Of a stretch of 64,000 nt of DNA, positions 1-64,000 are shown in pieces; the first letter of the stretch is position 1, and each line of letters starts with the position of its first letter. Under the pieces are notes generated by a model that was not told the DNA's origin, did no database searches, and saw nothing but the letters and a program-made list of their open reading frames with translations. The position numbers and the translations under genes were made by a program. This stretch comes from Phycisphaerales bacterium (GTDB taxonomy: Bacteria; Planctomycetota; Phycisphaerae; Phycisphaerales; UBA1924): assembly GCA_029260515.1 (NCBI GenBank), contig JAJDDC010000063.1:1-64000 (forward strand), in the 5' to 3' direction.

Positions 1-165
1 GAGCCCGATGCCCTGCTGGCGGAGCTGCGAGCTGCACTTGATCGTCATCGCGGTCTGGCGTGCCGCGCCCAGCGCCGGCAGCAGGATCGCGATGAGCAGC
101 GCGATGATGGCGATGACAACCAGCAGCTCGATAAGCGTGAAGCCACGACGAGATATATGACGCAT
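1..165 (-). CDS. Prepilin-type N-terminal cleavage/methylation protein (pseudopilin-like), 3' part cut by window edge
   Basis: Only the first 55 codons are in the window. The protein begins [17 protein letters not shown], the classic type IV prepilin / type II secretion pseudopilin leader: two arginines, the Gly-Phe cleavage and methylation site, Glu at mature position 5, and a long hydrophobic helix. Residues after the helix (alanine, arginine, then a cysteine and a Ser-Gln-Leu-Arg-Gln run) resemble the planctomycete pseudopilin-like proteins often called DUF1559 or type II secretion G-like proteins. The ATG at 165 is the only sensible start because the leader must be N-terminal. Which subfamily it belongs to cannot be told without the rest. 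It is divergent from the downstream lipoprotein gene. Confidence 0.85.
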
Positions 166-206
166 GCGAGACCCCAGGGAGCGCAGAAACCAGGTGAGAC
201 CACCGC

Positions 207-220
207 CCCGCGATCGCGGG
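207..220. repeat. 14-base perfect palindrome in a divergent intergenic region
   Basis: CCCGCGATCGCGGG reads the same on both strands and sits between two divergent genes (prepilin-like, minus; M1 peptidase, plus). It could be an operator, but the core GCGATCGC is also common by chance in this GC-rich sequence, so function is unproven. Confidence 0.25.
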
Positions 221-386
221 CTAGGAGGGTCCAGTATGGCGGAAACCGGCCCGCGATGCGAGCCCCGTGTCCCTGGCGTCGGACAGGGCGGCGGGCGAGG
301 CGGGACCGGGCGGGCGCGGGGACATACGCTGGGATTCCCGGTTCGCCGGCTGGATCGCCCGAGTACGGGCGGTGAAGGAGGCCTTT

Positions 387-2414
387 ATGCGTGCACGATC
401 GCTCGTCTTCGGCGTCGCCCTGGGCGCCGCGTTCTTGCTCGGCGCCTGCGAGACGACGGGCGGGTCGCCCGGCGCCGACAGGGGGCGACGCGCCGCCCGC
501 GGCGGCGACGGCACGGCCCTGGGCGCCTCCGACGAGTCGTACCGGCGTGCCGGTGGCATCGGCGTCGAGAACGCCTTCACACCGCTCGACCTGCCCGCGC
601 CCAGCGAGCGTCGCCTGGCCTCCGGGGCGCCCGGGGCGGGCTACTGGCAGCAACGCTGCGATTACCGGATCGACGCGACGCTCGACGCCGACGCCCGGCG
701 CGTCGAGGCGACGATGCGCGTCACCTACCACAACAACTCGCCCGACGAGCTGGGGTACCTCTGGCTCCAGCTCGAGCAGAACCTCTTCCGCCCGGACTCG
801 GTGGGCACGCTCTCACGCTCGCCCGGGGGTGTGATGAAGCAGGAGCTCGAGGACTTCGTCGGCGGGTACGACCTGCACACGCTGCGTTCGAACGGCTCGG
901 ACCTCGAGCACCACGTCTACGACACGCTGGCACGCGTCGAGCTGCCCGCGCCGATCGCTCCGGGCGCGAGCTTCACGTTCGACGTCGCGTTCGGGTTCAC
1001 GATGCCGCCCCACCTGCGCCGCATGGGCGCCGACGAGGTCGAGGACGGCGTGATCTTCGAGTACGCCCAGTGGTTCCCGCACGTGTGCAAGTACGACGAC
1101 GTGAACGGCTGGAACACCCTGCCCTACCTGGGCTCGGGCGAGTTCTACACGGATTTCGGCGACTACGACGTCAGCCTCACCGTCCCCGCGACGCACCTGG
1201 TCGGCGCGACCGGCGAGCTGGTCAACCCCCACGACGTGCTGACCGCCGAGCAGTACGACCGGATGCAGCGGGCGATGTCAAGCGACGAGCCGGTCGTCAT
1301 CCGCTCGCTCGACGAGGTCAACGACCCGTCGTCGCGCCCGGAGGGGTCGGAGACGCTGACATGGAGGTTCCGCGTCCGCGATGCGCGCACGTTCGCGTGG
1401 GCCAGCTCCGAGGCGTTCGCGTGGGACGCGTGCGCCGCGGGCGTGACCAGCCTCGACGGCTCGCATCACAGTGTCCTGTGCCAGTCGCTCTACCCGCGCG
1501 AGGCCGAGGTCTGGGGGCCCGACCACGAGGACGGCGGGTCGAGCCGGTACATCAGGCACTCGATCGAGTTCTACTCCGATTTGCTGTACCCGTACCCGTA
1601 CCCGTCGATGACCAACGTCAACGGCGCCGAGGGGGGGATGGAGTACCCCGGGATCATCTTCTGCGGCGCCCGGACCAACCCCGACGGGCTCTTCGGCGTC
1701 ACCGACCACGAGGTCGGGCACTCGTGGTTCCCCATGATCGTCAGCTCCGACGAGCGGAGGCACGTCTGGATGGACGAGGGGTTCAACTCGTTCATCAACC
1801 TGTACTCCAAGGCGGCCTGGAAGGGCGGGGACGTGGACATCAACCGGGCCCGGGAGCAGACGCTCCGCATCGCACTGGCCAGCGATCGGCAGGCGATGGC
1901 GACCGCGCCCGATCGCGTCTGGGGGCGCTGGCTGGGCACGCTGGGCTACCGCAAACCCGCGTACGCGCTGTACCTGCTCCGCGAACTCGTGCTCGGGCCC
2001 GATCGCTTCGACGCGGCGTTCCGCGAGTACGTCCACCGCTGGGCGTTCAAAAACCCGCAGCCTTCCGACTTCTTCCGGACCATGGAGGACGCCGCCGGCG
2101 CCGACCTGGCGTGGTTCTGGCGGGGCTGGTTCCTTGGTTCGGGCGCGCTCGACCAGTCGGTGGACGGCGTCGGTGTCACGCCCGAGGGGATGGCGTACGC
2201 GACGTTCACCTCCAGGGGCGAGGTCGTGATGCCGGTGCTCTACCGCGTGGGCTACGCCGACGGCACGAGCGAGGACCGCGTCGTGCCCGTCGAGGCGTTC
2301 TACACGTCCGACCGCTGGCGCGCCTGGTGGGATACCGCCGGGCGACGCGTGCGGAGGGTCGAGATCGACCCCGACGGGTTGCTCCCGGATATCGATCGGT
2401 CCAATAACAAATAG
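387..2414 (+). CDS. M1-family zinc metallopeptidase, lipoprotein
   Basis: 675 residues. The ATG at 387 follows an AAGGAG ribosome site (375-380) and starts a lipoprotein signal, with the lipobox LLGAC near residue 21; an earlier in-frame ATG at 267 would bury this signal. The M1 (gluzincin) aminopeptidase signature is complete: GGMEYPG at about 416-422 (exopeptidase motif, normally GGMEN), then HEVGH at 441-445 and the third zinc ligand Glu464 after 18 residues. The fold and motifs predict a peptidase trimming N-terminal residues from peptides. It is anchored by lipid outside the cytoplasm. It appears monocistronic, followed by a long gap. Substrate is not predictable. The Tyr in the GGMEN motif position is a common variant. 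Confidence 0.9.
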   Translation: MRARSLVFGVALGAAFLLGACETTGGSPGADRGRRAARGGDGTALGASDESYRRAGGIGVENAFTPLDLPAPSERRLASGAPGAGYWQQRCDYRIDATLDADARRVEATMRVTYHNNSPDELGYLWLQLEQNLFRPDSVGTLSRSPGGVMKQELEDFVGGYDLHTLRSNGSDLEHHVYDTLARVELPAPIAPGASFTFDVAFGFTMPPHLRRMGADEVEDGVIFEYAQWFPHVCKYDDVNGWNTLPYLGSGEFYTDFGDYDVSLTVPATHLVGATGELVNPHDVLTAEQYDRMQRAMSSDEPVVIRSLDEVNDPSSRPEGSETLTWRFRVRDARTFAWASSEAFAWDACAAGVTSLDGSHHSVLCQSLYPREAEVWGPDHEDGGSSRYIRHSIEFYSDLLYPYPYPSMTNVNGAEGGMEYPGIIFCGARTNPDGLFGVTDHEVGHSWFPMIVSSDERRHVWMDEGFNSFINLYSKAAWKGGDVDINRAREQTLRIALASDRQAMATAPDRVWGRWLGTLGYRKPAYALYLLRELVLGPDRFDAAFREYVHRWAFKNPQPSDFFRTMEDAAGADLAWFWRGWFLGSGALDQSVDGVGVTPEGMAYATFTSRGEVVMPVLYRVGYADGTSEDRVVPVEAFYTSDRWRAWWDTAGRRVRRVEIDPDGLLPDIDRSNNK

Positions 2415-3059
2415 TAAGAAACCAAGGTTCGTTGCCAGAACTATGGCCAACGCGCCGCACGGGCGCTCCCGCTGCGTCCAGCGGGCGTCCGGGCGGCCAG
2501 CACGGCGCGCGGTGGGGGGCTGATCGGATTCCGATCGGCCCGCGAGCGCCAGGGGTAAACCACCCAATCTGCGCCCGGTGTTGATCCGACGGGGAATGAC
2601 CTGCGTAGGTTCTGGTGTGCGTCGGGTGATGCGTTCGCCCGGGGTCGCCGGGGAGTCCCGGCACTACTGCTTCCAGCCAGGGTGTTGCACGGATCAGCGA
2701 CGCACACACGAGCCCCCCGCGACCGGGTGGGGGTGCTGCTTCAAGGGGCGTGCGACAGGCGCCCCCCGGTTTCGGGCTCGGACGCGCGAGCGTCCGCGGA
2801 CCGCTTCCCGCGTCCCGCTGCCCCCCAGCGGACGCGGGTGGCCTCGAAAGAGGCCGACACTCCCCCCAGCCCGGTTCCCCCCCCTGGGACCGGGCGCGGA
2901 CGGGCGGGCTGCCAGATCGGTTTTTCGTTTGCGGCAGGCAGCTCGTCCGCTCCATTCCCCCCCTTTGCGTGCGGCGCCAGTAGCTTGACTACGGCGCCGC
3001 CGCGCGCGCACCGAACGCGGACGCTCCCGCAAAGCCCGTTGTGATCGGATCGCGCGTCG
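2415..3059. other. 645-base intergenic region with several strong hairpins
   Basis: No convincing gene on either strand. It holds a 7+7 palindrome GATCGGA-T-TCCGATC at 2522-2536, and two hairpins closed by GNRA-type tetraloops: GGACGC-GCGA-GCGTCC at 2780-2795 and GGCCTC-GAAA-GAGGCC at 2840-2855. A further imperfect stem lies around 2870-2895. The tetraloops hint at folded RNA, but no known RNA family signature was recognised. Confidence 0.5.
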
Positions 3060-3614
3060 TTACGGCGCGAGCAGGGCGATGACCCAGACGCCCGCCAGCG
3101 CGTAGAGGCCCGAGACGAGGTCGTCGAGCAGGATGCCCCACCCGCCGGGCACGCGCTGGAGCCTGTCGGCCGGGGGCGCGACGGGCTTGAAGACGTCGAA
3201 GACGCGGAAGAGCAGGAACGCCGCCGCGATGACGATGAGCGTGCGCACCGGCGTGGTCATCACCCCGACGGGCAGCAGCAGCAGCGGAACGCACATCCCC
3301 GCGACCTCGTCGGCGACGACCGGGCCCGGGTCCTTGCCCCAGCGCGCCTCGGCCCGGTCGCCCATGAGCACCGTCGCGCTGGCGAACAACACGAGCACCG
3401 CCAGGACAACAGCGATATAGACCGGGCCGCGTGGGTCCGCGCCCGCGAGGAGAAGCACCGCCGCGAGGGCGGCGGGGGGCATCGAGCCCCATGTGCCCGG
3501 GGCGGGGCGCATGTGCCCGAGCCCGAAGCAGGTGACGAGCTGGAAGCCCGCCCAGACGCCCGGCTCGTCGCGCGTGTCACCGGAGAGGATGTGCGTGTCG
3601 TCCTGGGGGGTCAT
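3060..3614 (-). CDS. pgpA: Phosphatidylglycerophosphatase A family protein
   Basis: 184 residues, close to the usual PgpA/YutG length. It removes the phosphate from phosphatidylglycerol phosphate to give phosphatidylglycerol in the inner membrane. Family signatures are all visible: MRPAPGTWGS near residue 35, KDPGPVVADEVAGM near 94, and FDVFKPV followed by GGWGILLDDLVSG near the C-terminus, with about four hydrophobic segments between. It lies 51 bases after pgsA on the same strand, so the two consecutive enzymes of phosphatidylglycerol synthesis are probably cotranscribed. Confidence 0.9.
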   Translation of the reverse strand: MTPQDDTHILSGDTRDEPGVWAGFQLVTCFGLGHMRPAPGTWGSMPPAALAAVLLLAGADPRGPVYIAVVLAVLVLFASATVLMGDRAEARWGKDPGPVVADEVAGMCVPLLLLPVGVMTTPVRTLIVIAAAFLLFRVFDVFKPVAPPADRLQRVPGGWGILLDDLVSGLYALAGVWVIALLAP

Positions 3615-3665
3615 GGGCGAGGACTCTATCGCGGACGGCGGGGGGATGAGGTCTGGGCGTTGCGG

Positions 3666-4385
3666 TCAGGGCGAGTGGATCAGGCCCCGACCCGAGCGGA
3701 CGCCCTTGACGATGTAGGGCACGCACGAGAGGACGGTGACGAGCACGGTCAGCCAGACCGCCAGGTCGATCGCCCAGCGGGCGGGCGAGTCCGGCGAAAC
3801 GTCCGCGAGGGCGAGCAGGACGAGCACGAGCGGCGCCACGAGGGACTGGAGGACCATCTTCAGCTTCCCGGCGACGTCGGCCGAGAAGTCGATGCCCTGG
3901 GACTCGAAGAACCCCCGGACCGAGGTGACCAGCAGCTCACGGGCGAGGACGACAATCGCCATCCAGGGGGCGACGCCCGAGAGCTGGACGAGGCGGGTGT
4001 TGTCCGCAGAGGAGGGGTCGATCGCCGAGAACGCGGGCGAGGCGAGGTAGACGAAGGCGCCCAGGACGAGGACCTTGTCGGCGAATGGGTCCATGATGCG
4101 TCCGAACTTGCTGATGGCGTTCCACTTGCGCGCGAGGTACCCGTCGAGAGCGTCGGTCAACGCCGCGACGACGAAGATCGCGGTCGCCGCCAGGAGCACA
4201 TCCCGCGGCAGCACGGGACCGGGATTTGGGACGGTATCGCCGCCCGGGATCCAGACCGGGGCATGATCGCCGAGACCGAGTTCGAGGACGGCGAAGAACG
4301 CGACCGCCAGCACGAGCCTGAAAATGGTCAGGGCGTTGGGGATCCTGGCCTGGAGCGGTGTCGGCGGGTCAGGGGCTTCGGGCAT
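3666..4385 (-). CDS. pgsA: CDP-diacylglycerol-glycerol-3-phosphate 3-phosphatidyltransferase
   Basis: 239 residues. It condenses CDP-diacylglycerol with glycerol 3-phosphate to phosphatidylglycerol phosphate. The CDP-alcohol phosphatidyltransferase motif D-x2-D-G-x2-A-R-x8-G-x3-D-x3-D is intact (DALDGYLARK, then GRIMDPFADK), and the N-terminus has the typical IPNALTIFRL start of PgsA proteins. Four to six hydrophobic helices follow. It is the first gene of a short minus-strand unit with pgpA and is divergent from nuoJ. An approximately 25-residue extracytoplasmic loop with Trp/Pro (HAPVWIPGGDTVPNPG) between the first helices is longer than in Escherichia coli PgsA. Confidence 0.92.
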   Translation of the reverse strand: MPEAPDPPTPLQARIPNALTIFRLVLAVAFFAVLELGLGDHAPVWIPGGDTVPNPGPVLPRDVLLAATAIFVVAALTDALDGYLARKWNAISKFGRIMDPFADKVLVLGAFVYLASPAFSAIDPSSADNTRLVQLSGVAPWMAIVVLARELLVTSVRGFFESQGIDFSADVAGKLKMVLQSLVAPLVLVLLALADVSPDSPARWAIDLAVWLTVLVTVLSCVPYIVKGVRSGRGLIHSP

Positions 4386-4571
4386 GGGCGGATGGTAGTG
4401 GGGGGGCGTTGGGTATCGCCCACACGAGCGCCGGCGTGTTGAAGGGGTGGGGGGCGTGATCTATCCTCCCGACCCGTGCGCGCGGGTGTCGGTCTTTGGC
4501 CCGGCGCGGCGAGCGGAAACCCCGCCGATCGCGCCGCTTGGCGCGTTCGGCTCACCCCTGCGGGAGCGGTC

Positions 4572-5609
4572 TTGGACGCGCTGATCAGCCCGTTGGTCCT
4601 GTACTCGGCCTGCGCCCTGGGGGCGGTGGGCGTGGTGCTGGCCCTGCCCAGGCGGGGGGCGAGCTGGCGCGTGCCCGGGACGCTGCTGGCTGCGATCGCG
4701 GGCGGGGTGGTCGTGCTCGCGCTCGGGCTGGTGGCGAACGAGTCGGGCCAACTGCCGAACATCTACTTCTACGTCTTCGCGGCACTCGCGCTCGGCGCGG
4801 CGTTGCGGGTCATCACGCACCACAGGCCCGTGTACTCGGCGCTGTACTTCATCCTGACGATCATCGCCTCGGCGGGGCTGTACGTGCTCCTGGCGGCGGA
4901 GTTCATGGCCTTCGCGCTGGTGATCATCTACGCGGGCGCGATCCTGATCACGTACCTGTTCGTGATCATGCTCGCGACCCAGTCCCCGGTCGAGGGCGAC
5001 GACGAGTTCCAGGCCGACTACGACGCCAAGGCCCGCGAGCCGGCGCTGGCGACGCTGGCGGGGTTCGTGCTCCTCGCGGTGCTGACGACGATGGTGTTCG
5101 GCGGTCTGGGCTCGCTGCGGGCGCCCTCGGGGGCCCAGCACGCCCGGATCGAGCGCCTCGCGCTCGCGACGATGCCACAGAAGATCGAGCGGGTGCTCCG
5201 CGACACGCCCCGCCGCGACGACTCGGGCGAACCGATGCGCGACGCGGACGGCAGGGCGGTCATGATGGTCGGGCCCGACGAGCGTGTGGTGCGACTGCCC
5301 GCGATCGAGGGCCGGTCGATGGTGAACATCGCCGAGGGCTCGGTGCTCGTCGAGATGCCCGACGGCGGCACACGCATGACCAACCCGCGTGACTGGCCCG
5401 AGGAGCTTGGCGTGAGCAACGTCGAGATGGTCGGGCGGAACCTGCTGGCCGACCACCCGGGGACGATCGAGATCGCGGGCGTGATCCTGCTGATGGCGAT
5501 GCTGGGCGCGACGGTGCTTTCGCGCCGCCAGGTCGAGATCGACGAGGAGGCCAAGGCCCACGAGGCCAGGCGCCTGCACGGGCTCGACGAGGAAGGGGTG
5601 GCCTCGTGA
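4572..5609 (+). CDS. nuoJ: NADH-quinone oxidoreductase subunit J with large C-terminal-half insertion
   Basis: Membrane-arm subunit of complex I. The start chosen is TTG 4572, preceded by GGGAG at 4562-4566, because it begins right before the first helix as in other NuoJ; a GTG at 4476 in the same frame would add 32 residues without membrane character. Product 345 residues, versus about 170-200 in most bacteria. The helices are typical, including the LVIIYAGAILITYLFVIML segment. The excess is a hydrophilic stretch at about residues 178-296 between the last two helices. It overlaps nuoK by four bases (GTGA) and starts the nuoJKLMN series. Confidence 0.9.
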   Translation: MDALISPLVLYSACALGAVGVVLALPRRGASWRVPGTLLAAIAGGVVVLALGLVANESGQLPNIYFYVFAALALGAALRVITHHRPVYSALYFILTIIASAGLYVLLAAEFMAFALVIIYAGAILITYLFVIMLATQSPVEGDDEFQADYDAKAREPALATLAGFVLLAVLTTMVFGGLGSLRAPSGAQHARIERLALATMPQKIERVLRDTPRRDDSGEPMRDADGRAVMMVGPDERVVRLPAIEGRSMVNIAEGSVLVEMPDGGTRMTNPRDWPEELGVSNVEMVGRNLLADHPGTIEIAGVILLMAMLGATVLSRRQVEIDEEAKAHEARRLHGLDEEGVAS

Positions 5610-5965
5610 CCGGCGTGGGCCCCGTGATCCTGGCGCAGGCGGACTACCCCGAGGCGATGGGGACGATCACGCTGGCGCATTACCTGTTCGTCTCGGGCGC
5701 GATGTTCGCGCTCGGGCTCATCGGGTTCCTGACGCGTCGGAACATGATCATCATGTTCCTGTGCACCGAGCTGATGTTCCAGGCCGCGGGGCTGGCGCTG
5801 ATCGCCTTCAGCCGCTACCACCTGGACCACACCGGGCAGACGTTCGTGATCTTCGTCCTGACTGTGGCGGCTGCGGAGGCGGCGATGGCGCTGGCGCTGG
5901 TGATCCTGCTGTTCCGCAAGCGCGAGAGCCTGAGCACCGAGGACTGGACGGAGATGAGCGGGTGA
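5606..5965 (+). CDS. nuoK: NADH-quinone oxidoreductase subunit K
   Basis: 119 residues, three transmembrane helices, slightly longer than the usual 100 because of an N-terminal extension. NuoK signatures include the GLIGFLTRRNMI helix start, the ELM triplet with the conserved Glu in helix 2 (CTELMFQAAGL), and the Glu-containing third helix (TVAAAEAAMALAL). These glutamates belong to the proton path of the membrane arm. GTG start overlaps the nuoJ stop codon, indicating translational coupling. Confidence 0.95.
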   Translation: MTGVGPVILAQADYPEAMGTITLAHYLFVSGAMFALGLIGFLTRRNMIIMFLCTELMFQAAGLALIAFSRYHLDHTGQTFVIFVLTVAAAEAAMALALVILLFRKRESLSTEDWTEMSG

Positions 5966-5981
5966 GCCGCGTGGGGACGAT

Positions 5982-8333
5982 GTGCTGAACGGGACCACTT
6001 CCATCCTGGGGACGACGCTTGCCGGTGTGGCGCAGCACGCGCCAGAGTCGTCGCACGGGCTCGTCGAGGCCGCGGGGCACGGCGCCCAGGCGGTCAGCGT
6101 CGGGGCGGCGTGGATCGGGTGGATCGTGCTGCTGCCGGTGATCGGGTGCGTGATGGCCGGGCTGGCCGCGGCGCTGAAGATCAACTCCAAGCTCCCCGCG
6201 TGGATCACGGTGGGCTGCCTTGGCGGGGCGTTCGCCGTCACGCTGACGATGTTCCTGGGCTTCGACTCGATCGCGGGCGGCGACGCGTTCGTCGTGCACA
6301 TCTACGACTGGATCAACGTCTCGTGGATTGGCGCCGGGGGCGAGCCGCAGGCGCTGGTCGCGAACATCGGGTTTTACGTTGACAAGCTGACCATCCTCTG
6401 GATGCTCTTCGTGACCGGGCTTGGCACGCTGATCGCGCTGTACGCCAGCGAGTACATGGCCCACGACGTGGGCGCTGGCTATTGCCGGTTCTTCGCGGCG
6501 TTCAACCTGTTCGTCGTCTCGATGTCGTGCCTGGTCATGGCCGACAATCTGATCCTGCTCTACCTGGGCTGGGAGGGCGTGGGCCTGTGCTCGTACCTGC
6601 TGATCGGGTACTTCTACAAGAAGCCCTCGGCGGTCGCGGCGGCGAAGAAAGCATTCATCGTCAACCGCATCGGCGACCTGGGGTTGTCGCTGGGCATCTA
6701 CCTGACGTTCGTCCACTTCGGGACGGTGCAGTACTCGGAGCTGTTCGCCAGCGACGCGCTGCAGGGGTACCTGGCCGCGGCGGGCTCGGGCGACTTCGCC
6801 GCGATCCCCGCGACCGCGCAGTGGATCGCGCTGCTGATGATGGTGGGGGCGTTCGGCAAGAGCGCCCAGCTGCCGTTGTACGTCTGGCTCCCCGACGCGA
6901 TGGAGGGCCCGACGCCCGTGTCGGCGCTGATCCACGCGGCGACGATGGTGACCGCGGGTGTGTTCCTGATCGCGCGGGTCTACCCCCTGTTCCTGGCCAG
7001 CGAGTACGCCCTGCCGACCGTGGCGTGGGTGGGGACGCTGACGGCGCTGCTGGCCGCGACGATCGGGATGGCGCAGTTCGACATCAAGCGGATCATGGCG
7101 TACTCAACGGTCTCGCAGCTCGGGTACATGTTCGCCGGGCTGGGGATGCTGACGACGACGGGGGCGGCGTTCCACGTGCTCACGCACGCGTTTTTCAAGG
7201 CGCTGCTGTTCCTGTGCTGCGGCGCCGTCATGCACGGGTTCGCGGGCCAGCTCGACCTCCGCAAGCTCTCGGGCGTCGCGTGGATGAAGGGGTGGGGGAT
7301 CGTCGGCGTGGCCATGCTCGTCGGGTGCATGAACCTGTCGGGTTTGCCGTATATCACGAGCGGGTTCTACTCCAAGGACATGATCCTGGCCGAGGCGTTT
7401 GTGACGCCCGGGTACGCGGCGATCGGGTGGATCCTGGTCTTCACCGCCGGGCTGACGGCGTACTACACGTTCCGCGTGTTTTTCCGCGTGTTCGTCGGGC
7501 CCAGGTACTTCGAGCCGGGCGACGAGCACCACGCGGACGAGCACAGCGACCTCGGCGAGCACGGGCACACCGAGGGCGACGGGCACGCCGCTCTCGCGCA
7601 TGGGCACGACGCGCACGATCATGCCCACGGCGGTTTCCACCCGCACCCGCCGGGCTGGGTGATCAACCTGGTGCTCGCGGTGCTGGCGCTGTGCTCGATC
7701 GGGGCGATCGGGCTGGCGTACATCGAGACGGACCACCACGGCTGGGTTGGTTCGATGATCGGCGAGTCGAGCGCCGCGTACCACAGCCCGTACGCCGAGG
7801 CGGCGCACCACGCGCACGTCGAGGGCGTCGAGGCCCACGCGGTCTCCGGGCCCGCCGGCTCGGGCACGCCCTCGGGCCTCTTCGGCATGGACGCGCACAC
7901 CGCGATGATCTACATCTCGGGCGGGGTCGCGATCCTGGGCGTGCTGCTGGCCGCGTTCTTCCACGGTCCCGTCGGGATCCAGGGCCTGCTGCTGGGCGGG
8001 CGGCGCGAGGCCGCGACGTGCCGGATGGACCGCGTCGCCAGGCTGTTCGGCCCGATCCCGCGGTGGGCGGAGAACAAGTGGTACGTCGATGAGTTCTACC
8101 ACGCGGTGCTCGTCACGCCCCTGCGTGTGATCGCGCACCTGTGCCACCTGTTCGACAAGTTCGTGATCGACGGCATCGTGGACGGCGCCGGCAAGCTGCC
8201 CCGGGCGCTCGCCTCGCTGGTGCGTCCGTCGCAGTCGGGCCAGCTGCAGGGGTACGCCGCGGGCATGGTGGGCGGGATCGCGGTGCTGCTGTTCGTCGCG
8301 GCGATCATCGTGCTGATCGGGGGCGGCTCGTGA
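5982..8333 (+). CDS. nuoL: NADH-quinone oxidoreductase subunit L with His-rich loop
   Basis: 783 residues; the largest antiporter-like, proton-pumping subunit of complex I. Typical segments are present: YLGWEGVGLCSYLLIGYFY, the TVSQLGYMFAGLG helix, the LTHAFFKALLFLCCGAVMHG helix and the SGFYSKDMI segment. It is longer than E. coli NuoL (613), mainly through a loop at about residues 514-556 containing 13 histidines mixed with Asp and Glu, and a second, weaker His-containing stretch around 600-625. GTG start at 5982, 16 bases after nuoK; ends with a four-base overlap with nuoM. Confidence 0.95.
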   Translation: MLNGTTSILGTTLAGVAQHAPESSHGLVEAAGHGAQAVSVGAAWIGWIVLLPVIGCVMAGLAAALKINSKLPAWITVGCLGGAFAVTLTMFLGFDSIAGGDAFVVHIYDWINVSWIGAGGEPQALVANIGFYVDKLTILWMLFVTGLGTLIALYASEYMAHDVGAGYCRFFAAFNLFVVSMSCLVMADNLILLYLGWEGVGLCSYLLIGYFYKKPSAVAAAKKAFIVNRIGDLGLSLGIYLTFVHFGTVQYSELFASDALQGYLAAAGSGDFAAIPATAQWIALLMMVGAFGKSAQLPLYVWLPDAMEGPTPVSALIHAATMVTAGVFLIARVYPLFLASEYALPTVAWVGTLTALLAATIGMAQFDIKRIMAYSTVSQLGYMFAGLGMLTTTGAAFHVLTHAFFKALLFLCCGAVMHGFAGQLDLRKLSGVAWMKGWGIVGVAMLVGCMNLSGLPYITSGFYSKDMILAEAFVTPGYAAIGWILVFTAGLTAYYTFRVFFRVFVGPRYFEPGDEHHADEHSDLGEHGHTEGDGHAALAHGHDAHDHAHGGFHPHPPGWVINLVLAVLALCSIGAIGLAYIETDHHGWVGSMIGESSAAYHSPYAEAAHHAHVEGVEAHAVSGPAGSGTPSGLFGMDAHTAMIYISGGVAILGVLLAAFFHGPVGIQGLLLGGRREAATCRMDRVARLFGPIPRWAENKWYVDEFYHAVLVTPLRVIAHLCHLFDKFVIDGIVDGAGKLPRALASLVRPSQSGQLQGYAAGMVGGIAVLLFVAAIIVLIGGGS

Positions 8334-9979
8334 GCGAGATGGCCTGGCTCATCGTGATCGCGATCGCGACACCCCTGGTGTTTGCGCTTGTGATGGCCTT
8401 CTGGCCCGCGGATCGCGCCAAGTGGGTCGCGCTGTGGGGGTCGATGGTCTCGGGCGTCGCGATCGTTGCGGTGCTCGGGCGGTTTGATTGGGACAACGCC
8501 GCGGCGATGCAGGGGAACGCGAGCGCGACCTGGATCGAGTCGCTCGGCCTGCGGCTTTCCATCGGCGTGGACGGCGTGGCGCTGCTGCTCATGGCGCTGA
8601 CCGCGCTGCTCGGGCCCGTGTGCGTGCTGGCGAGCTGGACGGCGGTCAGGGAACGCCTGAAGCTGTACTACGGCTGGCTGCTGGTGCTGCAGGCCGCGAT
8701 GCTGGGCGTGTTCGCCGCCCGCGACCTGATGCTCTTCTACACCTGCTTCGAGTTCACCCTCCTGCCGATGTTCCTGCTGATCCGGGTCTACGGATCGACC
8801 AACCGCGAGCGGGCCTCGGTCAAGTTCTTCCTCTACACGTTCACCGGCTCGCTGATCGCGCTGGCCGGGCTCGTATATCTGGTTTGGTGGGTCGCGGACC
8901 GCAGCGGCTCATGGACGCTCGACATCGCGACGCTGACAGAGCACGCGGTGCACATGCCGCTGCGCTCACAGTCGCTCGTGCTGGGCGCGCTGCTCGCGGG
9001 CTTCGCGGTCAAGGTGCCCCTGTTCCCGGTGCACACGTGGCTGCCGCTGGCGCACACCGAGGCGCCCACGGCGGGCTCGGTCATCCTCGCGGGCGTCCTG
9101 CTCAAGCTGGGCACGTACGGCATCTACCGCTTCGCCCTGCCCATGGCGCCCGCGGCGGTCGTGCAGTACGCACCAGAGATCGCGACGCTCGCCGTCATCG
9201 GGATCCTGTACGCCGGCCTCATCTGCTGGGTGCAGGACGACGTCAAGAAGCTCGTCGCCTACAGCTCCGTCAGCCACCTGGGCTTCTGTGTGCTCGGCAT
9301 GGTCGCGCTGAACACCAACGGGCTCACCGGCGGCGTGCTGTACATGCTCAGCCACGGCTTCTCGACGGGCGCCCTGTTCCTCATGATCGGATTCATGTAC
9401 GAGCGCTACCACACGCGCGACATGCGACAGGTGGGCGGGCTCGCGAGCAAGATGCCCATCTGGGCGACGTTCATGGTCTTCTTCGCCCTCGCCTCCGTCG
9501 GCCTGCCCGGGCTCAACGGGTTCCCCAGCGAGCTGCTGTGCCTCATCGGCACGTTCCAGTCCGACGCGGCGTGGACGGCGGGGCTTGAGCCGGGCGCCCA
9601 GGGCATCACGCTCGGGCCCTGGTACGCCGCGATCGCGGGCCTTGGCATGATCGTCGCCGCCATGTACCTGCTGTACATGGTCGGCAAGATGTGCTTCGGC
9701 GCCCTCCGCGAGCCGGCGGGGCACGGCGGGGACCACCACGACGAGAGCCGCCTGCCCACGGACCTGGGCGTACGCGAGATTGTCACGCTCGTGCCATTGG
9801 TGGCCGCGTGCCTGTACTTCGGGCTCTACCCCAAGTCGCTCATCGACGGCATCGAGGCGCCCGTGAACCAGACCGTCGCCCACGTCATGCGCTATGCGAC
9901 CCCGATCGACGAGGACCACGCGGTCGTCGGGGCGCCCACGCACGCCCCGCGGGCGGGTGAGGGGGGCGAGCATGATTGA
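8330..9979 (+). CDS. nuoM: NADH-quinone oxidoreductase subunit M
   Basis: 549 residues; antiporter-like subunit of the complex I membrane arm. The start is GTG 8330, giving MSEMAWLIVI, overlapping the nuoL stop (GTGA). NuoM landmarks are clear: FYTCFEFTLLPMFLLI with the conserved helix-5 Glu, KVPLFPVHTWLPLAHTEAP, the KKLVAYSSVSHLG segment and LSHGFSTGALFLMIG. A longer reading from 8141 only adds an out-of-place region overlapping nuoL. The C-terminus has a short His/Asp stretch (GGDHHDES). Overlaps nuoN by eight bases. Confidence 0.95.
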   Translation: MSEMAWLIVIAIATPLVFALVMAFWPADRAKWVALWGSMVSGVAIVAVLGRFDWDNAAAMQGNASATWIESLGLRLSIGVDGVALLLMALTALLGPVCVLASWTAVRERLKLYYGWLLVLQAAMLGVFAARDLMLFYTCFEFTLLPMFLLIRVYGSTNRERASVKFFLYTFTGSLIALAGLVYLVWWVADRSGSWTLDIATLTEHAVHMPLRSQSLVLGALLAGFAVKVPLFPVHTWLPLAHTEAPTAGSVILAGVLLKLGTYGIYRFALPMAPAAVVQYAPEIATLAVIGILYAGLICWVQDDVKKLVAYSSVSHLGFCVLGMVALNTNGLTGGVLYMLSHGFSTGALFLMIGFMYERYHTRDMRQVGGLASKMPIWATFMVFFALASVGLPGLNGFPSELLCLIGTFQSDAAWTAGLEPGAQGITLGPWYAAIAGLGMIVAAMYLLYMVGKMCFGALREPAGHGGDHHDESRLPTDLGVREIVTLVPLVAACLYFGLYPKSLIDGIEAPVNQTVAHVMRYATPIDEDHAVVGAPTHAPRAGEGGEHD

Positions 9980-11555
9980 ACAGATCGCCTACATCAAACC
10001 CGAGATCGCGCTCTTCCTCACGACCTGCGTCGTGATGATCGTGGGCCTGAGCAAGAACCTGGACACACGGCGCACGTGCGCCTGGTGGTGCGCCCTGGGT
10101 CTCGTGATCTCCTTCGCCTTCGCGATCAACACCGGCGCCAACCCCGGCTCGCTGTTCCCCGAGTGGATCCCGTTTGTCAAGGCGACGATCGCGGGCGTCG
10201 GCCTGCTGATGCTGCTTGTTGTTGTCGGGACGGTCGATCGCGAGCTCGAGGCGGGCGTCGCGAGCGGCAAGGCCCTGTACAGCTCGATGTACGCGACGCG
10301 CGCCGAGTTCTTCGCGTTCTTCTTGTTCAGCCTGACCGGGCTCATGCTCGTCGCGTCGGCCGACGACCTGATCTGGCTGTTCCTGGCCCTCGAGCTGACA
10401 AGCCTTCCCACGTACATGATGGTGACGATCTCGACGCGCAAGAACCGGAGCCAGGAGGCGGGGGTCAAGTACTTCTTCCTTGGGGCGCTGGGCGCGGCGG
10501 TGTTCCTCTACGGATTCGCCTTGCTGTACGGCGCCGCGGGGACGACGGATATCGCCGAGATCGCCGACCACTTCGCGGCCAACGGCATCAGCACACTGGC
10601 GATGGCGGGGCTGCTGCTGTCGGTGATCGGGGTGAGCTTCAAGATCGCCGCGGTCCCGATGCACTTCTACACGCCCGACGTCTACCAGGGCGCCGCCTCG
10701 CCCGTCTCAGCGTTCCTCGCCTTCACGCCCAAGACCGCCGGCTTCCTGGCGATCCTGCTCCTGGCGGGCATGGCGGGATGGCGGTTCGGCGCCGACGCCA
10801 ACGACCTGCCCGGCGCCCTGCACGCGACGCTCTGGGTCGTCGCGGCGGTCACGATGACCGTCGGCAACGTCATGGCCCTCCTGCAGACCTCGGTCAAACG
10901 GGTGCTGGCGTACTCGTCGATCGCGCACTCCGGGTACATGCTCGTGGGCGTCATCGCGGGCCCCGGGCTCGTCGGCGGGCCCTTCTGGCGATCGGGCATC
11001 GCGGCGGTGCTGTTCTACCTGCTGGCCTACGGCGTGATGAACCTGGGCGCGTTCGCGGCGCTCGCCTGCCTGGAGGGGCGCAACGGGCGCGAGGCGGACT
11101 CGTTCGACGACATCCGCGGCCTGTGCGCCCGCTCGCCCTTGGTTGGGTGGTCGATGGTCGTCTCGGCCCTGAGCCTGCTGGGGCTGCCCCCCTTGCTGGG
11201 CTTCCTGGGCAAGTTCGCGCTGTTCACCTCGGGCGTCAGCTCGGGCGAGCTGCCCCTGGTCATCATCCTGGGCGTGAACTCCGCGATCGCGGCGTTCTAC
11301 TACCTTCGTATCGTCGCGACGGTCGCCCTCGACAAGGGCGAGGCGGGCGCGGGCCTTGAGCTGGCGCCGATCAAGGCCAGGCGCGTGGCGGCGGTTCTCT
11401 CGGCGGCCGGCGCGGTCGGGCTGATCGCGCTGGGCCAGCCCCTGATGTCCGCGTCGCTGCGTGCGTCTGGGTACGCGTCGCCCGAGACGCCCGCCGGCGC
11501 TGGCGACGAGGCGTCGGTCCCCGAGTCCCCGGTCGTCGCACGCGACGAGGGCTGA
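9972..11555 (+). CDS. nuoN: NADH-quinone oxidoreductase subunit N
   Basis: 527 residues, about 14 transmembrane helices; last gene of the nuoJKLMN run. Characteristic segments are FLALELTSLPTYMMV, KYFFLGALGAAVFLYG, KIAAVPMHFYTPDVYQGA and KRVLAYSSIAHSGYMLVG. ATG 9972 gives MIEQIAYIKPEIAL, preceded by a GGGGGGCGAG ribosome site within nuoM. The tail after the last helix is Ala/Pro/acidic. The next gene is convergent with only 15 bases between the stop codons. Confidence 0.95.
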   Translation: MIEQIAYIKPEIALFLTTCVVMIVGLSKNLDTRRTCAWWCALGLVISFAFAINTGANPGSLFPEWIPFVKATIAGVGLLMLLVVVGTVDRELEAGVASGKALYSSMYATRAEFFAFFLFSLTGLMLVASADDLIWLFLALELTSLPTYMMVTISTRKNRSQEAGVKYFFLGALGAAVFLYGFALLYGAAGTTDIAEIADHFAANGISTLAMAGLLLSVIGVSFKIAAVPMHFYTPDVYQGAASPVSAFLAFTPKTAGFLAILLLAGMAGWRFGADANDLPGALHATLWVVAAVTMTVGNVMALLQTSVKRVLAYSSIAHSGYMLVGVIAGPGLVGGPFWRSGIAAVLFYLLAYGVMNLGAFAALACLEGRNGREADSFDDIRGLCARSPLVGWSMVVSALSLLGLPPLLGFLGKFALFTSGVSSGELPLVIILGVNSAIAAFYYLRIVATVALDKGEAGAGLELAPIKARRVAAVLSAAGAVGLIALGQPLMSASLRASGYASPETPAGAGDEASVPESPVVARDEG

Positions 11556-11570
11556 GCGGGGAGGGCCGGG

Positions 11571-12611
11571 TCAGTCGTCGTCGTCGTTGTCGTCATCGTC
11601 GGAGCGCCCGCCGCGGCCCTTGCGGGCGACGGTCATCTGGAATGTCAGGCCGATCGCGGCGACGACACCCCACATGATCGCCCACGTGGACGGGGGCTGT
11701 CCGAGCAGCCAGTCCCGCGGCGCGTCGTAGCTCTCGGCAAGCATCAGCCCGCATCCCAGCGCGATCGCAGAGCCCGCCATCGCGGTCATCATCGCGGCCG
11801 AACGCGTGGGCATGGTCATCCCGAAGAGCAGGCCCGCCATCATCCCGACAAGAGCGGCGCCGAACATCACCGCGCGCTGGCGGGCGCTGAGCCCCTCCCA
11901 GCTCGCCTTGGACGACTCGCCGACCTTGGACAGGAACGCCCGCGAGCGTCCCGCGGCGCCGACGAGTTGTGCCCGGGCCGCGCCGATGTCCAGGCGCCCC
12001 TCATCGTCGAATGTGGGTGAGTTCGTGTTCTCGTCCTGGGCGCTGAGCCAGTCGCTCGCTTCCTGGAGGGCGGAGGTGTCGATCGTGTCGAGGGCGCCCG
12101 CGTCGAAAGCCGTGGCCTGGTTGTCCCGGGGCGGGGCGTCGGCGCCCGGTGCGGGCATGCGCTGGATGTAGATGAGGCCCGCGAGCAATCCGACGGCAGC
12201 GAAGACAAACCCCGTGCCCAGCGCCATCACGGCGCGGTACAGGGTGACGGCGAGCACGACGCCGAGGACCGCGCCGCCGAGCAGCCCGATCTGCTCGGTC
12301 GAGATGCTCGGGAAGACATCCCACCCGGTCTCGATAGGCTCGAGGCCGGTCAATGGGAGCAGAACCAGGCCCATAAACGCTCCGGCCGCGGCGCCGAGCA
12401 GCGCGAACATCGAGCGGAGCACCCGAGAGCCGAACAGCCAGAGGATGATCCCCGCGACCAGGCCGACGCCAGCGACGAGGCTGGCCTCCGAGCCCAGGGC
12501 CTGGGGGGCCGAGAGGCCGGCGGCCAGGTCCCCGATCTGGTCACCGACGTCGCTCCCGATCTGGGCGAGGGGGATGACGAGCGTTTCGAGGAGTTCGGGG
12601 GTCACGGTCAC
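11571..12611 (-). CDS. Hypothetical multi-pass membrane protein with poly-Asp tail
   Basis: About 346 residues from GTG 12611 (a second GTG at 12605 is equally possible; upstream in-frame codons to 12689 look non-coding). Seven or so hydrophobic segments are arranged as a block of four or five, a soluble middle part (about residues 160-250, with an acidic QDENTNSPTFDDEG patch), then three more. The last helix is followed by basic residues (ARKGRGGR) and a terminal run rich in aspartate with one asparagine. No family was recognised. It is convergent with nuoN and divergent from pheA, so probably a single-gene unit. Confidence 0.75.
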   Translation of the reverse strand: MTVTPELLETLVIPLAQIGSDVGDQIGDLAAGLSAPQALGSEASLVAGVGLVAGIILWLFGSRVLRSMFALLGAAAGAFMGLVLLPLTGLEPIETGWDVFPSISTEQIGLLGGAVLGVVLAVTLYRAVMALGTGFVFAAVGLLAGLIYIQRMPAPGADAPPRDNQATAFDAGALDTIDTSALQEASDWLSAQDENTNSPTFDDEGRLDIGAARAQLVGAAGRSRAFLSKVGESSKASWEGLSARQRAVMFGAALVGMMAGLLFGMTMPTRSAAMMTAMAGSAIALGCGLMLAESYDAPRDWLLGQPPSTWAIMWGVVAAIGLTFQMTVARKGRGGRSDDDDNDDDD

Positions 12612-12772
12612 CTGGGGTCTTCTTGGGGGCGAACGGGGCGGGTTTTCTCCCTCGACACCTGCATATCGGCACGACGCCGCGTCGGGCATCGCCCTGATCC
12701 TGGCGCCCGATCCGGGCGATATTGGCGGCTGCGGGCGTCGTGGGCCCGAGGGATCGGCAAGGATCGGGGTCG

Positions 12773-14029
12773 ATGGGCAAGAAGCGGGCCAGCAAGAAGA
12801 CGGGCAAGAAGTCCGGCGCCGGGAAGACCGCCGAGAAGGCGGGCCGCGCCAGACCGACCACCGCGCGGGGCGGGCGATCGGCCCCTGCGCCCAAAGGCCC
12901 GTCGGAGACGCCCGCCCAGAGCGAGGCCCTCCAGGGCCTGCGCCGCAAGATCGACAGCCTGGACTCGCGCCTGGTCCGCCTGCTCAACGAGCGGGCGGGG
13001 CTCGTGGTCGAGGTCGGCAAGGTCAAGCGTGGGGGCGGGGCGCCGATCTACGCGCCCCACCGCGAGGCGCAGGTGCTCGACAAGGTCGTGGGCGCGAGCA
13101 AGGGCCCGCTGCCCTCCAAGGCGATCGAGGCGATCTACAAGGAGCTCATGAGCGGGTCGTTCGCGCTCGAGCACCCCCTGCGGATCGGGTACCTCGGCCC
13201 GCCCGGCTCGTACTCGCACGTCGCGGCGACGAGGCAGTTCGGCAGTTCCGTCGAGTACGACGACCTGCACCAGATCGCGGGCGTCTTCACCGAGGTCCGA
13301 CGTGGGCACGTGAACTACGGGCTGGTCCCCATCGAGAACTCGGCCGGCGGCGGCGAGGCCGAGACGCTCGACGCGTTCCTGGAGAACGCGGGCAAGGTGA
13401 CGATCTACGCCGAGGCCCAGCTGGCGGTGCACCACGCGCTGCTGGCCAACTGTGCACCCGCGAGTGTGCGCCGGGTGCACGCGAAGCCCGACGTGTTCAA
13501 CCGGTGCCGCGGGTGGCTCGCGACGCAGTACCCGCAGGCCGAGCAGGTCCCGACGGTGAGCAGCGCCCGCGCGGTCCAGCAGGCGCTCGAGGAGAACCGG
13601 CTGGCCGAGTCCATCGGCGCCGAGCCCGGGTCGGCCGCGATCGGCTCGGAGCTGGCGGGCAAGATCTACGGCATGGAAACCCTCTTCGCGGGCATCGAGG
13701 ACGTGCCCGACGACATCACCCGCTTCCTGGTCATCTCCCGCGAGAAGGCAAAGCGGTCCGGCGACGACAAGACCTCGATCATGTTCAACACGCCCGATAA
13801 GCCGGGCGCCCTGGTGAGCGTGCTGCAGGTCTTCGACCGGGCGGGGATCAACCTCACGCACATCGACAAACGCCCGAGCGGGCGGTCGAACTGGCAGTAC
13901 ACGTTCTTCATCGACGCCCAGGGGCACCGCGACGAGGCGTCGATGGCGTCGGCGGTCCGCGAGGCCGAGGGGCACTGCAAGGACCTGGTCGTCCTGGGCA
14001 GCTACCCACGCTCATCCCGGATCCTCTAG
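12773..14029 (+). CDS. pheA: Bifunctional chorismate mutase / prephenate dehydratase
   Basis: 418 residues. It converts chorismate to prephenate and on to phenylpyruvate in phenylalanine synthesis. Start ATG 12773 follows AAGGA at 12759-12763; an upstream TTG at 12722 is less likely. A Lys/Ala-rich N-terminal extension covers residues 1-50. The chorismate mutase domain (about 52-135) has the LRRKIDSLDSRLVRLLNERA helix. The prephenate dehydratase domain begins at about 138 (IGYLGPPGSYSHVAA; ENSAGGGEAETLD). A C-terminal ACT domain (about 333-410, TPDKPGALVSVL, then HIDKRPS) is the expected phenylalanine sensor for feedback inhibition. Confidence 0.95.
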   Translation: MGKKRASKKTGKKSGAGKTAEKAGRARPTTARGGRSAPAPKGPSETPAQSEALQGLRRKIDSLDSRLVRLLNERAGLVVEVGKVKRGGGAPIYAPHREAQVLDKVVGASKGPLPSKAIEAIYKELMSGSFALEHPLRIGYLGPPGSYSHVAATRQFGSSVEYDDLHQIAGVFTEVRRGHVNYGLVPIENSAGGGEAETLDAFLENAGKVTIYAEAQLAVHHALLANCAPASVRRVHAKPDVFNRCRGWLATQYPQAEQVPTVSSARAVQQALEENRLAESIGAEPGSAAIGSELAGKIYGMETLFAGIEDVPDDITRFLVISREKAKRSGDDKTSIMFNTPDKPGALVSVLQVFDRAGINLTHIDKRPSGRSNWQYTFFIDAQGHRDEASMASAVREAEGHCKDLVVLGSYPRSSRIL

Positions 14030-14148
14030 ACCCCTGCGCCCGGTCCAATCCCCCTGTCCGTTCGGCCTCGTCGAGCCCGCGTCCTTGGAGGCGTTCCAGG
14101 GTGGGCCCCCACATGTGTCCCATCAGCCCGCGCCGACGACGTTACCCC

Positions 14149-14176
14149 TTGAACCGAGGGGGCTTCCCGCTACATT
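14149..14176 (+). promoter_or_regulatory. Candidate sigma-70-type promoter for the heme peroxidase gene
   Basis: TTGAAC at 14149-14154 and TACATT at 14171-14176 are separated by 16 bases, in an intergenic region 119 bases before the ATG of the peroxidase gene. Match to consensus is moderate. Confidence 0.35.
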
Positions 14177-14294
14177 GGGTCCGGTGGAGAGCGCGGGCGG
14201 TCGGGGAGCCCGCCCGGACAGATCACGAGTGAGGGCGCTCGCCCGCCCCGCGGTTCACGCGGTGGTGTCGGCGCCCGGTGGAGTGAGGCGGACA

Positions 14295-16043
14295 ATGTTC
14301 AATCCGAGACTTCCTGGTCTGTGCGCGGTGATCGGCGCGGGCGCGATCGCGCTGGCGTCTGGCGCCGCGCTCGCCGACGGCGACGACAGAACCTTCGACG
14401 GCTGGGGGAACAACATCGATCACCCCGACTGGGGCTCGACGCTGGCCAACCTCGGACGCATGATGGGCCCCGACTACGCCGACGGCGTGTCGGTCATGGG
14501 CGGCGTCGATCGCCCCTCGCCGCGGGCAGTGACCAACGCCTTTCACCAGGGTCGTTCGCCGATCTGGTCCAAGCGCGTGCTCACGAGCATGGTCTTCCAC
14601 TGGGGCCAGTTCATCGACCACGACATCGACCTGACCACGGACACCTCGGGCGAGAGCTCTCCGATCGCGATCCCCGCGGACGACGGATGGATGACGCCGG
14701 GTGGGTCGATCCCGTTCGTACGCTCGGCCTACGACCCCGCGACCGGCACCGGGCCCGGCGTCCCGCGCCAGCACCCCAACGAGATCACGTCGTACATCGA
14801 CGCGTCGATGGTCTACGGCTCGAGCGAAGCGCGGGCGATGGCGCTCCGCGAGTTCGTGGGCGGGCGCATGCTCGTGGGCGAGGGGAACCTGCTGCCCTGG
14901 AACGACCTGGGCGTCGTGATGGCCGACCCGTTCGGACGCGAGCCCGACGAACTGTTCGCCGGTGGCGACATCCGCGCCAACGAGCAGCCCGGCCTGACGG
15001 CGCTGCACACGCTGTTCGTCCGCGAGCACAACCGCCTGGCCGCCCTGTACAAGCTCGTCCACCCGACGTGGAACGACGAGCAGCTCTTCCAGAAGGCTCG
15101 CGAGATCAACTGGGCCCAGATCCAGGCGATCACGTACAACGAGTTCCTCCCCGCGTTGCTCGGGCCGGGCGCCCTGCCCGAGTACGCGGGCTACGACGAG
15201 AACGTTGACGCCTCGATCGCCAGCGAGTTCTCCGCCGGCGCCTACCGCTTCGGGCACTCGATGGTGAACCCCACGCTGCCCCGGCTGCTCGAGGGCGGCT
15301 CGACCCACCCCGAGGGCGACCTTGACCTGTTCGACTCGTTCTTCAACCCCGACGCGATCCTGTCTTCTGGCGGGATCGAGCCGATCATCCGCGGGCAGTT
15401 CGCCGAGCTCGCCCAGGAGATCGACCCGTTCATCATCGACGACCTCCGGAACATGCTCTTCGGCGGGGGCGGCATCGGGCTCGACCTGGCCGCGATCAAC
15501 ATGCAGCGCGGGCGCGACCACGGCCTGCGCAGCTACAACGACCTCCGCGAGGCGATGGGCCTGCCCCGCGCCCAGGACTGGTCCGACATCTCGTCCGACC
15601 CCGACATCCGCGCACGCCTCGCGGGCGTGTACGCCACCCCCGACCAGGTGGACCTGTGGATCGGCGGCCTGTGCGAGGACCATCTGCCCGGCTCGAGCCT
15701 GGGCCCGACGCACGGGGCGATCATCGCCGACCAGTTCCGGCGCCTGCGCGATGGCGACCGCTACTTCTACGCCAACCACCTCACGAGCAACGAGGTGTTC
15801 CTGGTCAACGGCACGTCCCTGGCCGACATCATCCGGCGCAACACCAGCATCCAGTACGTCCAGGAGAACGTCTTCTTCGTGTCCGCGGATATGAACCGCG
15901 ACACGGCGCTCGACTACCTCGACGTGCTCACGTTCCTCGTCGCGTTCTCCGAACGCGACGAGTCGGCAAACTTTGTGCCGGGGGTCTCCCTGGATTTCAA
16001 CGACGTGCTGGCATTCCTTGCCGCCTTCGAGCGGTATTACTGA
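14295..16043 (+). CDS. Exported animal-type heme peroxidase with dockerin-like C-terminus
   Basis: 582 residues. The ATG at 14295 opens a Sec signal peptide ending near ALADG. The body is an animal (myeloperoxidase/peroxinectin) heme peroxidase: distal-His motif HWGQFIDHDIDL near 102, REHNRLA near 242 with the catalytic Arg, and proximal-His motif YRFGHSMVNP near 316, plus MQRGRDHGLRSYNDLR. These enzymes use hydrogen peroxide to oxidise halides or phenols. The last 50 residues hold two 'LDYLDVLTFLVAF' / 'LDFNDVLAFLAAF' segments with Asp-rich starts, the dockerin-like domain seen on many secreted Phycisphaerae proteins. A predicted promoter lies upstream and a terminator downstream, so it is likely monocistronic. 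Confidence 0.92.
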   Translation: MFNPRLPGLCAVIGAGAIALASGAALADGDDRTFDGWGNNIDHPDWGSTLANLGRMMGPDYADGVSVMGGVDRPSPRAVTNAFHQGRSPIWSKRVLTSMVFHWGQFIDHDIDLTTDTSGESSPIAIPADDGWMTPGGSIPFVRSAYDPATGTGPGVPRQHPNEITSYIDASMVYGSSEARAMALREFVGGRMLVGEGNLLPWNDLGVVMADPFGREPDELFAGGDIRANEQPGLTALHTLFVREHNRLAALYKLVHPTWNDEQLFQKAREINWAQIQAITYNEFLPALLGPGALPEYAGYDENVDASIASEFSAGAYRFGHSMVNPTLPRLLEGGSTHPEGDLDLFDSFFNPDAILSSGGIEPIIRGQFAELAQEIDPFIIDDLRNMLFGGGGIGLDLAAINMQRGRDHGLRSYNDLREAMGLPRAQDWSDISSDPDIRARLAGVYATPDQVDLWIGGLCEDHLPGSSLGPTHGAIIADQFRRLRDGDRYFYANHLTSNEVFLVNGTSLADIIRRNTSIQYVQENVFFVSADMNRDTALDYLDVLTFLVAFSERDESANFVPGVSLDFNDVLAFLAAFERYY

Positions 16044-16076
16044 GCCCGGGGGGCCGCGTCCGCGCGAGGGGGAGTT

Positions 16077-16111
16077 GCGCCGTGGGGGTCACAGACCTCC
16101 GCGGCGCTTTT
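16077..16111 (+). terminator. Rho-independent terminator after the peroxidase gene
   Basis: A 13-pair stem with a few G-T pairs (16077-16089 with 16095-16107), loop CACAG, is followed by TTTT. It starts 33 bases after the peroxidase stop codon. Confidence 0.7.
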
Positions 16112-16141
16112 CATTGATCGGCCCGGGTTCTGTCCGCCCGC

Positions 16142-17812
16142 TCAGTGCCCGCTCGGAGGCGTGTCGCGCAGCTCTCGCGGCAACTCGGGCGTCGGCGCCC
16201 ACGACGAGTACCCGCCAGCGCTTGTCTGCGACGGGCCCGTCGGGGATGGGCCCGTCGGGGTCGGTGTTGTCGGGGACGGAGCCGCGGGCGATTGTTCTCG
16301 CTGGGGCGGCGTCTGACGCTCGGCGGCGGCGGGCGCGGGCGGCGCCCACGACGGGGTCACCTGGGGCTGGCCCGCCGAGGGCTGCACGGGGCGTTGCGAC
16401 GCGTTCGAGGGCGCGTTCGAGGGCGCGTGGGCGCGGTCGCCTGCGTGGCTCGCGTTGGTTGGCGGAGTCGGCGAACCGGGCTCGGACGACGGCGCCTCGA
16501 CGCCGGTCCGCACGATGACGCGTTCGAGCGCCTGGCCCGTCTGGGCGGCCCTCGTGATCAGCCCGCCCAGCCACGCGCCGGCCTCCTCCACACGCGAACC
16601 CAGACGCTGGACCGACGCGTCGAGCAACGCCTCGAGCTCGTGCCGCTGACGCGTGAGCGTCTGCCCGCCCTCCTCGGCGAGGCGCGCCGACTCACGGACG
16701 CCCTCCTCGATGGAAGCGTGCTCGGCCCGCAACGCCTGGATCTGCTCGCGGGCCGCGCTCAGCACGCCCTCGAGCTCGGGACGCGCGCTACGCAGCACCT
16801 CGAGCCCCTGGTCCGCCTGCTCGCGGGCCTCTCCCGCCCGGCGGGTCAGACTCTCGATGTGCTCGCCGGCCTCGACGAGCGAGCTGGCCAGCTTCTGACG
16901 CGACTCGTCGGCCATGCGGCCGGACTCGCCCAGGCGCTGTGTCGCCTCGTCGGCGCGCTGCCGGGCGATCTCGACGCCCTCGATGATGGCGGCCGCCGCG
17001 TGCTCCTCGTTCTCGCCCGGGTTGTCGGGGTCGAGGGCCAACGCCGCGAGCGTGCGACGGCACAGACGCTGGGCCGGCTCGCCGATGCGTGTCAGCTCGT
17101 TGGCGCGTTCCTCGAGGCCCTGGGTGAGTGTCCGCGCCCGCTCGGCGACGCGCTCGGACGCGCCCTCGGTCTCGCCCACGATCCGCGCCGAGCGTTCCTC
17201 GAACTCCTGCATCTTGAGTTCGAGCGACGCCGCCACCTCCTCGAGCTTCTGGGCGTGACGCAGCGCGGTCTGCTCGGCGGTCACGAGCCGCTGCTCGGCC
17301 TGGTTCGCCCGCGACTCGAACGAGTCGAACACGCTGGCGAGCCTGGACTCGAGCGCCTCGAGGCGCTGCGCGACGTTCGTGTCGATGTTCTTGTCGAGCT
17401 CCTCGATCCGCCTGGCGCGGGTCGCGGCCTCCTCGATCGCGGCGCTCGTCCGCTCGATCCGGTCGTCGAAGATCTTGACGAGCTTCGCGCCCGCCTCGAT
17501 CTTGGTCCGCAGGTCCTTGCCCGCCGCCCGCGACTCCTCGACGAGCACGTGCGCGCTCTGTGCGCTCGTGCGGAGCGTGTCGCCCGAGCCCGACGCCTCG
17601 CGGATGAGCGTCTTGAGCGTCTCGGAGTAGCGGGTGAACGCGTTCTGGTCGATCACGCGGGGCGTGAGGAAGACGTCCTCGATCGAGCCCTGGCCCGCGG
17701 GCATCTCGAAGGGCAGGCGGGAGCCGCCCCCGCGGGACGCGTCCGGGAAACCGACCTGTGCTTGGGCGGCGGCGTGCTGGGCAGAGTCGTTCTGGGTCGC
17801 CTGATCGCTCAT
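16142..17812 (-). CDS. Long coiled-coil protein with Pro/Thr/Ser-rich tail
   Basis: 556 residues, not recognised. After a Gln/Ala-rich start (1-50), residues 50-420 are almost unbroken heptad-like helix rich in Ala, Glu, Arg and Gln, with no membrane segment or signal peptide. A short interruption with cysteine (RLCRRTLAALALDPDNPGENEE) occurs near 250-275. From 430 on, the tail is disordered and rich in Pro, Ser, Thr and Gln, with short repeats such as PTPTGPSPTGPS. The arrangement suggests a cytoplasmic scaffold or filament-forming protein. The gene is flanked by a terminator of the convergent peroxidase gene and a divergent pseudouridine synthase gene. Clean ATG start and strong codon bias support that it is real. 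Confidence 0.75.
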   Translation of the reverse strand: MSDQATQNDSAQHAAAQAQVGFPDASRGGGSRLPFEMPAGQGSIEDVFLTPRVIDQNAFTRYSETLKTLIREASGSGDTLRTSAQSAHVLVEESRAAGKDLRTKIEAGAKLVKIFDDRIERTSAAIEEAATRARRIEELDKNIDTNVAQRLEALESRLASVFDSFESRANQAEQRLVTAEQTALRHAQKLEEVAASLELKMQEFEERSARIVGETEGASERVAERARTLTQGLEERANELTRIGEPAQRLCRRTLAALALDPDNPGENEEHAAAAIIEGVEIARQRADEATQRLGESGRMADESRQKLASSLVEAGEHIESLTRRAGEAREQADQGLEVLRSARPELEGVLSAAREQIQALRAEHASIEEGVRESARLAEEGGQTLTRQRHELEALLDASVQRLGSRVEEAGAWLGGLITRAAQTGQALERVIVRTGVEAPSSEPGSPTPPTNASHAGDRAHAPSNAPSNASQRPVQPSAGQPQVTPSWAPPAPAAAERQTPPQREQSPAAPSPTTPTPTGPSPTGPSQTSAGGYSSWAPTPELPRELRDTPPSGH

Positions 17813-17909
17813 GGGTGGCCTTCCGTGCCGATTTGCTGGAGAGGTTTTGTGCGCGCGTCATCGTACACAATGGCCCGGGGGCCCGTGGCGGCGGCGCTAG
17901 CATCCACAG

Positions 17910-19040
17910 ATGCCCCCGAGACGTCGCCAGACCGGGCGGGGAGGCGACCTCCGGGACGCCTCGCGTGGTGAGCGCCTGCAACGCGTGCTCGCCGACGCCG
18001 GTGTCGCGTCCAGGCGCGACTGCGAGCAGCTCGTCCTCGACGGCGCCGTCGAGGTCAACGGCGAGATCGTCACCACCCTCCCCGCGTGGGTGGATCCCGC
18101 AACCGACAGGATTGTCGTCGAGGGAAGGCCCCTCCCGAAACCCGAGCGCCACATCTACGTCCTGCTCAACAAGCCCGCCCGCGTGCTCTCGACGGTCGAG
18201 GACGAGCCGGGCGCGGACCGCAAAACCGTCCTCGACCTGGTCGATCACCCCGAGCGGGCCCGCCTCTTCCCGGTCGGGCGCCTCGACTACGAGTCGATCG
18301 GGCTCGTCCTGCTCACCAACGACGGGGCGCTGGCCAACCGTGTGACGCACCCGAGCTACGGCGTGCCCAAGACCTACCGCGTCGTCGTCAAGGGCGCCCT
18401 CGACGAGGAGGCCGCCCGCGAGATGGAGCGGGGGATCTACATGGCCGAGCGCAAGGCCGGGCGGACCGTGGGGGCGGCACGCACGTCGCGGATCGAGCTG
18501 GCCGTCATCCGGCGCGACCGCGAGACGACAACGCTGGAGATGACGCTCCGCGAGGGGCGCAACCGACAGGTTCGGCGCATGCTCTCGGCGGTCGGGTTCC
18601 CGGTCCGCAAGCTCGAGCGGATCGCGATCGGACCCCTGCGCCTCAAGGGCGTCGCCAGGGGCGCCTGGCGGGAGCTGACCAACCAGGAGATCCAGTCCCT
18701 CCGCCGCTCGGCGGCCGCCCCGGGCGGCTCGGGCGACGCCGGCGGGTCCAAGCCCGCCAAGGCAAAGAACGCGGGCCCGGGCAAGGGCCAGGCCAAGAAG
18801 AAGGCTGGCAAACAGGCTGCCGGCAAGGCGATTGGCGCCAAGAAACGGGGCGGCACAAAGGCGCCCGCCCAGACGACCGACCAAAGGGGAGGCGGGCCCA
18901 AGGTCTCCCGGCGGACGGTCAAGGACGCGGTCCACCGGTCCGGCGGCGGGTCCGGCGGCGGGTCTGGTGGCGGGTCTGGGGGCGGTCCGTCGCGGGGTTC
19001 AGGATCGGGTTCTGGGTCGGGCGGGGGCGCCCGGGGCTGA
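17910..19040 (+). CDS. rluB: 23S rRNA pseudouridine synthase, RsuA/RluB family, with low-complexity tail
   Basis: 376 residues. An N-terminal S4 RNA-binding domain (RLQRVLADAGVASRRDCE, about 13-60) is followed by the RsuA-type catalytic domain: GRLDYESIGLVLLTNDG near 123 contains the catalytic Asp and its usual context, and GRNRQVRRML near 210 is the second signature. It should isomerise a uridine in ribosomal RNA; RluB versus RluE/RluF is not certain. Residues from about 265 to the end are an added tail, first Lys/Ala/Gly-rich, then Gly/Ser repeats. The stop is one base from the next gene's start. Confidence 0.88.
   Translation: MPPRRRQTGRGGDLRDASRGERLQRVLADAGVASRRDCEQLVLDGAVEVNGEIVTTLPAWVDPATDRIVVEGRPLPKPERHIYVLLNKPARVLSTVEDEPGADRKTVLDLVDHPERARLFPVGRLDYESIGLVLLTNDGALANRVTHPSYGVPKTYRVVVKGALDEEAAREMERGIYMAERKAGRTVGAARTSRIELAVIRRDRETTTLEMTLREGRNRQVRRMLSAVGFPVRKLERIAIGPLRLKGVARGAWRELTNQEIQSLRRSAAAPGGSGDAGGSKPAKAKNAGPGKGQAKKKAGKQAAGKAIGAKKRGGTKAPAQTTDQRGGGPKVSRRTVKDAVHRSGGGSGGGSGGGSGGGPSRGSGSGSGSGGGARG
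18939..18986 (+). repeat. Four tandem 12-base units coding (SGGG)n
   Basis: Unit TCCGGCGGCGGG occurs twice exactly and twice with changes (18939, 18951, 18963, 18975), inside the tail of the pseudouridine synthase gene. It encodes a flexible Ser-Gly linker-like run at the C-terminus. Confidence 0.85.
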
Positions 19041-19041
19041 G

Positions 19042-20475
19042 ATGGTCGAGAGCACGCCACCGATCGACGAGCACGAGGAGCTGACGCGGACGCTGTCGGT
19101 CGTGCGCGCCGGGCTGCGTGGGTTGTACAAGTCGGGCCTGCCGCGGATGGCCGCGGCCCTGGCGTACCGGACGATCTTCAGCATCATCCCCGTGCTCGCG
19201 ATCGCGCTGGTGATCGCGTCGGGCCTGATCTCGCCCGACCAGGTGCGCGAGAGCTTCACGAAGATCATGGAGTACGCGGGGTTCCAGACGATCGTCGTCA
19301 CGACCGACGACGGGCAGCCCATCGAACTCGTCGGCCCGCCTGCGCCCGAAGAACAACACGAAGACGCGCCCGCGGAGGTCGCGGCGGGCGGCGAGGTCGG
19401 GGCGCCGAGCGAAGACACAGGCCAAGCCGGGACGGGCGACGGCGAGGGTCTCGCCGGGGTCGATGAGCTGCTCACGGGGCTTGTCGATCGCGTGAGCACG
19501 AGCCTCGGCTCGATCAACCGGGGGTGGATCGGCTTTGTCTCCGCGGGCGTGTTCATATACGCCGCGTTGTCGCTCTTCCTGGAGATCGAGCGTTCGTTCA
19601 ACCAGATCTACCGCGTGCAGCGCGGGCGGGGGTGGGTCGCACGACTGCTGTTGTATTGGACGATGATGACGCTGGGCGCGATCCTGCTGCTCGCGACGTT
19701 CTCGGTCAGCCAGCGGTTCACCGAGTGGGTCGAGGCGCTGCTCGGCGGCACCATGGGCAGCCGCTGGACGCTCGGCCTGGCCGGCTACGGCGTCACAGTG
19801 CTCATCTCGACCCTGCTCCTCTGGATCCTGTACACGACCGTGCCCAACGTCCGCGTCGCGGCCCGCCCGGCGCTGGTCGGCGCGTTCCTCGGCGCCGTCG
19901 TCTGGGAGCTGGGCAAGTGGGGCTTTACCCAGTACATCGAGTACTCGTCCGCCTACGCCCGGTTCTACGGCTCGCTCGCGCTGCTGCCGCTGTTTCTCTT
20001 GTGGGTCTACGTCACCTGGCTCATCGTGCTCTTCGGGCTCCAGGTCACGTACGCGCTCGAGCACTTCAACGAGCTGCGCGACCCGCAGCCGCCCGCCGAC
20101 CACACACCCAGCGTCCTGGACCCGGCGGTGATCCTGCTCGTCGCCTCGTCGATCGCCCGGCGCTTCGAGGGCGGCAAGGACGCGAGCCCGACCGAGATCG
20201 GCTCGGAGCTTGGCATCGACGACGACGTCGTCGAACGGATGTGCGCCGCGATGGACAAGGCCCAGATCGTCCACCGCGTCGAGTCCGACACGCCGGGCGA
20301 GCGGTACACCATGGGCGCCCCGCCCGCGTCCGTCGCGGCACGCGACGTCTTCAACGTCGGGCTCGGGCTCACCGGCAAGGAGTCCGCCGTCCTGGGCGAG
20401 CTGGACCGGGCCCGGGGCGAGGCCCTGGGAGAGCGGACCCTGGCCGACGTCGTCAAGGCCTCCAAGACCCCCTGA
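19042..20475 (+). CDS. YihY/BrkB-family inner membrane protein with acidic insertion and winged-helix-like tail
   Basis: 477 residues. Start ATG 19042 lies one base after the previous stop. The YihY/virulence-factor BrkB family (formerly annotated as ribonuclease BN, which it is not) is recognised by MAAALAYRTIFSIIPVL in helix 1, the NQIYRVQRGRGW segment, KWGFTQYIEYSSAYARFYGS and the LFLLWVYVTWLIVLFGLQ helix. About six helices. A disordered, acidic insertion at about 89-140 follows helix 1. After the last helix, residues 356-477 form a soluble helical domain with a helix-turn-helix-like pattern (TEIGSELGIDDDVVERMCAAM). Molecular function of the family is unsettled. Confidence 0.85.
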   Translation: MVESTPPIDEHEELTRTLSVVRAGLRGLYKSGLPRMAAALAYRTIFSIIPVLAIALVIASGLISPDQVRESFTKIMEYAGFQTIVVTTDDGQPIELVGPPAPEEQHEDAPAEVAAGGEVGAPSEDTGQAGTGDGEGLAGVDELLTGLVDRVSTSLGSINRGWIGFVSAGVFIYAALSLFLEIERSFNQIYRVQRGRGWVARLLLYWTMMTLGAILLLATFSVSQRFTEWVEALLGGTMGSRWTLGLAGYGVTVLISTLLLWILYTTVPNVRVAARPALVGAFLGAVVWELGKWGFTQYIEYSSAYARFYGSLALLPLFLLWVYVTWLIVLFGLQVTYALEHFNELRDPQPPADHTPSVLDPAVILLVASSIARRFEGGKDASPTEIGSELGIDDDVVERMCAAMDKAQIVHRVESDTPGERYTMGAPPASVAARDVFNVGLGLTGKESAVLGELDRARGEALGERTLADVVKASKTP

Positions 20476-20518
20476 AACCCCCGCCCGGCGCACACAACCG
20501 CCCGGGCAACACGGAGAA

Positions 20519-20983
20519 ATGGGGGGGCCTACCCTCCCCGTCCCGATGCTCCCGCACCGCCTGACCGAGTTCGCGATCTACCTGGCCCAGCGCCCCGGCG
20601 AGCTGGCCGGGGTCCTCGAGGCCGCGACCGCGGCGGGTGTGGACATCCACGCCCTGGCCGTCGGCGAGCACGCCGACAAGGGGTGCGTCTACCTGCTCGG
20701 CTCGCCCGAGGAGGCCCTCCGCCACGTCATGGAGTCGCTCGTCGAGTCCGGGATCGGCCCGGTGGTCGAGTCGCCCGTGCTCGCGGTCGCGATCGACAAC
20801 CGCCCCGGGGCGGTCCGGGATATCTCGGTGCTGATGGCGGACGCGCGGGTGAACATCCGCCGTGCGTACATGGCCAGCGGCATCGCGGGCCAGCCGAGCC
20901 TGTGCGTCTTCCGCTTCGACGACCCCGAGCGGGCGGCGGAGGTCATCGAGTCGATCGACTGGCCGGTGCAGAAGCGGGCGTGA
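20519..20983 (+). CDS. Tandem ACT-domain protein
   Basis: 154 residues from ATG 20519; ATG 20546 (MLPHRLTEFAIYL) is an alternative start that fits the domain boundary better, but neither has a well-spaced ribosome site. Two ACT-like halves are visible: FAIYLAQRPGELAGVLEAATAAGVDIHALAV and a second beginning VAIDNRPGAVRDIS. Such stand-alone pairs usually bind an amino acid and regulate a partner; similar proteins in other bacteria are annotated as ACT-domain amino-acid-binding proteins. It lies 43 bases after the YihY gene and 90 bases before nuoB on the same strand. Confidence 0.8.
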   Translation: MGGPTLPVPMLPHRLTEFAIYLAQRPGELAGVLEAATAAGVDIHALAVGEHADKGCVYLLGSPEEALRHVMESLVESGIGPVVESPVLAVAIDNRPGAVRDISVLMADARVNIRRAYMASGIAGQPSLCVFRFDDPERAAEVIESIDWPVQKRA

Positions 20984-21073
20984 AACGGCCCCTCGGCGCG
21001 GGTGATTTGGATTGTCACGGGGCGCGCCGATAGGATCATCGAACGGCCTGAAAACTGGGCCGGGAGACCTCCC

Positions 21074-21643
21074 TTGGGCATCGAAGCCGCACTCTCGACC
21101 GATCTGGTGCTGACCACGCAGCTCAAGCGGGTGGTCAACTGGGCCCGCCGGTCCAGCCTCTGGCCCATGCCCTTCGCGACCGCCTGCTGCGGGATCGAGC
21201 TGATGGCGACGGCGTGCAGCCGGTACGACATCGCCCGCTTCGGCGCCGAGGCGATGCGGTTCAGCCCCCGCCAGGCGGACCTGCTGATCGTCGCGGGGCG
21301 GATCTCGGTCAAGATGCTGCCGGTGCTCCAGCGGATCTACGAGCAGATGGCCGAGCCCAAGTGGGTGATCTCGATGGGCGCGTGCGCCTCGACGGGCGGC
21401 GTGTTCGACACGTACGCGACCGTCCAGGGGTGCGACCAGTTCATCCCTGTGGACGTGTACGTGCCGGGGTGCCCGCCGCGCCCCGAGCAGCTGCTCGAGG
21501 GCGTGATGGCGATCCAACGCATCATCGACGAGGACGGCATCCCGCCCAAGGGCCCCGACGGCAAGCGCATCCCCCTGGGCATCGCGCTGGCGCCCAACCA
21601 CGCCGTCCGCCCGCAGCCGGCGCCCCTGGGCATGTCGCTCTAA
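21074..21643 (+). CDS. nuoB: NADH-quinone oxidoreductase subunit B, separate from the main nuo run
   Basis: 189 residues. Peripheral-arm subunit carrying iron-sulfur cluster N2, which passes electrons to quinone. TTG 21074 is chosen because GGGAG (21062-21066) precedes it and the product begins LGIEA, matching the MGIEA start of other NuoB; GTG 21002 would add 24 residues. The four N2 ligands are present: the tandem cysteines 38-39 (ATACCGIE), Cys104 (SMGACAST) and Cys133 (VPGCPPRPE). No other peripheral-arm gene is beside it; nuoJKLMN ends about 9.5 kb upstream. Confidence 0.93.
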
Positions 21644-21725
21644 ACAGAATCAGTTGTTTGCGAGGCCCTCGCGTGGTATCGCGCCTGTTCTGCGTGCGTG
21701 CGCGTCGTGTGCGCACAAATAAAGA

Positions 21726-21757
21726 CGTCGCCCGGGCGCGGCGACGCCCGGGCGACG
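21726..21757 (-). terminator. Rho-independent terminator of the first PEP-CTERM gene
   Basis: Perfect 13-pair stem (21726-21738 with 21745-21757), six-base loop. On the minus strand it is followed by GTCTTTATTTG. It lies 58 bases past the stop of the minus-strand gene at 21816 and could also stop readthrough from nuoB. Confidence 0.75.
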
Positions 21758-21815
21758 AAGGACCACGATCGGGAGCGCGGGGTCGCACGCTCCGGCACGT
21801 GAGGGGTGGGTCCGG

Positions 21816-22412
21816 TCAGCGGCGGCGACGGACGGCGAGGGCGCCCCCGAGCCCGGCCAGCGCCAGGGCGCCGGGCGCGGGGACCGCGGCGGTCTCGAGG
21901 GTGAGCCGGCTGCCGGCGGCGTGCCAGCCCTCGGGGCCCGCGAAGAGGTTGGCGGTGACGAAGAACTCGACGAAGACCTGGCCGCCCGCGAGGCCGAAGT
22001 CCATGCCCTCGAGCGTGAGGTCGTGGAGGGCGAACGACGACTGTCCCGGGCCGACGAAGTCCTGGCCCAGGAACGGGTCGATGACGACGCCGTCGCCGCT
22101 CGAGTTGACGATCGCGACGCGGAGACCCTCGAGGGGCATGTTCTGCTGTGACGAGGCGTCCAGGTCCCAGCCAAGGCCGGTGAGCCTGAGGTCCTCGTCG
22201 CCCAGGTCGAGCACGAAGACGTGGTTCCAGACGCTGCCCTGGATGTTGTTGTGGACGGAGCCCGCGACGGCGATGGTGTGGACGAACGCGTCGGAGCTGG
22301 CGGCGCCGAGTGTGGGCGTCGCGTTGACGCTCAGGCCCGAGGCCTGCTGGATCTGTGCCGGGGCGAGGGACGCCGCGAGCGCGAGCGCGGCGCATGGTGC
22401 TGACTTACGCAT
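21816..22412 (-). CDS. PEP-CTERM secreted protein, tandem paralogue A
   Basis: 198 residues. Start ATG 22412 is preceded by GGAGA eight bases upstream and opens a signal peptide (MRKSAPCAALALAASLAPAQ). The C-terminus is VPAPGALALAGLGG followed by helix end and RRRR, the sorting signal read by exosortase. The middle is beta-rich and shares with its two neighbours the pattern GLGWDL, then RVAIVNSSGDGV, then MDFGLAGGQVFVEFF, typical of secreted jelly-roll-like planctomycete proteins with no known activity. No cysteine pairs or catalytic motif seen. No exosortase gene is in the window. Confidence 0.88.
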   Translation of the reverse strand: MRKSAPCAALALAASLAPAQIQQASGLSVNATPTLGAASSDAFVHTIAVAGSVHNNIQGSVWNHVFVLDLGDEDLRLTGLGWDLDASSQQNMPLEGLRVAIVNSSGDGVVIDPFLGQDFVGPGQSSFALHDLTLEGMDFGLAGGQVFVEFFVTANLFAGPEGWHAAGSRLTLETAAVPAPGALALAGLGGALAVRRRR

Positions 22413-22690
22413 GATCTCGGTCTCCGAAAGAGGTTCACTGTCCGAACAGAGCGACAGCGGGCGGGGCCCCAAACCGCGTGCGGCTCGCGCCGCCGGGTCC
22501 CCCTCGATCACGTTCCCGCGCCCGTCACGATTCCTTGTGCCCCCCGCGCCCGGGTGGCCCGGCGGGGCGTCGCCCGGCGCGTGGCCGGGCGTGTCCAATA
22601 AACACGATGCGCCGCGTGTCGCCAGCGACCTGGGTTGTTTGCTCCCCCAGTTTGACAAGTGGCCTCAGCTGTGGCCGCGCGCACGACAAC

Positions 22691-22712
22691 GGGGCGCCCG
22701 TGTGGGCGCCCC
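22691..22712 (-). terminator. Likely terminator hairpin after paralogue B
   Basis: GGGGCGCCC-GTGT-GGGCGCCCC is a perfect nine-pair stem 33 bases past the stop codon at 22745. No T-run follows on the minus strand, so efficiency is uncertain. Confidence 0.45.
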
Positions 22713-22744
22713 GCGGTGTGTGTGCGATGCGTGTGTGGCCCGGG

Positions 22745-23350
22745 TCAGCGCCGACGACGTCTGATGGCGAGCAGCCCGGCGGCGCCGACACCGACGAGCG
22801 AGCCGGGCGCGGGCGTGGGCGTGAGCTCGAGCGTGATGAAGCTCGCCTCGTTGTAGACGCCCTCGGAGGTCGCCGCGTACGCCCGGTCGAAGAACAGCTC
22901 GATATACAGGTCCTCGCCCGCCAGGTCGAAGGCGATGCCCATGTCCTCGAGGTCGTAGAACGCCGACGTGGCCTGCCCGAAGCCGGATTCCTCGAAGCCG
23001 ACGAAGGGGGCGAACGAGACGCCCTCGCCGGCGCTGTTGAAGATGGCGATCCGCAGCTCGTGCAGGGGCACGTCGGAGAAGGTGGTTGCGCCCAGGTCCC
23101 AGCTCAGGCCCGTGAGGCGGAGGTCGTCGCGCCCGTAGCCGGCGCGGATGAGGTTGTTTTGTGCCGAGCCGAGCACGTCGAAGTGGGCGTGCCCGTCGAG
23201 GCTGATGGTGGACTGGTCGAGCGGGCCGTCCATGATGGCCTCGGCGGGCGAGGATTTGAGTTCGAGCCCGGAGACGCCGACGATGTCGGCGGTCGCGGCG
23301 CCCGCGGAGAGTGCGATGACGATGAGGCCGACGGCTGGCGCTGTGCGCAT
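22745..23350 (-). CDS. PEP-CTERM secreted protein, tandem paralogue B
   Basis: 201 residues. Start ATG 23350 has GGGAG eight bases upstream; MRTAPAVGLIVIALSAGAATA is a signal peptide. It shares GLSWDL, then RIAIFNSAGEGV, then MGIAFDLAGEDLYIELFF with paralogues A and C, and ends in a PAPGSLVGVGAAGLLAIRRRRR sorting signal. Function unknown; expected to be exported and anchored or released at the cell envelope. The gene has its own ribosome site and hairpin downstream, so the three paralogues look like separate units on the same strand rather than a tight operon. Confidence 0.88.
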   Translation of the reverse strand: MRTAPAVGLIVIALSAGAATADIVGVSGLELKSSPAEAIMDGPLDQSTISLDGHAHFDVLGSAQNNLIRAGYGRDDLRLTGLSWDLGATTFSDVPLHELRIAIFNSAGEGVSFAPFVGFEESGFGQATSAFYDLEDMGIAFDLAGEDLYIELFFDRAYAATSEGVYNEASFITLELTPTPAPGSLVGVGAAGLLAIRRRRR

Positions 23351-23585
23351 CTGGAGGCTCCCGCCGACCTCTGGGGCGTACCGATACCGTCGCACGGGAG
23401 GGGTGGTCCGTCCGGACCCCGCCCGCGGGTATGCGCACGCCTGGTCGGCTTGCAGCGGTGTGTCGAGGCGGCGGGGGCGCGTGCCCTCGGCGCCGGTCGC
23501 CGGGCGCGGCGCCCGCGACTGGACCAATAAGACCCCATATCCGCCGATATGCCAGTGATTTGGGGGCATTCCCGGTCCAGCGCGC

Positions 23586-23628
23586 GCAAAAAGAGCCGCC
23601 GCGGAGCGATCTTTCGCGTCCGCGGCGG
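23586..23628 (-). terminator. Rho-independent terminator of paralogue C
   Basis: Stem CCGCCGCGGA (23596-23605) with TCCGCGGCGG (23619-23628), plus an inner GCG/CGC pair around ATCTTT. On the minus strand it is followed by CTCTTTTTG. It lies 36 bases past the stop codon at 23664. Confidence 0.85.
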
Positions 23629-23663
23629 GGTGGTGATGTGGTGTGTCGAGAGAAGCGGGGGCG

Positions 23664-24293
23664 TTAGCGCCGGCGGCGGCGGGCAACGGCCAGGCCACCG
23701 AGGCCCATCAGTGCCAGCGAGCCGGGGGCGGGGACGACATCGACCTCGATGATGGAATCCGGGGTGTGCGAGCCCTCCTGGCCCTGGAAGTCGTTGTTGG
23801 CGGCGAAGACGTTGTTCTCGCTGAACAGCTCGATGTAGATCTTGCCGTCGGAGATGTCGAAGTCGAAGCCCATGGCGGCGAGGTCAACGTATCCCGAGGT
23901 GGCGCCCGCCCCGGCGGCGCCGTTGCCGGCGTAGGGGGTGAAGGTCACGCCGTCGCCGGCGGAGTTGACGATGGCAAACTTCATATCCGAGAGAGCGGCC
24001 GAGGTCTGGCCCATGGTCCAGGCCCAGGAGCTCAGGTCCCAGCCGAGGCCGGCGACGCTGTAGGCGCCAGCGCCGACGTCGAGCTCGATGACCTTGTTGA
24101 ACCCGTTGCCCTGGGGATTGATGTGCCTGAGGTCGGCCAGCGAAGCAACCTTGATACCCTCACCCGGCGCGACCGCCTGGGCGATGGGGGTGCCGGTCAC
24201 GCCCAGTCCGAGTGACTGAACAACGTCAGCCTGGGCCGAACCAGCGAGAGTCAGGAGGGCGCCAACCGTAGCGATCATGGTGCGAGTCGTCAT
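23664..24293 (-). CDS. PEP-CTERM secreted protein, tandem paralogue C
   Basis: 209 residues. Start ATG 24293 is preceded by GAGGAGATGAGACA, a good ribosome site. The signal peptide MTTRTMIATVGALLTLAGSAQA and the C-terminal VPAPGSLALMGLGGLAVARRRRR sorting signal are both clear. The core has the same three landmarks as A and B (GLGWDL; KFAIVNSAGDGVTFTPY; MGFDFDISDGKIYIELFS). It differs in having a longer stretch before the last strand with several Asn/Gln. A strong terminator follows. Upstream is a 515-base region before rpmH. Confidence 0.9.
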   Translation of the reverse strand: MTTRTMIATVGALLTLAGSAQADVVQSLGLGVTGTPIAQAVAPGEGIKVASLADLRHINPQGNGFNKVIELDVGAGAYSVAGLGWDLSSWAWTMGQTSAALSDMKFAIVNSAGDGVTFTPYAGNGAAGAGATSGYVDLAAMGFDFDISDGKIYIELFSENNVFAANNDFQGQEGSHTPDSIIEVDVVPAPGSLALMGLGGLAVARRRRR

Positions 24294-24808
24294 TGTCTCA
24301 TCTCCTCGTGTCTGGACCGATATTGGTCCCGGCCTTGAGTTCGGCGCCCCGGTCTGCACAAACCGATCGCGCCGGCCCGTTGGCCGTGTCATGCGAAAAC
24401 CATCACGAAGTTGCGGGTCGCCTTGTCTCGTGGACCCGAACGGTGATCTCTCTCCACCCCCCGGCGGCAGGACCCGGTCGGGGGAGGCCCACGCCGCTTT
24501 CGCCGCGTGACCGTCGCAAAGGGACACGCGCCACGCCCGATTGCAATGCAATCGCGTAGGTTTCGATGGCAGAAGGGCTTACGTGATGTGTCGGGGTGGT
24601 TTTCTCGGATCGTCCGCGGCGATACAACCCGCGTGGTCGCCACGCGCCGGGCCGCCCGCGTAGGCGGATCTCGTCCGGCACGTGCCGTCGCGTGGGCCTG
24701 TGACGCGGGTCACGATCGTCCGGGCGTACCGATGGCGCCAGGGCCCGGCGTCAGAAGCCGGGCAGGTCCGAGATCACGGGTTGCGGATGGACGAGACCGC
24801 GCGGAGGC
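24294..24808. other. 515-base intergenic region between paralogue C and rpmH
   Basis: No supported gene. The only notable structure is the hairpin GCCCGGC-GTCAGAA-GCCGGGC at 24743-24763, 45 bases past the rpmH stop, a possible weak terminator without a T-run. No rnpA reading frame was found here, although rnpA often follows rpmH. Confidence 0.5.
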
Positions 24809-24949
24809 TCAGAGGCCCTTGGCGGTGATCCGTCGCCCCATACGCCGACGGGCGTTGAGGATCTTGCGGCCCGAGCGGGTCTTCATGCGTGCACGGAAGC
24901 CGACCTTGCGGCGGCGCTTCACGTTGCTGGTTCGCCTGGGGTAATGCAT
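24809..24949 (-). CDS. rpmH: 50S ribosomal protein L34
   Basis: 46 residues, normal L34 length. The sequence begins MHYPRRTSNVKRRRKVGF and continues ARMKTRSGRKILNARRRMGR, with the Arg/Lys-rich L34 pattern (usual form KRTFQPSNRKRKRKHGFRARM). It is a structural protein of the large ribosomal subunit. The gene is too short for most gene-length cut-offs and lies inside longer spurious minus-strand reading frames. It is divergent from rnc. Neither dnaA nor rnpA, its usual neighbours, adjoins it. Confidence 0.95.
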   Translation of the reverse strand: MHYPRRTSNVKRRRKVGFRARMKTRSGRKILNARRRMGRRITAKGL

Positions 24950-25297
24950 GCTCGGGTCTCCGCTGCGTCCGGCGGGCTCGTCCCGCGGGGCACAGAGGGT
25001 AGGCGCTGGTCCCCCCGTCCGGCCAGTCCCAGAACCAGCCTGCCCGCCGCCCGCAGGGATCCGGGCCGGGGACGGTGTGGGCTCCGGTGGGGTCCTGGGG
25101 GTCCGGGGAAGGGCGGAAGCGACCCTTCTGGGGAGATGGGGGGACGGATCTGGCCGATGTGCTACTGTTGATAGGAGCCCGGGCGTGCGTGTGCCCGGGG
25201 GAGTTTGGCCGCGACCGCTCGTCACGCCGCCGGGACTGCTCGGCCGAGTGACGAGCGACCGCGTCCCCCCCGCGAGGGGGATAGGACGGGTCGTAGT
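24950..25297. other. 348-base divergent promoter region between rpmH and rnc
   Basis: No gene recognised. Must contain the promoters for rpmH (minus) and rnc (plus); no box matched consensus well enough to call. Confidence 0.4.
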
Positions 25298-26035
25298 ATG
25301 GACGAGACCACACAGGTGGCGCTCGAGACGATGCTCGGGCACACATTCTCCGATCGCGAGCTCCTCGAGCGGTCGGTGCGTCACGCCTCGGTGTGTGACT
25401 CGCGCCTTGAATCGAACGAGCGGCTGGAGTTCCTGGGCGACGCCGTCCTGGGGCTGCTGGCGTGCCAGCGGATCTACGAGATCTACCCGGATCTGCTCGA
25501 GGGGGAGATGACGAAGATCAAATCGATGGTGGTGTCGCGCCGGACGTGCGCGCGGATCGCCGACAAGCTCGGGCTGGCGGAATACATCGAGGTTGGCAAG
25601 GGGATGCAGACGGCCGACGAACTGCCCCGCTCGTTGGGCGCCGCGGCGTTGGAGGCGGTGATCGCGGCGGTGTACATCGACGGCGGGATGGAGGCCGCGG
25701 GGCGGTTCCTGTGCCCGCTGCTCGACCCCATGATCCGGGCGGCGGCAAAGTCGGGGCACCAGCAGAACTTCAAGTCCGTGCTCCAGCAGCACGCCCAGCA
25801 GACGGTCGGGCAGACGCCGACGTACCGGATCCTCGACGAGAAGGGGCCCGACCACGCCAAGGCGTTCCGGATCAGCGTCGAGCTGGACGGGCGGAAGTTC
25901 GGCGCCAGCTGGGGGCAGTCCAAGAAGCAGGCCGAGCAGGCCGCGGCGCTGATCGCGCTTCGGGAGCTTGGTGTGATCGAGGCCGACGATCAGGGCGAGA
26001 TGCGGATTGTCCGCGCCCGCGCAAACGGGCAATGA
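25298..26035 (+). CDS. rnc: Ribonuclease III
   Basis: 245 residues. Cuts double-stranded RNA in rRNA and mRNA processing. Start ATG 25298; an in-frame upstream start at 25205 adds unrelated residues. The RNase III signature NERLEFLGDAVLG is at 40-52 with the catalytic Glu and Asp, and the second catalytic region is AALEAVIAAVYIDGG near 112-126 with the conserved Glu. A C-terminal double-stranded RNA-binding domain starts near 150 (NFKSVLQQHAQQ) and ends with KKQAEQAAALIALREL. Convergent with the next gene, 20 bases apart. Confidence 0.95.
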   Translation: MDETTQVALETMLGHTFSDRELLERSVRHASVCDSRLESNERLEFLGDAVLGLLACQRIYEIYPDLLEGEMTKIKSMVVSRRTCARIADKLGLAEYIEVGKGMQTADELPRSLGAAALEAVIAAVYIDGGMEAAGRFLCPLLDPMIRAAAKSGHQQNFKSVLQQHAQQTVGQTPTYRILDEKGPDHAKAFRISVELDGRKFGASWGQSKKQAEQAAALIALRELGVIEADDQGEMRIVRARANGQ

Positions 26036-26055
26036 CCGGGGCCCGCCCCGGTCGC

Positions 26056-27504
26056 TCAGTCCATGGGCGCCAGATCCACGACGATCGGCAGGTGGTCGCT
26101 GGCGCGCGAGTCGTCGGCCTCTAGACCCATCGCGGCCCGGGCGCTGTGGCTCAGCGCGGCGCTCTCGACGACGCAGGCGAACGTGTTGTCGAGCACGGCG
26201 TCCGAGTAGACCACCCAGTCCAGGCGTCCGGGCGTGAAGGCGCTCTTGTCGTCGGTCCACGTGTGCGTGGTCCGCTCGCCCCAGACGAGCGGGGAGACGG
26301 TCGCCAGGTCGGTGTCGTCGGCGTCGAGCGAGGCGCGGAGGATGTCCAGCGGCGGGCGCGAGCCCACGAGGTTCAGGTCGCCCCCGAGCACGCATCGCTC
26401 GATGCCGTGCTCGTCGAGGACGCGCCGGACGTGGTCGTTGATGGCGCGCGCCTCGCGCTTGCGCTGCTCGTCTTCGGGGCTTCCCGCGAAGCCGCAGCAC
26501 TTGAGATGGATCGAGCCGGCGAGCAGCGGGCCACCCGGCGCGTCGATGACCGCGCCGACGAAGCGGACGGGCCAGCCCGAGCCCTGCGCGTGCACCGGCT
26601 CGTCCACGGCGTGGATGATCGGATAGCGGGAGATGACGGCGACGCCCGCGCGGTCCCCGGGGTGGGCGACCGCGTGCCAGCCCGTCTCGCTCGGCGCGTG
26701 CTCGTCGAACCACGCCTCGAGCCTGGCGGCGTTCCACGCGTCCCACTCCTGGACGAGCACGACGTCCGGCGACAGCGCCGTGTACAGGCGCGCGAACGCG
26801 TCGGGCGCGCGCTCGGGCGAGGCGTGCAGGACGTTGTGGCTCACGACACGGAGTGCGCCCGCGGGCGGGGGGACGGGGCCGGCCGACGGGCGGCGGGCAC
26901 GCGGGGCGGGCAGGACGACCTCGAAGCTCTCGCCCCGCCAGAGCGGCGCCCCGGCGTTGTCGGTCTGGACGACCACGCCCCGGACGCGCCCCTCCCCCCA
27001 GAGGCGGGAGAGCGCGGGGACGCCGCGGGCGTCGTCGGGGTCGAACCCGCGGCTGATGCGAAGCTCGTAGTCGCTCGCGGCGTAGGTCGGGGCGAACTCG
27101 AGGGCGACGTCTGTGTGCGCGAGCGTCCGGCGCTGCCCGCCCGCGTGCGCGTACGCGCGGGCGCCGAGGGCGAGGGCGGCGCCCTTGTCGCTGGGCAGGG
27201 GGGAGATCTGGATCTCCAGATCGACGCCCAGTGAATCGGCGTGGAGCCCGGTCGTCGCGTCGGCGTCGAGGTCGAACAGGACGCGTGTGCAGCGCTGCCC
27301 GCCCTGGAGTGTGAGGGTCTCGTCGGGGCTGAAGCGGACGAAGATCGAGGACGCGTCGGCCGATGCGGTGACGGACAAGGGCCAGTCGTCCTGCTCGCCG
27401 TCGATCGTGATCCGCGGCGATTGCGCGCACGCGGTCAGCGACGGCGCGAGCAGCGCGAGGGCGAGGGGCGAGAGCACGGCGGCCAGAGAGCGTCTCATTG
27501 TCAT
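26056..27504 (-). CDS. Endonuclease/exonuclease/phosphatase-family lipoprotein
   Basis: About 482 residues. ATG 27504 and ATG 27498 are both possible; the second is better spaced from GGGGGA. A lipoprotein signal ends at the lipobox LTAC. The N-terminal third (TIDGEQDDWP, then FVRFSPDETLTLQ) resembles CBM9-like beta-sandwich domains. From about 225 the exonuclease-endonuclease-phosphatase fold is clear: RVVSHNVLHASP, VLVQEWD with the metal-binding Glu, GGDLNLVGSRP, LDWVVYSD and the final SDHLPIVVDL with the catalytic Asp-His. Substrate could be nucleic acid or a phosphodiester lipid. It lies 22 bases after the coiled-coil gene, likely the same transcript. Confidence 0.85.
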   Translation of the reverse strand: MTMRRSLAAVLSPLALALLAPSLTACAQSPRITIDGEQDDWPLSVTASADASSIFVRFSPDETLTLQGGQRCTRVLFDLDADATTGLHADSLGVDLEIQISPLPSDKGAALALGARAYAHAGGQRRTLAHTDVALEFAPTYAASDYELRISRGFDPDDARGVPALSRLWGEGRVRGVVVQTDNAGAPLWRGESFEVVLPAPRARRPSAGPVPPPAGALRVVSHNVLHASPERAPDAFARLYTALSPDVVLVQEWDAWNAARLEAWFDEHAPSETGWHAVAHPGDRAGVAVISRYPIIHAVDEPVHAQGSGWPVRFVGAVIDAPGGPLLAGSIHLKCCGFAGSPEDEQRKREARAINDHVRRVLDEHGIERCVLGGDLNLVGSRPPLDILRASLDADDTDLATVSPLVWGERTTHTWTDDKSAFTPGRLDWVVYSDAVLDNTFACVVESAALSHSARAAMGLEADDSRASDHLPIVVDLAPMD

Positions 27505-27526
27505 CCCCCGCGAGCGTCCGCGTGCA

Positions 27527-28237
27527 TCAAGAAGCAAAGGCGAGCGCCACGACAACGAGCGTGACGACCATCATGACGGCGACGGCGCCAACCGCGGCGA
27601 GCATCGCACGGTTCGAGCGCTCGAGCGTCCTGGCCAGCGCCCGCTCGCGGTCCATGTCCGACCGGCGCAGGTCGGCGAGCGTGCTGGTGAGGCGGGCGGT
27701 CGAGTCGCCGAGCCCGACGATCGCGGTCCGGAAGCCCTCGATCGACTCGGTCATCCGGTCCTCGCTCTGGGCGCTGCGGAGGGCGAGAGCGCGGACGTCG
27801 TCGAAGGCCTCGTGCTGGCGGGCGACCGCGCCCAGCTGGCTGGCGTTGTGCTGGCGGGTCGCCTCGGCCAGTGCGCGGACGGCCTCGTTGAGCTCGGCGC
27901 CCTGGTCGCGGATCGTCGGCATCGCGTCGAGCGAAACCGCGGTCTTGTCGGCCAGCTCGACCAGGCGATCGGACCGGCGTTCCTGGCGGTCGAGGTGGTC
28001 GTCCACCTTGCGGACGACGGCGAGGACCTCGTGGTAGTTGCGTTGCAGCTCGGCGATGGTCTCGGTCGTCATCTTCCTGGGCGAGAGGTTGGCCGGATCA
28101 CGCTGCGACCCCGGCGCGTCGTCGGAGATGTCGATCGCGACAGGGGTGTTCGGGAGGGCGTCGGTCGAGGCATCGGCGGAGCGTGCGCCCCCTCGTCTCG
28201 AGCCGAGCATCCGTGCAAGGCCATTCATGACGCCCAT
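27527..28237 (-). CDS. Tail-anchored coiled-coil membrane protein
   Basis: 236 residues (ATG 28237; ATG 28228 also possible). Residues 55-205 are predicted coiled coil (heptads rich in Leu, Ala, Arg, Asp), and residues 211-235 form a single hydrophobic helix at the very C-terminus (AMLAAVGAVAVMMVVTLVVV). There is no signal peptide, so the coil should face the cytoplasm. Family not recognised; such proteins are frequent in planctomycetes as hypothetical proteins. First gene of a two-gene unit with the EEP-family lipoprotein. Confidence 0.75.
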   Translation of the reverse strand: MGVMNGLARMLGSRRGGARSADASTDALPNTPVAIDISDDAPGSQRDPANLSPRKMTTETIAELQRNYHEVLAVVRKVDDHLDRQERRSDRLVELADKTAVSLDAMPTIRDQGAELNEAVRALAEATRQHNASQLGAVARQHEAFDDVRALALRSAQSEDRMTESIEGFRTAIVGLGDSTARLTSTLADLRRSDMDRERALARTLERSNRAMLAAVGAVAVMMVVTLVVVALAFAS

Positions 28238-28616
28238 GGAATCACTCCCGATGGGGCGGTCTGCCCCGGCGGGTGCAGGTTACGTGCATCGTGCCATCGA
28301 CGCCAGACGAGCGGACGCGCACTCGCGGCGAGGGGCGCCCCTGGCTGAACAGGACCGGGCGCGCGATCCCATCGGGGAAACCCGTAGACCCGCGACGATG
28401 CGGTGGGCGAGCGCGTCGGAGCCACGAGATGCGGCCGGGCGCCCGGGCCCCGGGCGGGTCCGTGAGGCGACGGGTTTGTACGGGCGGGGAACAGACGGAA
28501 TCAGACAACGCGAACGCGCCCACCGGCGCCTCAGGGCGCCTGCTCCGGCGGCTGCAACCGTGTACCCGGACACGGGTAGCACCGGGCGTCCTGTATTATT
28601 TCCCATATAGGCAAAA
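28238..28616. other. 379-base divergent intergenic region
   Basis: No supported gene. A possible -10 element TATTAT lies at 28594-28599 just before the DCC-domain gene, without a good -35 box. Several GC-rich short inverted repeats but no T-runs. Confidence 0.4.
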
Positions 28617-30410
28617 ATGGAAACAAACAGTGGGCAACGGGCGTCGATGACACGGCAAGACTCTTGCGAGACCGAACCAGGGGCGTCGGGCGGGCTCGTG
28701 CTCTTCGACGGCGTGTGCAACCTGTGCAACGCCGCGGTGGGCTGGATTATCGCGCGGGACCGCCGCGGGCGGTTCCGGTTCGCCTCGCTCCAGTCGGACG
28801 CGGCCGGGCGTGAGCTCTGTGCGCACGGTGTCTCGGGCGACCTGCCCGACAGCATCGTGCTGATCGACGACGACGGCGTGCACACGCAATCAGAGGCCGT
28901 GCTCCGGATCGCGTCTGGGCTCGGGCTGCCCTGGTCGTTGGCGGGCGTCGCCCGTGTGCTGCCCGGGGCGTTGCGCGACGCGGCGTACTCGTGTGTGGCG
29001 CACCACCGGTACCGTTGGTTCGGGCGACGCCAGGCGTGCATGCTCCCGAGCGAGGCGCTGATGGCCAGGTTCCTCGACGCCGACGAGCCGCCTCGTGTCA
29101 TCGAGGCCGACGACCGTTCGAGTGGGGCGGGATCGGGAGCCCCGGCGTGGGTGTCGGGTCTCGGGCGTCTCGGTCTGAGGACGCTGTGCTGCTACTTCTT
29201 GATCTACCTGTTCTCGTTCCCGCTCAACCGTGTGCCGTGGATCCGCTGGTTCGCATCGTTCTACGAAGGAAACTGGGGGCGGCTCGTCCCCTGGTTCGCG
29301 GGACGGGTCTTCGGCGTGCCTGCCCCCCGGGGAGGGATGGGCAGCGGCGACCGCGTGTTCGACTACGTCCAGCTGCTGCTCATATTCGTGTTCGCGGTTC
29401 TCGCGGGGATCGCCTGGCACGCGATCGCGCGCGGGCGCCCGATCTCGGGCCGGGTCCTCGACGCCTTCCGGGTCTACTGCAGGTACTGCCTCGCGTTCGT
29501 GATGATCATGTACGGCTGGGCGAAGGTCTTCCCGGTGCAGATGCCCCACCCGGGCCCCGACCGCCTGATCCAATCGTTCGGCGACGCGTCGCCGCTCGGT
29601 CTGCTCTGGACCTCGATCGGCTCGAGCCCCGGGTACGAGATGCTCTCGGGGTCCGCCGAGGTCGTGGGCGGCATGCTCCTGTTCTGGCGACGGACGACGC
29701 TCCTGGGCGCGATCATTCTCGCGGGTGTGCTCGTCAACGTTGTGGCGCTCAACTTCTTCTACGACGTGCCGGTGAAGCTGTTCTCCTCGCATTTGCTCAT
29801 GGTCTCGCTGATCCTCATCGCGCCGGACGCCGTGAGGCTGGCCTCGGTTGTCGTGCTGAACCTGCCGGCCCAGCCGCGGGTTCTGCGTCCGTACACATCG
29901 CGGAGGAAATGGGTGTTGCTCGGCGCCCTCGGTGTCAAGCTGTCGCTGATCGGGTACTTCGGCGTCTACCCGGCCGTCCAGTGGTACCGCATGCTTACCC
30001 CGCTGGGCATGGTGGGTCCCAAGCACGCCCTGCACGGGGTGTACATCGTGGAGTCGTTCACACGCGACGGGGTCGCCGACCGAGACAACGAGGACGCGGA
30101 CCGATGGGTGCGCCTGGGTATCAGCTGGAGGGGGATACGGAGCACGATCGGCGTCCAGCGCGCGACGGGGGTGACCGCACGCTACGCCCTGACGATCCGC
30201 GACGAGGACTCTGAAATCGACATCAGGGTGTTCGAAACGACAGACACCCAGGCACTCGAGTTCACGCTGCTCGACGACGAGCGCGTGCGCATCACCGGAG
30301 AGTTTGACGGCGCCACGATCGACGCCACCATGCGTCGCTCGGACGAGAGCTCGAGCCTGCTCATCTCGCGCGGGTTCCGCTGGGTCAACGAGACCACCTT
30401 CAACCGATGA
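28617..30410 (+). CDS. DCC1-like thiol-disulfide oxidoreductase fused to a DoxX/HTTM-like membrane protein
   Basis: 597 residues from ATG 28617 (ATG 28647 is an alternative). Residues 27-135 are a DCC1-like (DUF393) thioredoxin-fold domain with its FDGVCNLC motif at 30-37, the two Cys being the redox pair, and later Cys/His pairs (SCVAHHRYRWFGRR). From about 182 to 470 there are seven or more hydrophobic segments including YCRYCLAFVMIMYGWAKVFP and LFWRRTTLLGAIILAGVLVNVVALNFFYDVP, which resemble DoxX-type quinone-linked membrane proteins. A soluble C-terminal part ends in GFRWVNETTFNR. The whole suggests a membrane redox protein. No redox partner gene adjoins it. Confidence 0.82.
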   Translation: METNSGQRASMTRQDSCETEPGASGGLVLFDGVCNLCNAAVGWIIARDRRGRFRFASLQSDAAGRELCAHGVSGDLPDSIVLIDDDGVHTQSEAVLRIASGLGLPWSLAGVARVLPGALRDAAYSCVAHHRYRWFGRRQACMLPSEALMARFLDADEPPRVIEADDRSSGAGSGAPAWVSGLGRLGLRTLCCYFLIYLFSFPLNRVPWIRWFASFYEGNWGRLVPWFAGRVFGVPAPRGGMGSGDRVFDYVQLLLIFVFAVLAGIAWHAIARGRPISGRVLDAFRVYCRYCLAFVMIMYGWAKVFPVQMPHPGPDRLIQSFGDASPLGLLWTSIGSSPGYEMLSGSAEVVGGMLLFWRRTTLLGAIILAGVLVNVVALNFFYDVPVKLFSSHLLMVSLILIAPDAVRLASVVVLNLPAQPRVLRPYTSRRKWVLLGALGVKLSLIGYFGVYPAVQWYRMLTPLGMVGPKHALHGVYIVESFTRDGVADRDNEDADRWVRLGISWRGIRSTIGVQRATGVTARYALTIRDEDSEIDIRVFETTDTQALEFTLLDDERVRITGEFDGATIDATMRRSDESSSLLISRGFRWVNETTFNR

Positions 30411-30431
30411 TCGCGACGCAGAAACCCGAAG

Positions 30432-30519
30432 CGGAGAGGGGGGGATTCGAACCCCCGATGACGGAAACCGCCATACCGGATTTCGAATCCGGCGCATTCA
30501 ACCGCTCTGCCACCTCTCC
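30432..30519 (-). tRNA. tRNA-Ser, anticodon CGA
   Basis: 88 bases on the minus strand. Acceptor GGAGAGG pairs with CCTCTCC, discriminator G. The anticodon stem CCGGA/TCCGG encloses TTCGAAA, giving anticodon CGA (codon UCG). The long variable arm and the T arm GGGGGTTCGAATCCCCC are those of a class II serine tRNA. CCA is not encoded. It lies 21 bases after the DCC-domain gene, on the other strand. Confidence 0.97.
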
Positions 30520-30579
30520 GTGAGGTCCGCCGAACTCGTCGGCGGGCGGGCACCAGTTTAGGCCTGCGACCGAGATCAT

Positions 30580-31185
30580 TCAGCCGCGTGCCGCCCGGGC
30601 GCTCACGGCGCGGCAGAGCGCGTCGTACAGCTCCTCGGGCTCGGCCATCCGCCCGGCGCCCACCTGGCGGCACGCCTGCCACCCCTCGCCCGGGCCCACC
30701 AGTTCGTACCCATCGTCCGCGAGCGTGCGCACGTTCCGGCGTGTCGCCGGCTGCGACCACATTACGCGGTTCATCGACGGCGCCAAGAGCACCGGCGTGC
30801 GAGCGCGGTCGATCGCGCTGAGGATCAGCGTCACCACGTCGTCGGCACGCCCGGTCGCCAGGCGGGCCAGGCAGTCCATCGTGCACGGGGCGACGATCGC
30901 GGCGTCGGCCTCGGAGGCGAGGGCGATGTGCTGCGGGTCGTGCGCCTCGACGTGCTCCCACGGGCTCGTGTACACCGGGCGCCCGGACAACGCCTGGAAC
31001 GTGATCGGCGCGACGAACTGGGCAGCCGCGGGCGTCATGGCGACGGTCACGTCCGCGCCAGACTGCGCGAGCCGGCTCACGAGCGACGCGGTCTTGTACG
31101 CCGCGATCCCGCCGGTCACGCCGACGATCACCCGCTTGCCGGCGAGCTCCGGGGTTGTTGGGTTGTCCGCGTTGTCAGGGGTCAC
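30580..31185 (-). CDS. coaC: Phosphopantothenoylcysteine decarboxylase (flavoprotein), CoaC only
   Basis: 201 residues, the length of the flavin-dependent decarboxylase half alone. It removes CO2 from 4'-phosphopantothenoylcysteine in coenzyme A synthesis. Family features: VTGGIAAYK (FMN phosphate site), the HIALA histidine, PSMNRVMW, and the active-site Cys in ACRQVGAGRM (usual form ACG..G.GRM). The CoaB synthetase half that normally follows in bacteria (CoaBC) is absent here, as the gene stops at 30580 before the tRNA. It follows rpoZ by 25 bases on the same strand. Confidence 0.88.
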   Translation of the reverse strand: MTPDNADNPTTPELAGKRVIVGVTGGIAAYKTASLVSRLAQSGADVTVAMTPAAAQFVAPITFQALSGRPVYTSPWEHVEAHDPQHIALASEADAAIVAPCTMDCLARLATGRADDVVTLILSAIDRARTPVLLAPSMNRVMWSQPATRRNVRTLADDGYELVGPGEGWQACRQVGAGRMAEPEELYDALCRAVSARAARG

Positions 31186-31210
31186 GGGGTGCGTCCGCCC
31201 CTCGTGCGGT

Positions 31211-31450
31211 TCAGAGCAGCGGCTCGTCGCCCGCCGCGATCTGGGCCGAGTCCTCGGGGGCGTCGGCCAGTGCGATCTTCTCGCGCATGATCTCTTCGAT
31301 CACGAGCTCGAGGTCCGATCGGCCGTCGCGCTCGACGAGCGGGCGGGCGCCCTCCATCAGCTCGCACAGGCGGCGTTGGATCAGGGCGCACAGCTTGAAC
31401 CGTCCGCCGACCTTGTTCACAATCTCATCGCTTTTCAGAGCTTCGATCAT
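31211..31450 (-). CDS. rpoZ: RNA polymerase omega subunit
   Basis: 79 residues. Begins MIEALKSDEIVNKVGGRFKLCALIQRR, matching the omega pattern (normally D.ll.k..nrf.Lv..aakRarql). The tail is acidic, as usual. It assists RNA polymerase assembly. Start ATG 31450 with AAGGG upstream; longer in-frame readings lack coding character. Followed by coaC, the usual neighbour of rpoZ in many bacteria (gmk-rpoZ-coaBC), which strengthens the call. Confidence 0.85.
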   Translation of the reverse strand: MIEALKSDEIVNKVGGRFKLCALIQRRLCELMEGARPLVERDGRSDLELVIEEIMREKIALADAPEDSAQIAAGDEPLL

Positions 31451-31703
31451 CGGGTACCCTTGGAGCACGCCTTGCCCACGCCCGCTCGGGGTCCCGACCC
31501 CGGGGCGGCGGCTTGGTGGCCATTGCTCGCAGGGCAACTGTAGACCCGGCCCCCCCCGTCCGCTGGGGCTCCCGGGGGCCCTGCCGCACAGCGTCCGGGT
31601 GGTCCACGCCCGGGCGCCGAGCCGATGCTCGCAGCTGTTCAGTCCCAGTCCGGACCCGCCCCAACCGACCTGGGCGCCCGGACGCGTCAGGAGTACCCGC
31701 AGG

Positions 31704-32315
31704 ATGCCCGAGAGCCCCACACGATTCGAGGCCGGCGACCGTGTGATCCACGCGGGGCGCCCGGAGTGGGGGACGGGCCACGTCGCCCGGGCCGCCGCGG
31801 ACGCGCACGAGGGTCGCCCGTGCCAGCGGCTGACCATCCGCTTCGAGCGTGCGGGCGTCAAGACGCTCTCGACGGGCGTCGCGGCGTTGCGCCGCGCGGG
31901 GGCCGAGGCGAGCGTCAACGGCGACGAGCCCCACGCGCTGGGCGAGCCCGACGCCAACCCGCAGGAGGTCATGACCCGCCTGCCCGACAGCGCCCGCGAC
32001 CCGTTCGCCGCGCCGCTCGCGCGCCTCGGCGCGACGCTCGACTTGTACCGCTTCGGACGCGACGGCGGGTCGCTTCTCGACTGGGCCGCCTCGCAGTCCG
32101 GCCTGCCCGACCCGCTCACCCGTTTCAGCCGTCACGACCTGGAAGACCTCTACGACCGGTTCGTCCACCGCCTCGACGAGCACCTGGGCCAGCTGATCGT
32201 GGAGGTGAAGCGATCGGTGGGCACGGGCGTGAGTGAGACGGAGCTGCAGCGTGTGGTGACCGGCGCCCCCGAGGCGGGGCGGGCAGCGCTCAAGCGACTC
32301 AGCCGATCGCGTTGA
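31704..32315 (+). CDS. DUF3553-domain protein
   Basis: 203 residues. ATG 31704 follows AGGAG at 31689-31693. Residues 7-60 (FEAGDRVIHAGRPEWGTGHV, then RLTIRFERAGVKTLST) match the DUF3553 small beta-barrel, which is related to the CarD/UvrD C-terminal RNA-polymerase-binding fold. The rest is alpha-helical with conserved-looking ARLGATLDLYRFGRDGGSLLDW and DLEDLYDRF. Similar proteins are common in planctomycetes and remain uncharacterised; a transcription-related role is only an inference from the barrel. Divergent from rpoZ. Confidence 0.8.
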   Translation: MPESPTRFEAGDRVIHAGRPEWGTGHVARAAADAHEGRPCQRLTIRFERAGVKTLSTGVAALRRAGAEASVNGDEPHALGEPDANPQEVMTRLPDSARDPFAAPLARLGATLDLYRFGRDGGSLLDWAASQSGLPDPLTRFSRHDLEDLYDRFVHRLDEHLGQLIVEVKRSVGTGVSETELQRVVTGAPEAGRAALKRLSRSR

Positions 32316-32555
32316 TCCGACGCAACATCCCTGCGCAGACCGACGCGAGCGACGCGCGGCGTGGTTCGTCCCGTGTCGGTCGATCGCCGCGCCGACGCAC
32401 TCACGCGCGTGATTCCCGGGCCTCGACGATTTCTCGCACAACGGTGGGTCGCCCCCCCTCGGGCGTGTACCTCTCTGGCTCAGAGCCGCCCGGCTCGAGA
32501 GAGAGACCGGCGGGCCCGGGCCCGTCGACAACATAAGAGACGAGGGAGTTGCGTC

Positions 32556-32846
32556 ATGAACGACCACGAGTTCCAGGAGAAGCTCGGAGAGCTGATCCGC
32601 CGGATCGGGGAGGTCCCCGAGAGCCAGCGTCCGGCGCTCGAGAAGCTCGCCGCCGACACCCGCGCCCGCCACGACCGGATGAAGACGATGATCGGCGAGC
32701 TCCAAGATTCGCTCGATTACCTCCGCCTGAGCGTGAAGTACCTCGTCTTCGACCTGGAGGCGACCCGGCGCGAGAACAAGTACCTGCGCTCGCTCATCGA
32801 GGCCGAGGCGGAGGCCGAGAGCGAGCCCGAGGACGAGACCGACTGA
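32556..32846 (+). CDS. Small coiled-coil cytoplasmic protein
   Basis: 96 residues. ATG 32556 follows GAGGGAG. The N-terminal half begins MNDHEFQEKLGELIRRIGEVPE and continues as helix; the middle, from HDRMKTMIGELQDSLDYLRLSVKYLVFDLEATRREN, is a strongly predicted coiled coil; the C-terminus is acidic (EAEAEAESEPEDETD). No signal peptide or membrane helix. Family not recognised, but the strong ribosome site and codon bias make it a real gene. Preceding 240 bases contain only short inverted repeats. Confidence 0.78.
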   Translation: MNDHEFQEKLGELIRRIGEVPESQRPALEKLAADTRARHDRMKTMIGELQDSLDYLRLSVKYLVFDLEATRRENKYLRSLIEAEAEAESEPEDETD

Positions 32847-32966
32847 ATACTCCTGCCCGCCCCGCCAGCCCTGTTGTCGGCCCCGGACCGCGGCGCCCAC
32901 TGCCCCGCCCGCCCGCCCCTTCGGCGCTACCCTCATGCCTCGCCGGGGCCCTCCCGGCGTGCGCCC

Positions 32967-33056
32967 GGAACGGTGCCCGAGAGGCTGAAGGGGCCGGATT
33001 GCTAATCCGGTGTACGGGGTAAACCCGTACCGAGGGTTCGAATCCCTCCCGTTCCG
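32967..33056 (+). tRNA. tRNA-Ser, anticodon GCT
   Basis: 90 bases. Acceptor GGAACGG pairs with CCGTTCC, discriminator G. The anticodon stem CCGGA/TCCGG encloses TTGCTAA, giving GCU (codons AGC/AGU). A long variable arm (GTACGGG...CCCGTAC) and T arm AGGGTTCGAATCCCT confirm a class II serine tRNA. CCA is not encoded. Confidence 0.97.
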
Positions 33057-33459
33057 CTTACGACCCACCGCCCCACTCGGCGGGGTTCGGTCCTGCAAAC
33101 TATTTTGCGCCCGCGCACGCTTCTCTGGCTTGCCCACTTTCTCACTTCGGGCGCCGTCGCCGTGCGCGTCTCGCGAGCTCGTGACGATGGGCTTGGGCGA
33201 GAAGCCACGGCTCGACATTGACTTACGGGTGTTTGCACGGGCTAAGCACGACGCGATCACCTCGTCGGTGGTGTCGTCGCGCGCCTGCACGCTCGGGACA
33301 GGCGCACCGCAATCTCCGTGTTTTCGTGCGGCGTTCCCACGCGTGCCAACTAGTTTGGACGGTGGATGTGTTGGCGGGATGTCCCGCGGGGGTATCGCCG
33401 CATCGGTCGTTATACCAACGCGACCGTTTGTTGGTTGTTCGATTCAGAGGGAGATCGAC
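33057..33459. other. 403-base region before the LVIVD-repeat gene
   Basis: No gene recognised. Base composition is less GC-rich than the surroundings, especially 33290-33450, consistent with a promoter-bearing or recently acquired segment; AGAGGGAG at 33446-33453 is the ribosome site of the next gene. Confidence 0.4.
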
Positions 33460-34737
33460 ATGAAGGTGAGCAGATTCGCTGCCCTGGCCTGTGCGCTGTT
33501 GGTTACAACCGGCGCCCAGGGCGAAGAACTCCACCCGATGATCCTCGGGACGTACGACACGCCGAACTTCGCGCGGGGTGTCGTGGTCATGGGCAATGTC
33601 GCCTATGTCACCGACCAGGGCGCCGGGCTGCTGATCATCGACGTATCTATGCCCGAGACACCGACGCTCCGGGGCTCGGTCGGTCTGCCCGGCTCGGCCC
33701 GTGGCGTCGCTGTGGACGGGAACTACGCGTTCGTCGCCGCAGAGGAAGCCGGCCTCCACGTCGTTGATATCTCCGACCCCACGATGCCAACGCTCGTGGG
33801 CACTGTCGATACACCGGGCTCGGCCCAGAGCGTCGTCGTCAGCGGCGCGATGGCCTACGTGGCGGACCGGCAGTGTGGCCTGCATGTGATCGACGTGATC
33901 GACCCGTCCGACCCTGTCATCTTCGGCTCGCGCTCGCTCCCCGGTCTCGCGCTGGACGTGGCGATCGCCGGCGACGACGCTGCGGTCGCGTGCTTCGGTG
34001 CAGGCGTGTGCTTCGTCGACATTTCCATGCCGATGGCGCCCGCCATCCGCGACATACAGTCTTCACCCGCTCGGGCCCTTTCACTGACGCGCGACAACGG
34101 GACCGTCTACGTTGCGGCCGAGAACTCGGGCCTCTTCATCATCGACGCCGGCAACATGATGACCGCCCCCTCCGTCCTCGGATCGGTGGGCACGGACGGC
34201 TCGGCGCAGAGTGTCCGTGTCCGCGACGGTCGCGCCTTTGTCGCGAACTTCTCCGATGGCATGCGCATCTTCAACGTTGAGGACCCGATGAGCCCCGAGG
34301 ACCTGGGCGGCGTGGATACGCCGAACTCGGCCGTCGGCATCGCACTCGATGTCGGCCTCAAGGTCTACATGGCTGACGGCTTCGCCGGCCTGCACGTCAT
34401 CTGCATCCCCGAGGCCATCGCCTGCAGCACAGCCGACGTCGCCCCGCCCTTCGGCGTGCTCGATTTCTCTGACGTGCTCGCGTTCCTCAACGCCTTCGAC
34501 AACCACGAGGCGTCGGCCGACCTGGCCCAGCCCGCCGGGATCATGGATTTCACGGACATGCTCACGTTCCTCGAGGCGTTCGGGGATGGGTGCTATTACT
34601 ACAACACGTGCCCCGTCGCCGGGCGGTACTTCTACCACCCGGACAGCTTCGCAGAGTGCCTGCCCCTGCCGGCCGCGGTGGTGGCGGCCGCAGTCCCGTT
34701 CATCGGGTACATCAGGAGGCGCAGCGCGAAAGCGTAA
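33460..34737 (+). CDS. LVIVD-repeat surface protein with dockerin-like domain and C-terminal anchor
   Basis: 425 residues. ATG 33460 opens a signal peptide (MKVSRFAALACALLVTTGAQG). Residues 30-330 hold about six repeats of roughly 43 residues with LLIIDVSMPETP-type cores (LHVVDISDPTMP, LHVIDVIDPSDP, VCFVDISMPMAP, LFIIDAGNMM, MRIFNVEDPMSP), the LVIVD beta-propeller-like repeat. Residues 345-385 form the dockerin-like pair (VLDFSDVLAFLNAF and IMDFTDMLTFLEAF). The end is LPLPAAVVAAAVPFIGYIRRR, which looks like a variant PEP-CTERM-type signal. Probably displayed at the cell surface; ligand unknown. Confidence 0.88.
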   Translation: MKVSRFAALACALLVTTGAQGEELHPMILGTYDTPNFARGVVVMGNVAYVTDQGAGLLIIDVSMPETPTLRGSVGLPGSARGVAVDGNYAFVAAEEAGLHVVDISDPTMPTLVGTVDTPGSAQSVVVSGAMAYVADRQCGLHVIDVIDPSDPVIFGSRSLPGLALDVAIAGDDAAVACFGAGVCFVDISMPMAPAIRDIQSSPARALSLTRDNGTVYVAAENSGLFIIDAGNMMTAPSVLGSVGTDGSAQSVRVRDGRAFVANFSDGMRIFNVEDPMSPEDLGGVDTPNSAVGIALDVGLKVYMADGFAGLHVICIPEAIACSTADVAPPFGVLDFSDVLAFLNAFDNHEASADLAQPAGIMDFTDMLTFLEAFGDGCYYYNTCPVAGRYFYHPDSFAECLPLPAAVVAAAVPFIGYIRRRSAKA

Positions 34738-34746
34738 GCTGCAGAC

Positions 34747-36033
34747 GTGGACTCGGAACGGGGAGGCCCCATCACGCCCTGGCTCGCGGGCGCCGGCGTC
34801 GCCGCGCTGGTGGTGATGTCGTCGGTCGTCACCGCCGTCCCGCGATGGCTCTTTACGTGCGGTGTGCTGATCGTCCTCGTCGCCGCGATCGCCTCTCGAG
34901 CGATGGACTCGCGCCGCCTGCACGCCTCGCCGCTGGCGATCGCGTGCTGCGTCTTCGTGCTCGCCCAACTCGTCTCGACGCTTTTCTCGGTTGACCGGGG
35001 CATGAGCGCCGCGGGCCTGGTCCCGCTGTCGATCGGTGTGCTGTTGCTCTTCGCGACGAGGCACGCGGCCTCGCACGCCCCCAGCGCCCGGGTCATCGTC
35101 GGCGCCCTCGCGGCGGCGCCCCTGATTATCTCGTGCGACGTGCTCGTTCAGCGGGTGGTGGGGCACAGCCCGTTCTCGGGTGAGGCGCCGATGGGGGGCC
35201 GGTACCAGGGGAGCCTGCCGCACCCGAACGATTTCGCGCTGGCGGCCGCCTGTCTGCCGTTCCTGCTGTGCGTGTTCGCGCGGGCGAGATTGATGCCGCG
35301 GGTGATCGGGATGCTGGTCGTGGCGGCGCTGGTGCTCGCGGCGGCGTTGCTGACACAGAGCCGCACCGCCATGGGCGGCGCGGTCTTGTCCATGCTCGTT
35401 ATCGCCGCGGTTCTCCTGCCCTCGCGCGCGCGCTGGATCGTGCCCTTGTTCGTCGTCGTGGTCTGCGCGACGGCTTGGGCGCTCGACGCCGCCGGCTTCC
35501 GCGATCGCGTCCTCGACACCATCACAGCCCGCTCCGAGGGGCGGCTGGGCATCTGGCTCGTCGCGTGGCGCATGTTCATCGAGGCGCCGATCCTCGGCCA
35601 GGGCCCGCACACTTTTGGCCTGTTTTACCCCAGGTATCTCGCCGTCGTTCATCTGCCAGAAGGGTACGAACCCCTCGTCGGGTACATACCTTGGGCGCAC
35701 AATGTGTACCTGGAGTTCCTGGCCGAGCGAGGTGTCGTCGGCTTCGCGGCGCTCGCCGCGCTCGTGTACTTCCTGCTCGCCCGCGCGTGGAGCGGCGTCT
35801 TCCGACGCGACGACGCCCCCGACCCGATCGACCTGGGTGTCCTCGCCTCGGTCGGCGCCCTGCTCGCGATGGCCTGCCTGGATCTGTCGGCCCAAAAAGA
35901 CTGGTGCGTGTTCATCGTCTGTGTTCTGATCGGGCTTGTGATGCGCGACACGGACGCCACGCGGCGCCCCGCCGAGCTCGTGCAGCAAACCCCTGAGCAA
36001 CCCACTGCTCGGGCTTCGGCGGCGCCTGGATGA
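34747..36033 (+). CDS. O-antigen ligase / Wzy-like membrane protein
   Basis: 428 residues, GTG start at 34747 only nine bases after the previous stop. About ten hydrophobic helices. The Wzy_C family pattern is visible: QSRTAMGGAV, then RLGIWLVAWRMFIEAPILGQGPHTF with the conserved Arg and Gly-x-Gly, then AHNVYLEFLAERGVVGF with the conserved His-Asn. Members ligate or polymerise surface polysaccharides, or glycosylate proteins. No glycosyltransferase genes are next to it, so its substrate is open. Convergent with threonine dehydratase, 100 bases apart. Confidence 0.82.
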   Translation: MDSERGGPITPWLAGAGVAALVVMSSVVTAVPRWLFTCGVLIVLVAAIASRAMDSRRLHASPLAIACCVFVLAQLVSTLFSVDRGMSAAGLVPLSIGVLLLFATRHAASHAPSARVIVGALAAAPLIISCDVLVQRVVGHSPFSGEAPMGGRYQGSLPHPNDFALAAACLPFLLCVFARARLMPRVIGMLVVAALVLAAALLTQSRTAMGGAVLSMLVIAAVLLPSRARWIVPLFVVVVCATAWALDAAGFRDRVLDTITARSEGRLGIWLVAWRMFIEAPILGQGPHTFGLFYPRYLAVVHLPEGYEPLVGYIPWAHNVYLEFLAERGVVGFAALAALVYFLLARAWSGVFRRDDAPDPIDLGVLASVGALLAMACLDLSAQKDWCVFIVCVLIGLVMRDTDATRRPAELVQQTPEQPTARASAAPG

Positions 36034-36133
36034 CGCGCGGCGTGTGTTCATGGCCGCCGAGCGCACGAGTATCTCGTACGACGCGCTGGATATTCGGCCG
36101 CGAGCGCGGGCAGTCACGGTTGGAAGGCGGCGC

Positions 36134-37096
36134 TCAGTTCCAACGCCGCCCCGCGAGTTGTGACAGATCCACGTTCCCCCCGCTCAGCACACACGCGACG
36201 CGTGTGCCTTTTGGGAGGTCGATCTTGCCCTGGAGCAACGCCGCGACCGGGGCCGCCGCCGCCCCCTCGGGCACCAGGTTGCAGCGGGACATGATCCAGA
36301 CCATCGCCTCGAAGATCTGCTCGTCGGGGACGGTCACGATCTCATCAACGAAGCGACCGATCACGTCGAAGGTGTTCTCGCCGCAGCGTTTGACGCGGAG
36401 CCCGTCGATGACGCAATCGATGTGATCCAGCGTCACCAGGCGGCCCGCCTCGATGCTCAGCTTCATCGCCGGCCCGTCCGACGACTCGACGCCGATCACG
36501 CGGATCTTGGGGTTTGCCGCCTTGAGCGCCATCGCAACGCCCGCGATGAGCCCGCCCCCGCCGATCGGGACGATCGCCGCCTGCACGCCCCGCCACTGGT
36601 CGTGGATCTCGAGCCCGAGCGTGCCCTGCCCCGCGATGATCCGCTCGTCGTCGAACGGGTGCACAAACGTGAGCCCACGCTCTTGGGCCAGCGCCAGGGC
36701 GTGGGCGTTGGCCTCGTCCCAGATTTTCCCGTGGAGCACGACCTCGCCGCCGTACGCGCGTGTGGCTGCGATCTTGGAGGGCGTCCCGTTCTCCGCCATG
36801 ACGATCGTCGATGGCGCTCCGTGGATCGTCGCCGCGAGCGCGACGCCCTGCGCATGGTTGCCCGCCGACGAGCAGATCACGCCCCGGCGCCGTTGCTCGT
36901 CGCTCATACGCGCGATCATGTTGAGGGGGCCGCGGATCTTGAAAGACCCGACCCTCTGGAGCATCTCGGCCTTCAGGCGCACGTCGTACCCACTGAGCCC
37001 GCTCAGCTGGCGGCAGGTGCGCAGCGGCGTCTCGTGCAGGTGCGGGCGGATGCGCTCGTGCACTTCTCGAAAATCGTCCAGCGTAAGTGCGTGCAC
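36134..37096 (-). CDS. Threonine/serine dehydratase, PLP-dependent
   Basis: 320 residues, fold type II. Lys53 in VGSFKIRG is the pyridoxal-phosphate lysine; SSAGNHAQG (76-84) and GGGGL near 177 bind the cofactor. The length lacks the C-terminal regulatory ACT domain of biosynthetic IlvA, so it resembles TdcB or the serine-racemase-like enzymes. It converts threonine to 2-oxobutanoate (or serine to pyruvate) via a reactive enamine. GTG start 37096 is well supported by AAGGAGG just upstream. It follows ridA by 42 bases on the same strand, and RidA handles exactly that enamine. Confidence 0.88.
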   Translation of the reverse strand: MHALTLDDFREVHERIRPHLHETPLRTCRQLSGLSGYDVRLKAEMLQRVGSFKIRGPLNMIARMSDEQRRRGVICSSAGNHAQGVALAATIHGAPSTIVMAENGTPSKIAATRAYGGEVVLHGKIWDEANAHALALAQERGLTFVHPFDDERIIAGQGTLGLEIHDQWRGVQAAIVPIGGGGLIAGVAMALKAANPKIRVIGVESSDGPAMKLSIEAGRLVTLDHIDCVIDGLRVKRCGENTFDVIGRFVDEIVTVPDEQIFEAMVWIMSRCNLVPEGAAAAPVAALLQGKIDLPKGTRVACVLSGGNVDLSQLAGRRWN

Positions 37097-37138
37097 CCGG
37101 CGCCTCCTTCGTGGTTTTCATGCCCCCTGCGTACCGCC

Positions 37139-37594
37139 TCAGACCTCCGCCTCGATCTCGACCTCCACCGTCGCCGCCAGCGGCAGCGAGCCGACCCCGA
37201 TCGTCGTCCGCGCGTGCCGCCCGTCGTCGCCGAACACCCCGGCGATCAGGCTGCTGGCGCCGTTGGCGATTCCCACGTGCCCGGTGAAGTCGGGCTCGCA
37301 GTTGACGTACACGCGGATGCCGACGATTCGCCGGATCGCATCGATACCACCGGCCAGGTCGGCCGCCGCCGCCAGCGCGTTGAGCGCCGCGACGGACGCC
37401 GCCTCGGCCGCCTCCTCCGCGGACACGTCACCCGGGACCCGCCCGGTGTGCGTGAGCACGCCCCCCCGCGTCGGGATCTGCCCCGCGGTCCGTACGATCT
37501 GGCCCACCCGCACCGCGGGCACATAGCCACCCTCCGGACGCGCCACCGCCGGCAGCTCCAGCCCCAACGCACGCAGCCGCTCGCTCGGTGTCAT
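37139..37594 (-). CDS. RidA-family enamine/imine deaminase
   Basis: 151 residues. Start ATG 37594, preceded by GGAGGAAGG. The YjgF/YER057c/UK114 family with an N-terminal extension: VGQIVRTAGQIP, later VGIRVYVNCEPDF, ANGASSLIAGVFGDDGRHARTTIGVGSLPLAATVEVE. Canonical RidA has an Arg in the RTTV-type strand, here RTTIGV, which binds the carboxylate of the substrate. It hydrolyses 2-aminoacrylate or 2-aminocrotonate released by PLP dehydratases. First gene of a two-gene unit with threonine dehydratase. Confidence 0.88.
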   Translation of the reverse strand: MTPSERLRALGLELPAVARPEGGYVPAVRVGQIVRTAGQIPTRGGVLTHTGRVPGDVSAEEAAEAASVAALNALAAAADLAGGIDAIRRIVGIRVYVNCEPDFTGHVGIANGASSLIAGVFGDDGRHARTTIGVGSLPLAATVEVEIEAEV

Positions 37595-37706
37595 CGCGTC
37601 CTTCCTCCCGCGTCTTCGCTCCGCGGCGCCCACCCCCCGGCTCCATCCCGGACGGCTTACCGGCGGGGCGGAGAATAGTTCACGAGGGATCAAACTACAA
37701 GAACAA

Positions 37707-37737
37707 ACGGCGCCCGCGGCCCACGAGCGGGCGCCGT
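37707..37737 (-). promoter_or_regulatory. Terminator-like hairpin in the leader region of ridA
   Basis: 11-pair perfect stem (37707-37717 with 37727-37737) with a nine-base loop; on the minus strand it is followed by a T-rich stretch (TTTGTTCTTGTAGTTTG). It lies 113 bases upstream of the ridA start, between ridA and a divergent hydrolase gene. It might be an attenuator in the ridA leader or a leftover terminator. Confidence 0.4.
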
Positions 37738-37883
37738 CCGCACGCCGCCGGCGCGTGTGAAGGCGCTTCAGGCGGGGCCCGCGAACGACCCGGCGTCCCT
37801 CGAGGCCCGGCGTGCGTATCAATCCCGGACGCCCAGGCCCGGGCCGATTGTCCGGGGCGGGCGTGCCCAAGGGGTGCGACGCC

Positions 37884-39215
37884 ATGCATGCACGAACGAC
37901 GGGCCGCGTCGCAGCCGGTGCACTGTTCCTGGGCGCTCTCGCCCACGCCCAGTCCGACAATCTCCTGACCAATCCAGGATTCGAGGACGGCACGCGCGCG
38001 CCGGACGCCTGGACCATCGCCGAGGCGCCCCGGGGCGTCGCGATCCGGCGCGACAACCGCATCACCAACGACGGGCGCGGGAGCCTCAAGCTCTCCAAGT
38101 CCGTCAACAGCTATTTCCCGCCCGCCGGCGCGGCACAGACGCTCGAGCGTGACCCGTCGTGGCGTGCGATCCGTCTCGAGGCCGACGTGCGCACCGTCCG
38201 CGCGACCAAGCTCGTGCTCGACGTGCAGTTCGCCGGCGACGGGCAGGAGGCGCACGAGTGGGCCGCGTACATCGGCGCCGAGCAGGAGGGCGACCCCCCG
38301 GTGACCCACGACTGGACGCGGTACTCGGGCGTCGTGCAGGTCCCGGACTGGGCGCGGACGGTCACGATCGCCGTCCAGATCTGGGGCCCCGGGTCCGCCT
38401 GGGTGGACAATATTCATGCGAGCCCGGTGGAGGGCGCCGAGCCCGCGCCGGATCAAGCCCCGGACGCCGCGCCCGATTCTGCGCCCACGATCCCGGCGGC
38501 GGCCCCCGACGACGAGCCCGAGATCGCCGACGCCCCGCCCGGCGAGGACATCACCATCGCGGGCGACGCCAACAAGCGGTACATCCTCCACAACCCCGCG
38601 GGCGAAGCGCCCGCGGGGGGGTACAAACTGCTCGTGGTCCTGCCCGGGGGCGACGGGTCGGCGGACTTCGCGCCGTTCGTCGCCAACGTCGCCGCCCGTG
38701 CAATGCCCGAGGGGTACATCGTCGCCCAGGGCGTCGCTCCGGTCTGGACCGACTCGCCCGACCGCATCGTCTGGCCCACGAAGAACCTGCCAGGCGAGAA
38801 CATGCTCTTCCCGACCGAGCAGCTCGTCGAGGACATCATCCGGGACGTCCGCGGCAGGCACGCGCTGGACGCAGGCAACATCTACGTTCTGGGCTGGTCC
38901 TCGGGCGGGCCGGCGAGCTACGCCTCGACCATCCGTGCCGGCTCGCCCGTCCGCGGCGCGTTCGTCGCGATGAGCGTCTTCAAGCCCGAGATGCTCCCCG
39001 CGCTGGGCGGGGCGGCGGGCAAGGGCTTCTACATCCTCCACTCTCCGACCGACTTCATCCCCATGCGGTTCCCCGAGGACGCCCGCGACCGCCTCACCCG
39101 CTCGGGCGCCCGGACCAACCTCGTGCCCTACGAGGGCGGGCACGGCTGGCACGGTGACGCCTTCGGGATGATCCGCGCGGGCGTCGAGTGGCTCGAGAAG
39201 AACGCCGGCGGCTGA
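37884..39215 (+). CDS. Secreted alpha/beta hydrolase with N-terminal carbohydrate-binding-like domain
   Basis: 443 residues. ATG 37884 gives MHARTTGRVAAGALFLGALAHA, a signal peptide; upstream in-frame ATG 37812 would bury it. Residues 24-180 (NLLTNPGFEDGTRAPDAW, GRGSLKLSKS, WVDNIHASP) form a jelly-roll like family 4/9 carbohydrate-binding modules. A Pro/Ala/Asp linker follows (about 180-225). Residues 230-440 are an alpha/beta hydrolase: LLVVLPGGDG, nucleophile GWSSGG near 337, a late Asp, and the His in GGHGWHGD. Esterase, phospholipase or polyester depolymerase activity is likely but not decided. Confidence 0.82.
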   Translation: MHARTTGRVAAGALFLGALAHAQSDNLLTNPGFEDGTRAPDAWTIAEAPRGVAIRRDNRITNDGRGSLKLSKSVNSYFPPAGAAQTLERDPSWRAIRLEADVRTVRATKLVLDVQFAGDGQEAHEWAAYIGAEQEGDPPVTHDWTRYSGVVQVPDWARTVTIAVQIWGPGSAWVDNIHASPVEGAEPAPDQAPDAAPDSAPTIPAAAPDDEPEIADAPPGEDITIAGDANKRYILHNPAGEAPAGGYKLLVVLPGGDGSADFAPFVANVAARAMPEGYIVAQGVAPVWTDSPDRIVWPTKNLPGENMLFPTEQLVEDIIRDVRGRHALDAGNIYVLGWSSGGPASYASTIRAGSPVRGAFVAMSVFKPEMLPALGGAAGKGFYILHSPTDFIPMRFPEDARDRLTRSGARTNLVPYEGGHGWHGDAFGMIRAGVEWLEKNAGG

Positions 39216-39275
39216 GCCTCCACCGCCGACAGACTGGCGCGTACAGTCCCCCCGAAAGCAGGACGGAGGAGTCCC

Positions 39276-39869
39276 ATGGCAATGGCATCGACGATGGTCC
39301 CGCTGGGCGCACAGGCGCCCGCGTTCACGCTCGCGAACACCAACCCCGGGTTCGGAGGCGCGAGCGTCTCGCTGGGCGACCTGGCGGGCGACGCGCTGGT
39401 CGTCATGTTCCTGTGCAACCACTGCCCGTTCGTCAAGCATGTCCGCGGGCAGCTGGCCTCGATCGCCCTCGACTACGCGCCCAAGAGCGTGAGCCTGGTC
39501 GGGATCAGCGCCAACGACGCGCAGAACTACCCCGACGACGCGCCCGACAAGATGACCGCCGAGGCACGCGAGGCGGGGTACACGTTCCCGTACCTCTACG
39601 ACGAGTCGCAGTCGGTCGCCCGGTCGTACCGGGCGGCGTGCACGCCAGACTTCTACGTCTTCGACAAGAGCCGCCAGCTCGTGTACCGGGGCCAGCTCGA
39701 CAACTCGCGCCCGAGCCTGGACCTGCCGGTCACGGGCGCCGACCTGCGCGGGGCGATCGACCGGGTGCTGGCGGGCAAGCCGCCCGTCGAGGTGCAGAAG
39801 CCGAGCATCGGGTGCGGGATCAAGTGGAAGCCGGGCGCCGAGCCCGACGACCTCGGCAGCCGCGCGTGA
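39276..39869 (+). CDS. Thioredoxin-like peroxiredoxin (redoxin) protein
   Basis: 197 residues. ATG 39276 follows GGAGGAG. The redoxin/AhpC-TSA fold starts at MVPLGAQAPAFTLAN; the redox pair is Cys47 and Cys50 in LCNHCPFVKHV, followed by GISANDAQNYPDD and TPDFYVFD, a combination typical of the family annotated as thioredoxin-family or DUF899-adjacent redoxins. Cys near the end (IGCGIKWKPG) is conserved in this subgroup. No signal peptide, so likely cytoplasmic. One-base overlap with the following gene suggests coupling. Confidence 0.88.
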   Translation: MAMASTMVPLGAQAPAFTLANTNPGFGGASVSLGDLAGDALVVMFLCNHCPFVKHVRGQLASIALDYAPKSVSLVGISANDAQNYPDDAPDKMTAEAREAGYTFPYLYDESQSVARSYRAACTPDFYVFDKSRQLVYRGQLDNSRPSLDLPVTGADLRGAIDRVLAGKPPVEVQKPSIGCGIKWKPGAEPDDLGSRA

Positions 39870-40342
39870 TGAGAATCGATCCCGTGAGCACCGAACACAC
39901 GGCCAGCGGGCGGGCGAAGCGCCGCCCGCGCCTGATCGTGATCGCGCTGGTCGGGGGCGTCGCGCTGCTCTTCGGGCTCATCGGCCTGGGCGCGGGCATC
40001 GTCGTCGCGCTCGTCCGCGAGGGCATCATCAACCCCTCGTGGACCGACGCCAATATCGCCGACTCGCGGACGCGGGCCGCGACGATCATCGCGGCCCTCG
40101 ACGAGTACCACACCGCCCACGGCGTCTACCCGGAGCGTCTGGGCGACCTCTCGCCCGACTACCTCGCGCAGGTCCCCGAGCCGGTCGCGGGCGTGCCCGA
40201 GTGGACATACGGCGCCACGGACGCGGGGCACGAGTTCGTGCTCCAGTTCTCCGCCAACCAGCACGACAACCCGACGAGCTGGTACGAGAGCCGTCACGAG
40301 GGCTGGTTCATCCAAGAACGCGAGACCGTCGCCGCCGACTAA
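39869..40342 (+). CDS. Single-pass membrane protein with pseudopilin-like soluble domain
   Basis: 157 residues; ATG 39869 overlaps the previous stop by one base. The N-terminal cytoplasmic part is basic (RAKRRPR), followed by one transmembrane helix (LIVIALVGGVALLFGLIGLG). The outer part, SRTRAATIIAALDEYHTAHGVYPERLGDLSPDYL, then WTYGATDAGHEFVLQF, follows the pattern of type II secretion major pseudopilin GspG. However, there is no prepilin cleavage motif. Family not firmly recognised. Convergent with the GNAT gene, their last bases overlapping by four. Confidence 0.7.
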   Translation: MRIDPVSTEHTASGRAKRRPRLIVIALVGGVALLFGLIGLGAGIVVALVREGIINPSWTDANIADSRTRAATIIAALDEYHTAHGVYPERLGDLSPDYLAQVPEPVAGVPEWTYGATDAGHEFVLQFSANQHDNPTSWYESRHEGWFIQERETVAAD

Positions 40343-40929
40343 CGCGTCCCGCCCCTCGCCCGGATCGCCCGCCAGTCATCGATCGTCAACGCCCAGCGCG
40401 TGTGGTCCTCCCATCGCCCCGCGATCTGGAGGTACTTGGGCGAGTACCCCTCCTCGCGGAAGCCCACGCGGCGCACCAGCGCGAGCGACGCCAGGTTGGT
40501 GGGCATCACGTTCGCCTCGACCCGGTGGAGCTTGAGCGCCCCGAACGCACGGGCCAGGCACAGGCGAACGCCCGCGGCGCCGTACCCCTTGCGGACGCAC
40601 GGCGCCCCTGTCCAGTACCCCATGATCGCGTTGTCGAAGGGCCCCCGGAATATCTGCGACAAGGTCACCACGCCCACGACCGACTCGTTGTCGGATCGGC
40701 AGATCAGGTACCGCTTGCTCGCGGGTGTGTCCGTGGTCTCGAGCATCCGCTTGAACGCACGCGGCCCGTACCAGCTCTGGCCTGGTGGCGGCGCGGGCTC
40801 CCACGGCTCGTGCAGCTCGCGGCTGGCCCGCTTGAGCGCGAGCAGCTCCTTCTCGTCGTCGCGGCGGACGTGGCGGATGAAGACGAGCCCGCCGCGCTCG
40901 ACCGCCGCCGCCCTCCCGCCCCGCCTCAC
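40339..40929 (-). CDS. GNAT acetyltransferase, RimJ/RimL-like
   Basis: About 196 residues from GTG 40929 (GAGGGG upstream); TTG 40935 also possible. The RimJ/RimL pattern: FIRHVRRDDEKELLAL, IMGYWTGAPCVRKGYGAAGVRLCLARAF (acetyl-CoA binding, normally R.kGYatEA), KLHRVEANVMPTNLASLALVRRVGFREEG. It transfers acetyl from acetyl-CoA to an amino group, such as a ribosomal protein N-terminus; substrate not predictable. Third gene of a likely minus-strand run: membrane protein, YjbQ, then this one, with the YjbQ stop at 40940 close by. Confidence 0.85.
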   Translation of the reverse strand: MRRGGRAAAVERGGLVFIRHVRRDDEKELLALKRASRELHEPWEPAPPPGQSWYGPRAFKRMLETTDTPASKRYLICRSDNESVVGVVTLSQIFRGPFDNAIMGYWTGAPCVRKGYGAAGVRLCLARAFGALKLHRVEANVMPTNLASLALVRRVGFREEGYSPKYLQIAGRWEDHTRWALTIDDWRAIRARGGTR

Positions 40930-40939
40930 GCCCAACCCC

Positions 40940-41377
40940 TCACGAAACGCGCACCACGACGCGACGCTGGTGTGCGCGCCGCCGGTGCTCCCAGAGGTAC
41001 ACGCCCTGCCACGTCCCCAGCGCCAGGTCGCCGCCCACGACCGGGATCGTCAGCGAGACCTGGGTCAGTATCGCCTTGATGTGGGCGGGCATGTCGTCGG
41101 GCCCCTCGCTCGTGTGCGTGTACAGCGGGTCGTTCTCGGGGACGAGGCGGTCGAGCCAGGCCTCGAGGTCCCGCTTGGCCGATGGGTCGGCGTTCTCCTG
41201 GATCGTCAGCGACGCGGACGTGTGCCGGACAAACACCACGCACAGCCCGTCGTCGATCCCCGCCTCGGCGACGACGCCCGCGACCCGGGGGGTGATCTCG
41301 TGCAGGCCCTGGCCGGGCGTCGCGATGGTCAGCTCACGCGTCACGCCGCGAGTGTACGGATTCGGGGCGTCAGCCAT
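40940..41377 (-). CDS. YjbQ/UPF0047 family protein (thiamine phosphate synthase-like)
   Basis: 145 residues from ATG 41377, which overlaps the upstream gene's stop (ATGGCTGA); GTG 41344 would give 134 residues. The family signature is clear: GLHEITPRVAGVVAEAG, VVFVRHTSASLTIQENADPSA, and the ending LALGTWQGVYLWEHRR. The HTSASL histidine and the final WQ..yl.EHR are the usual conserved residues. E. coli YjbQ has weak thiamine phosphate synthase activity, but the physiological role is unsettled. Lies between a membrane-protein gene and a GNAT gene. Confidence 0.85.
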   Translation of the reverse strand: MADAPNPYTRGVTRELTIATPGQGLHEITPRVAGVVAEAGIDDGLCVVFVRHTSASLTIQENADPSAKRDLEAWLDRLVPENDPLYTHTSEGPDDMPAHIKAILTQVSLTIPVVGGDLALGTWQGVYLWEHRRRAHQRRVVVRVS

Positions 41378-42308
41378 CCTCTGTGTAGTTCTCGTAGTAC
41401 TCCGACCAGTCGTCCTCGCCGTCCGACCCGTCCTCGCCCTCGTCCCGCGGCGGGGTGTACGCGAGCCCCGCGCCGACCGCGAGCGGAGCCCCGGTCGCCG
41501 CGACGACCAGCACCAGACGCACGAGCCAGCGGCGCCCGCGCCCGAGCAGTGCGCCCACGCCGACCCCCGCGACAGCGACGAGCACGAGCGCGTACGAGAG
41601 CGTCGGCGCCGGGGGCAGGCCCAGCGCCCGTCCCATCGTGAGCAGGCCCACGAGCAGCACGGCCATCGTCGTCGCACCGCCCCGCGCCATCGAGGCCCGG
41701 GGCACAAACATCCTCGCAACACCCCACGCGAGGCAGAAGCACGCGAGCATCCCCGCGTGCAGGGCTGTCTCGTTGAGGCTGCCCAGGAAGATCACGCCCG
41801 CCGCCCCGCCCGCGACGAGGGCCAGGCCCCAGGGCGACATCCACTCGCCCGCGTCATCACCCAGGCCGTAGACCCAGACGCACGCGGCGGTCAGGGCGCC
41901 CGTCGCCGCGAGTGTCGCGACGAGCTCGGTCGTGCCGAGCGTTTGCGGGTGCAGCGCCCCGAGGCTGACCCACGCGGCGCCCACCCCGCCCAGCGCTGAT
42001 GCGGCCAGCCCGAGTGTCCGCCAGGGCGCAAACGCGTGCGCCATCCCCGCGCCAAGCGCGATCAGCCCGAGCGCGAGCTTGCGGTCGGGCACGCCCTTGG
42101 GCCAGAGGTCGGGGTGTATCGCCTCGGTCGCGCCGAGCACGCAGACGAACGCCAGGAACAACGCCGGCGGCGCGACCCACCAGGGGCGTCGTGTCGCCGG
42201 CGTGTGATCGTTGCACAGCAGCCCCCATCCCAACAGGGCGGCGGCGGCGGCGATCAACGCCGGCAGCGCCGCTCCGAGCAGCGCGACTTGCGCGGGGGTC
42301 TGCTCCAT
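41370..42308 (-). CDS. Hypothetical multi-pass membrane protein
   Basis: 312 residues, about nine hydrophobic helices, no signal peptide, no recognised family. Short basic loops (HTPATRRPWW, RGRRWL) and an acidic cytoplasmic or outer tail (RDEGEDGSDGEDDWSEYYENYTEDG) close the protein. It starts 13 bases after YceI-family gene's stop and overlaps yjbQ by eight bases, so all four genes from 42978 to 40339 may be one transcript. Confidence 0.7.
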   Translation of the reverse strand: MEQTPAQVALLGAALPALIAAAAALLGWGLLCNDHTPATRRPWWVAPPALFLAFVCVLGATEAIHPDLWPKGVPDRKLALGLIALGAGMAHAFAPWRTLGLAASALGGVGAAWVSLGALHPQTLGTTELVATLAATGALTAACVWVYGLGDDAGEWMSPWGLALVAGGAAGVIFLGSLNETALHAGMLACFCLAWGVARMFVPRASMARGGATTMAVLLVGLLTMGRALGLPPAPTLSYALVLVAVAGVGVGALLGRGRRWLVRLVLVVAATGAPLAVGAGLAYTPPRDEGEDGSDGEDDWSEYYENYTEDG

Positions 42309-42321
42309 CGGGCGATCGGGC

Positions 42322-42978
42322 TTACTGCTGGCGCCCCTCGACCGCGACGATCAGCTCGACGTTGCGTCCCAGGGGGCCGACCATGAAGTCCATGCCGAAG
42401 TCGGTTCGGTCGATCGTGAAGCGGGCCTCGAAGGCGCCGAGGGCTGTGCCGCGCATCTGGCCCGTGCCCAGCCACTCGAGGGTGGCCGTGATCTTGTTGG
42501 TCTCGCCGAGCATCGTGAGGTTGCCGGTCAGCTCGTACATCCCGCCGGCCTTGGCCTCGACGGATGTGCTCTCGAAGGTGATCTCGCGGAACTGGGCGGC
42601 GTTGAAGAAGTCGCCGCTCTTGAGGTGGTCGTTGCGCTTGCGGTTGTCGGTCTCGATGGTCCGCGTGGGAATCGAGAAGTTGAAGCGGGCGGTCGAGGCG
42701 TCGTCGGGGTCGAAGGACCACTCGCCGTCGAGATCGGTGAACCGCCCGTAGAAGTTGCTCACGCCCGCGTGCTGGATCTTGAAGACGACGCTCGAGTGCG
42801 AGGCGTCCACGTCGTAGGTCGGGGTATCGGCGGCCGCGGCCACCTCCTTGGCCCGGTCCTCCACCTTCTGGGTCGTCTTCGTGCCCAGCTCCTTGATCTT
42901 GGAGAGCTGGGCGAAGCCGAGCATCCCGGCGCCGGCTCCGGCGACCAGGGTCGCCACGATAATCCGTCGATGCCTCAT
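42322..42978 (-). CDS. YceI-family lipid-binding protein
   Basis: 218 residues. ATG 42978 is preceded by AGAGGAG. An N-terminal hydrophobic segment (MRHRRIIVATLVAGAGAGMLGFA) is followed by a helical linker (residues 25-50) and the YceI lipocalin-like barrel from about 53: YDVDASHSSVVFKIQHAGVSNFYGRF, then TDNRKRNDHLKSGDFFNAAQFREITF, then LTMLGETN, and FTIDRTDFGMDF. YceI proteins bind long-chain isoprenoids or fatty acids. Probably anchored outside the inner membrane by the uncleaved N-terminal helix. First gene in a four-gene minus-strand run. Confidence 0.9.
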   Translation of the reverse strand: MRHRRIIVATLVAGAGAGMLGFAQLSKIKELGTKTTQKVEDRAKEVAAAADTPTYDVDASHSSVVFKIQHAGVSNFYGRFTDLDGEWSFDPDDASTARFNFSIPTRTIETDNRKRNDHLKSGDFFNAAQFREITFESTSVEAKAGGMYELTGNLTMLGETNKITATLEWLGTGQMRGTALGAFEARFTIDRTDFGMDFMVGPLGRNVELIVAVEGRQQ

Positions 42979-43097
42979 GTCGTTCTCCTCTTGGGTGGGG
43001 GGTGACTCGGGTGGGCGCGTGTCTCGGGGGCATGACCCCGGGCGGCGTGTGATTATTCCCTGTCGGGGCTGCGGACCGGCGGCGGGGCACGCGCGTG

Positions 43098-43138
43098 GGC
43101 CAAAACAAGAGCGGGCGGGGTCTGTGGACCCCGCCCGC
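43098..43138 (-). terminator. Rho-independent terminator of the DUF11 lipoprotein gene
   Basis: Perfect 12-pair stem GCGGGCGGGGTC (43111-43122) with GACCCCGCCCGC (43127-43138), loop TGTG; minus strand continues TCTTGTTTTGG. It lies 40 bases past the stop at 43178. Confidence 0.88.
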
Positions 43139-43177
43139 CGTGGTTACGAGTCAGTCAGAGTGTCCGAACGTGTCGGA

Positions 43178-44743
43178 TTACTCGTACTGGTTGGTGGCCT
43201 CGGTCTCGGCGACGGGCTCGCCGACGAGGTTGTCCGAGTTCATGGAGACGCCGAAGCGGACCGACGCGACCTCGGAGGCCCGGACCGTGACGGTCCAGGT
43301 CGCCCGCTGCTTGGCCTCGAGGCGCGCCAGCGGGGCGAAGGTGAGGGTGTTGCCACGCAGGGTGCCGGTGGTTGCGCCGGCGGAGCTCACGTACTCCTGT
43401 GCGCCCGGGATCGTGCAGATGATCCGGACGTTGTTGTCGAGCGCGAAGCCCTGGTTGGTGGCGGTGATGGTGTAGGTGGTGGTCTCGCCGACCTGGATCG
43501 GGTCGGGGCTGTCCACGACCTCGAGCAGGATGGCCGGCACGCCCTGGACGTTCGTGCAGGCCTGGGCCGTCACGTTGTCGGCGCAGTAGGCCGAGGCGGT
43601 GGCGGTGTTGCACAGCTCGCCCGGACGCACGGCGGCGACAGTGACGGTGACCGTCTTGCTCGCGCCGGCCGCGAGGTTGCCCACACGCCAGGCGACCTGC
43701 CCGCCCTGGAGCGTCCCGCCGTCGGAGGCGCTGACGAACTGCGAGCCGGCGGCGATGGTGTCGCGGATGACGGTGTCACGCGCGACGCCGTCGCCCGAGT
43801 TGGTCACCTTGATCTCGTAGGCGATGTTGGTCGATGCGCCCGAGACGAATCGGCGCTCGGGGCCCGTCTTGGTGATCGCGAGCTTGGGCGCCCGGATGAC
43901 GGTGGTGACCTCGTTGGATGAGGCCTCGATGCCGCCGCCCTTGGCGGTCGCGGTGTTGGTGTAGCGACCGGTCTTGTCGGCGTTGACCCGCATGGAGTAC
44001 TTCTTGGTCTCGCCGGGCTTGAGCCCGCCATCGACGTTGAAGCTGACCTGCTGGCGACCGTTGCTGGTCATGCCGTCGGGCAGGGTGTCGTTGACGACGA
44101 CGCTGTCGATGGAGCCGGTGCCGGAGTTTGTCACCTCGAACATGTAGGTGATCTCGTCGCACTTGAGCGCCTCGGCGGGGCCGGACTTGGTGATCTTCAG
44201 CTCGGGCTGGACCACCGGGATCGACGCGCACAGCGCCGAGTTGTACGTCGCGGTGACGCATGATGCGATCCGCCCGACCGCGGTCGCGGTCGCGTTGATC
44301 TTGATCACCTTCGTCTCGCGTGGGCCCAGGTCGCCGATCGCCCAGCGGAGCGAGTTGCCGCTCGTGGAGGCGGGGCTCGGCGTGGAGCTGTTGAACTTAA
44401 AGTTGTCGCCCAGGTCGTCCTGGACCACGACCTCGGACAGCGAGTTGCCCGTGAGGTTGGTCACGACGAGCTGGTACTCGAACGGCTGGTTGAGGCGGAC
44501 CTCGGCGGGCACGCCCTTCTCGATGCCCAGGGCGCTCGAGGCGGGATCACCGGTCGGGTACGCCAGCCAGCTCCAGAGCAGGTTCCCGCCGCGCATCGTC
44601 GGGAAACGCGAGCTGGTCCGCTCGGGCTGGGGCTGCTCGGCGCGCGGCTGCGGCGTGGGCTCGGCCCGCTCGGTCGTCTGACAACCAAAGCCGATCATCA
44701 TGCTCATCGCCGCGAGCGCGGCGAACATAGTCCTCGATTTCAT
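43178..44743 (-). CDS. DUF11-repeat surface lipoprotein
   Basis: 521 residues. ATG 44743 is preceded by AGGAGG. The lipoprotein signal ends MIGFGC|QTTE. After a Pro/Gln linker, about four DUF11-type beta domains follow, each with the pattern YQLVVTNLTGNSLSEVVVQDDLG ... RWAIGDLGPRETKVI, or 'TYMFEVTNSGTGSIDSVVVNDTLPDGM' type strands, with cysteines near domain ends (SCVTATYNSALCASIP, ACTNVQ). DUF11 repeats occur in large cell-surface proteins of planctomycetes and chlamydiae (OmcB). A structural or adhesive role is expected. It has its own terminator and is not in an operon. Confidence 0.9.
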   Translation of the reverse strand: MKSRTMFAALAAMSMMIGFGCQTTERAEPTPQPRAEQPQPERTSSRFPTMRGGNLLWSWLAYPTGDPASSALGIEKGVPAEVRLNQPFEYQLVVTNLTGNSLSEVVVQDDLGDNFKFNSSTPSPASTSGNSLRWAIGDLGPRETKVIKINATATAVGRIASCVTATYNSALCASIPVVQPELKITKSGPAEALKCDEITYMFEVTNSGTGSIDSVVVNDTLPDGMTSNGRQQVSFNVDGGLKPGETKKYSMRVNADKTGRYTNTATAKGGGIEASSNEVTTVIRAPKLAITKTGPERRFVSGASTNIAYEIKVTNSGDGVARDTVIRDTIAAGSQFVSASDGGTLQGGQVAWRVGNLAAGASKTVTVTVAAVRPGELCNTATASAYCADNVTAQACTNVQGVPAILLEVVDSPDPIQVGETTTYTITATNQGFALDNNVRIICTIPGAQEYVSSAGATTGTLRGNTLTFAPLARLEAKQRATWTVTVRASEVASVRFGVSMNSDNLVGEPVAETEATNQYE

Positions 44744-44956
44744 CCTTCGATCCTCCTGATATCGTTTATGGAACCGCACGCGGACACGTCCACCGCCGAG
44801 CACGTTCCCGCACTTACTACACATTTCCCCGCGGGGCGAACGCCCCAAGGAAGGGATGCTAGGCCTGACCCCGCCTCGCCAGGCCAGAAAACCCGCCTGG
44901 GCGCCCCCCGGCATCCCCCCCGATCAGCAGGGGACAATCCCCCAGAGCCCCACCGC

Positions 44957-46513
44957 TTACTCCCACTCGATCGTCGCGGGCGGCTTGCTGGATATGTCGT
45001 ACACCACGCGGTTTACGCCCCGGACCTCGTTGATGATCCGGTTGCTCGTCCGGGCGAGCACGTCGTAGGGGATCCGTGCCCAGTCGGCGGTCATAAAGTC
45101 CTGCGTTTCTACCGCCCGCAGCGCCACGACGCTCTCGTACGTCCGCCCGTCGCCCATCACGCCCACGGACTTTACCGGGAGCAGAACAGCGAAAACCTGG
45201 CTGGTTTTGCGGTACAGGCCGGCGGCGACGATCTCCTCGAGCAGGATCTCGTCGCACTCACGCAGCACGTGCAGCTTGTCGGGCGTGACCTCGCCGAGTA
45301 CCCGGACAGCCAGCCCCGGGCCCGGGAACGGGTGGCGCCACACGATCTGGTCGGGCACGCCCAGCACCTCGCCCAGCTTGCGGACCTCGTCCTTGAACAG
45401 CTCGCGCATCGGCTCGACCAGCTCGAAGCCCAGCTCTTCGGGCAGCCCGCCGACGTTGTGGTGCAGCTTGATGTTGGCCGCGTGCCCCGAGTGCCCGTGC
45501 CCTGACTCGATCACGTCCGGGTAGAGCGTGCCCTGGGCGAGGAAGTGCGCATCGGGGATGTCCTCGGCGGATTCCTTGAACACATCGATGAACCGCGAGC
45601 CGATACGCCTGCGCTTCTCCTGCGGGTCCTCGACACCCGCCAGGTCGGACAGGAACGCCTCCGACGCGTCCACGACGCGCAGGTCCAGCTTGAAGTGGTC
45701 TCGGAAGGTGGTCTCGACGAGCCCGCGCTCGTTCTTGCGGAGCAGCCCGTTGTCCACGAACACGCATGTGAGCCTGTCGCCGATCGCCATGTGCAGGAGC
45801 GCCGCGGTGACCGACGAGTCCACGCCGCCCGAGAGCCCGCAGATGACGCGCTTGTCGCCCACCTGTTGGCGGACCTCGGCGGCCTTCGCCTCGGCGAACT
45901 CGCTCATCCGCCAGTTCCCGTCGGCCCCGCAGATCTCGTAGAGGAAGTTTCGCAGGATGTCCACGCCGTGGGGTGTGTGCGTGACCTCCGGGTGGAACTG
46001 CACGCCGAAGAACGAACGGTCCGAGTCCTCGCGCGAGCGGGCCGCGGCGAATGGGCACGTGGGCGTCGAGGCCAGCGTCTCGAGCTGTGCGGCGTCCAGG
46101 TCGCTGATCTGGTCGCCGTGCGACATCCAGACCGTGGTCCGCTCGGGGATCGCCTCGAACAGGGCGCTGCGCCGGTGCACGTCCAGCGAAGCGCGCCCGA
46201 ACTCGCGGTTGTCAGAGCGGCTCACCCTCGCGCCCATCGCCTTGCACGCCAGCTGCATCCCGTAGCAGATGCCCAGCACGGGCACGCCCATTTCGAGCAC
46301 GCCCGGGTCCATAGAGGGCGCACCGTCGTCGTACACGCTCGCCGGCCCGCCCGAGAGGATGATCCCCCTGGGGCGCATCGCCGACAGCTCCGCGGGCGTG
46401 ATGTCGGGGCGCACGAGAACGCTGAACACGCCCGCCTCGCGCACGCGCCGGCAGATCAGCTGGGCGGTCTGCGAGCCAAAATCGAGAACCGGGACGATCT
46501 CGTCGTGGATCAT
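44957..46513 (-). CDS. guaA: GMP synthase (glutamine-hydrolysing)
   Basis: 518 residues, standard length. Makes GMP from XMP, ATP and glutamine. The class I glutamine amidotransferase part has Cys83 in GICYGMQLA and the His-Glu pair in [11 protein letters not shown]. The synthetase part has the PP-loop GLSGGVDSS near 222-232 and the C-terminal dimerisation region ending in TIEWE, typical of GuaA. The ATG start gives [15 protein letters not shown], the normal beginning. Divergent from the HEAT-like lipoprotein gene. Confidence 0.97.
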
Positions 46514-46683
46514 CTGCCGAAGACTCCTTGTCGCGGGTCGGGGGGAAGCGGGAGCGTAGTCCCATCCGCCGCGTGCCGACCGAACGGAGGCGTCAATTGG
46601 CTAGTGTCCGCCAACTCTTATTCTCGGACCCGACCGCCGCCCGTCCGTCCCGGCGCGTGCGGGGCGCGAATACACTCCGCCCC

Positions 46684-47127
46684 GTGAGCCCCCAGGGCCC
46701 CACAACCCGTGCACGCGTGTCAGTGATCGCCCTGGCGGGCGGTTTCCTAACAATGGGCGGATGCCCGAGCGCAAAGACCGCCTTCGATTCACCTGCGCCT
46801 TCGAAGCGCCTGGATGCCATCGTGGACGCGGCGGCAAGGAATGACCGATCAACCGTCCGCCAGCTCGTTGGCATGCTCGAGAGCGACGACCCGGCCGAGC
46901 GCATGCTCGCGATCCGGGCCCTCGAACGGATCACAGACCAGACCCTCGGCTACCACCACGAGGACCCCGAGTGGAAAAGAGTCGAGAGCGTCAACCGATG
47001 GGAGCATTGGCTCGAATCGAACGAGACGGCCCTCCCCGAGACCGCCGGCGCCGGCGCGGACCAGCAGGGCCACAACCCGCGGGGCGAGATCGCGACCAGC
47101 CCGGGCACAACGCCCGCTGGCGGGTGA
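46684..47127 (+). CDS. Small HEAT-like lipoprotein
   Basis: 147 residues from GTG 46684; the ORF extends further upstream but the lipoprotein signal (VSVIALAGGFLTMGGC) supports this start. After the lipobox a short helical part (RLDAIVDAAARNDRSTVRQLVGMLESDDPAERMLAIRALERIT) looks like one or two HEAT-type repeats. The tail is Pro/Gly-rich. A strong ribosome site was not seen, so the start is the weak point. Divergent from guaA and 27 bases before the anti-sigma kinase gene. Confidence 0.65.
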   Translation: MSPQGPTTRARVSVIALAGGFLTMGGCPSAKTAFDSPAPSKRLDAIVDAAARNDRSTVRQLVGMLESDDPAERMLAIRALERITDQTLGYHHEDPEWKRVESVNRWEHWLESNETALPETAGAGADQQGHNPRGEIATSPGTTPAGG

Positions 47128-47154
47128 TCGGCGCCCCACCAGAGTAAACCGCTT

Positions 47155-47661
47155 ATGCGTGACCGACCACACATCCGAGTGGAGCTGCTCAGCAATCCCG
47201 TCTACCTCTGCGGCGCGCGCGAGCTCGTCGCCTCGGTCTCCAAGCGCCTCGGCTTCGACGACCTCGACTGCTCCAAGATCGCCCTCGCAGTTGACGAGGC
47301 GTTGTGCAACATCATCCGGCACGGCTACCAGCGCCGCACCGACGGGCAGATCTGGATCAGCATCTGGCCGCTCGAGGAAGAGGGGGGCGCACGCGCCTGC
47401 GGCATCCGCATCGTCATCGAGGACGAGGCCAAGCAGATCGACCCCGAGCAGGTCCGCGGGCGCGAGCTGTCGGACATCCGCCCGGGCGGGCTGGGCGTGC
47501 ACATCATCCGCGAGGTCATGGACGAGGCCGTCTACGAGCAACGCCAGCCCCGGGGCATGCGGCTGACCCTCGTGAAGCGCTGCCAGAACGTCGAAACCCC
47601 CTCCCGCCTCGCACAGGCCACCGCGGCGGCGTCCTTGAAGAGGCACAAGTCGCCACGCTAA
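47155..47661 (+). CDS. Anti-sigma regulatory factor-type ATP-binding protein (RsbW-like)
   Basis: 168 residues. GHKL ATPase of the RsbW / SpoIIAB group. N-box DEALCNIIRHGY at 47-58 has the Mg-binding Asn; the G1 box is VIEDEAKQID near 95, where most family members have D-x-G, so it is degenerate; G2 is GGLGVHIIREVMDE near 120. It probably phosphorylates the STAS protein downstream or binds it. First of three same-strand genes: this kinase, a STAS protein (18 bases away) and MlaE. Confidence 0.9.
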   Translation: MRDRPHIRVELLSNPVYLCGARELVASVSKRLGFDDLDCSKIALAVDEALCNIIRHGYQRRTDGQIWISIWPLEEEGGARACGIRIVIEDEAKQIDPEQVRGRELSDIRPGGLGVHIIREVMDEAVYEQRQPRGMRLTLVKRCQNVETPSRLAQATAAASLKRHKSPR

Positions 47662-47679
47662 GCTTGCGCAGAAGGTCTC

Positions 47680-48030
47680 ATGCCGCAACAAGATCACACC
47701 ATCGTCGTCAAGACCGACCTCGCCCCGGGCGTCGTGGTCGTCCACCCATCGGGCGATATCGACATGAGCCGCTCGCCCGAGCTGCGGGCCGCGATCCGCT
47801 CGGTCCAGGAGCGCAAGCCCCCCAAGCTCGTCGTGGACCTCTCCGACGTCGAGTACATGGACAGCTCGGGCCTGGCGACGCTCGTCGAGGCCATGCGGAC
47901 CTCGAAGGCGAACAAGACCGCCATGGTCATCTGCGGCATGCACGACAAGGTCCGGTCGATCTTCGAGATCGCACGCCTCAACCAGTTCTTCACCATCGTC
48001 GATGACCTGGACGCCGCCGTCTCGGCCTGA
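47680..48030 (+). CDS. STAS-domain protein (anti-sigma factor antagonist-like)
   Basis: 116 residues. The STAS fold is clear: VVVVHPSGDIDMSRSPELRAAI, then LVVDLSDVEYMDSSGLATLVEAM, where Ser62 or Ser63 in the DSSG turn is the usual phosphorylation site, and VICGMHDKVRSIFEIARL. It could be the partner of the adjacent RsbW-like kinase, or the MlaB-like STAS component of the lipid transporter whose permease gene (MlaE) follows 22 bases downstream. The typical MlaB motif is not distinguishable from RsbV by eye. Confidence 0.9.
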   Translation: MPQQDHTIVVKTDLAPGVVVVHPSGDIDMSRSPELRAAIRSVQERKPPKLVVDLSDVEYMDSSGLATLVEAMRTSKANKTAMVICGMHDKVRSIFEIARLNQFFTIVDDLDAAVSA

Positions 48031-48052
48031 GCCCGGTCGAGGATCCGCCAGC

Positions 48053-48913
48053 ATGGGCGAGCAGACCAACGCCCCCGACCGCGTGCCGCGCAGCCACAGG
48101 GGCGCGACGCTGCTGACGCCCTTCGGGTTCCTCGGCGCCCGCACGATCAACATCCTCGAGCACATCGGCACGCTCGTGCACCTCCACTTCGAGGCCTCGT
48201 CGTGGGTGCTGCTCGCCGCGACCACACGCAACATCCGCCTGGGGCGCACGGCTCTGGTCACGCAGATCTGCCGCGTGGGCGTGCAGTCTGTGTTCATCGT
48301 CTCGCTCGTCTCGTTCGCCGTGGGCCTGATCCTCGCGCTGCAGCTCTCGCCGCCGCTGGACGAGTTCGGGCAGAAGGCGCTGGTCGCGAACATCATCTCG
48401 GTCGCGGTGCTCCGCGAGCTGGGCCCGCTGATCGGGGCGATCGTGCTCACGGGCTTCGCGGGCGCGTCGATCGCCGCGGAGATCGGCACGATGGTCGTCT
48501 CCGAGGAGATCGAGGCGCTCGAGGCGCACGCGCTCAACCCGGTGCGGTTCCTCGTGGTCCCCCGTGTGATCGCCTCGACGATGAGCATGACGTGCCTGGG
48601 CGTGATCGCCTCGACGGTCGCGATCGCGGCCTCGGTCATCGTCGCCGTCTCCGTCCTCGATATCCCATTCGAGACCTACTGGACCAACATGCTCAACCAG
48701 GCCAAGCTCGTTGACTTCATGACGGGCGTGGTCAAGGGCGGGGTCTTCGGCCTGCTCATCGGCGTCATCGCCTGCGGCAACGGGCTCAAGGTCACCGGCG
48801 GCGCCGCCGGCGTCGGACAGGCGACCACCAACACCGTCGTTGAGTGCGTCGTCGCGATCGTCATCGCCGACCTGATCTTCACGGCGATCTTCTTCGCGCT
48901 CAAGCTCTTCTGA
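48053..48913 (+). CDS. MlaE-family lipid ABC transporter permease
   Basis: 286 residues. ATG 48053; an upstream GTG reading frame extends beyond. MlaE features: LVTQICRVGVQSVFIVSLVSFAVGLILALQ, LRELGPLIGAIVLTGFAGASIAAEIGTMVVSEEIEALE, and KGGVFGLLIGVIACGNGLKV. The EIGTM..EEI region is the family signature. Moves phospholipids between the membranes with MlaF (ATPase) and MlaD, neither of which is in the window. Overlaps nothing; follows the STAS gene closely. Confidence 0.92.
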   Translation: MGEQTNAPDRVPRSHRGATLLTPFGFLGARTINILEHIGTLVHLHFEASSWVLLAATTRNIRLGRTALVTQICRVGVQSVFIVSLVSFAVGLILALQLSPPLDEFGQKALVANIISVAVLRELGPLIGAIVLTGFAGASIAAEIGTMVVSEEIEALEAHALNPVRFLVVPRVIASTMSMTCLGVIASTVAIAASVIVAVSVLDIPFETYWTNMLNQAKLVDFMTGVVKGGVFGLLIGVIACGNGLKVTGGAAGVGQATTNTVVECVVAIVIADLIFTAIFFALKLF

Positions 48914-48919
48914 GCGGGC

Positions 48920-49900
48920 TCAGCGTCGGTACCCCACCGGGTGCTCGGCCAGGGCGTACAGCTCGCGCAGCACAGTCATCCCGATGAATCCCAGGGCCGC
49001 CAGGGCGCCCATCACCATCGTCGCCTTCATCTCGCCCACGCCGAACAGCCACGCGCACGCGTACAGCGCGATCCAGAGCGCCCCGTACCGCCAGATCTTC
49101 TCCGCCGCCCTGGGCCCCGCGCCCAGCTGCGACACGCGTCGGACCGCGAGCGCCGCGAACACGCCCACCAGGATCATGGGCCAGATCCACGCTGTCGGCT
49201 CGACCCACGCGGGCCAGACGCCGCCACCCCGCTGCACGCCCAGCCAGATCAGACCCGCGGTCACGCCGACCCACCCGGCCGCCGCGAAGACCACCGCGCG
49301 GCGCGAGATCCGCGGGCTCTTGCGGCTCAGCCTGTGCGTCAGCCCGCCGAGCACCAGCGCGTGCGTCATCACAAGCCACACCGGCACGAGGAACCGCAGC
49401 TCGACATTGGGCGCGAGCATGTGCCCGGTGTAGATCAGCCCGAGCAGCACCATCCCGATCGCGGGCACGAACTTGCCCAGAACGTTGAACACCAGGATCG
49501 CCAGCGCCACGAGCAGCGTAAGCACGACGCAGGTCGTCCCGAACACGGTCGCGCCCAGGACCGAGACGATGAGCGACCCCGCGACCGCGAGCACGACCGC
49601 CTCGGGCGCGAGCTGGCCCTCGCCGATCGGTCGGTCGAGGCGCATCGCCCGGTCGCGGTGCAGGTCCATCACGTCGTTGAGGGCGGCGCCGTAGGCGAAC
49701 AGGCCCACCGCGTTCGCAGCCCCGGCGCCCAGCAACGCCCACAGGGGCTTGTCCTGCAGCGGCGCGGGCGCGGCGAGCATCTCGTAGGCGTACCCCCGGG
49801 TCCACAGGATGACGAACCAGACGTTGGCGACCGCGGCGAACGCGGTCGTCACCCGCGTCAGACGCAGGACGGGGGCCAGTCGATCCAGCACGCGGGGCAT
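48920..49900 (-). CDS. UbiA-family prenyltransferase
   Basis: 326 residues, eight or nine transmembrane helices. The first Asp-rich motif NDVMDLHRDRAMRLDRPI (residues 75-92) is intact and binds the magnesium-prenyl diphosphate. The second motif (usually D-x3-D around residue 200) was not found; the corresponding stretch reads YTGHMLAPNVEL and LTHRLSRKSP. Members attach prenyl chains to quinone or porphyrin rings. Which acceptor it uses cannot be said; no ubi, men or hem gene is beside it. Divergent from ribH, convergent with MlaE. Confidence 0.85.
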   Translation of the reverse strand: MPRVLDRLAPVLRLTRVTTAFAAVANVWFVILWTRGYAYEMLAAPAPLQDKPLWALLGAGAANAVGLFAYGAALNDVMDLHRDRAMRLDRPIGEGQLAPEAVVLAVAGSLIVSVLGATVFGTTCVVLTLLVALAILVFNVLGKFVPAIGMVLLGLIYTGHMLAPNVELRFLVPVWLVMTHALVLGGLTHRLSRKSPRISRRAVVFAAAGWVGVTAGLIWLGVQRGGGVWPAWVEPTAWIWPMILVGVFAALAVRRVSQLGAGPRAAEKIWRYGALWIALYACAWLFGVGEMKATMVMGALAALGFIGMTVLRELYALAEHPVGYRR

Positions 49901-49962
49901 CGGCGCATCGTACCTCCCCCGAGGACGCCGCCCCCGAGCGGGCGGCCCTACGATCGCGGTCC

Positions 49963-50481
49963 ATGCCCGAGCCCGACCCCGTCGCCATCATCGTCAGCCG
50001 GTACAACGCGTCGATCACGTCGCGCCTGCTCGACGCCGCCGTCGTCGAGTACCTGCACCGGGGCGGCAAGGGCGACGACCTCGCGGTCATCGAATCGCCC
50101 GGCGCTTTCGAGCTGCCGGCGATCGCCTCGGCCGCCCTGCAGACGGGGATGTACGCGGGCGTCCTGTGCCTCGGGTGCGTGATCCGGGGCCAGACGAGCC
50201 ACAACGAGCACATCAACGCCGCCGTCTCGCAGGGGCTGGCGAGCCTGGGCGTCGCGACAGGGCTGCCCGTCGCGTTCGGCGTGCTGACATGCGAGACAAG
50301 CAAGCAGGCACAGGCCCGGGCCGGGGGCGACAAGGGCAACAAGGGGCGCGAGTCGATGGCGGCGCTGCTCGAGGCGATCGACGCGTGCCGCGCGATCGAC
50401 GAGGCCGCCGACGCCGAGACGCCGGGCTTCAAGCACACCGTCTCGATCGAACTGCCGGACAAGCTCAGGGACGGCGCCTGA
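49963..50481 (+). CDS. ribH: 6,7-dimethyl-8-ribityllumazine synthase
   Basis: 172 residues. Penultimate step of riboflavin synthesis. Key elements: VAIIVSRYN, ESPGAFELPAIA, GCVIRGQTSHNEHI with the catalytic His, PVAFGVLTCETSKQA, and the RAGGDKGNKGRESM end. The TSHNEH form replaces the common T.HFDYV but keeps the His. The stop codon overlaps the nusB start (TGATG). Pairing of ribH with nusB is common in bacteria. Confidence 0.95.
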   Translation: MPEPDPVAIIVSRYNASITSRLLDAAVVEYLHRGGKGDDLAVIESPGAFELPAIASAALQTGMYAGVLCLGCVIRGQTSHNEHINAAVSQGLASLGVATGLPVAFGVLTCETSKQAQARAGGDKGNKGRESMAALLEAIDACRAIDEAADAETPGFKHTVSIELPDKLRDGA

Positions 50482-50984
50482 TGGCCACGCCCCGCGACAT
50501 CCGCCGCCTGGCCCTGCTCGCCCTGTACCAGCTCGACGCCGTCCCGGGCGTCACACCCGACGACCTCCGCGACTCGATCGAGGACCTCGAGGGCCTGAAG
50601 GAAGAAGGGCTCGAGCTGGTCGATGGCATCGGCGCCGTCGTACCCAAAGACAAGGACCACGCCGTCGCGACCGCGATCGCCGCATGGGAGGGCCGCGCCG
50701 ACGCGGACGCGGAGATGACCGCGTTGGCGCCCGAGTGGCCCACCGGGCGCCAGGCCGCGGTCGATCGCGCGATCCTGCGCCTGGCCCACCACGAGATCAC
50801 GCAGGGCGACAGCCCGCCCAAGGCGGTCGTCAACGAGGCGGTCGAGCTGGCAAAGCAGTTCAGCACCGAGAAGTCCCCGGCGTTTGTCAACGCGCTGCTG
50901 GGCAAGGTGCTCAAACGCGTGCAAGGCGGAGCACCCTCGGACGAACCCCCCGCTCCCGCGCCCAACCCGACCACACCCAGCTAG
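50481..50984 (+). CDS. nusB: Transcription antitermination factor NusB
   Basis: 167 residues. NusB shape: RRLALLALYQLDAVP near the start, PTGRQAAVDRAILRLAHHEI in the middle, PPKAVVNEAVELAKQFSTEKSPAFVNALLGKVL near the end (conserved FVNGVL-type motif). It binds boxA RNA with NusE in rRNA antitermination. The first 60 residues include a charged loop not in short NusB proteins. Coupled to ribH by a one-base overlap. A Pro-rich tail follows. Confidence 0.92.
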   Translation: MATPRDIRRLALLALYQLDAVPGVTPDDLRDSIEDLEGLKEEGLELVDGIGAVVPKDKDHAVATAIAAWEGRADADAEMTALAPEWPTGRQAAVDRAILRLAHHEITQGDSPPKAVVNEAVELAKQFSTEKSPAFVNALLGKVLKRVQGGAPSDEPPAPAPNPTTPS

Positions 50985-51090
50985 CCCCAAGCGTCAGCGC
51001 GGGGCCCGACCACGCGCGCGAGCTACGAGCGGGCCCGTCGCTCACGCTCGGGGCTAGTCTTCCGAACCGACCCGTCCCCGAGACTCACCC

Positions 51091-52023
51091 ATGGCCATCT
51101 TCAAGTCCATCCTCGGCTCGCTCAAGAAGGGCTTGACCAAGACCCGCGAGACGTTCGCGGGCGGGCTCCGCTCGATCCTCGCCGGGCGCGTGCTCAACGA
51201 CGAGCTGATCGACGAGCTCGAGGCGCGGCTGATCGAGTCTGACGTGGGCGTCGCCGCGACACGGGATCTGATCGAGGGTGTCCGCGCCGACTACAAGGCG
51301 GGCAAGCTCACCCGGGGCGAGGACGTCATCGACTTCCTCAAACGCCGCCTGATCGAGATGTGGCCGCCCGCCGACCGCGCGCTGACGTTCGCGCCGACGA
51401 ATCCCACCGTCATACTCGTCACCGGCGTCAACGGCGTCGGCAAGACCACCTCCATCGCCAAGCTCGCGCACGCCCTGAAGGCGGACGGCAAGACCGTGCT
51501 CCTCGGCGCGTGCGACACGTTCCGCGCCGGCGCGGTCAGGCAGCTCGAGATCTGGGGCGAGCGTCTGGGCGTGGACGTCATCAAGGGCCAGCAGGGGGGC
51601 GACCCCGCCGCGGTCGCGTTCGACGCGTGCGCCGCGGCCAAGGCCCGGGGCGTGGACGTACTCATCCTCGACACCGCCGGGCGCCTGCAGACCCAGGATC
51701 CGCTGATGCGCCAGCTCGAAAAGATCCGCGCCGTCGCCGCCAAGCAGATCGAGGGCGCCCCGCACGAGGCGCTGCTCGTCCTCGACGCGACCAGCGGCCA
51801 GAACGCCCTCCGCCAGGCCGAGTCGTTCTCCGCCGCCGCCGGCGTAACGGGGATCGTCCTGGCCAAGCTCGACGGCTCGGCCCGCGGCGGGATCGTCGTC
51901 GCCATCCGCCGGGGCGTCGATATCCCCGTCAAGCTGGTCGGCGTCGGAGAGCGGCCAGAAGATCTCCAACCCTTTGATCCAGAGGCGTTTATCGAAGCCA
52001 TGTTCGCCGACGACGAGGGCTGA
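51091..52023 (+). CDS. ftsY: Signal recognition particle receptor FtsY
   Basis: 310 residues. The SRP-type GTPase: a short N domain (1-95), then G1 GVNGVGKTTSIAKLA at 112-126, the DTFRAGAVRQLE motif, DTAGRLQTQ, and AKLDGSARGG followed by GVGERPEDLQPFDPEAF, the FtsY-type ending (Ffh would have an M domain). It docks ribosome-nascent chain complexes with SRP at the inner membrane. There is no long acidic A domain before the N domain. The gap to nusB is 106 bases. Confidence 0.96.
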   Translation: MAIFKSILGSLKKGLTKTRETFAGGLRSILAGRVLNDELIDELEARLIESDVGVAATRDLIEGVRADYKAGKLTRGEDVIDFLKRRLIEMWPPADRALTFAPTNPTVILVTGVNGVGKTTSIAKLAHALKADGKTVLLGACDTFRAGAVRQLEIWGERLGVDVIKGQQGGDPAAVAFDACAAAKARGVDVLILDTAGRLQTQDPLMRQLEKIRAVAAKQIEGAPHEALLVLDATSGQNALRQAESFSAAAGVTGIVLAKLDGSARGGIVVAIRRGVDIPVKLVGVGERPEDLQPFDPEAFIEAMFADDEG

Positions 52024-52164
52024 AACGCCCGGCCTCCCGTGTTTCGGGGAATGGTGTTTTGCCCAATCTTTCGCCCTGATATCGTCGCTGTTGGAGAGAG
52101 CCGCCCTGGATGGGCGGGAGAGCGACACGCACGGCCAACGCCGTGGGGAATGAGAGAGTACGCG

Positions 52165-52848
52165 ATGAATATGTTTGTTCTGCCGACAATCGTTGGCGCC
52201 TGCGCCGTCACCGCATCCGCGGGTCTAACCACGCTCGCCGAGTACGAGATCAACGACCACCCGGGCGGCAATCTCGTCCCGCCGAGCTACGCCCTGCGCC
52301 TGGACAACACGTTCGGCCTCTCGCAGGCCACGTTCAGCGCAGAGGTGTACAACAACGCCCTGCTTGTCGTGACCCAGGACACCGACTCGGGCCAGATCTT
52401 CATCGACATCAACGGCACCTTCCGCGGCGGCGAGGACGTCGGCGGTTCATGGGACAGCCCCTTCGACCTCGAAGTCAGTTTCCGCTACGAGGCGAACGTT
52501 GTCGCGGTCGCCGACGGCTGGGCCGTCGATGGCTTCGCCGTGCTCAACTCGGGAACGTTCACCCGCCTCGACACGCTCGCTTCCGAGACGATGTACGGGC
52601 TCGAGGATTCCGCCGGCGACCACGGCCCCGTCGACGAGGTGTTCAGGATCGCTGCCGACGGCTGGCGTATCGACGGCGACGACGACACCTGGGTCGGGCG
52701 CGGCTGGCTCACCCCCAACGACGACGGATCCCCCCTCCACGCCGGCGGCTCGCTCGACTGGATCTTCGTGGGCAAGAAGATCCCCGCGCCCTCGAGCCTC
52801 GCGCTGCTCGGCGTCGCGGGCGCCTGCGCATCACGCCGCCGCCGCTGA
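52165..52848 (+). CDS. PEP-CTERM secreted protein (unrelated to the 22-24 kb trio)
   Basis: 227 residues. ATG 52165 has a GAGAGAG site upstream; ATG 52150 is an alternative. The signal peptide is MNMFVLPTIVGACAVTASA. The middle is beta-rich (YALRLDNTFGLSQATFSAEV, FDLEVSFRYEA, AVADGWAVDGFAVLNSG) without a known catalytic motif. The end is IPAPSSLALLGVAGACASRRRR, the PEP-CTERM sorting signal. A clear terminator follows, so it is monocistronic. Sequence does not share the landmarks of paralogues A to C. Confidence 0.88.
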   Translation: MNMFVLPTIVGACAVTASAGLTTLAEYEINDHPGGNLVPPSYALRLDNTFGLSQATFSAEVYNNALLVVTQDTDSGQIFIDINGTFRGGEDVGGSWDSPFDLEVSFRYEANVVAVADGWAVDGFAVLNSGTFTRLDTLASETMYGLEDSAGDHGPVDEVFRIAADGWRIDGDDDTWVGRGWLTPNDDGSPLHAGGSLDWIFVGKKIPAPSSLALLGVAGACASRRRR

Positions 52849-52874
52849 TCGACCGAGACACCCGTGCTCAACCG

Positions 52875-52904
52875 CACGCCCCCCGCAGGGGGCGTGTTTC
52901 TTTG
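52875..52904 (+). terminator. Rho-independent terminator after the PEP-CTERM gene
   Basis: CACGCCCCC-CGCA-GGGGGCGTG is a nine-pair stem (52875-52883 with 52888-52896) followed by TTTCTTT. It separates this gene from the metal importer operon. Confidence 0.88.
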
Positions 52905-52983
52905 CGCCCAAGGCCGGCCACCCGGAGCCGGCGAGCCGCCCCGAGCTGCTCTCGCACGCTGCATCCCAGCGGGCCGGCCCGCC

Positions 52984-53028
52984 TTGACAACGGCCGCCCA
53001 CGCCCTAAAGTAGCCAAGGCTACATTTT
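52984..53028 (+). promoter_or_regulatory. Promoter with MntR/DtxR-like operator upstream of the metal importer operon
   Basis: TTGACA (52984-52989) and TAAAGT (53006-53011) with a 16-base spacer form a good sigma-70-type promoter. A perfect inverted repeat GTAGCC-AA-GGCTAC (53010-53023), flanked by AAA and ATTTT, overlaps the -10 box and the expected transcription start. It closely resembles the E. coli MntR site (core TAGC-AAAG-GCTA) and fits a repressor of the DtxR/MntR family. The ATG of the first gene is at 53042. Confidence 0.65.
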
Positions 53029-53041
53029 GGCGAGGACCCGC

Positions 53042-54067
53042 ATGCCCACACCACTGAGAACCTCCGCGATCATCCTGCTCGGGCTCGTCCTGTCCGCGTG
53101 CGGGCCGGCGTCCGACCCCTCGGCGGGCGGCGGGGCAGACGCTGGCGAGTCGAAGGCGCCCCTCGCCATCGTCGCGACCACCGGCATGATCGCCGACACG
53201 GTCCGCGCTGTCGCGGGCGAGCACGCCCAGGTCACCGCGCTCATGGGCCCGGGCGTGGACCCGCACCTCTACAAGCCGACACGGGCCGACATCGCGGCTG
53301 TCAACGCCGCCGACGCGACCTTCTACAACGGCCTGCTGCTCGAGGGCAAGATGACGGACCTGTTCGTTCGCGCCGCGACATCGGGGCGCAAGGTCTTCGC
53401 GGTCACCGAGCTGATCGACGAGGCGCGCCTGCTTGAGCCCGAGCAGTTCCAGGGGCACTACGACCCGCACGTCTGGATGGACCCGGGCACGTGGCTTGTG
53501 TGCGTCGACGCCGTCCGCGAGCAGATGACACTGCTCGACCCTGCGCACGGAGAAGAGTACGCGGCGAACGCCGCGGCGTACAAGGACCAGCTCGCCGAGC
53601 TCGACGCGTACGCGCTGCAGGTCCTCGCCAGCGTCCCGCAGCGCTCCCGCGTCCTCGTCACCGCGCACGATGCGTTCAACTACTTCGGCGATCGTTACAC
53701 CTACGAGGTCGTGGGCATCCAGGGCATCTCCACCGAGTCCGAGGCCGGCGTCCGCGACATCGAGCGCATCGTCTCGCTCATCGCCGAGCGAGATATCCGG
53801 GCGGTCTTCACCGAGTCCACCGTCTCGCGCCGCAACGTCGAGGCCCTCGTGGCCGGCGCCCGCGCCCGCGGCCAGGACTGTTCCATCGGCGGCTCGCTCT
53901 TCTCCGACGCCATGGGCGCCCCGGGCACGTACGAGGGCACGTACGTCGGCATGATCGACCACAACATCACCACCATCGCCCGCGCCCTCGGCGGCGACGC
54001 GCCACCAAAGGGCCTGAACGGGCGGCTCGCCACCCAGACCGCGGCGCCCACGCGGGCGGCGCCATGA
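53042..54067 (+). CDS. Metal ABC transporter substrate-binding lipoprotein (TroA/ZnuA/YtgA-like)
   Basis: 341 residues. ATG 53042 follows GAGGA; lipobox LVLSAC near residue 20. Cluster A-I metal-binding fold: ligands are probably His75 (GVDPHLYKP), His143 (YDPHVWMD), His209 ([10 protein letters not shown]) and Asp289 (LFSDAMG), the His3-Asp set of TroA; PsaA/MntC would have Glu at the third position. ZnuA's His-rich loop is absent. TroA binds zinc and manganese, so the metal is uncertain. First gene of a four-gene operon with translationally coupled partners. Confidence 0.92.
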
Positions 54068-54900
54068 CCACCCTCCCCACGCACCGCCGCCCGTCGGAGC
54101 GCGACCTGTCGGCACGCCCCGAGCACTCGCCCGACAGCCCCCTGTCCGTCCACGCCCTCACCGTCGCCTACAGGCGCAAACCCGTGCTCTGGGACATCGA
54201 GTACGAGGCGCCGATCGGCCGCCTGGTCGCGATCGTCGGGCCCAACGGCGCCGGCAAGACCACGCTCATCCGCACGTGCCTGGGCCTCATCCGCCCCGCC
54301 GCCGGTCGCGTCGAGTTCTGGGGCCAGCCCTACCGGCGCGTCCGCACGCGCGTCGGCTACGTCCCGCAGCGCGAGAGCGTGGACTGGGACTTCCCGGTCA
54401 GCGCCCTCGACGTCGCCGCGATGGGTCGCTACGCCAAGATCGGCTGGTGCAGGCCCGTCACGCGCTCGCACAAGGCCGCCGCGATGCACGCGCTCGGGCG
54501 CGTCGGCATGGACCGCTTCGCGACGCGGCAGATCTCTCAGCTCTCGGGGGGCCAGCAGCAACGCGTCTTCCTCGCCCGGGCGCTGGCCCAGGAGGCGGAC
54601 ATGTACTTCATGGACGAGCCCCTCGCGGGCGTGGACGCGGCGACCGAGCGCGCGATCATCGAGATCCTCCGAGAACTCCGGGGCGAGGGCAAGACCGTCA
54701 TCGTCGTGCACCACGACATCCAGACCGTCCCCGAGTACTTCGACGACGCGCTTCTGCTGAACATGCGCGTCGTCGCGGCGGGCCCGGTCTCAGAGGTATT
54801 CACGAAGCAGAACCTGCAGGCGACCTACGGCGGGCGCCTCACCCTGCTCGCCGACGCCGCCGAGGCACTCGCCCGCGCCGGGCGAGGCGAGATCCCGTGA
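54064..54900 (+). CDS. Metal ABC transporter ATP-binding protein
   Basis: 278 residues; ATG 54064 overlaps the previous stop (ATGA). Walker [10 protein letters not shown] near 60, Q-loop [16 protein letters not shown] (the family's usual QR...VDWDFP), signature [15 protein letters not shown], Walker [13 protein letters not shown], and switch His in [15 protein letters not shown] is diagnostic of the metal-type (MntA/TroB) subfamily. It hydrolyses ATP to drive import through the two permeases that follow. Overlaps the first permease start by four bases. Confidence 0.95.
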
Positions 54901-56225
54901 GCACACCGGCCTCGATCACCGACGCGGGCATCGACTGGCCCACGCTGGGAGAGCTCGCGCACACCCTCACGTTCACCGCGGGCTTCAACGCCGCGGTCGT
55001 CGTCGCCAGCGCCTCGCTGCTCGGCGTTGCGGCCGGCATCGTCGGCGCGTTCGCCCTGCTCCGCAAGCGCGCGCTCATGGGCGACGCCCTGGCCCACGCG
55101 ACGCTGCCGGGCATCGCCGCCGCGTTCATCACCGCCGCCCTCCTGGGCGGGCAGGGGCGTCGCCTCGAGGTCCTGCTCCTGGGCGCCGCGGTCTCGGGCG
55201 TCCTGGGCGTCCTGTGCGTCCAGCTCATCGTCAGGCATACACGCCTGCGCGAGGACGCCGCCATCGGCATCGTCCTCTCGTGCTTCTTCGGGCTCGGCGT
55301 CGTCCTCCTCTCGGCCATCCAGTCCATGAGCGTCGGCGACCAGGGCGGGCTCGCGTCATTTATCTACGGCCAGACCGCCGCCATGCTCCCGCGCGACGCC
55401 GTGCTCACCGGTGTGGTGGCGCTGCTCGCGCTGATCGCCGCAGCGCTGCTCATCAAGGAGTTCACGCTCGTCTGTTTCAACGACGAGTTCGCGAGCGTCC
55501 AGGGCTGGCCCGTTGCGCGGATCGACGTGCTCATGATGGCGCTTGTTGTCGTTGTGACCGTCGCGGGGTTGCAGGCGGTCGGGCTTCTGCTGATCGTGGC
55601 GCTGCTCATCATCCCGCCCGCCGCGGCCCGGTTCTGGACCGATCGCGTCCGCACGCTCGTGATCCTCTCGGCCATCCTCGGCGGCCTGAGCGCGTATATG
55701 GGCGCGACCGCCTCGGCCCTGCTCCCACGCCTCCCCGCGGGCGCGGTCATCGTGCTCACCGCGGGCGTCGTCTTCGCGTTCTCGATGCTCGCCGCCCCGG
55801 CGCGGGGGCTCGTCGCCGTGGGCGTGCGCCGCGTCCGACTCTCGGCCCGGATCTCCCGCGACCACGCCCTCCGCGAGCTTGTTGTGCGCGAGAAGACCGA
55901 GGCGTCCGCCATCACGCCCGCCGCCCTCGCGAGCGAGATCGGGCTCTCGCCCCCCGCGGGCCGCTGGCTCGCCTACCGCCTCACCCGTGTCGGTCTCGTC
56001 GAACGCGAGGGCGTCGGGCTTTCGCTGACCGACCGCGGGCGCACGCTCGGGCGGCGCATCGACCGCAACCACGGTCTCTGGCAGCGCTATCTCATCGACC
56101 AGGCCGACGTCGCCCCAAGCCACGTCGATCTGTCGGCCGACCTCGTCGAGCACGTCCTGAGCCCCGAGATGGTCGAGCGTCTCGAGGCCAAGCTCACGCA
56201 CGCGGGTGGGGGGGCGCCCGCGTGA
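54897..56225 (+). CDS. Metal ABC transporter permease fused to a DtxR/MntR-like domain (first permease)
   Basis: 442 residues; GTG 54897 overlaps the previous stop. Residues 1-300 are an ABC-3 (ZnuB/MntB/TroC) permease with about eight helices, including [19 protein letters not shown] (coupling region) and [23 protein letters not shown]. Residues 318-435 are cytoplasmic: a winged-helix stretch ([30 protein letters not shown]) and a second helical part with ligands NHGLWQRYL (His) and SADLVEHVL (Asp, Glu, His), matching MntR His77, Glu99, Glu102 and His103. The N-terminal D-x2-E pair is not clearly kept. It recalls chlamydial YtgCR. Confidence 0.92.
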
Positions 56226-57625
56226 GCGACGCGACCTACGCGTTCGTCTCCCTCGACCTCCCCGCCGCCCTCGCGGGCGTGCTCGCGGCGTTGACGTGCG
56301 CCCTGCTGGGCAACTTCCTTGTGCTGCGCCGCCAGGCGCTGATGGGCGACGCGATCTCGCACGCCGTCCTGCCAGGGATCGTCGTCGGGTTCCTGATCGC
56401 CGGCTCGCGTGCGACCTGGCCCATTTTCCTCGGCGCCGCCGGCTCGGCGCTCGTCGCCGTCATGCTCATCGAGGCCCTCCGCCGCGTCGCACGCGTCGAG
56501 GCGGGCGCCGCCATGGGCGTGGGCTTCTCCATCCTCTTCGCCCTTGGCGTGCTGCTCATCGAGCAGGCCTCCGCCCGTGGCGTGGACCTCGACGCCGGGT
56601 GCGTCCTCTACGGCCAGCTCGAGTACGTCAACTGGTACCCCGTGCACGACTGGGGCAGGTTCTGGACACTCGAGCACATCACGACCGGCTACCAGACCGC
56701 GACAACGACGATCTCGCCCGACACCGGGCTTCCGATCCTCATCAAGGAGGGCGGGCTCCCACGCCAACTCTGGATGCTCGCCGCCGTCGCGATCGCGGCC
56801 TTCACCTTTGTCGGTGTCTTCTACAAGGAGCTCCGACTCACGACATTCGACCCGGCGCTCGCGACCGCTCTGGGTTTCCGGGCCGGGCTTATGCACGCGA
56901 TGCTGATGGTGCTGGTTGCCTCGGCCACCGTCGCCGCGTTCGAGGCCGTCGGCTCCATCCTCGTGATCGCGATGCTTATCGTGCCCGCCGCCGCGGCGCG
57001 TGTGTGCACGGACCGCTACGCCGTCCAGCTTCTCGCGAGCCTCGCGTTCGCGTTGGCCGCGGGCGTCCTCGGGTACATCGCGGGCGCCTTTGCGCCCGCC
57101 TGGGTCGGGTTCGAGGGGCGGGCGCTGAACGTCGCGGGCACGATGACGCTCGTCGCCGCGGTCCTGCTCACCGGCGCGATCTTCCTCGCCCCTGCGCACG
57201 GCGTCCTCTGGCGGGGCGTCCGCCGCCGACGCCTGGCGCTGAGCGTCGCGGTCGAGGACGTCCTGGCCGCCCTCTACCGGGGCGACGAGTCGGGGGACCC
57301 CTCGCGGGTCGCGGATCTGCCCGCGTCCGCCTTGACCCTCAAGGCGTTGAGCGTCCTGAACGCCCGGGGCGAGATCGGGCGGGCGCCCGGCGGGGGCTGG
57401 CGTCTGCACGAGCCCGGGCGCCGACGCGCCGCGTCGATTGTCCGCAGGCACCGCCTCTGGGAATCCTGGCTGGTCGATGAGATGGGCCTGCGCCCGGACC
57501 ACGTGCACGAGACCGCCGAGCGTCTCGAGCACCTCACCTCCGACGCGGGCGCCCTCGAGCCCGACCTGCCCCCCCGGGCCCTGGACCCGCACCAGCGCCC
57601 TATCCCCCCGGATGACGACGCCTGA
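56222..57625 (+). CDS. Metal ABC transporter permease fused to a DtxR/MntR-like domain (second permease)
   Basis: 467 residues; GTG 56222 overlaps the first permease's stop. ABC-3 permease in residues 1-330 (RRQALMGDAISHAVLPGIVVGF; FEAVGSILVIAMLIVPAAAARV), with an extra loop at 130-185 (YGQLEYVNWYPVHDWGRF, then KEGGLPRQLW). From about 339 the DtxR-like domain begins: SVAVEDVLAALYR aligns with the first helix of MntR, where its Asp is kept and its Glu is Ala. RRHRLWESWL and TAERLEHL keep the His, Glu, Glu and His ligands. The wing region is shorter. An acidic/proline tail ends the protein. Confidence 0.92.
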   Translation: MSDATYAFVSLDLPAALAGVLAALTCALLGNFLVLRRQALMGDAISHAVLPGIVVGFLIAGSRATWPIFLGAAGSALVAVMLIEALRRVARVEAGAAMGVGFSILFALGVLLIEQASARGVDLDAGCVLYGQLEYVNWYPVHDWGRFWTLEHITTGYQTATTTISPDTGLPILIKEGGLPRQLWMLAAVAIAAFTFVGVFYKELRLTTFDPALATALGFRAGLMHAMLMVLVASATVAAFEAVGSILVIAMLIVPAAAARVCTDRYAVQLLASLAFALAAGVLGYIAGAFAPAWVGFEGRALNVAGTMTLVAAVLLTGAIFLAPAHGVLWRGVRRRRLALSVAVEDVLAALYRGDESGDPSRVADLPASALTLKALSVLNARGEIGRAPGGGWRLHEPGRRRAASIVRRHRLWESWLVDEMGLRPDHVHETAERLEHLTSDAGALEPDLPPRALDPHQRPIPPDDDA

Positions 57626-57820
57626 GGCATCAGCCCTATATCGACACGGCGCAGGCACGTGACACTACCCGGGCCCTTCCAGAGACCATACCGTTCAATC
57701 CCGATCGGACGCCCGGGCGGGAATCATCCGGGCGCCTCGTCGGTACAGACCACGGGCGCCCGCCCGGGTCGTGCAGACCGGGGAGGCCGAGGGGCCCGAC
57801 CCGTGCCTTGGGAGGGCAGG

Positions 57821-59026
57821 ATGAGCCGGACTTACGCTGTGTTGATGGGGGCGCTGGCGGTCGGCGCGCTCGTGGTCGGCGCCCGTGCCCAGGGCGGGCC
57901 GCCGCCGGCGAATGTCGTCACCGACGGCGTCCGCCAGGAAACAATCGAGCAACAGCGCGGCGTGACGGGCGAGGTCCGCACGCGCCGGCGCTCGCGCCTC
58001 GCGGCCGAGGAGGTCGGCCTGGTCGTGCAGCTCGACCCCGAGGCCGGCGACGAGGTCGAGCAGGGCGCGGTCATCGCCCGCCTCGACGACACGCTCGCCC
58101 GTCTGGAGAAGGACCGCGCCGAGGCGCGGGTTGACCTGTACAACGCGACCATCGACCAGCGCAAGGCCGAGCTCAGCCGCGCGATGCGCGACCTCGAACG
58201 GATCGAGCGGCTCGACGCGGGCGGCTCGGCCTCGGTCTCCGAGATCGACGAGGTCCGCACCCGCGTCGCCGCCAACAAGGCGCTGTTGGCACAGGCCGAG
58301 GCGGACGCGGCGGTCGCCCGCGCCGAGCTCGCGCTGGCCGAGAAGCGCCTGGACGACATGACCATCCGCGCGCCGTTCGCGGGGCGGATCGTGCGCCGTG
58401 AGACCGAGCTGGGCCAGTGGCTCGCCCCGGGCGACCCGGTCGTCGAGCTGGTCGCCGTCCGTGATGTCGAGGCCTGGGTGGATGTGCCCGAGCGCGTCGT
58501 CGGGCGCCTCCGCGAGCTGGAGAAAGCCGGCCCGCTCGACATCGAGGTCCGAGTCAACGCGATCGGCGGCGTCGTTCCCGGGCGTGTCGTGGGCATCGTC
58601 CCCGAGGGCGACCCGCTGAGCCGTATGTTCCCCGTCCGAATTGCGGTCGCCAACGACGACGAGGCGCTCAAGCCGGGCATGAGCGTGATCGCGATGGTGC
58701 CAACCAGCGAGCGCGCGCCGACGGTGACCGTGCACAAGGACGCCGTCCTGCGCGACGACGCGGGCGAGTACCTCTACTTTGACGCGGGCGGGATGGCGAT
58801 GGTCGCCCGGATCGAGCGCCTCTTCGCCTTCGGCGACCGGGTCGCGATCCGCCCCGGGCGCCTCCAGCCCGGCATGCGCGTCGTCGTCAAGGGCAACGAG
58901 CGCCTCTTCCCGACCCAGCCCCTGAACATCATCGGGACGCTCGACGACGCCCCGCCCCAGAGCGCGGCCGCGCAGGGCGACGCCAAGGCGCCCGCCGACC
59001 ACACCACCAAGGGGGAGGGCGGCTAA
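57821..59026 (+). CDS. RND efflux pump periplasmic adaptor (membrane fusion protein)
   Basis: 401 residues. ATG 57821 after GGAGGGCAGG; longer upstream frame to 57659 lacks coding character. Sec signal (MSRTYAVLMGALAVGALVVGARA). HlyD/AcrA fold: lipoyl-like half (VGLVVQLDPEAGDEVEQGAVIARLDD), a helical hairpin (about 75-150), second lipoyl half (MTIRAPFAGRIVRRETELGQWLAPGDPV), then beta-barrel (GRVVGIVPEGDPLSRMFPVRI). No lipobox. It links the inner-membrane RND pump to the outer membrane. No outer-membrane channel gene follows within the window. Confidence 0.92.
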   Translation: MSRTYAVLMGALAVGALVVGARAQGGPPPANVVTDGVRQETIEQQRGVTGEVRTRRRSRLAAEEVGLVVQLDPEAGDEVEQGAVIARLDDTLARLEKDRAEARVDLYNATIDQRKAELSRAMRDLERIERLDAGGSASVSEIDEVRTRVAANKALLAQAEADAAVARAELALAEKRLDDMTIRAPFAGRIVRRETELGQWLAPGDPVVELVAVRDVEAWVDVPERVVGRLRELEKAGPLDIEVRVNAIGGVVPGRVVGIVPEGDPLSRMFPVRIAVANDDEALKPGMSVIAMVPTSERAPTVTVHKDAVLRDDAGEYLYFDAGGMAMVARIERLFAFGDRVAIRPGRLQPGMRVVVKGNERLFPTQPLNIIGTLDDAPPQSAAAQGDAKAPADHTTKGEGG

Positions 59027-59029
59027 CCC

Positions 59030-62000
59030 GTGGACATCGTCAAGCTCGCCATCTCCAAGCCAGTCGGCGTCAGCGTCGCCGTCATCCTCGTGGTCATGTT
59101 CGGCCTCATCGGTGTCGGCTCGATCCCCATCCAGCTCACTCCGACGGTTGACTATCCCATCATCACGATCGAGACGTACTGGGCCGGGCGGTCGCCCCAG
59201 GAGGTCGTCGACGAGATCACCAAGGAGCAGGAAGAACGCCTCAAGAACGTCACGAGCCTCAAGAAGATGTCCTCGTCGTCCTCGGAGGGCGCCAGCAGCA
59301 TCTCGCTCGAGTTCACGGTCGGCGCCGACATCTCCCGCGCCCTCCAGGAGGTTTCCGACGCCCTCCGCCAGGTCCCCGACTACCCCGACGACGTGACCGA
59401 GCCGGTCATCCGCGCCTCCGAGGGCGAGATCGACAACGCCGTCGCCTGGCTCATCGTCGATCTCGACCCCGCGACGCGCGACGTCCACCCCGACTTCGAT
59501 GTCTCATCCCTCTTCGACGCGCTCGAGAAGGAGGTCAAGCCCTACCTCGAACGCATCGATGGCGTCGCCCAGGTCAACATCTACGGCGGGCGCGAGCGCG
59601 AGGCCCGCGTCCTGCTCGATCCGTACAAACTCGCCCAGCGCGGCCTCAACCACGTGGACGTCGTCCGCGCCCTGCAGGGCGAGAACACCAACGTCTCCGC
59701 GGGCGCGATCGCCGAGGGCAAGCGCGACTACCGCGTCCGCCTCGTCGGCCAATACGAGACCCCCGAGCAGGTCCTCGAGACCGTCGTCGCCTACCGCGAC
59801 GGGCGCCCTGTCTATGTCAAGGACGTGGGCACGGTCGAGGAGGGCTACCAGAAGCAGCGTGGCTTCGTCCGCTCCTTCGGACACCCCTCCATCGCCATGC
59901 CCGTCATCCGACAATCGGGCGCAAACGTCGTGGACGTCATGGACGAGCTGCGGGTCCGCCTCGACGAGGTCCGCGCCGACATCCTCCCCAACCTCGGCGG
60001 CGCCGACGCCGGCGGTCCCATCGGCCCCGACCTCCGCCTCCGACAGGTCTACGACGAGACCATCTACATCGACTCGGCCATCGGGCTCGTCACCCAGAAC
60101 CTCTACATCGGCGGCGTCATCGCCATCGTTGTCCTCCTGCTCTTCCTCCGCTCGTTCACCTCCACGTTCGTCGTCGCCCTCGCTATCCCCATCTCCATCG
60201 TGGGCACATTCCTGGTCCTGCTCGCGCTCGGGCGGACGCTCAACGTCATCTCGCTGGCCGGCCTCGCGTTCGCCGTCGGCATGGTCGTGGACAACGCGAT
60301 CGTCGTGCTCGAGAACATCTACCGCCGCCTGAACGCGGGCGAGAAGCCCATGCAGGCCGCCTACCTGGGCGGGCGCGAGGTCTGGGGCGCCGTCCTCGCC
60401 TCCACGCTCACCACCGCCGCCGTCTTCATCCCCGTGCTCACGATCCAGGAGGAGGCGGGCCAGCTCTTCCGCGACATCTCGCTGGCGATCGTCGCCTCGG
60501 TCGTCCTGTCGCTCATCGTCTCGATCACTGTCATCCCCGCCGCCTGCTCGCGCTGGCTCCGCACGCCCAACAAGAAGACCAACCCCGCGCTCCGCGCCTG
60601 GCAGACCCTCTTCGGCCTCGCGCCCGCCCTCTCGTGGCTCAACGCACGCATTGGCGTCGCCATGCTCTGGATCATGGGCGGGTGGCGCGGCTGGACACTC
60701 CGCCCCGCGATCGTCCTCGTCATGACCGTTGCAAGCCTCTGGGGCGCCGCCCTGCTCATGCCCCCGATGGACTACCTGCCCGCGGGCAACCGCAACCTCG
60801 TCTTCGGCGGCCTGCTCATCCCCCCGGGCCTCTCGATCGACCAGCGAACAGAGATCGCCGAGACCATCGAGGGCCAGGTCAAGCCCTACCTCGGCGTTGA
60901 CCCCGACGACGAGCAGGCGATGGCACGCCTCGAACCGATCAAGCGGTGGGCGTGGGACGACGAGGGCGAGCAGCTCGAGTTCGAGCCCGTCCCGGTGGCC
61001 AACTTCTTCATCGGCGCCTTCGGCACCGGCATGTTCGTCGGCGGCACCAGCGCCGAGGAGCAGGTCGTCCGCCCCATCGGCCAGCTGCTCACAAACGCCA
61101 TGTCCTCCATCCCCGACAGCTTCGGCGGCGCGGGACAGACCTCGCTCTTCGGGCGCGGCATCGGCGGGGGCGGCTCCATCGACGTCGAGATCTCCGGGCC
61201 CGACCTCGAACGCGTCAACGCCGCCGCCGGCTTCGTGCTGGGCCTGGCCGGACCCCATTTCGGCTACGCCGACGCCCGCCCCAGCCCCGCCAACTTCAAC
61301 CTCCTCGAACAAGAGCTCCAGGTCCGCCTCAACGACCGCGGGCGCGAGCTTGGCCTGACGACCGAGGGCCTTGGCGTCGCGATCCGCGCCCTCTTCGACG
61401 GCGCGTTCGTCGGCGACTACAAGCTCGGCGCCGACACCATCGACCTCGTCGTCCTCCCCGCCGGCGGGCGCCTGGCGTACAAGGAACAGCTCGCCGACGT
61501 CCCCATCGCGACCCCCGCAGGCCCGGTCGTGCCCATCGACACGGTCGTGGACTTCGTCCCCAGCCGCGCCGCGCAGGAGATCCGCCGCGTCGAGGAGCTG
61601 CCCACCGTCTCGGTCCAGATCGACCCGCCCGACGACATGGCGATCGAGGAGGTCATGACCTGGCTGGAAACCAACGCGATCCAGCCCGCGCGCGAGGCCG
61701 GGCTGATCGACCGGACCATGCGCGTCCGCCTCGAGGGCACCGCCGCCAAACTCTCCGAGGTCCGCACGGCGCTGCTGGGCCCGAAGCCCGAGCGCCGCGC
61801 GTCGGGGAGTGTGTTCAACGCCGTGAACGCCGTCACCGGGCTGCTCATCGCCGCGGGCCTCGTCGTCGCGGGCGTCGCGGCCTTCCGCGCCCGCAAGAAG
61901 CCCGGCGTGTCGGTCGGGTACGCGATCGCGGGCGCCCTGCTGACCGCAGTCGTGCTCGGCGCCCTCTTCTTCCTCTTCGCCTCCAACCCCGCACTGCTCA

Positions 62001-62650
62001 CCGCCCGCATCATCTGGGCATTGATCGTCACGTATCTCCTCATGGCCGCCCTCTTCGAGAGCTTCCTCTACCCGTTCGTCATCATGTTCACCGTCCCGCT
62101 CGCGATCGTCGGCGGCTTCGCCGGCCTCGCCATCGTCCACTGGTGGTCGATGCAGGACCCCACCAAGGCCCCCCAGCAGCTCGACGTGCTCACCATGCTC
62201 GGCTTCATCATCCTCATCGGCGTCGTCGTCAACAACGCCATCTTGCTCGTCCACCAGGCGCTCAACTTCATGCACGGCCGATTCGGGGAGGAGGGCCAGC
62301 AGGGCCCGATGGACCCGCACAAGGCCGTCGCCGAGTCCGTCCGCACACGCATCCGCCCCATCTTCATGAGCGTGCTCACATCGGTCGGCGGCATGCTCCC
62401 GCTCGTCCTGTTCCCGGGCGCCGGCTCGGAGATGTACCGCGGCCTTGGCTCGGTCGTGGTGGGGGGCCTGCTCGTCTCGACCATCTTCACGCTCGTTCTC
62501 GCGCCCCTGATGTTCAGCCTCGTCGTGGATATGCGTCTCGCCCTGGCCCGGGCCTTGGCGGGCGGCTCGGACACGCCCGCGGGCGCCGCCCCGCCCCGCC
62601 GAGTGCGCCCCAAGGCCGAGGAGCCCGCACCCGAGCTCCAGCCCGCGTGA
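59030..62650 (+). CDS. RND-family efflux transporter with extra transmembrane pair
   Basis: 1206 residues, longer than AcrB (about 1049). GTG 59030 follows GGGGGAGGG, three bases after the adaptor stop. HAE1-type features: start KLAISKPVGVSVAVILVVMFGL; TM4 FAVGMVVDNAIVVLENIYRR, keeping the first Asp of the AcrB Asp-Asp pair (second is Asn); TM10 region GVVVNNAILLVHQAL with Asn instead of Lys. Extra length lies mainly at residues 520-590 and 928-985, the latter adding two hydrophobic helices (VTGLLIAAGLVVAGVAAF and YAIAGALLTAVVLGALFFLF). Substrate class (drug versus lipid versus metal) cannot be decided. Confidence 0.92.
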   Translation: MDIVKLAISKPVGVSVAVILVVMFGLIGVGSIPIQLTPTVDYPIITIETYWAGRSPQEVVDEITKEQEERLKNVTSLKKMSSSSSEGASSISLEFTVGADISRALQEVSDALRQVPDYPDDVTEPVIRASEGEIDNAVAWLIVDLDPATRDVHPDFDVSSLFDALEKEVKPYLERIDGVAQVNIYGGREREARVLLDPYKLAQRGLNHVDVVRALQGENTNVSAGAIAEGKRDYRVRLVGQYETPEQVLETVVAYRDGRPVYVKDVGTVEEGYQKQRGFVRSFGHPSIAMPVIRQSGANVVDVMDELRVRLDEVRADILPNLGGADAGGPIGPDLRLRQVYDETIYIDSAIGLVTQNLYIGGVIAIVVLLLFLRSFTSTFVVALAIPISIVGTFLVLLALGRTLNVISLAGLAFAVGMVVDNAIVVLENIYRRLNAGEKPMQAAYLGGREVWGAVLASTLTTAAVFIPVLTIQEEAGQLFRDISLAIVASVVLSLIVSITVIPAACSRWLRTPNKKTNPALRAWQTLFGLAPALSWLNARIGVAMLWIMGGWRGWTLRPAIVLVMTVASLWGAALLMPPMDYLPAGNRNLVFGGLLIPPGLSIDQRTEIAETIEGQVKPYLGVDPDDEQAMARLEPIKRWAWDDEGEQLEFEPVPVANFFIGAFGTGMFVGGTSAEEQVVRPIGQLLTNAMSSIPDSFGGAGQTSLFGRGIGGGGSIDVEISGPDLERVNAAAGFVLGLAGPHFGYADARPSPANFNLLEQELQVRLNDRGRELGLTTEGLGVAIRALFDGAFVGDYKLGADTIDLVVLPAGGRLAYKEQLADVPIATPAGPVVPIDTVVDFVPSRAAQEIRRVEELPTVSVQIDPPDDMAIEEVMTWLETNAIQPAREAGLIDRTMRVRLEGTAAKLSEVRTALLGPKPERRASGSVFNAVNAVTGLLIAAGLVVAGVAAFRARKKPGVSVGYAIAGALLTAVVLGALFFLFASNPALLTARIIWALIVTYLLMAALFESFLYPFVIMFTVPLAIVGGFAGLAIVHWWSMQDPTKAPQQLDVLTMLGFIILIGVVVNNAILLVHQALNFMHGRFGEEGQQGPMDPHKAVAESVRTRIRPIFMSVLTSVGGMLPLVLFPGAGSEMYRGLGSVVVGGLLVSTIFTLVLAPLMFSLVVDMRLALARALAGGSDTPAGAAPPRRVRPKAEEPAPELQPA

Positions 62651-62712
62651 TCCCGCCGGCCCCGCGGGGCGTGGTCCACGCCCGCACCCCGGCGGTCCGC
62701 TAGCGTGTAGGC

Positions 62713-63684
62713 ATGCACACCAGATTCTCCGCCCTCGCACTGACGGCGTTCGCTCTCTGCCTGACGGGCTGCACGTCTCACCCGCCGATGGCCGGGACAC
62801 CCGATGGGGCGCGCACGCTCGCCGAGCTCTCGCCCGGGCAGTACGCCATCTACGACACGGCCGACGCCCAGCGTCTCACGCTCGACCAGCTCGCCGACCG
62901 AGCAGCGCAGGCGGACGTCGTGCTCGTCGGCGAGCTGCATTCCCACCCCGTGGGCCTCGCCGTCGCATCGCGACTCTGGGACGCGATCCTGCTGCGCCGC
63001 CCCGACGCCGTCCTGTCGATGGAGTTCTTCGAGCGAGACCAGCAGGCCGCGCTGGACGACTACCTGGGCGGGGTCACCGACGAGGAGGCGTTCCGCGAGG
63101 CGGCACGCAAGACGAGCGAATCGGGCTACCCGCCGGGCCACCGGGCGATGGTCGAGGCGGCCAGGGCCGCGGGGCGACCCGTGATCGCCGCCAACGCCCC
63201 GCGCCGGTACGCCTCGCTCGCGCGCACGCAGGGCTTCGAGCGCTACGACGCGTTTACACCCGAGCAGCGCCGCCTCGTCACCCCGCCCATGTACAGCGAG
63301 GACTCGCCGTACCGCGACCGCTTCCTCGGGCTCATGTCCGGCATGGGCGGGCACGGCGACAACGCGATGACCGAGGAACAGGCCCGCGAGATGGGCGAGT
63401 CCTTCTTCCGCGCCCAGTCCGTCTGGGACGCGACCATGGGCCAGTCCGTCGCCCATGCCACCGCCCTGGGCGCACCGGTCGTGCACGTAGTCGGGCGATT
63501 CCACGTCGAACGCCCCCACGAGGGCGGCGGGCTGACCCAGCAGGTCCGCGACCGCCTGTCGCCGAGCGCACGCGTCCTCGTGATCGTTATGCAGGACGAC
63601 CCGCCGGGATCGCTCGAGGATGAGCTGCGATCACTGGGCGACGTCGTCGTGCTCGTCGGCGACGCGGACGCGGGCTCGATGTAG
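62713..63684 (+). CDS. ChaN-family lipoprotein
   Basis: 323 residues. ATG 62713; lipoprotein signal with lipobox LTGC. The ChaN/EreA-like fold: VVLVGELHSHPVGLAVASRLWDAI (His-containing, 'GE.H'), SMEFFERDQQAALDDYLGG, and VVHVVGRFHVERPHEGGG near the end, the conserved histidines that bind heme in Campylobacter ChaN. Role in iron/heme handling is inferred from the family. It follows the RND pump by 62 bases. The next gene is convergent and ends 94 bases away. Confidence 0.88.
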   Translation: MHTRFSALALTAFALCLTGCTSHPPMAGTPDGARTLAELSPGQYAIYDTADAQRLTLDQLADRAAQADVVLVGELHSHPVGLAVASRLWDAILLRRPDAVLSMEFFERDQQAALDDYLGGVTDEEAFREAARKTSESGYPPGHRAMVEAARAAGRPVIAANAPRRYASLARTQGFERYDAFTPEQRRLVTPPMYSEDSPYRDRFLGLMSGMGGHGDNAMTEEQAREMGESFFRAQSVWDATMGQSVAHATALGAPVVHVVGRFHVERPHEGGGLTQQVRDRLSPSARVLVIVMQDDPPGSLEDELRSLGDVVVLVGDADAGSM

Positions 63685-63709
63685 TCCATCGCAGAGCCCG
63701 GCCCGGATG

Positions 63710-63743
63710 AAAAACGAGCCGGCCCCGCGCGGGGGCCGGCTCG
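63710..63743 (-). terminator. Rho-independent terminator of the partial minus-strand gene
   Basis: Perfect 12-pair stem CGAGCCGGCCCC (63715-63726) with GGGGCCGGCTCG (63732-63743). On the minus strand it is followed by TTTTTCATCC. It may also serve the ChaN-like gene. Confidence 0.88.
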
Positions 63744-63778
63744 TCGAGGTGGCTCGAGACGACGAGGCGCGCAGCGCC

Positions 63779-64000
63779 TCAATCGTCGTTGGTGTTCTCG
63801 TTGTCGTCGTCCGCGGCCTCGGGCGCGCCGGTCGCGACGCCGATATCGATCAAGGGATCGCCCGGCTCGCTCGCGGGGACGATCGCGGGCGTCGCCTGGG
63901 CGCCGGGCGTGTACGGCGTCTGCGCCTGGCTCTCACGCGGGACCGACCGCGTCGCCTGGATGCTCTCGGGGTACTCGGGCCCCTCACGCAGGGAGACATC
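63779..64000 (-). CDS. C-terminal end of an unknown protein with acidic tail
   Basis: The last 73 codons and stop are in the window; the start lies beyond the right edge. The visible part is Pro/Thr/Ala-rich, disordered-looking (AQTPYTPGAQATPAIVP), with one GDPLIDIGVATGAP stretch, and ends in Asp/Asn (EAADDDNENTNDD). Codon use and the strong terminator after it support a real gene. No family recognised. Confidence 0.7.
   Translation of the reverse strand, partial: DVSLREGPEYPESIQATRSVPRESQAQTPYTPGAQATPAIVPASEPGDPLIDIGVATGAPEAADDDNENTNDD

Follow-up and report, generated by a model that had tools for sequence, protein, structure and literature searches.

Both permeases of a planctomycete metal importer end in DtxR/MntR-type domains that keep metal-site residues and may gate uptake

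The window, a 64,000-nucleotide stretch of DNA from a Phycisphaerales bacterium (contig JAJDDC010000063.1), carries at 53042-57625 a four-gene metal ABC importer, both permeases of which end in a Fe_dep_repr_C (PF02742) domain. As judged by sequence comparison, these C-terminal tails have kept the residues of the metal site, and neither a conserved recognition helix nor the DtxR DNA-binding family PF01325 is found in them. We give about even chances to the proposal that the two unlike tails form a metal-sensing gate which slows import, and that a separate MntR represses the operon.

A ZnuA-type binding protein, an ATPase and two ABC-3 permeases are encoded in one operon, which is the composition of a TroABCD/ABC-3 importer. 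The features are as follows:

52984..53011, + strand: sigma-70-like promoter, TTGACA-16-TAAAGT (10/12 matches)
53010..53023, no strand: palindromic operator GTAGCC-AA-GGCTAC, overlapping the -10 element (MntR-type box, putative binder)
53042..54067, + strand: TroA/ZnuA-family metal-binding lipoprotein (PF01297, E 4.6e-78)
54064..54900, + strand: ABC ATPase (PF00005, E 1.4e-27)
54897..56225, + strand: permease 1 (ABC-3) with a C-terminal DtxR/MntR-type tail (profile match and predicted structure)
55833..56222, + strand: tail 1, residues 313-442 (profile match, alignment and predicted structure)
56222..57625, + strand: permease 2 (ABC-3) with a C-terminal DtxR/MntR-type tail (profile match and predicted structure)
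57212..57622, + strand: tail 2, residues 331-467 (profile match, alignment and predicted structure)

The promoter is the only sigma-70-like one found in 52850-57900, where 0.1 would be expected. The top NCBIfam matches of the ATPase are Mn-type ATPases, with scores under their cut-offs; the profile search revealed no extra regulatory domain on this protein, the remaining listed matches being P-loop families. Manganese or iron is the likely transported metal, to judge from the MntR-type box and from ligands like those of MntR.

That both permeases bear a DtxR/MntR-like domain had been proposed in an earlier, sequence-only reading, and is confirmed by the PF02742 matches, the MntR-type ligands and the predicted fold; with PF02742 on each, there are indeed two sensor-type domains, one per permease. 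Both tails are predicted to be winged-helix-like, with the whole DtxR two-domain fold kept. Tail 1 consists of a long helix (305-333), HTH-like helices (341-364), a wing (368-377) and a metal/dimer part (378-435), its model being of low confidence just around D411-H419. The ligand positions are H323, H392, D411, D415, E418 and H419 in tail 1, and D346, H410, E414, H429, E433, E436 and H437 in tail 2, where a DPHxxxIP segment then follows. The metal site of MntR comprises D8, H77, E99, E102 and H103. That of DtxR includes H79, E83 and H98 (PMC2628430). Alignment mapping places the DtxR/MntR metal-site residues in both tails, with substitutions in tail 1, namely H323 for D8, D411 for H98, D415 for E99 and Q396 for E83; in 19 of the 21 family members the last position is Glu. 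At the primary site, tail 1 has H-D-E-H and tail 2 has D-E-E-H, and since the two differ, a heterodimer with two different sites would be the natural assembly. Every one of the tails (81/81 first, 57/57 second) has a Trp next to the metal site, a residue present in 3/19 stand-alone proteins. The ligands are lost in six Azospirillum first-permease tails, and column 158 holds no Asp or Glu in 11/57 second tails. Ligand co-variation between the tails was considered as a sign of pairing and dropped, the association of tail 1 column 27 with tail 2 column 158 not being significant (p 0.20, n 57).

The double layout is more common than the unusual planctomycete variant that had been envisaged. Within the window's family it occurs in 41 of 61 genomes; among related loci, assignments resting on tail length and alignment place it in 56 of 80, the record titles of which span Planctomycetota, Verrucomicrobia, Lentisphaeria, Latescibacterota, Gemmatimonadetes, Spirochaetes, Sumerlaeota and Vicinamibacteraceae. 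In 19/80 loci tail 1 stands beside an untailed permease 2; the tail pair is therefore not obligatory.

Profile searches, from which near-duplicates were left out, covered 72 of the 81 first and 55 of the 57 second tailed sequences. PF02742 was matched by 69/72 first and 55/55 second permeases, and PF01325, at a cut-off of E 0.01, by 0/72 and 0/55; nor was it found in the window's own tails. As a positive control, 5/5 stand-alone relatives matched both families. Other winged-helix families were matched by a few tails: HVO_A0261_N (3/72), HTH_IclR, MarR_2 and WH_AprA (1/72 each) for the first permeases, and HTH_24 and HVO_A0261_N (1/55 each) for the second. Pairwise identities were compared across 21 family loci, including the window, and 19 neighbouring stand-alone MntRs. 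The recognition helix shows an identity of 0.17 in tail 1, 0.20 in tail 2 and 0.73 in the MntRs; the respective values are 0.71, 0.62 and 0.68 for the metal half, and 0.93, 0.93 and 0.80 for the ligands. The membrane parts stand at 0.52 (permease 1) and 0.51 (permease 2). The same pattern holds at the 14/80 loci where a DtxR neighbour accompanies the two tails, helix identity being 0.27 in each tail and 0.57 in the neighbour. HTH helix 2 is missing from the alignment in five first-permease tails (L009, L010, L011, L025 and L048), which keep their ligands. The net positive charge of the HTH part (3.6 and 3.1 in the tails versus 2.7 in stand-alone DtxRs) was dropped as a discriminator, there being no difference; with a charge like that of stand-alone DtxRs, the tails may still make some contact with DNA.

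Full-length repressors commonly accompany the tails. A further PF02742 protein is present in 39 of the 41 double-tailed family genomes, within 8 kb in 21 of these; the 20 of the 21 that were fetched comprise 18 MntR-type and 2 DtxR-type proteins. In 18 genomes it is located elsewhere, and among them the sequence was read for the window's genome, which encodes on another contig (C70) a stand-alone MntR with PF01325 and PF02742, besides three Fur-family genes. In the DNA around double-tailed loci a stand-alone repressor is found at 31/56 (17 MntR-type, 14 DtxR-type), three weak M matches at L060-L062 being left out of the MntR count.

The box at 53010..53023 is the sole zero-mismatch match to the extended pattern in the whole genome; only the exact match was used, as a two-mismatch search gave 8 matches on both strands, when the reversed pattern serving as control gave 39 and 44. 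In relatives, many of which have a neighbouring MntR, the same GTAGCC box also stands before the operon; it presumably resembles that of E. coli MntR. A second box, TTTGA-TCAAA, was found in the 80-locus set at 9/9 loci whose repressor helix reads V-x-x-G-[TS] and at 0/8 with other helices. Where an operator is found, its class tracks the type of stand-alone repressor on these sequence assignments, with a switch inside the family at L147; this locus pairs a DtxR-type repressor with an exact TTTGA box, and its permease 1 is nearest to those of L131, L136 and L130, which have MntR and the GTAGCC box. Neither box was seen within 150 bases at 8/17 double-tailed loci with an MntR neighbour, nor at L148 (DtxR-type repressor), and no convincing box precedes the MntR gene of the window's genome itself; L133, with an MntR-type repressor, has a TTTGA-like site with one mismatch.

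Among known systems, Treponema TroABCD-TroR and its MntR/DtxR repressors share the operon type. Sensing in Treponema falls to a protein of its own, whereas here such a protein exists alongside the tails. In T. pallidum, the tro promoter oligonucleotide Tptrop-B has as its core TTTGA-N4-TCAAA, the box found with the DtxR-type relatives (PMC2628430). Chlamydia YtgCR is likewise encoded in a TroABCD-type operon and joins an ABC permease to a DtxR-like domain at its C terminus, with conserved metal-coordinating residues (PMC5599777); the fusion is described for YtgC, and the tail is cut off, binds DNA and is the sole iron-dependent regulator identified there (PMC5599777, PMC6504234). Compared with that description, both permeases are tailed here, PF01325 is unmatched and the recognition helix unconserved, and the window's genome has, besides an MntR of its own, three Fur-family genes. 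With PsaBC (7kyp) the match stops where the tails start (residues 308 and 331), and the PsaBC permease chains listed are 258-290 residues long, versus 442 and 467 in the window.

Retained metal-site residues together with the lack of a recognisable DNA-reading part indicate that the pair is likely a built-in brake on uptake, and of the roles first suggested for the tails a metal gate on transport fits best. By homology to BtuC/PsaBC, the tails would lie under the membrane on its cytoplasmic side. They would bind metal at the kept MntR-type positions and could plausibly pair as a heterodimer; when metal is plentiful, the pair would throttle the importer via coupling to the ATPase (trans-inhibition), and repression of the operon would likely fall to the separate MntR at the promoter-borne MntR-type box. 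Dimerising regulatory domains on ABC importers have precedent: MetNI and ModBC carry a dimerising C-terminal domain that halts the transport cycle on binding intracellular substrate (PMC10710835). Theirs is of another fold and sits on the ATPase; here the ATPase shows none, and a candidate domain is found on each permease instead. The fuller version, in which a DtxR-type domain has become a two-part gate whose unlike copies, without DNA reading and each with its own ligand set, pair and shut the importer directly at plentiful metal, is put forward tentatively, at a little short of even chances.

Four other explanations have to be weighed against this gate. The view that, as in YtgCR, cleavage frees one tail or both to act as repressors of the operon agrees with the shared domain order (PMC5599777 and PMC6504234), the winged-helix-like models, the positively charged HTH part and the matches of a few tails to other winged-helix families. 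We nevertheless reject it as the main reading and regard it as the least probable of all; PF01325 is found in 0/127 tailed permeases, the recognition helix is unconserved and in some tails deleted, a further PF02742 protein accompanies the tails in all but two of the 41 genomes, and the operator class, where a box is found, follows the stand-alone repressor. The suggestion of released repressors is accordingly not supported.

Conserved ligands, lost DNA reading, the position of the tails on the channel-forming subunits and the near-constant presence of a further PF02742 protein would suit a metal buffer, in which the tails catch the ion below the channel and hand it to MntR or client enzymes without gating. 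This is unlikely, as the whole two-domain fold and the invariant Trp are more than a buffer needs. It is improbable, too, that the tails merely clamp the permeases together around a structural metal: the fold belongs to a dimer-forming family and the two different permeases have a tail each, but the loci with tail 1 alone, and the genome's two other ABC-3 permeases, which have no PF02742 match, speak against it. Mixed dimers in which the tails trap MntR at the membrane, coupling the activity of the repressor to the importer's state, would draw on the PF02742 domain common to both and on their co-occurrence; we think this very improbable, since the same tail families accompany two repressor types, a short MntR and a 230-aa DtxR, which is unexpected for a specific mixed dimer.

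Single permease-DtxR fusions were already known; what is new is the double layout, no description of which was found in the open-licence literature searched, together with how widely it occurs and the fact that DNA reading has been lost. Such fusions were reported from 11 phyla, a finding read as a hint that bacteria at large might use the chlamydial released-repressor mechanism (Thompson et al. 2012, as reported in PMC5599777). For the large group considered here, the opposite is indicated by metal sites that are kept, DNA reading that is lost and the frequent presence of a full-length repressor next to the operon. If the two-part gate is true, it would be a module for trans-inhibition, present in many phyla and built on a fold that is not known to serve this purpose, and the repressor reading drawn from Chlamydia would be the exception and not the rule; should the tails gate transport, many database "metal ABC transporter permeases" would add a second layer of control over metal uptake, at the level of the protein. 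Among 8000 scored sequences, 5970 relatives of permease 2 were found at E 1e-20 or better, and of the 120 listed, all have PF02742 and none is listed with PF01325. Across 120 second permeases the recognition helix shows an identity of 0.25 and the metal half 0.68, and six of the seven ligands are present in 119-120 of the 120.

The metal importer operon is complete within the window; its four genes share 4-base overlaps where they adjoin, and its features are as follows.

52984-53011: sigma-70-like promoter (one)
53010-53023: perfect palindrome GTAGCC-AA-GGCTAC, on the promoter's -10
53042-54067: binding lipoprotein (Pfam ZnuA)
54064-54900: ATPase (Pfam ABC_tran)
54897-56225: permease 1 (Pfam ABC-3 and Fe_dep_repr_C, PF02742)
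56222-57625: permease 2 (Pfam ABC-3 and Fe_dep_repr_C, PF02742)

The sequence-only reading had placed a DtxR/MntR-like domain on both permeases, and this is borne out by PF02742, the metal-binding/dimerisation domain, which scores above the Pfam cut-off in each, beside ABC-3. The host genome assembly (3.83 Mb in 113 contigs, completeness 94%) contains three PF02742 matches: these C-terminal domains (tails 1 and 2) and one stand-alone MntR-type protein on contig C70, which also matches the DtxR DNA-binding family PF01325. Two more ABC-3 permeases are located on other contigs, and three Fur-family genes are present.

A PF02742 search of the 61 genomes of the family, including that of the window, revealed a match in 58 and the double fusion in 41; a further match lies within 8 kb in 21 of these 41 and elsewhere in 18, with none in two. 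The neighbouring repressor in the 20 family loci examined is an MntR like that of the window in 18 and a DtxR of approximately 230 aa in two. Among 80 related loci from named genomes, 56 are double-tailed, 19 possess an untailed permease 2 and five are undecided (two cut by the contig end, two without a permease 2 match, one with an unrelated extension). A stand-alone repressor is found in the locus DNA examined for 31 of the 56 double-tailed loci (17 MntR-type, 14 DtxR-type). In locus L012 (4180-4240) a stop occurs 15 residues into the permease 2 tail, the start of which is still recognisable. The first permeases of six Azospirillum loci (L031, L047, L049, L052, L055, L081) carry a short tail remnant of 99-122 aa lacking HTH helix 2 and the metal ligands, and their permease 2 is untailed.

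In an alignment combining 81 first and 57 second tails with 19 stand-alone repressors, the ligand columns are His (73%; Asn 17%), His, Glu, Asp, Asp, Glu, His in tail 1 and Asp (91%), His, Glu, His, Glu/Asp (81%; Met 7%), Glu, His in tail 2. A Trp adjoining the metal site is present in 81/81 first and 57/57 second tails, versus 3/19 stand-alones. The recognition-helix columns mostly hold 2-4 bits in the stand-alones versus less than 1.8 bits in the tails, the exceptions being Leu/Ala at the helix end and an Ala of tail 2. At 21 family loci, ligand identity is 0.93 in each tail and 0.80 in 19 MntRs, whereas recognition-helix identity is 0.17 (tail 1) and 0.20 (tail 2) versus 0.73 in the MntRs. 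The same contrast is seen at the 14 of 80 loci with both tails and a DtxR neighbour, and again in 120 second permeases, where D346, H410, E414, H429, E436 and H437 are each kept in 119-120. Among these 120 (relatives P0004-P0122), position 433 of the primary site (Glu in the window) holds Glu in 66 cases and Met in 38, an alternation which might track metal preference. In five first tails (L009, L010, L011, L025, L048) HTH helix 2 is absent from the alignment, and the ligands are retained. The proposed DtxR kinship of the tails was upheld only in part by profile: PF02742 is found in both window tails, but PF01325 matched 0/72 first and 0/55 second tailed permeases, versus 5/5 stand-alone controls. 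Other winged-helix families gave weak matches, by a few individual tails.

Because the ligands and the DtxR fold are kept on both permeases, DNA reading is lost and a full repressor usually coexists, the reading that best accounts for the tails is a sensor that acts directly on the importer. The tails would bind metal, pair with one another and inhibit the importer; should each importer combine one copy of permease 1 with one of permease 2, which the operon suggests, the simplest assembly would be a heterodimer of tails 1 and 2 with unlike sites. Against this stand the positive charge still present in the HTH part and the occurrence of tail 1 without tail 2. MetNI and ModBC are ABC importers whose dimerising C-terminal domains bind substrate and stop cycling (PMC10710835); there the regulatory domain is on the ATPase, whereas here it is on the permeases. 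Chlamydia is a known case of a DtxR domain fused to a single permease, and such fusions have been reported from 11 phyla (PMC5599777), so that the window presents no new kind of fusion; the likeness to Chlamydia YtgR is drawn from published description. No description of the doubled layout, its spread or the loss of DNA reading was found in the literature searched.

Operators were surveyed upstream of the binding-protein gene in the window and at 71 loci, giving 72 regions. The GTAGCC box, presumably an MntR-type operator, occurs in 22 (0.3 expected from shuffles) and TTTGA-N2/N4-TCAAA in 19 (0.8 expected), with both in 0/72. The latter box forms the core of an oligonucleotide from the tro promoter of T. 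pallidum (PMC2628430). Among 17 loci with a DtxR-type neighbour and the upstream region covered, the TTTGA box (≤1 mismatch) is present in 9/9 with a V-x-x-G-[TS] recognition helix versus 0/8 with other helices. Among the double-tailed loci, 17 have an MntR-type neighbour; of these, nine show the GTAGCC box, eight neither box and none the TTTGA box. Within the family, 15/17 MntR-type loci with upstream covered have the GTAGCC box (≤2 mismatches) before the binding-protein gene. In L133 (MntR-type) this box lies at a greater distance upstream, with a TTTGA-like site of one mismatch closer in; in L144 (MntR-type) it precedes MntR instead. L147 combines a DtxR-type repressor with an exact TTTGA box, and its permease 1 is closest to those of L131, L130, L136 and L134, all with MntR and GTAGCC. 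Hence, where a box is found, its class goes with the stand-alone repressor, whereas the tails remain of one kind. L148, the second DtxR-type family case, has neither box. Three Latescibacterota loci (L060, L061, L062) display a third form, approximately TTAGTC-NN-GACTAA, and a different repressor helix, VAPASVTNM.

Some 45 residues are inserted in permease 2 (residues 135-180; 56624-56761), and a beta hairpin is predicted within them. This insertion is less conserved than the remainder of the protein (identity 0.36 across 120 relatives); it probably faces the periplasm and could there contact the binding protein. At the C-terminus of permease 2 is a DPHGxxIP segment (57584-57607), the D and P of which occur in 96% of 57 second tails. 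In long DtxRs this segment precedes an FeoA/SH3-like domain, whereas tail 2 keeps the segment with no such domain after it. By eye only, the ORF at 52039-52848 has a PEP-CTERM-like C-terminal end (PAPSSLALLGVAGACASRRRR), and directly downstream of the operon (57659-62650) are a membrane-fusion-type protein and a 1206-aa RND-type transporter, likewise recognised by eye only.
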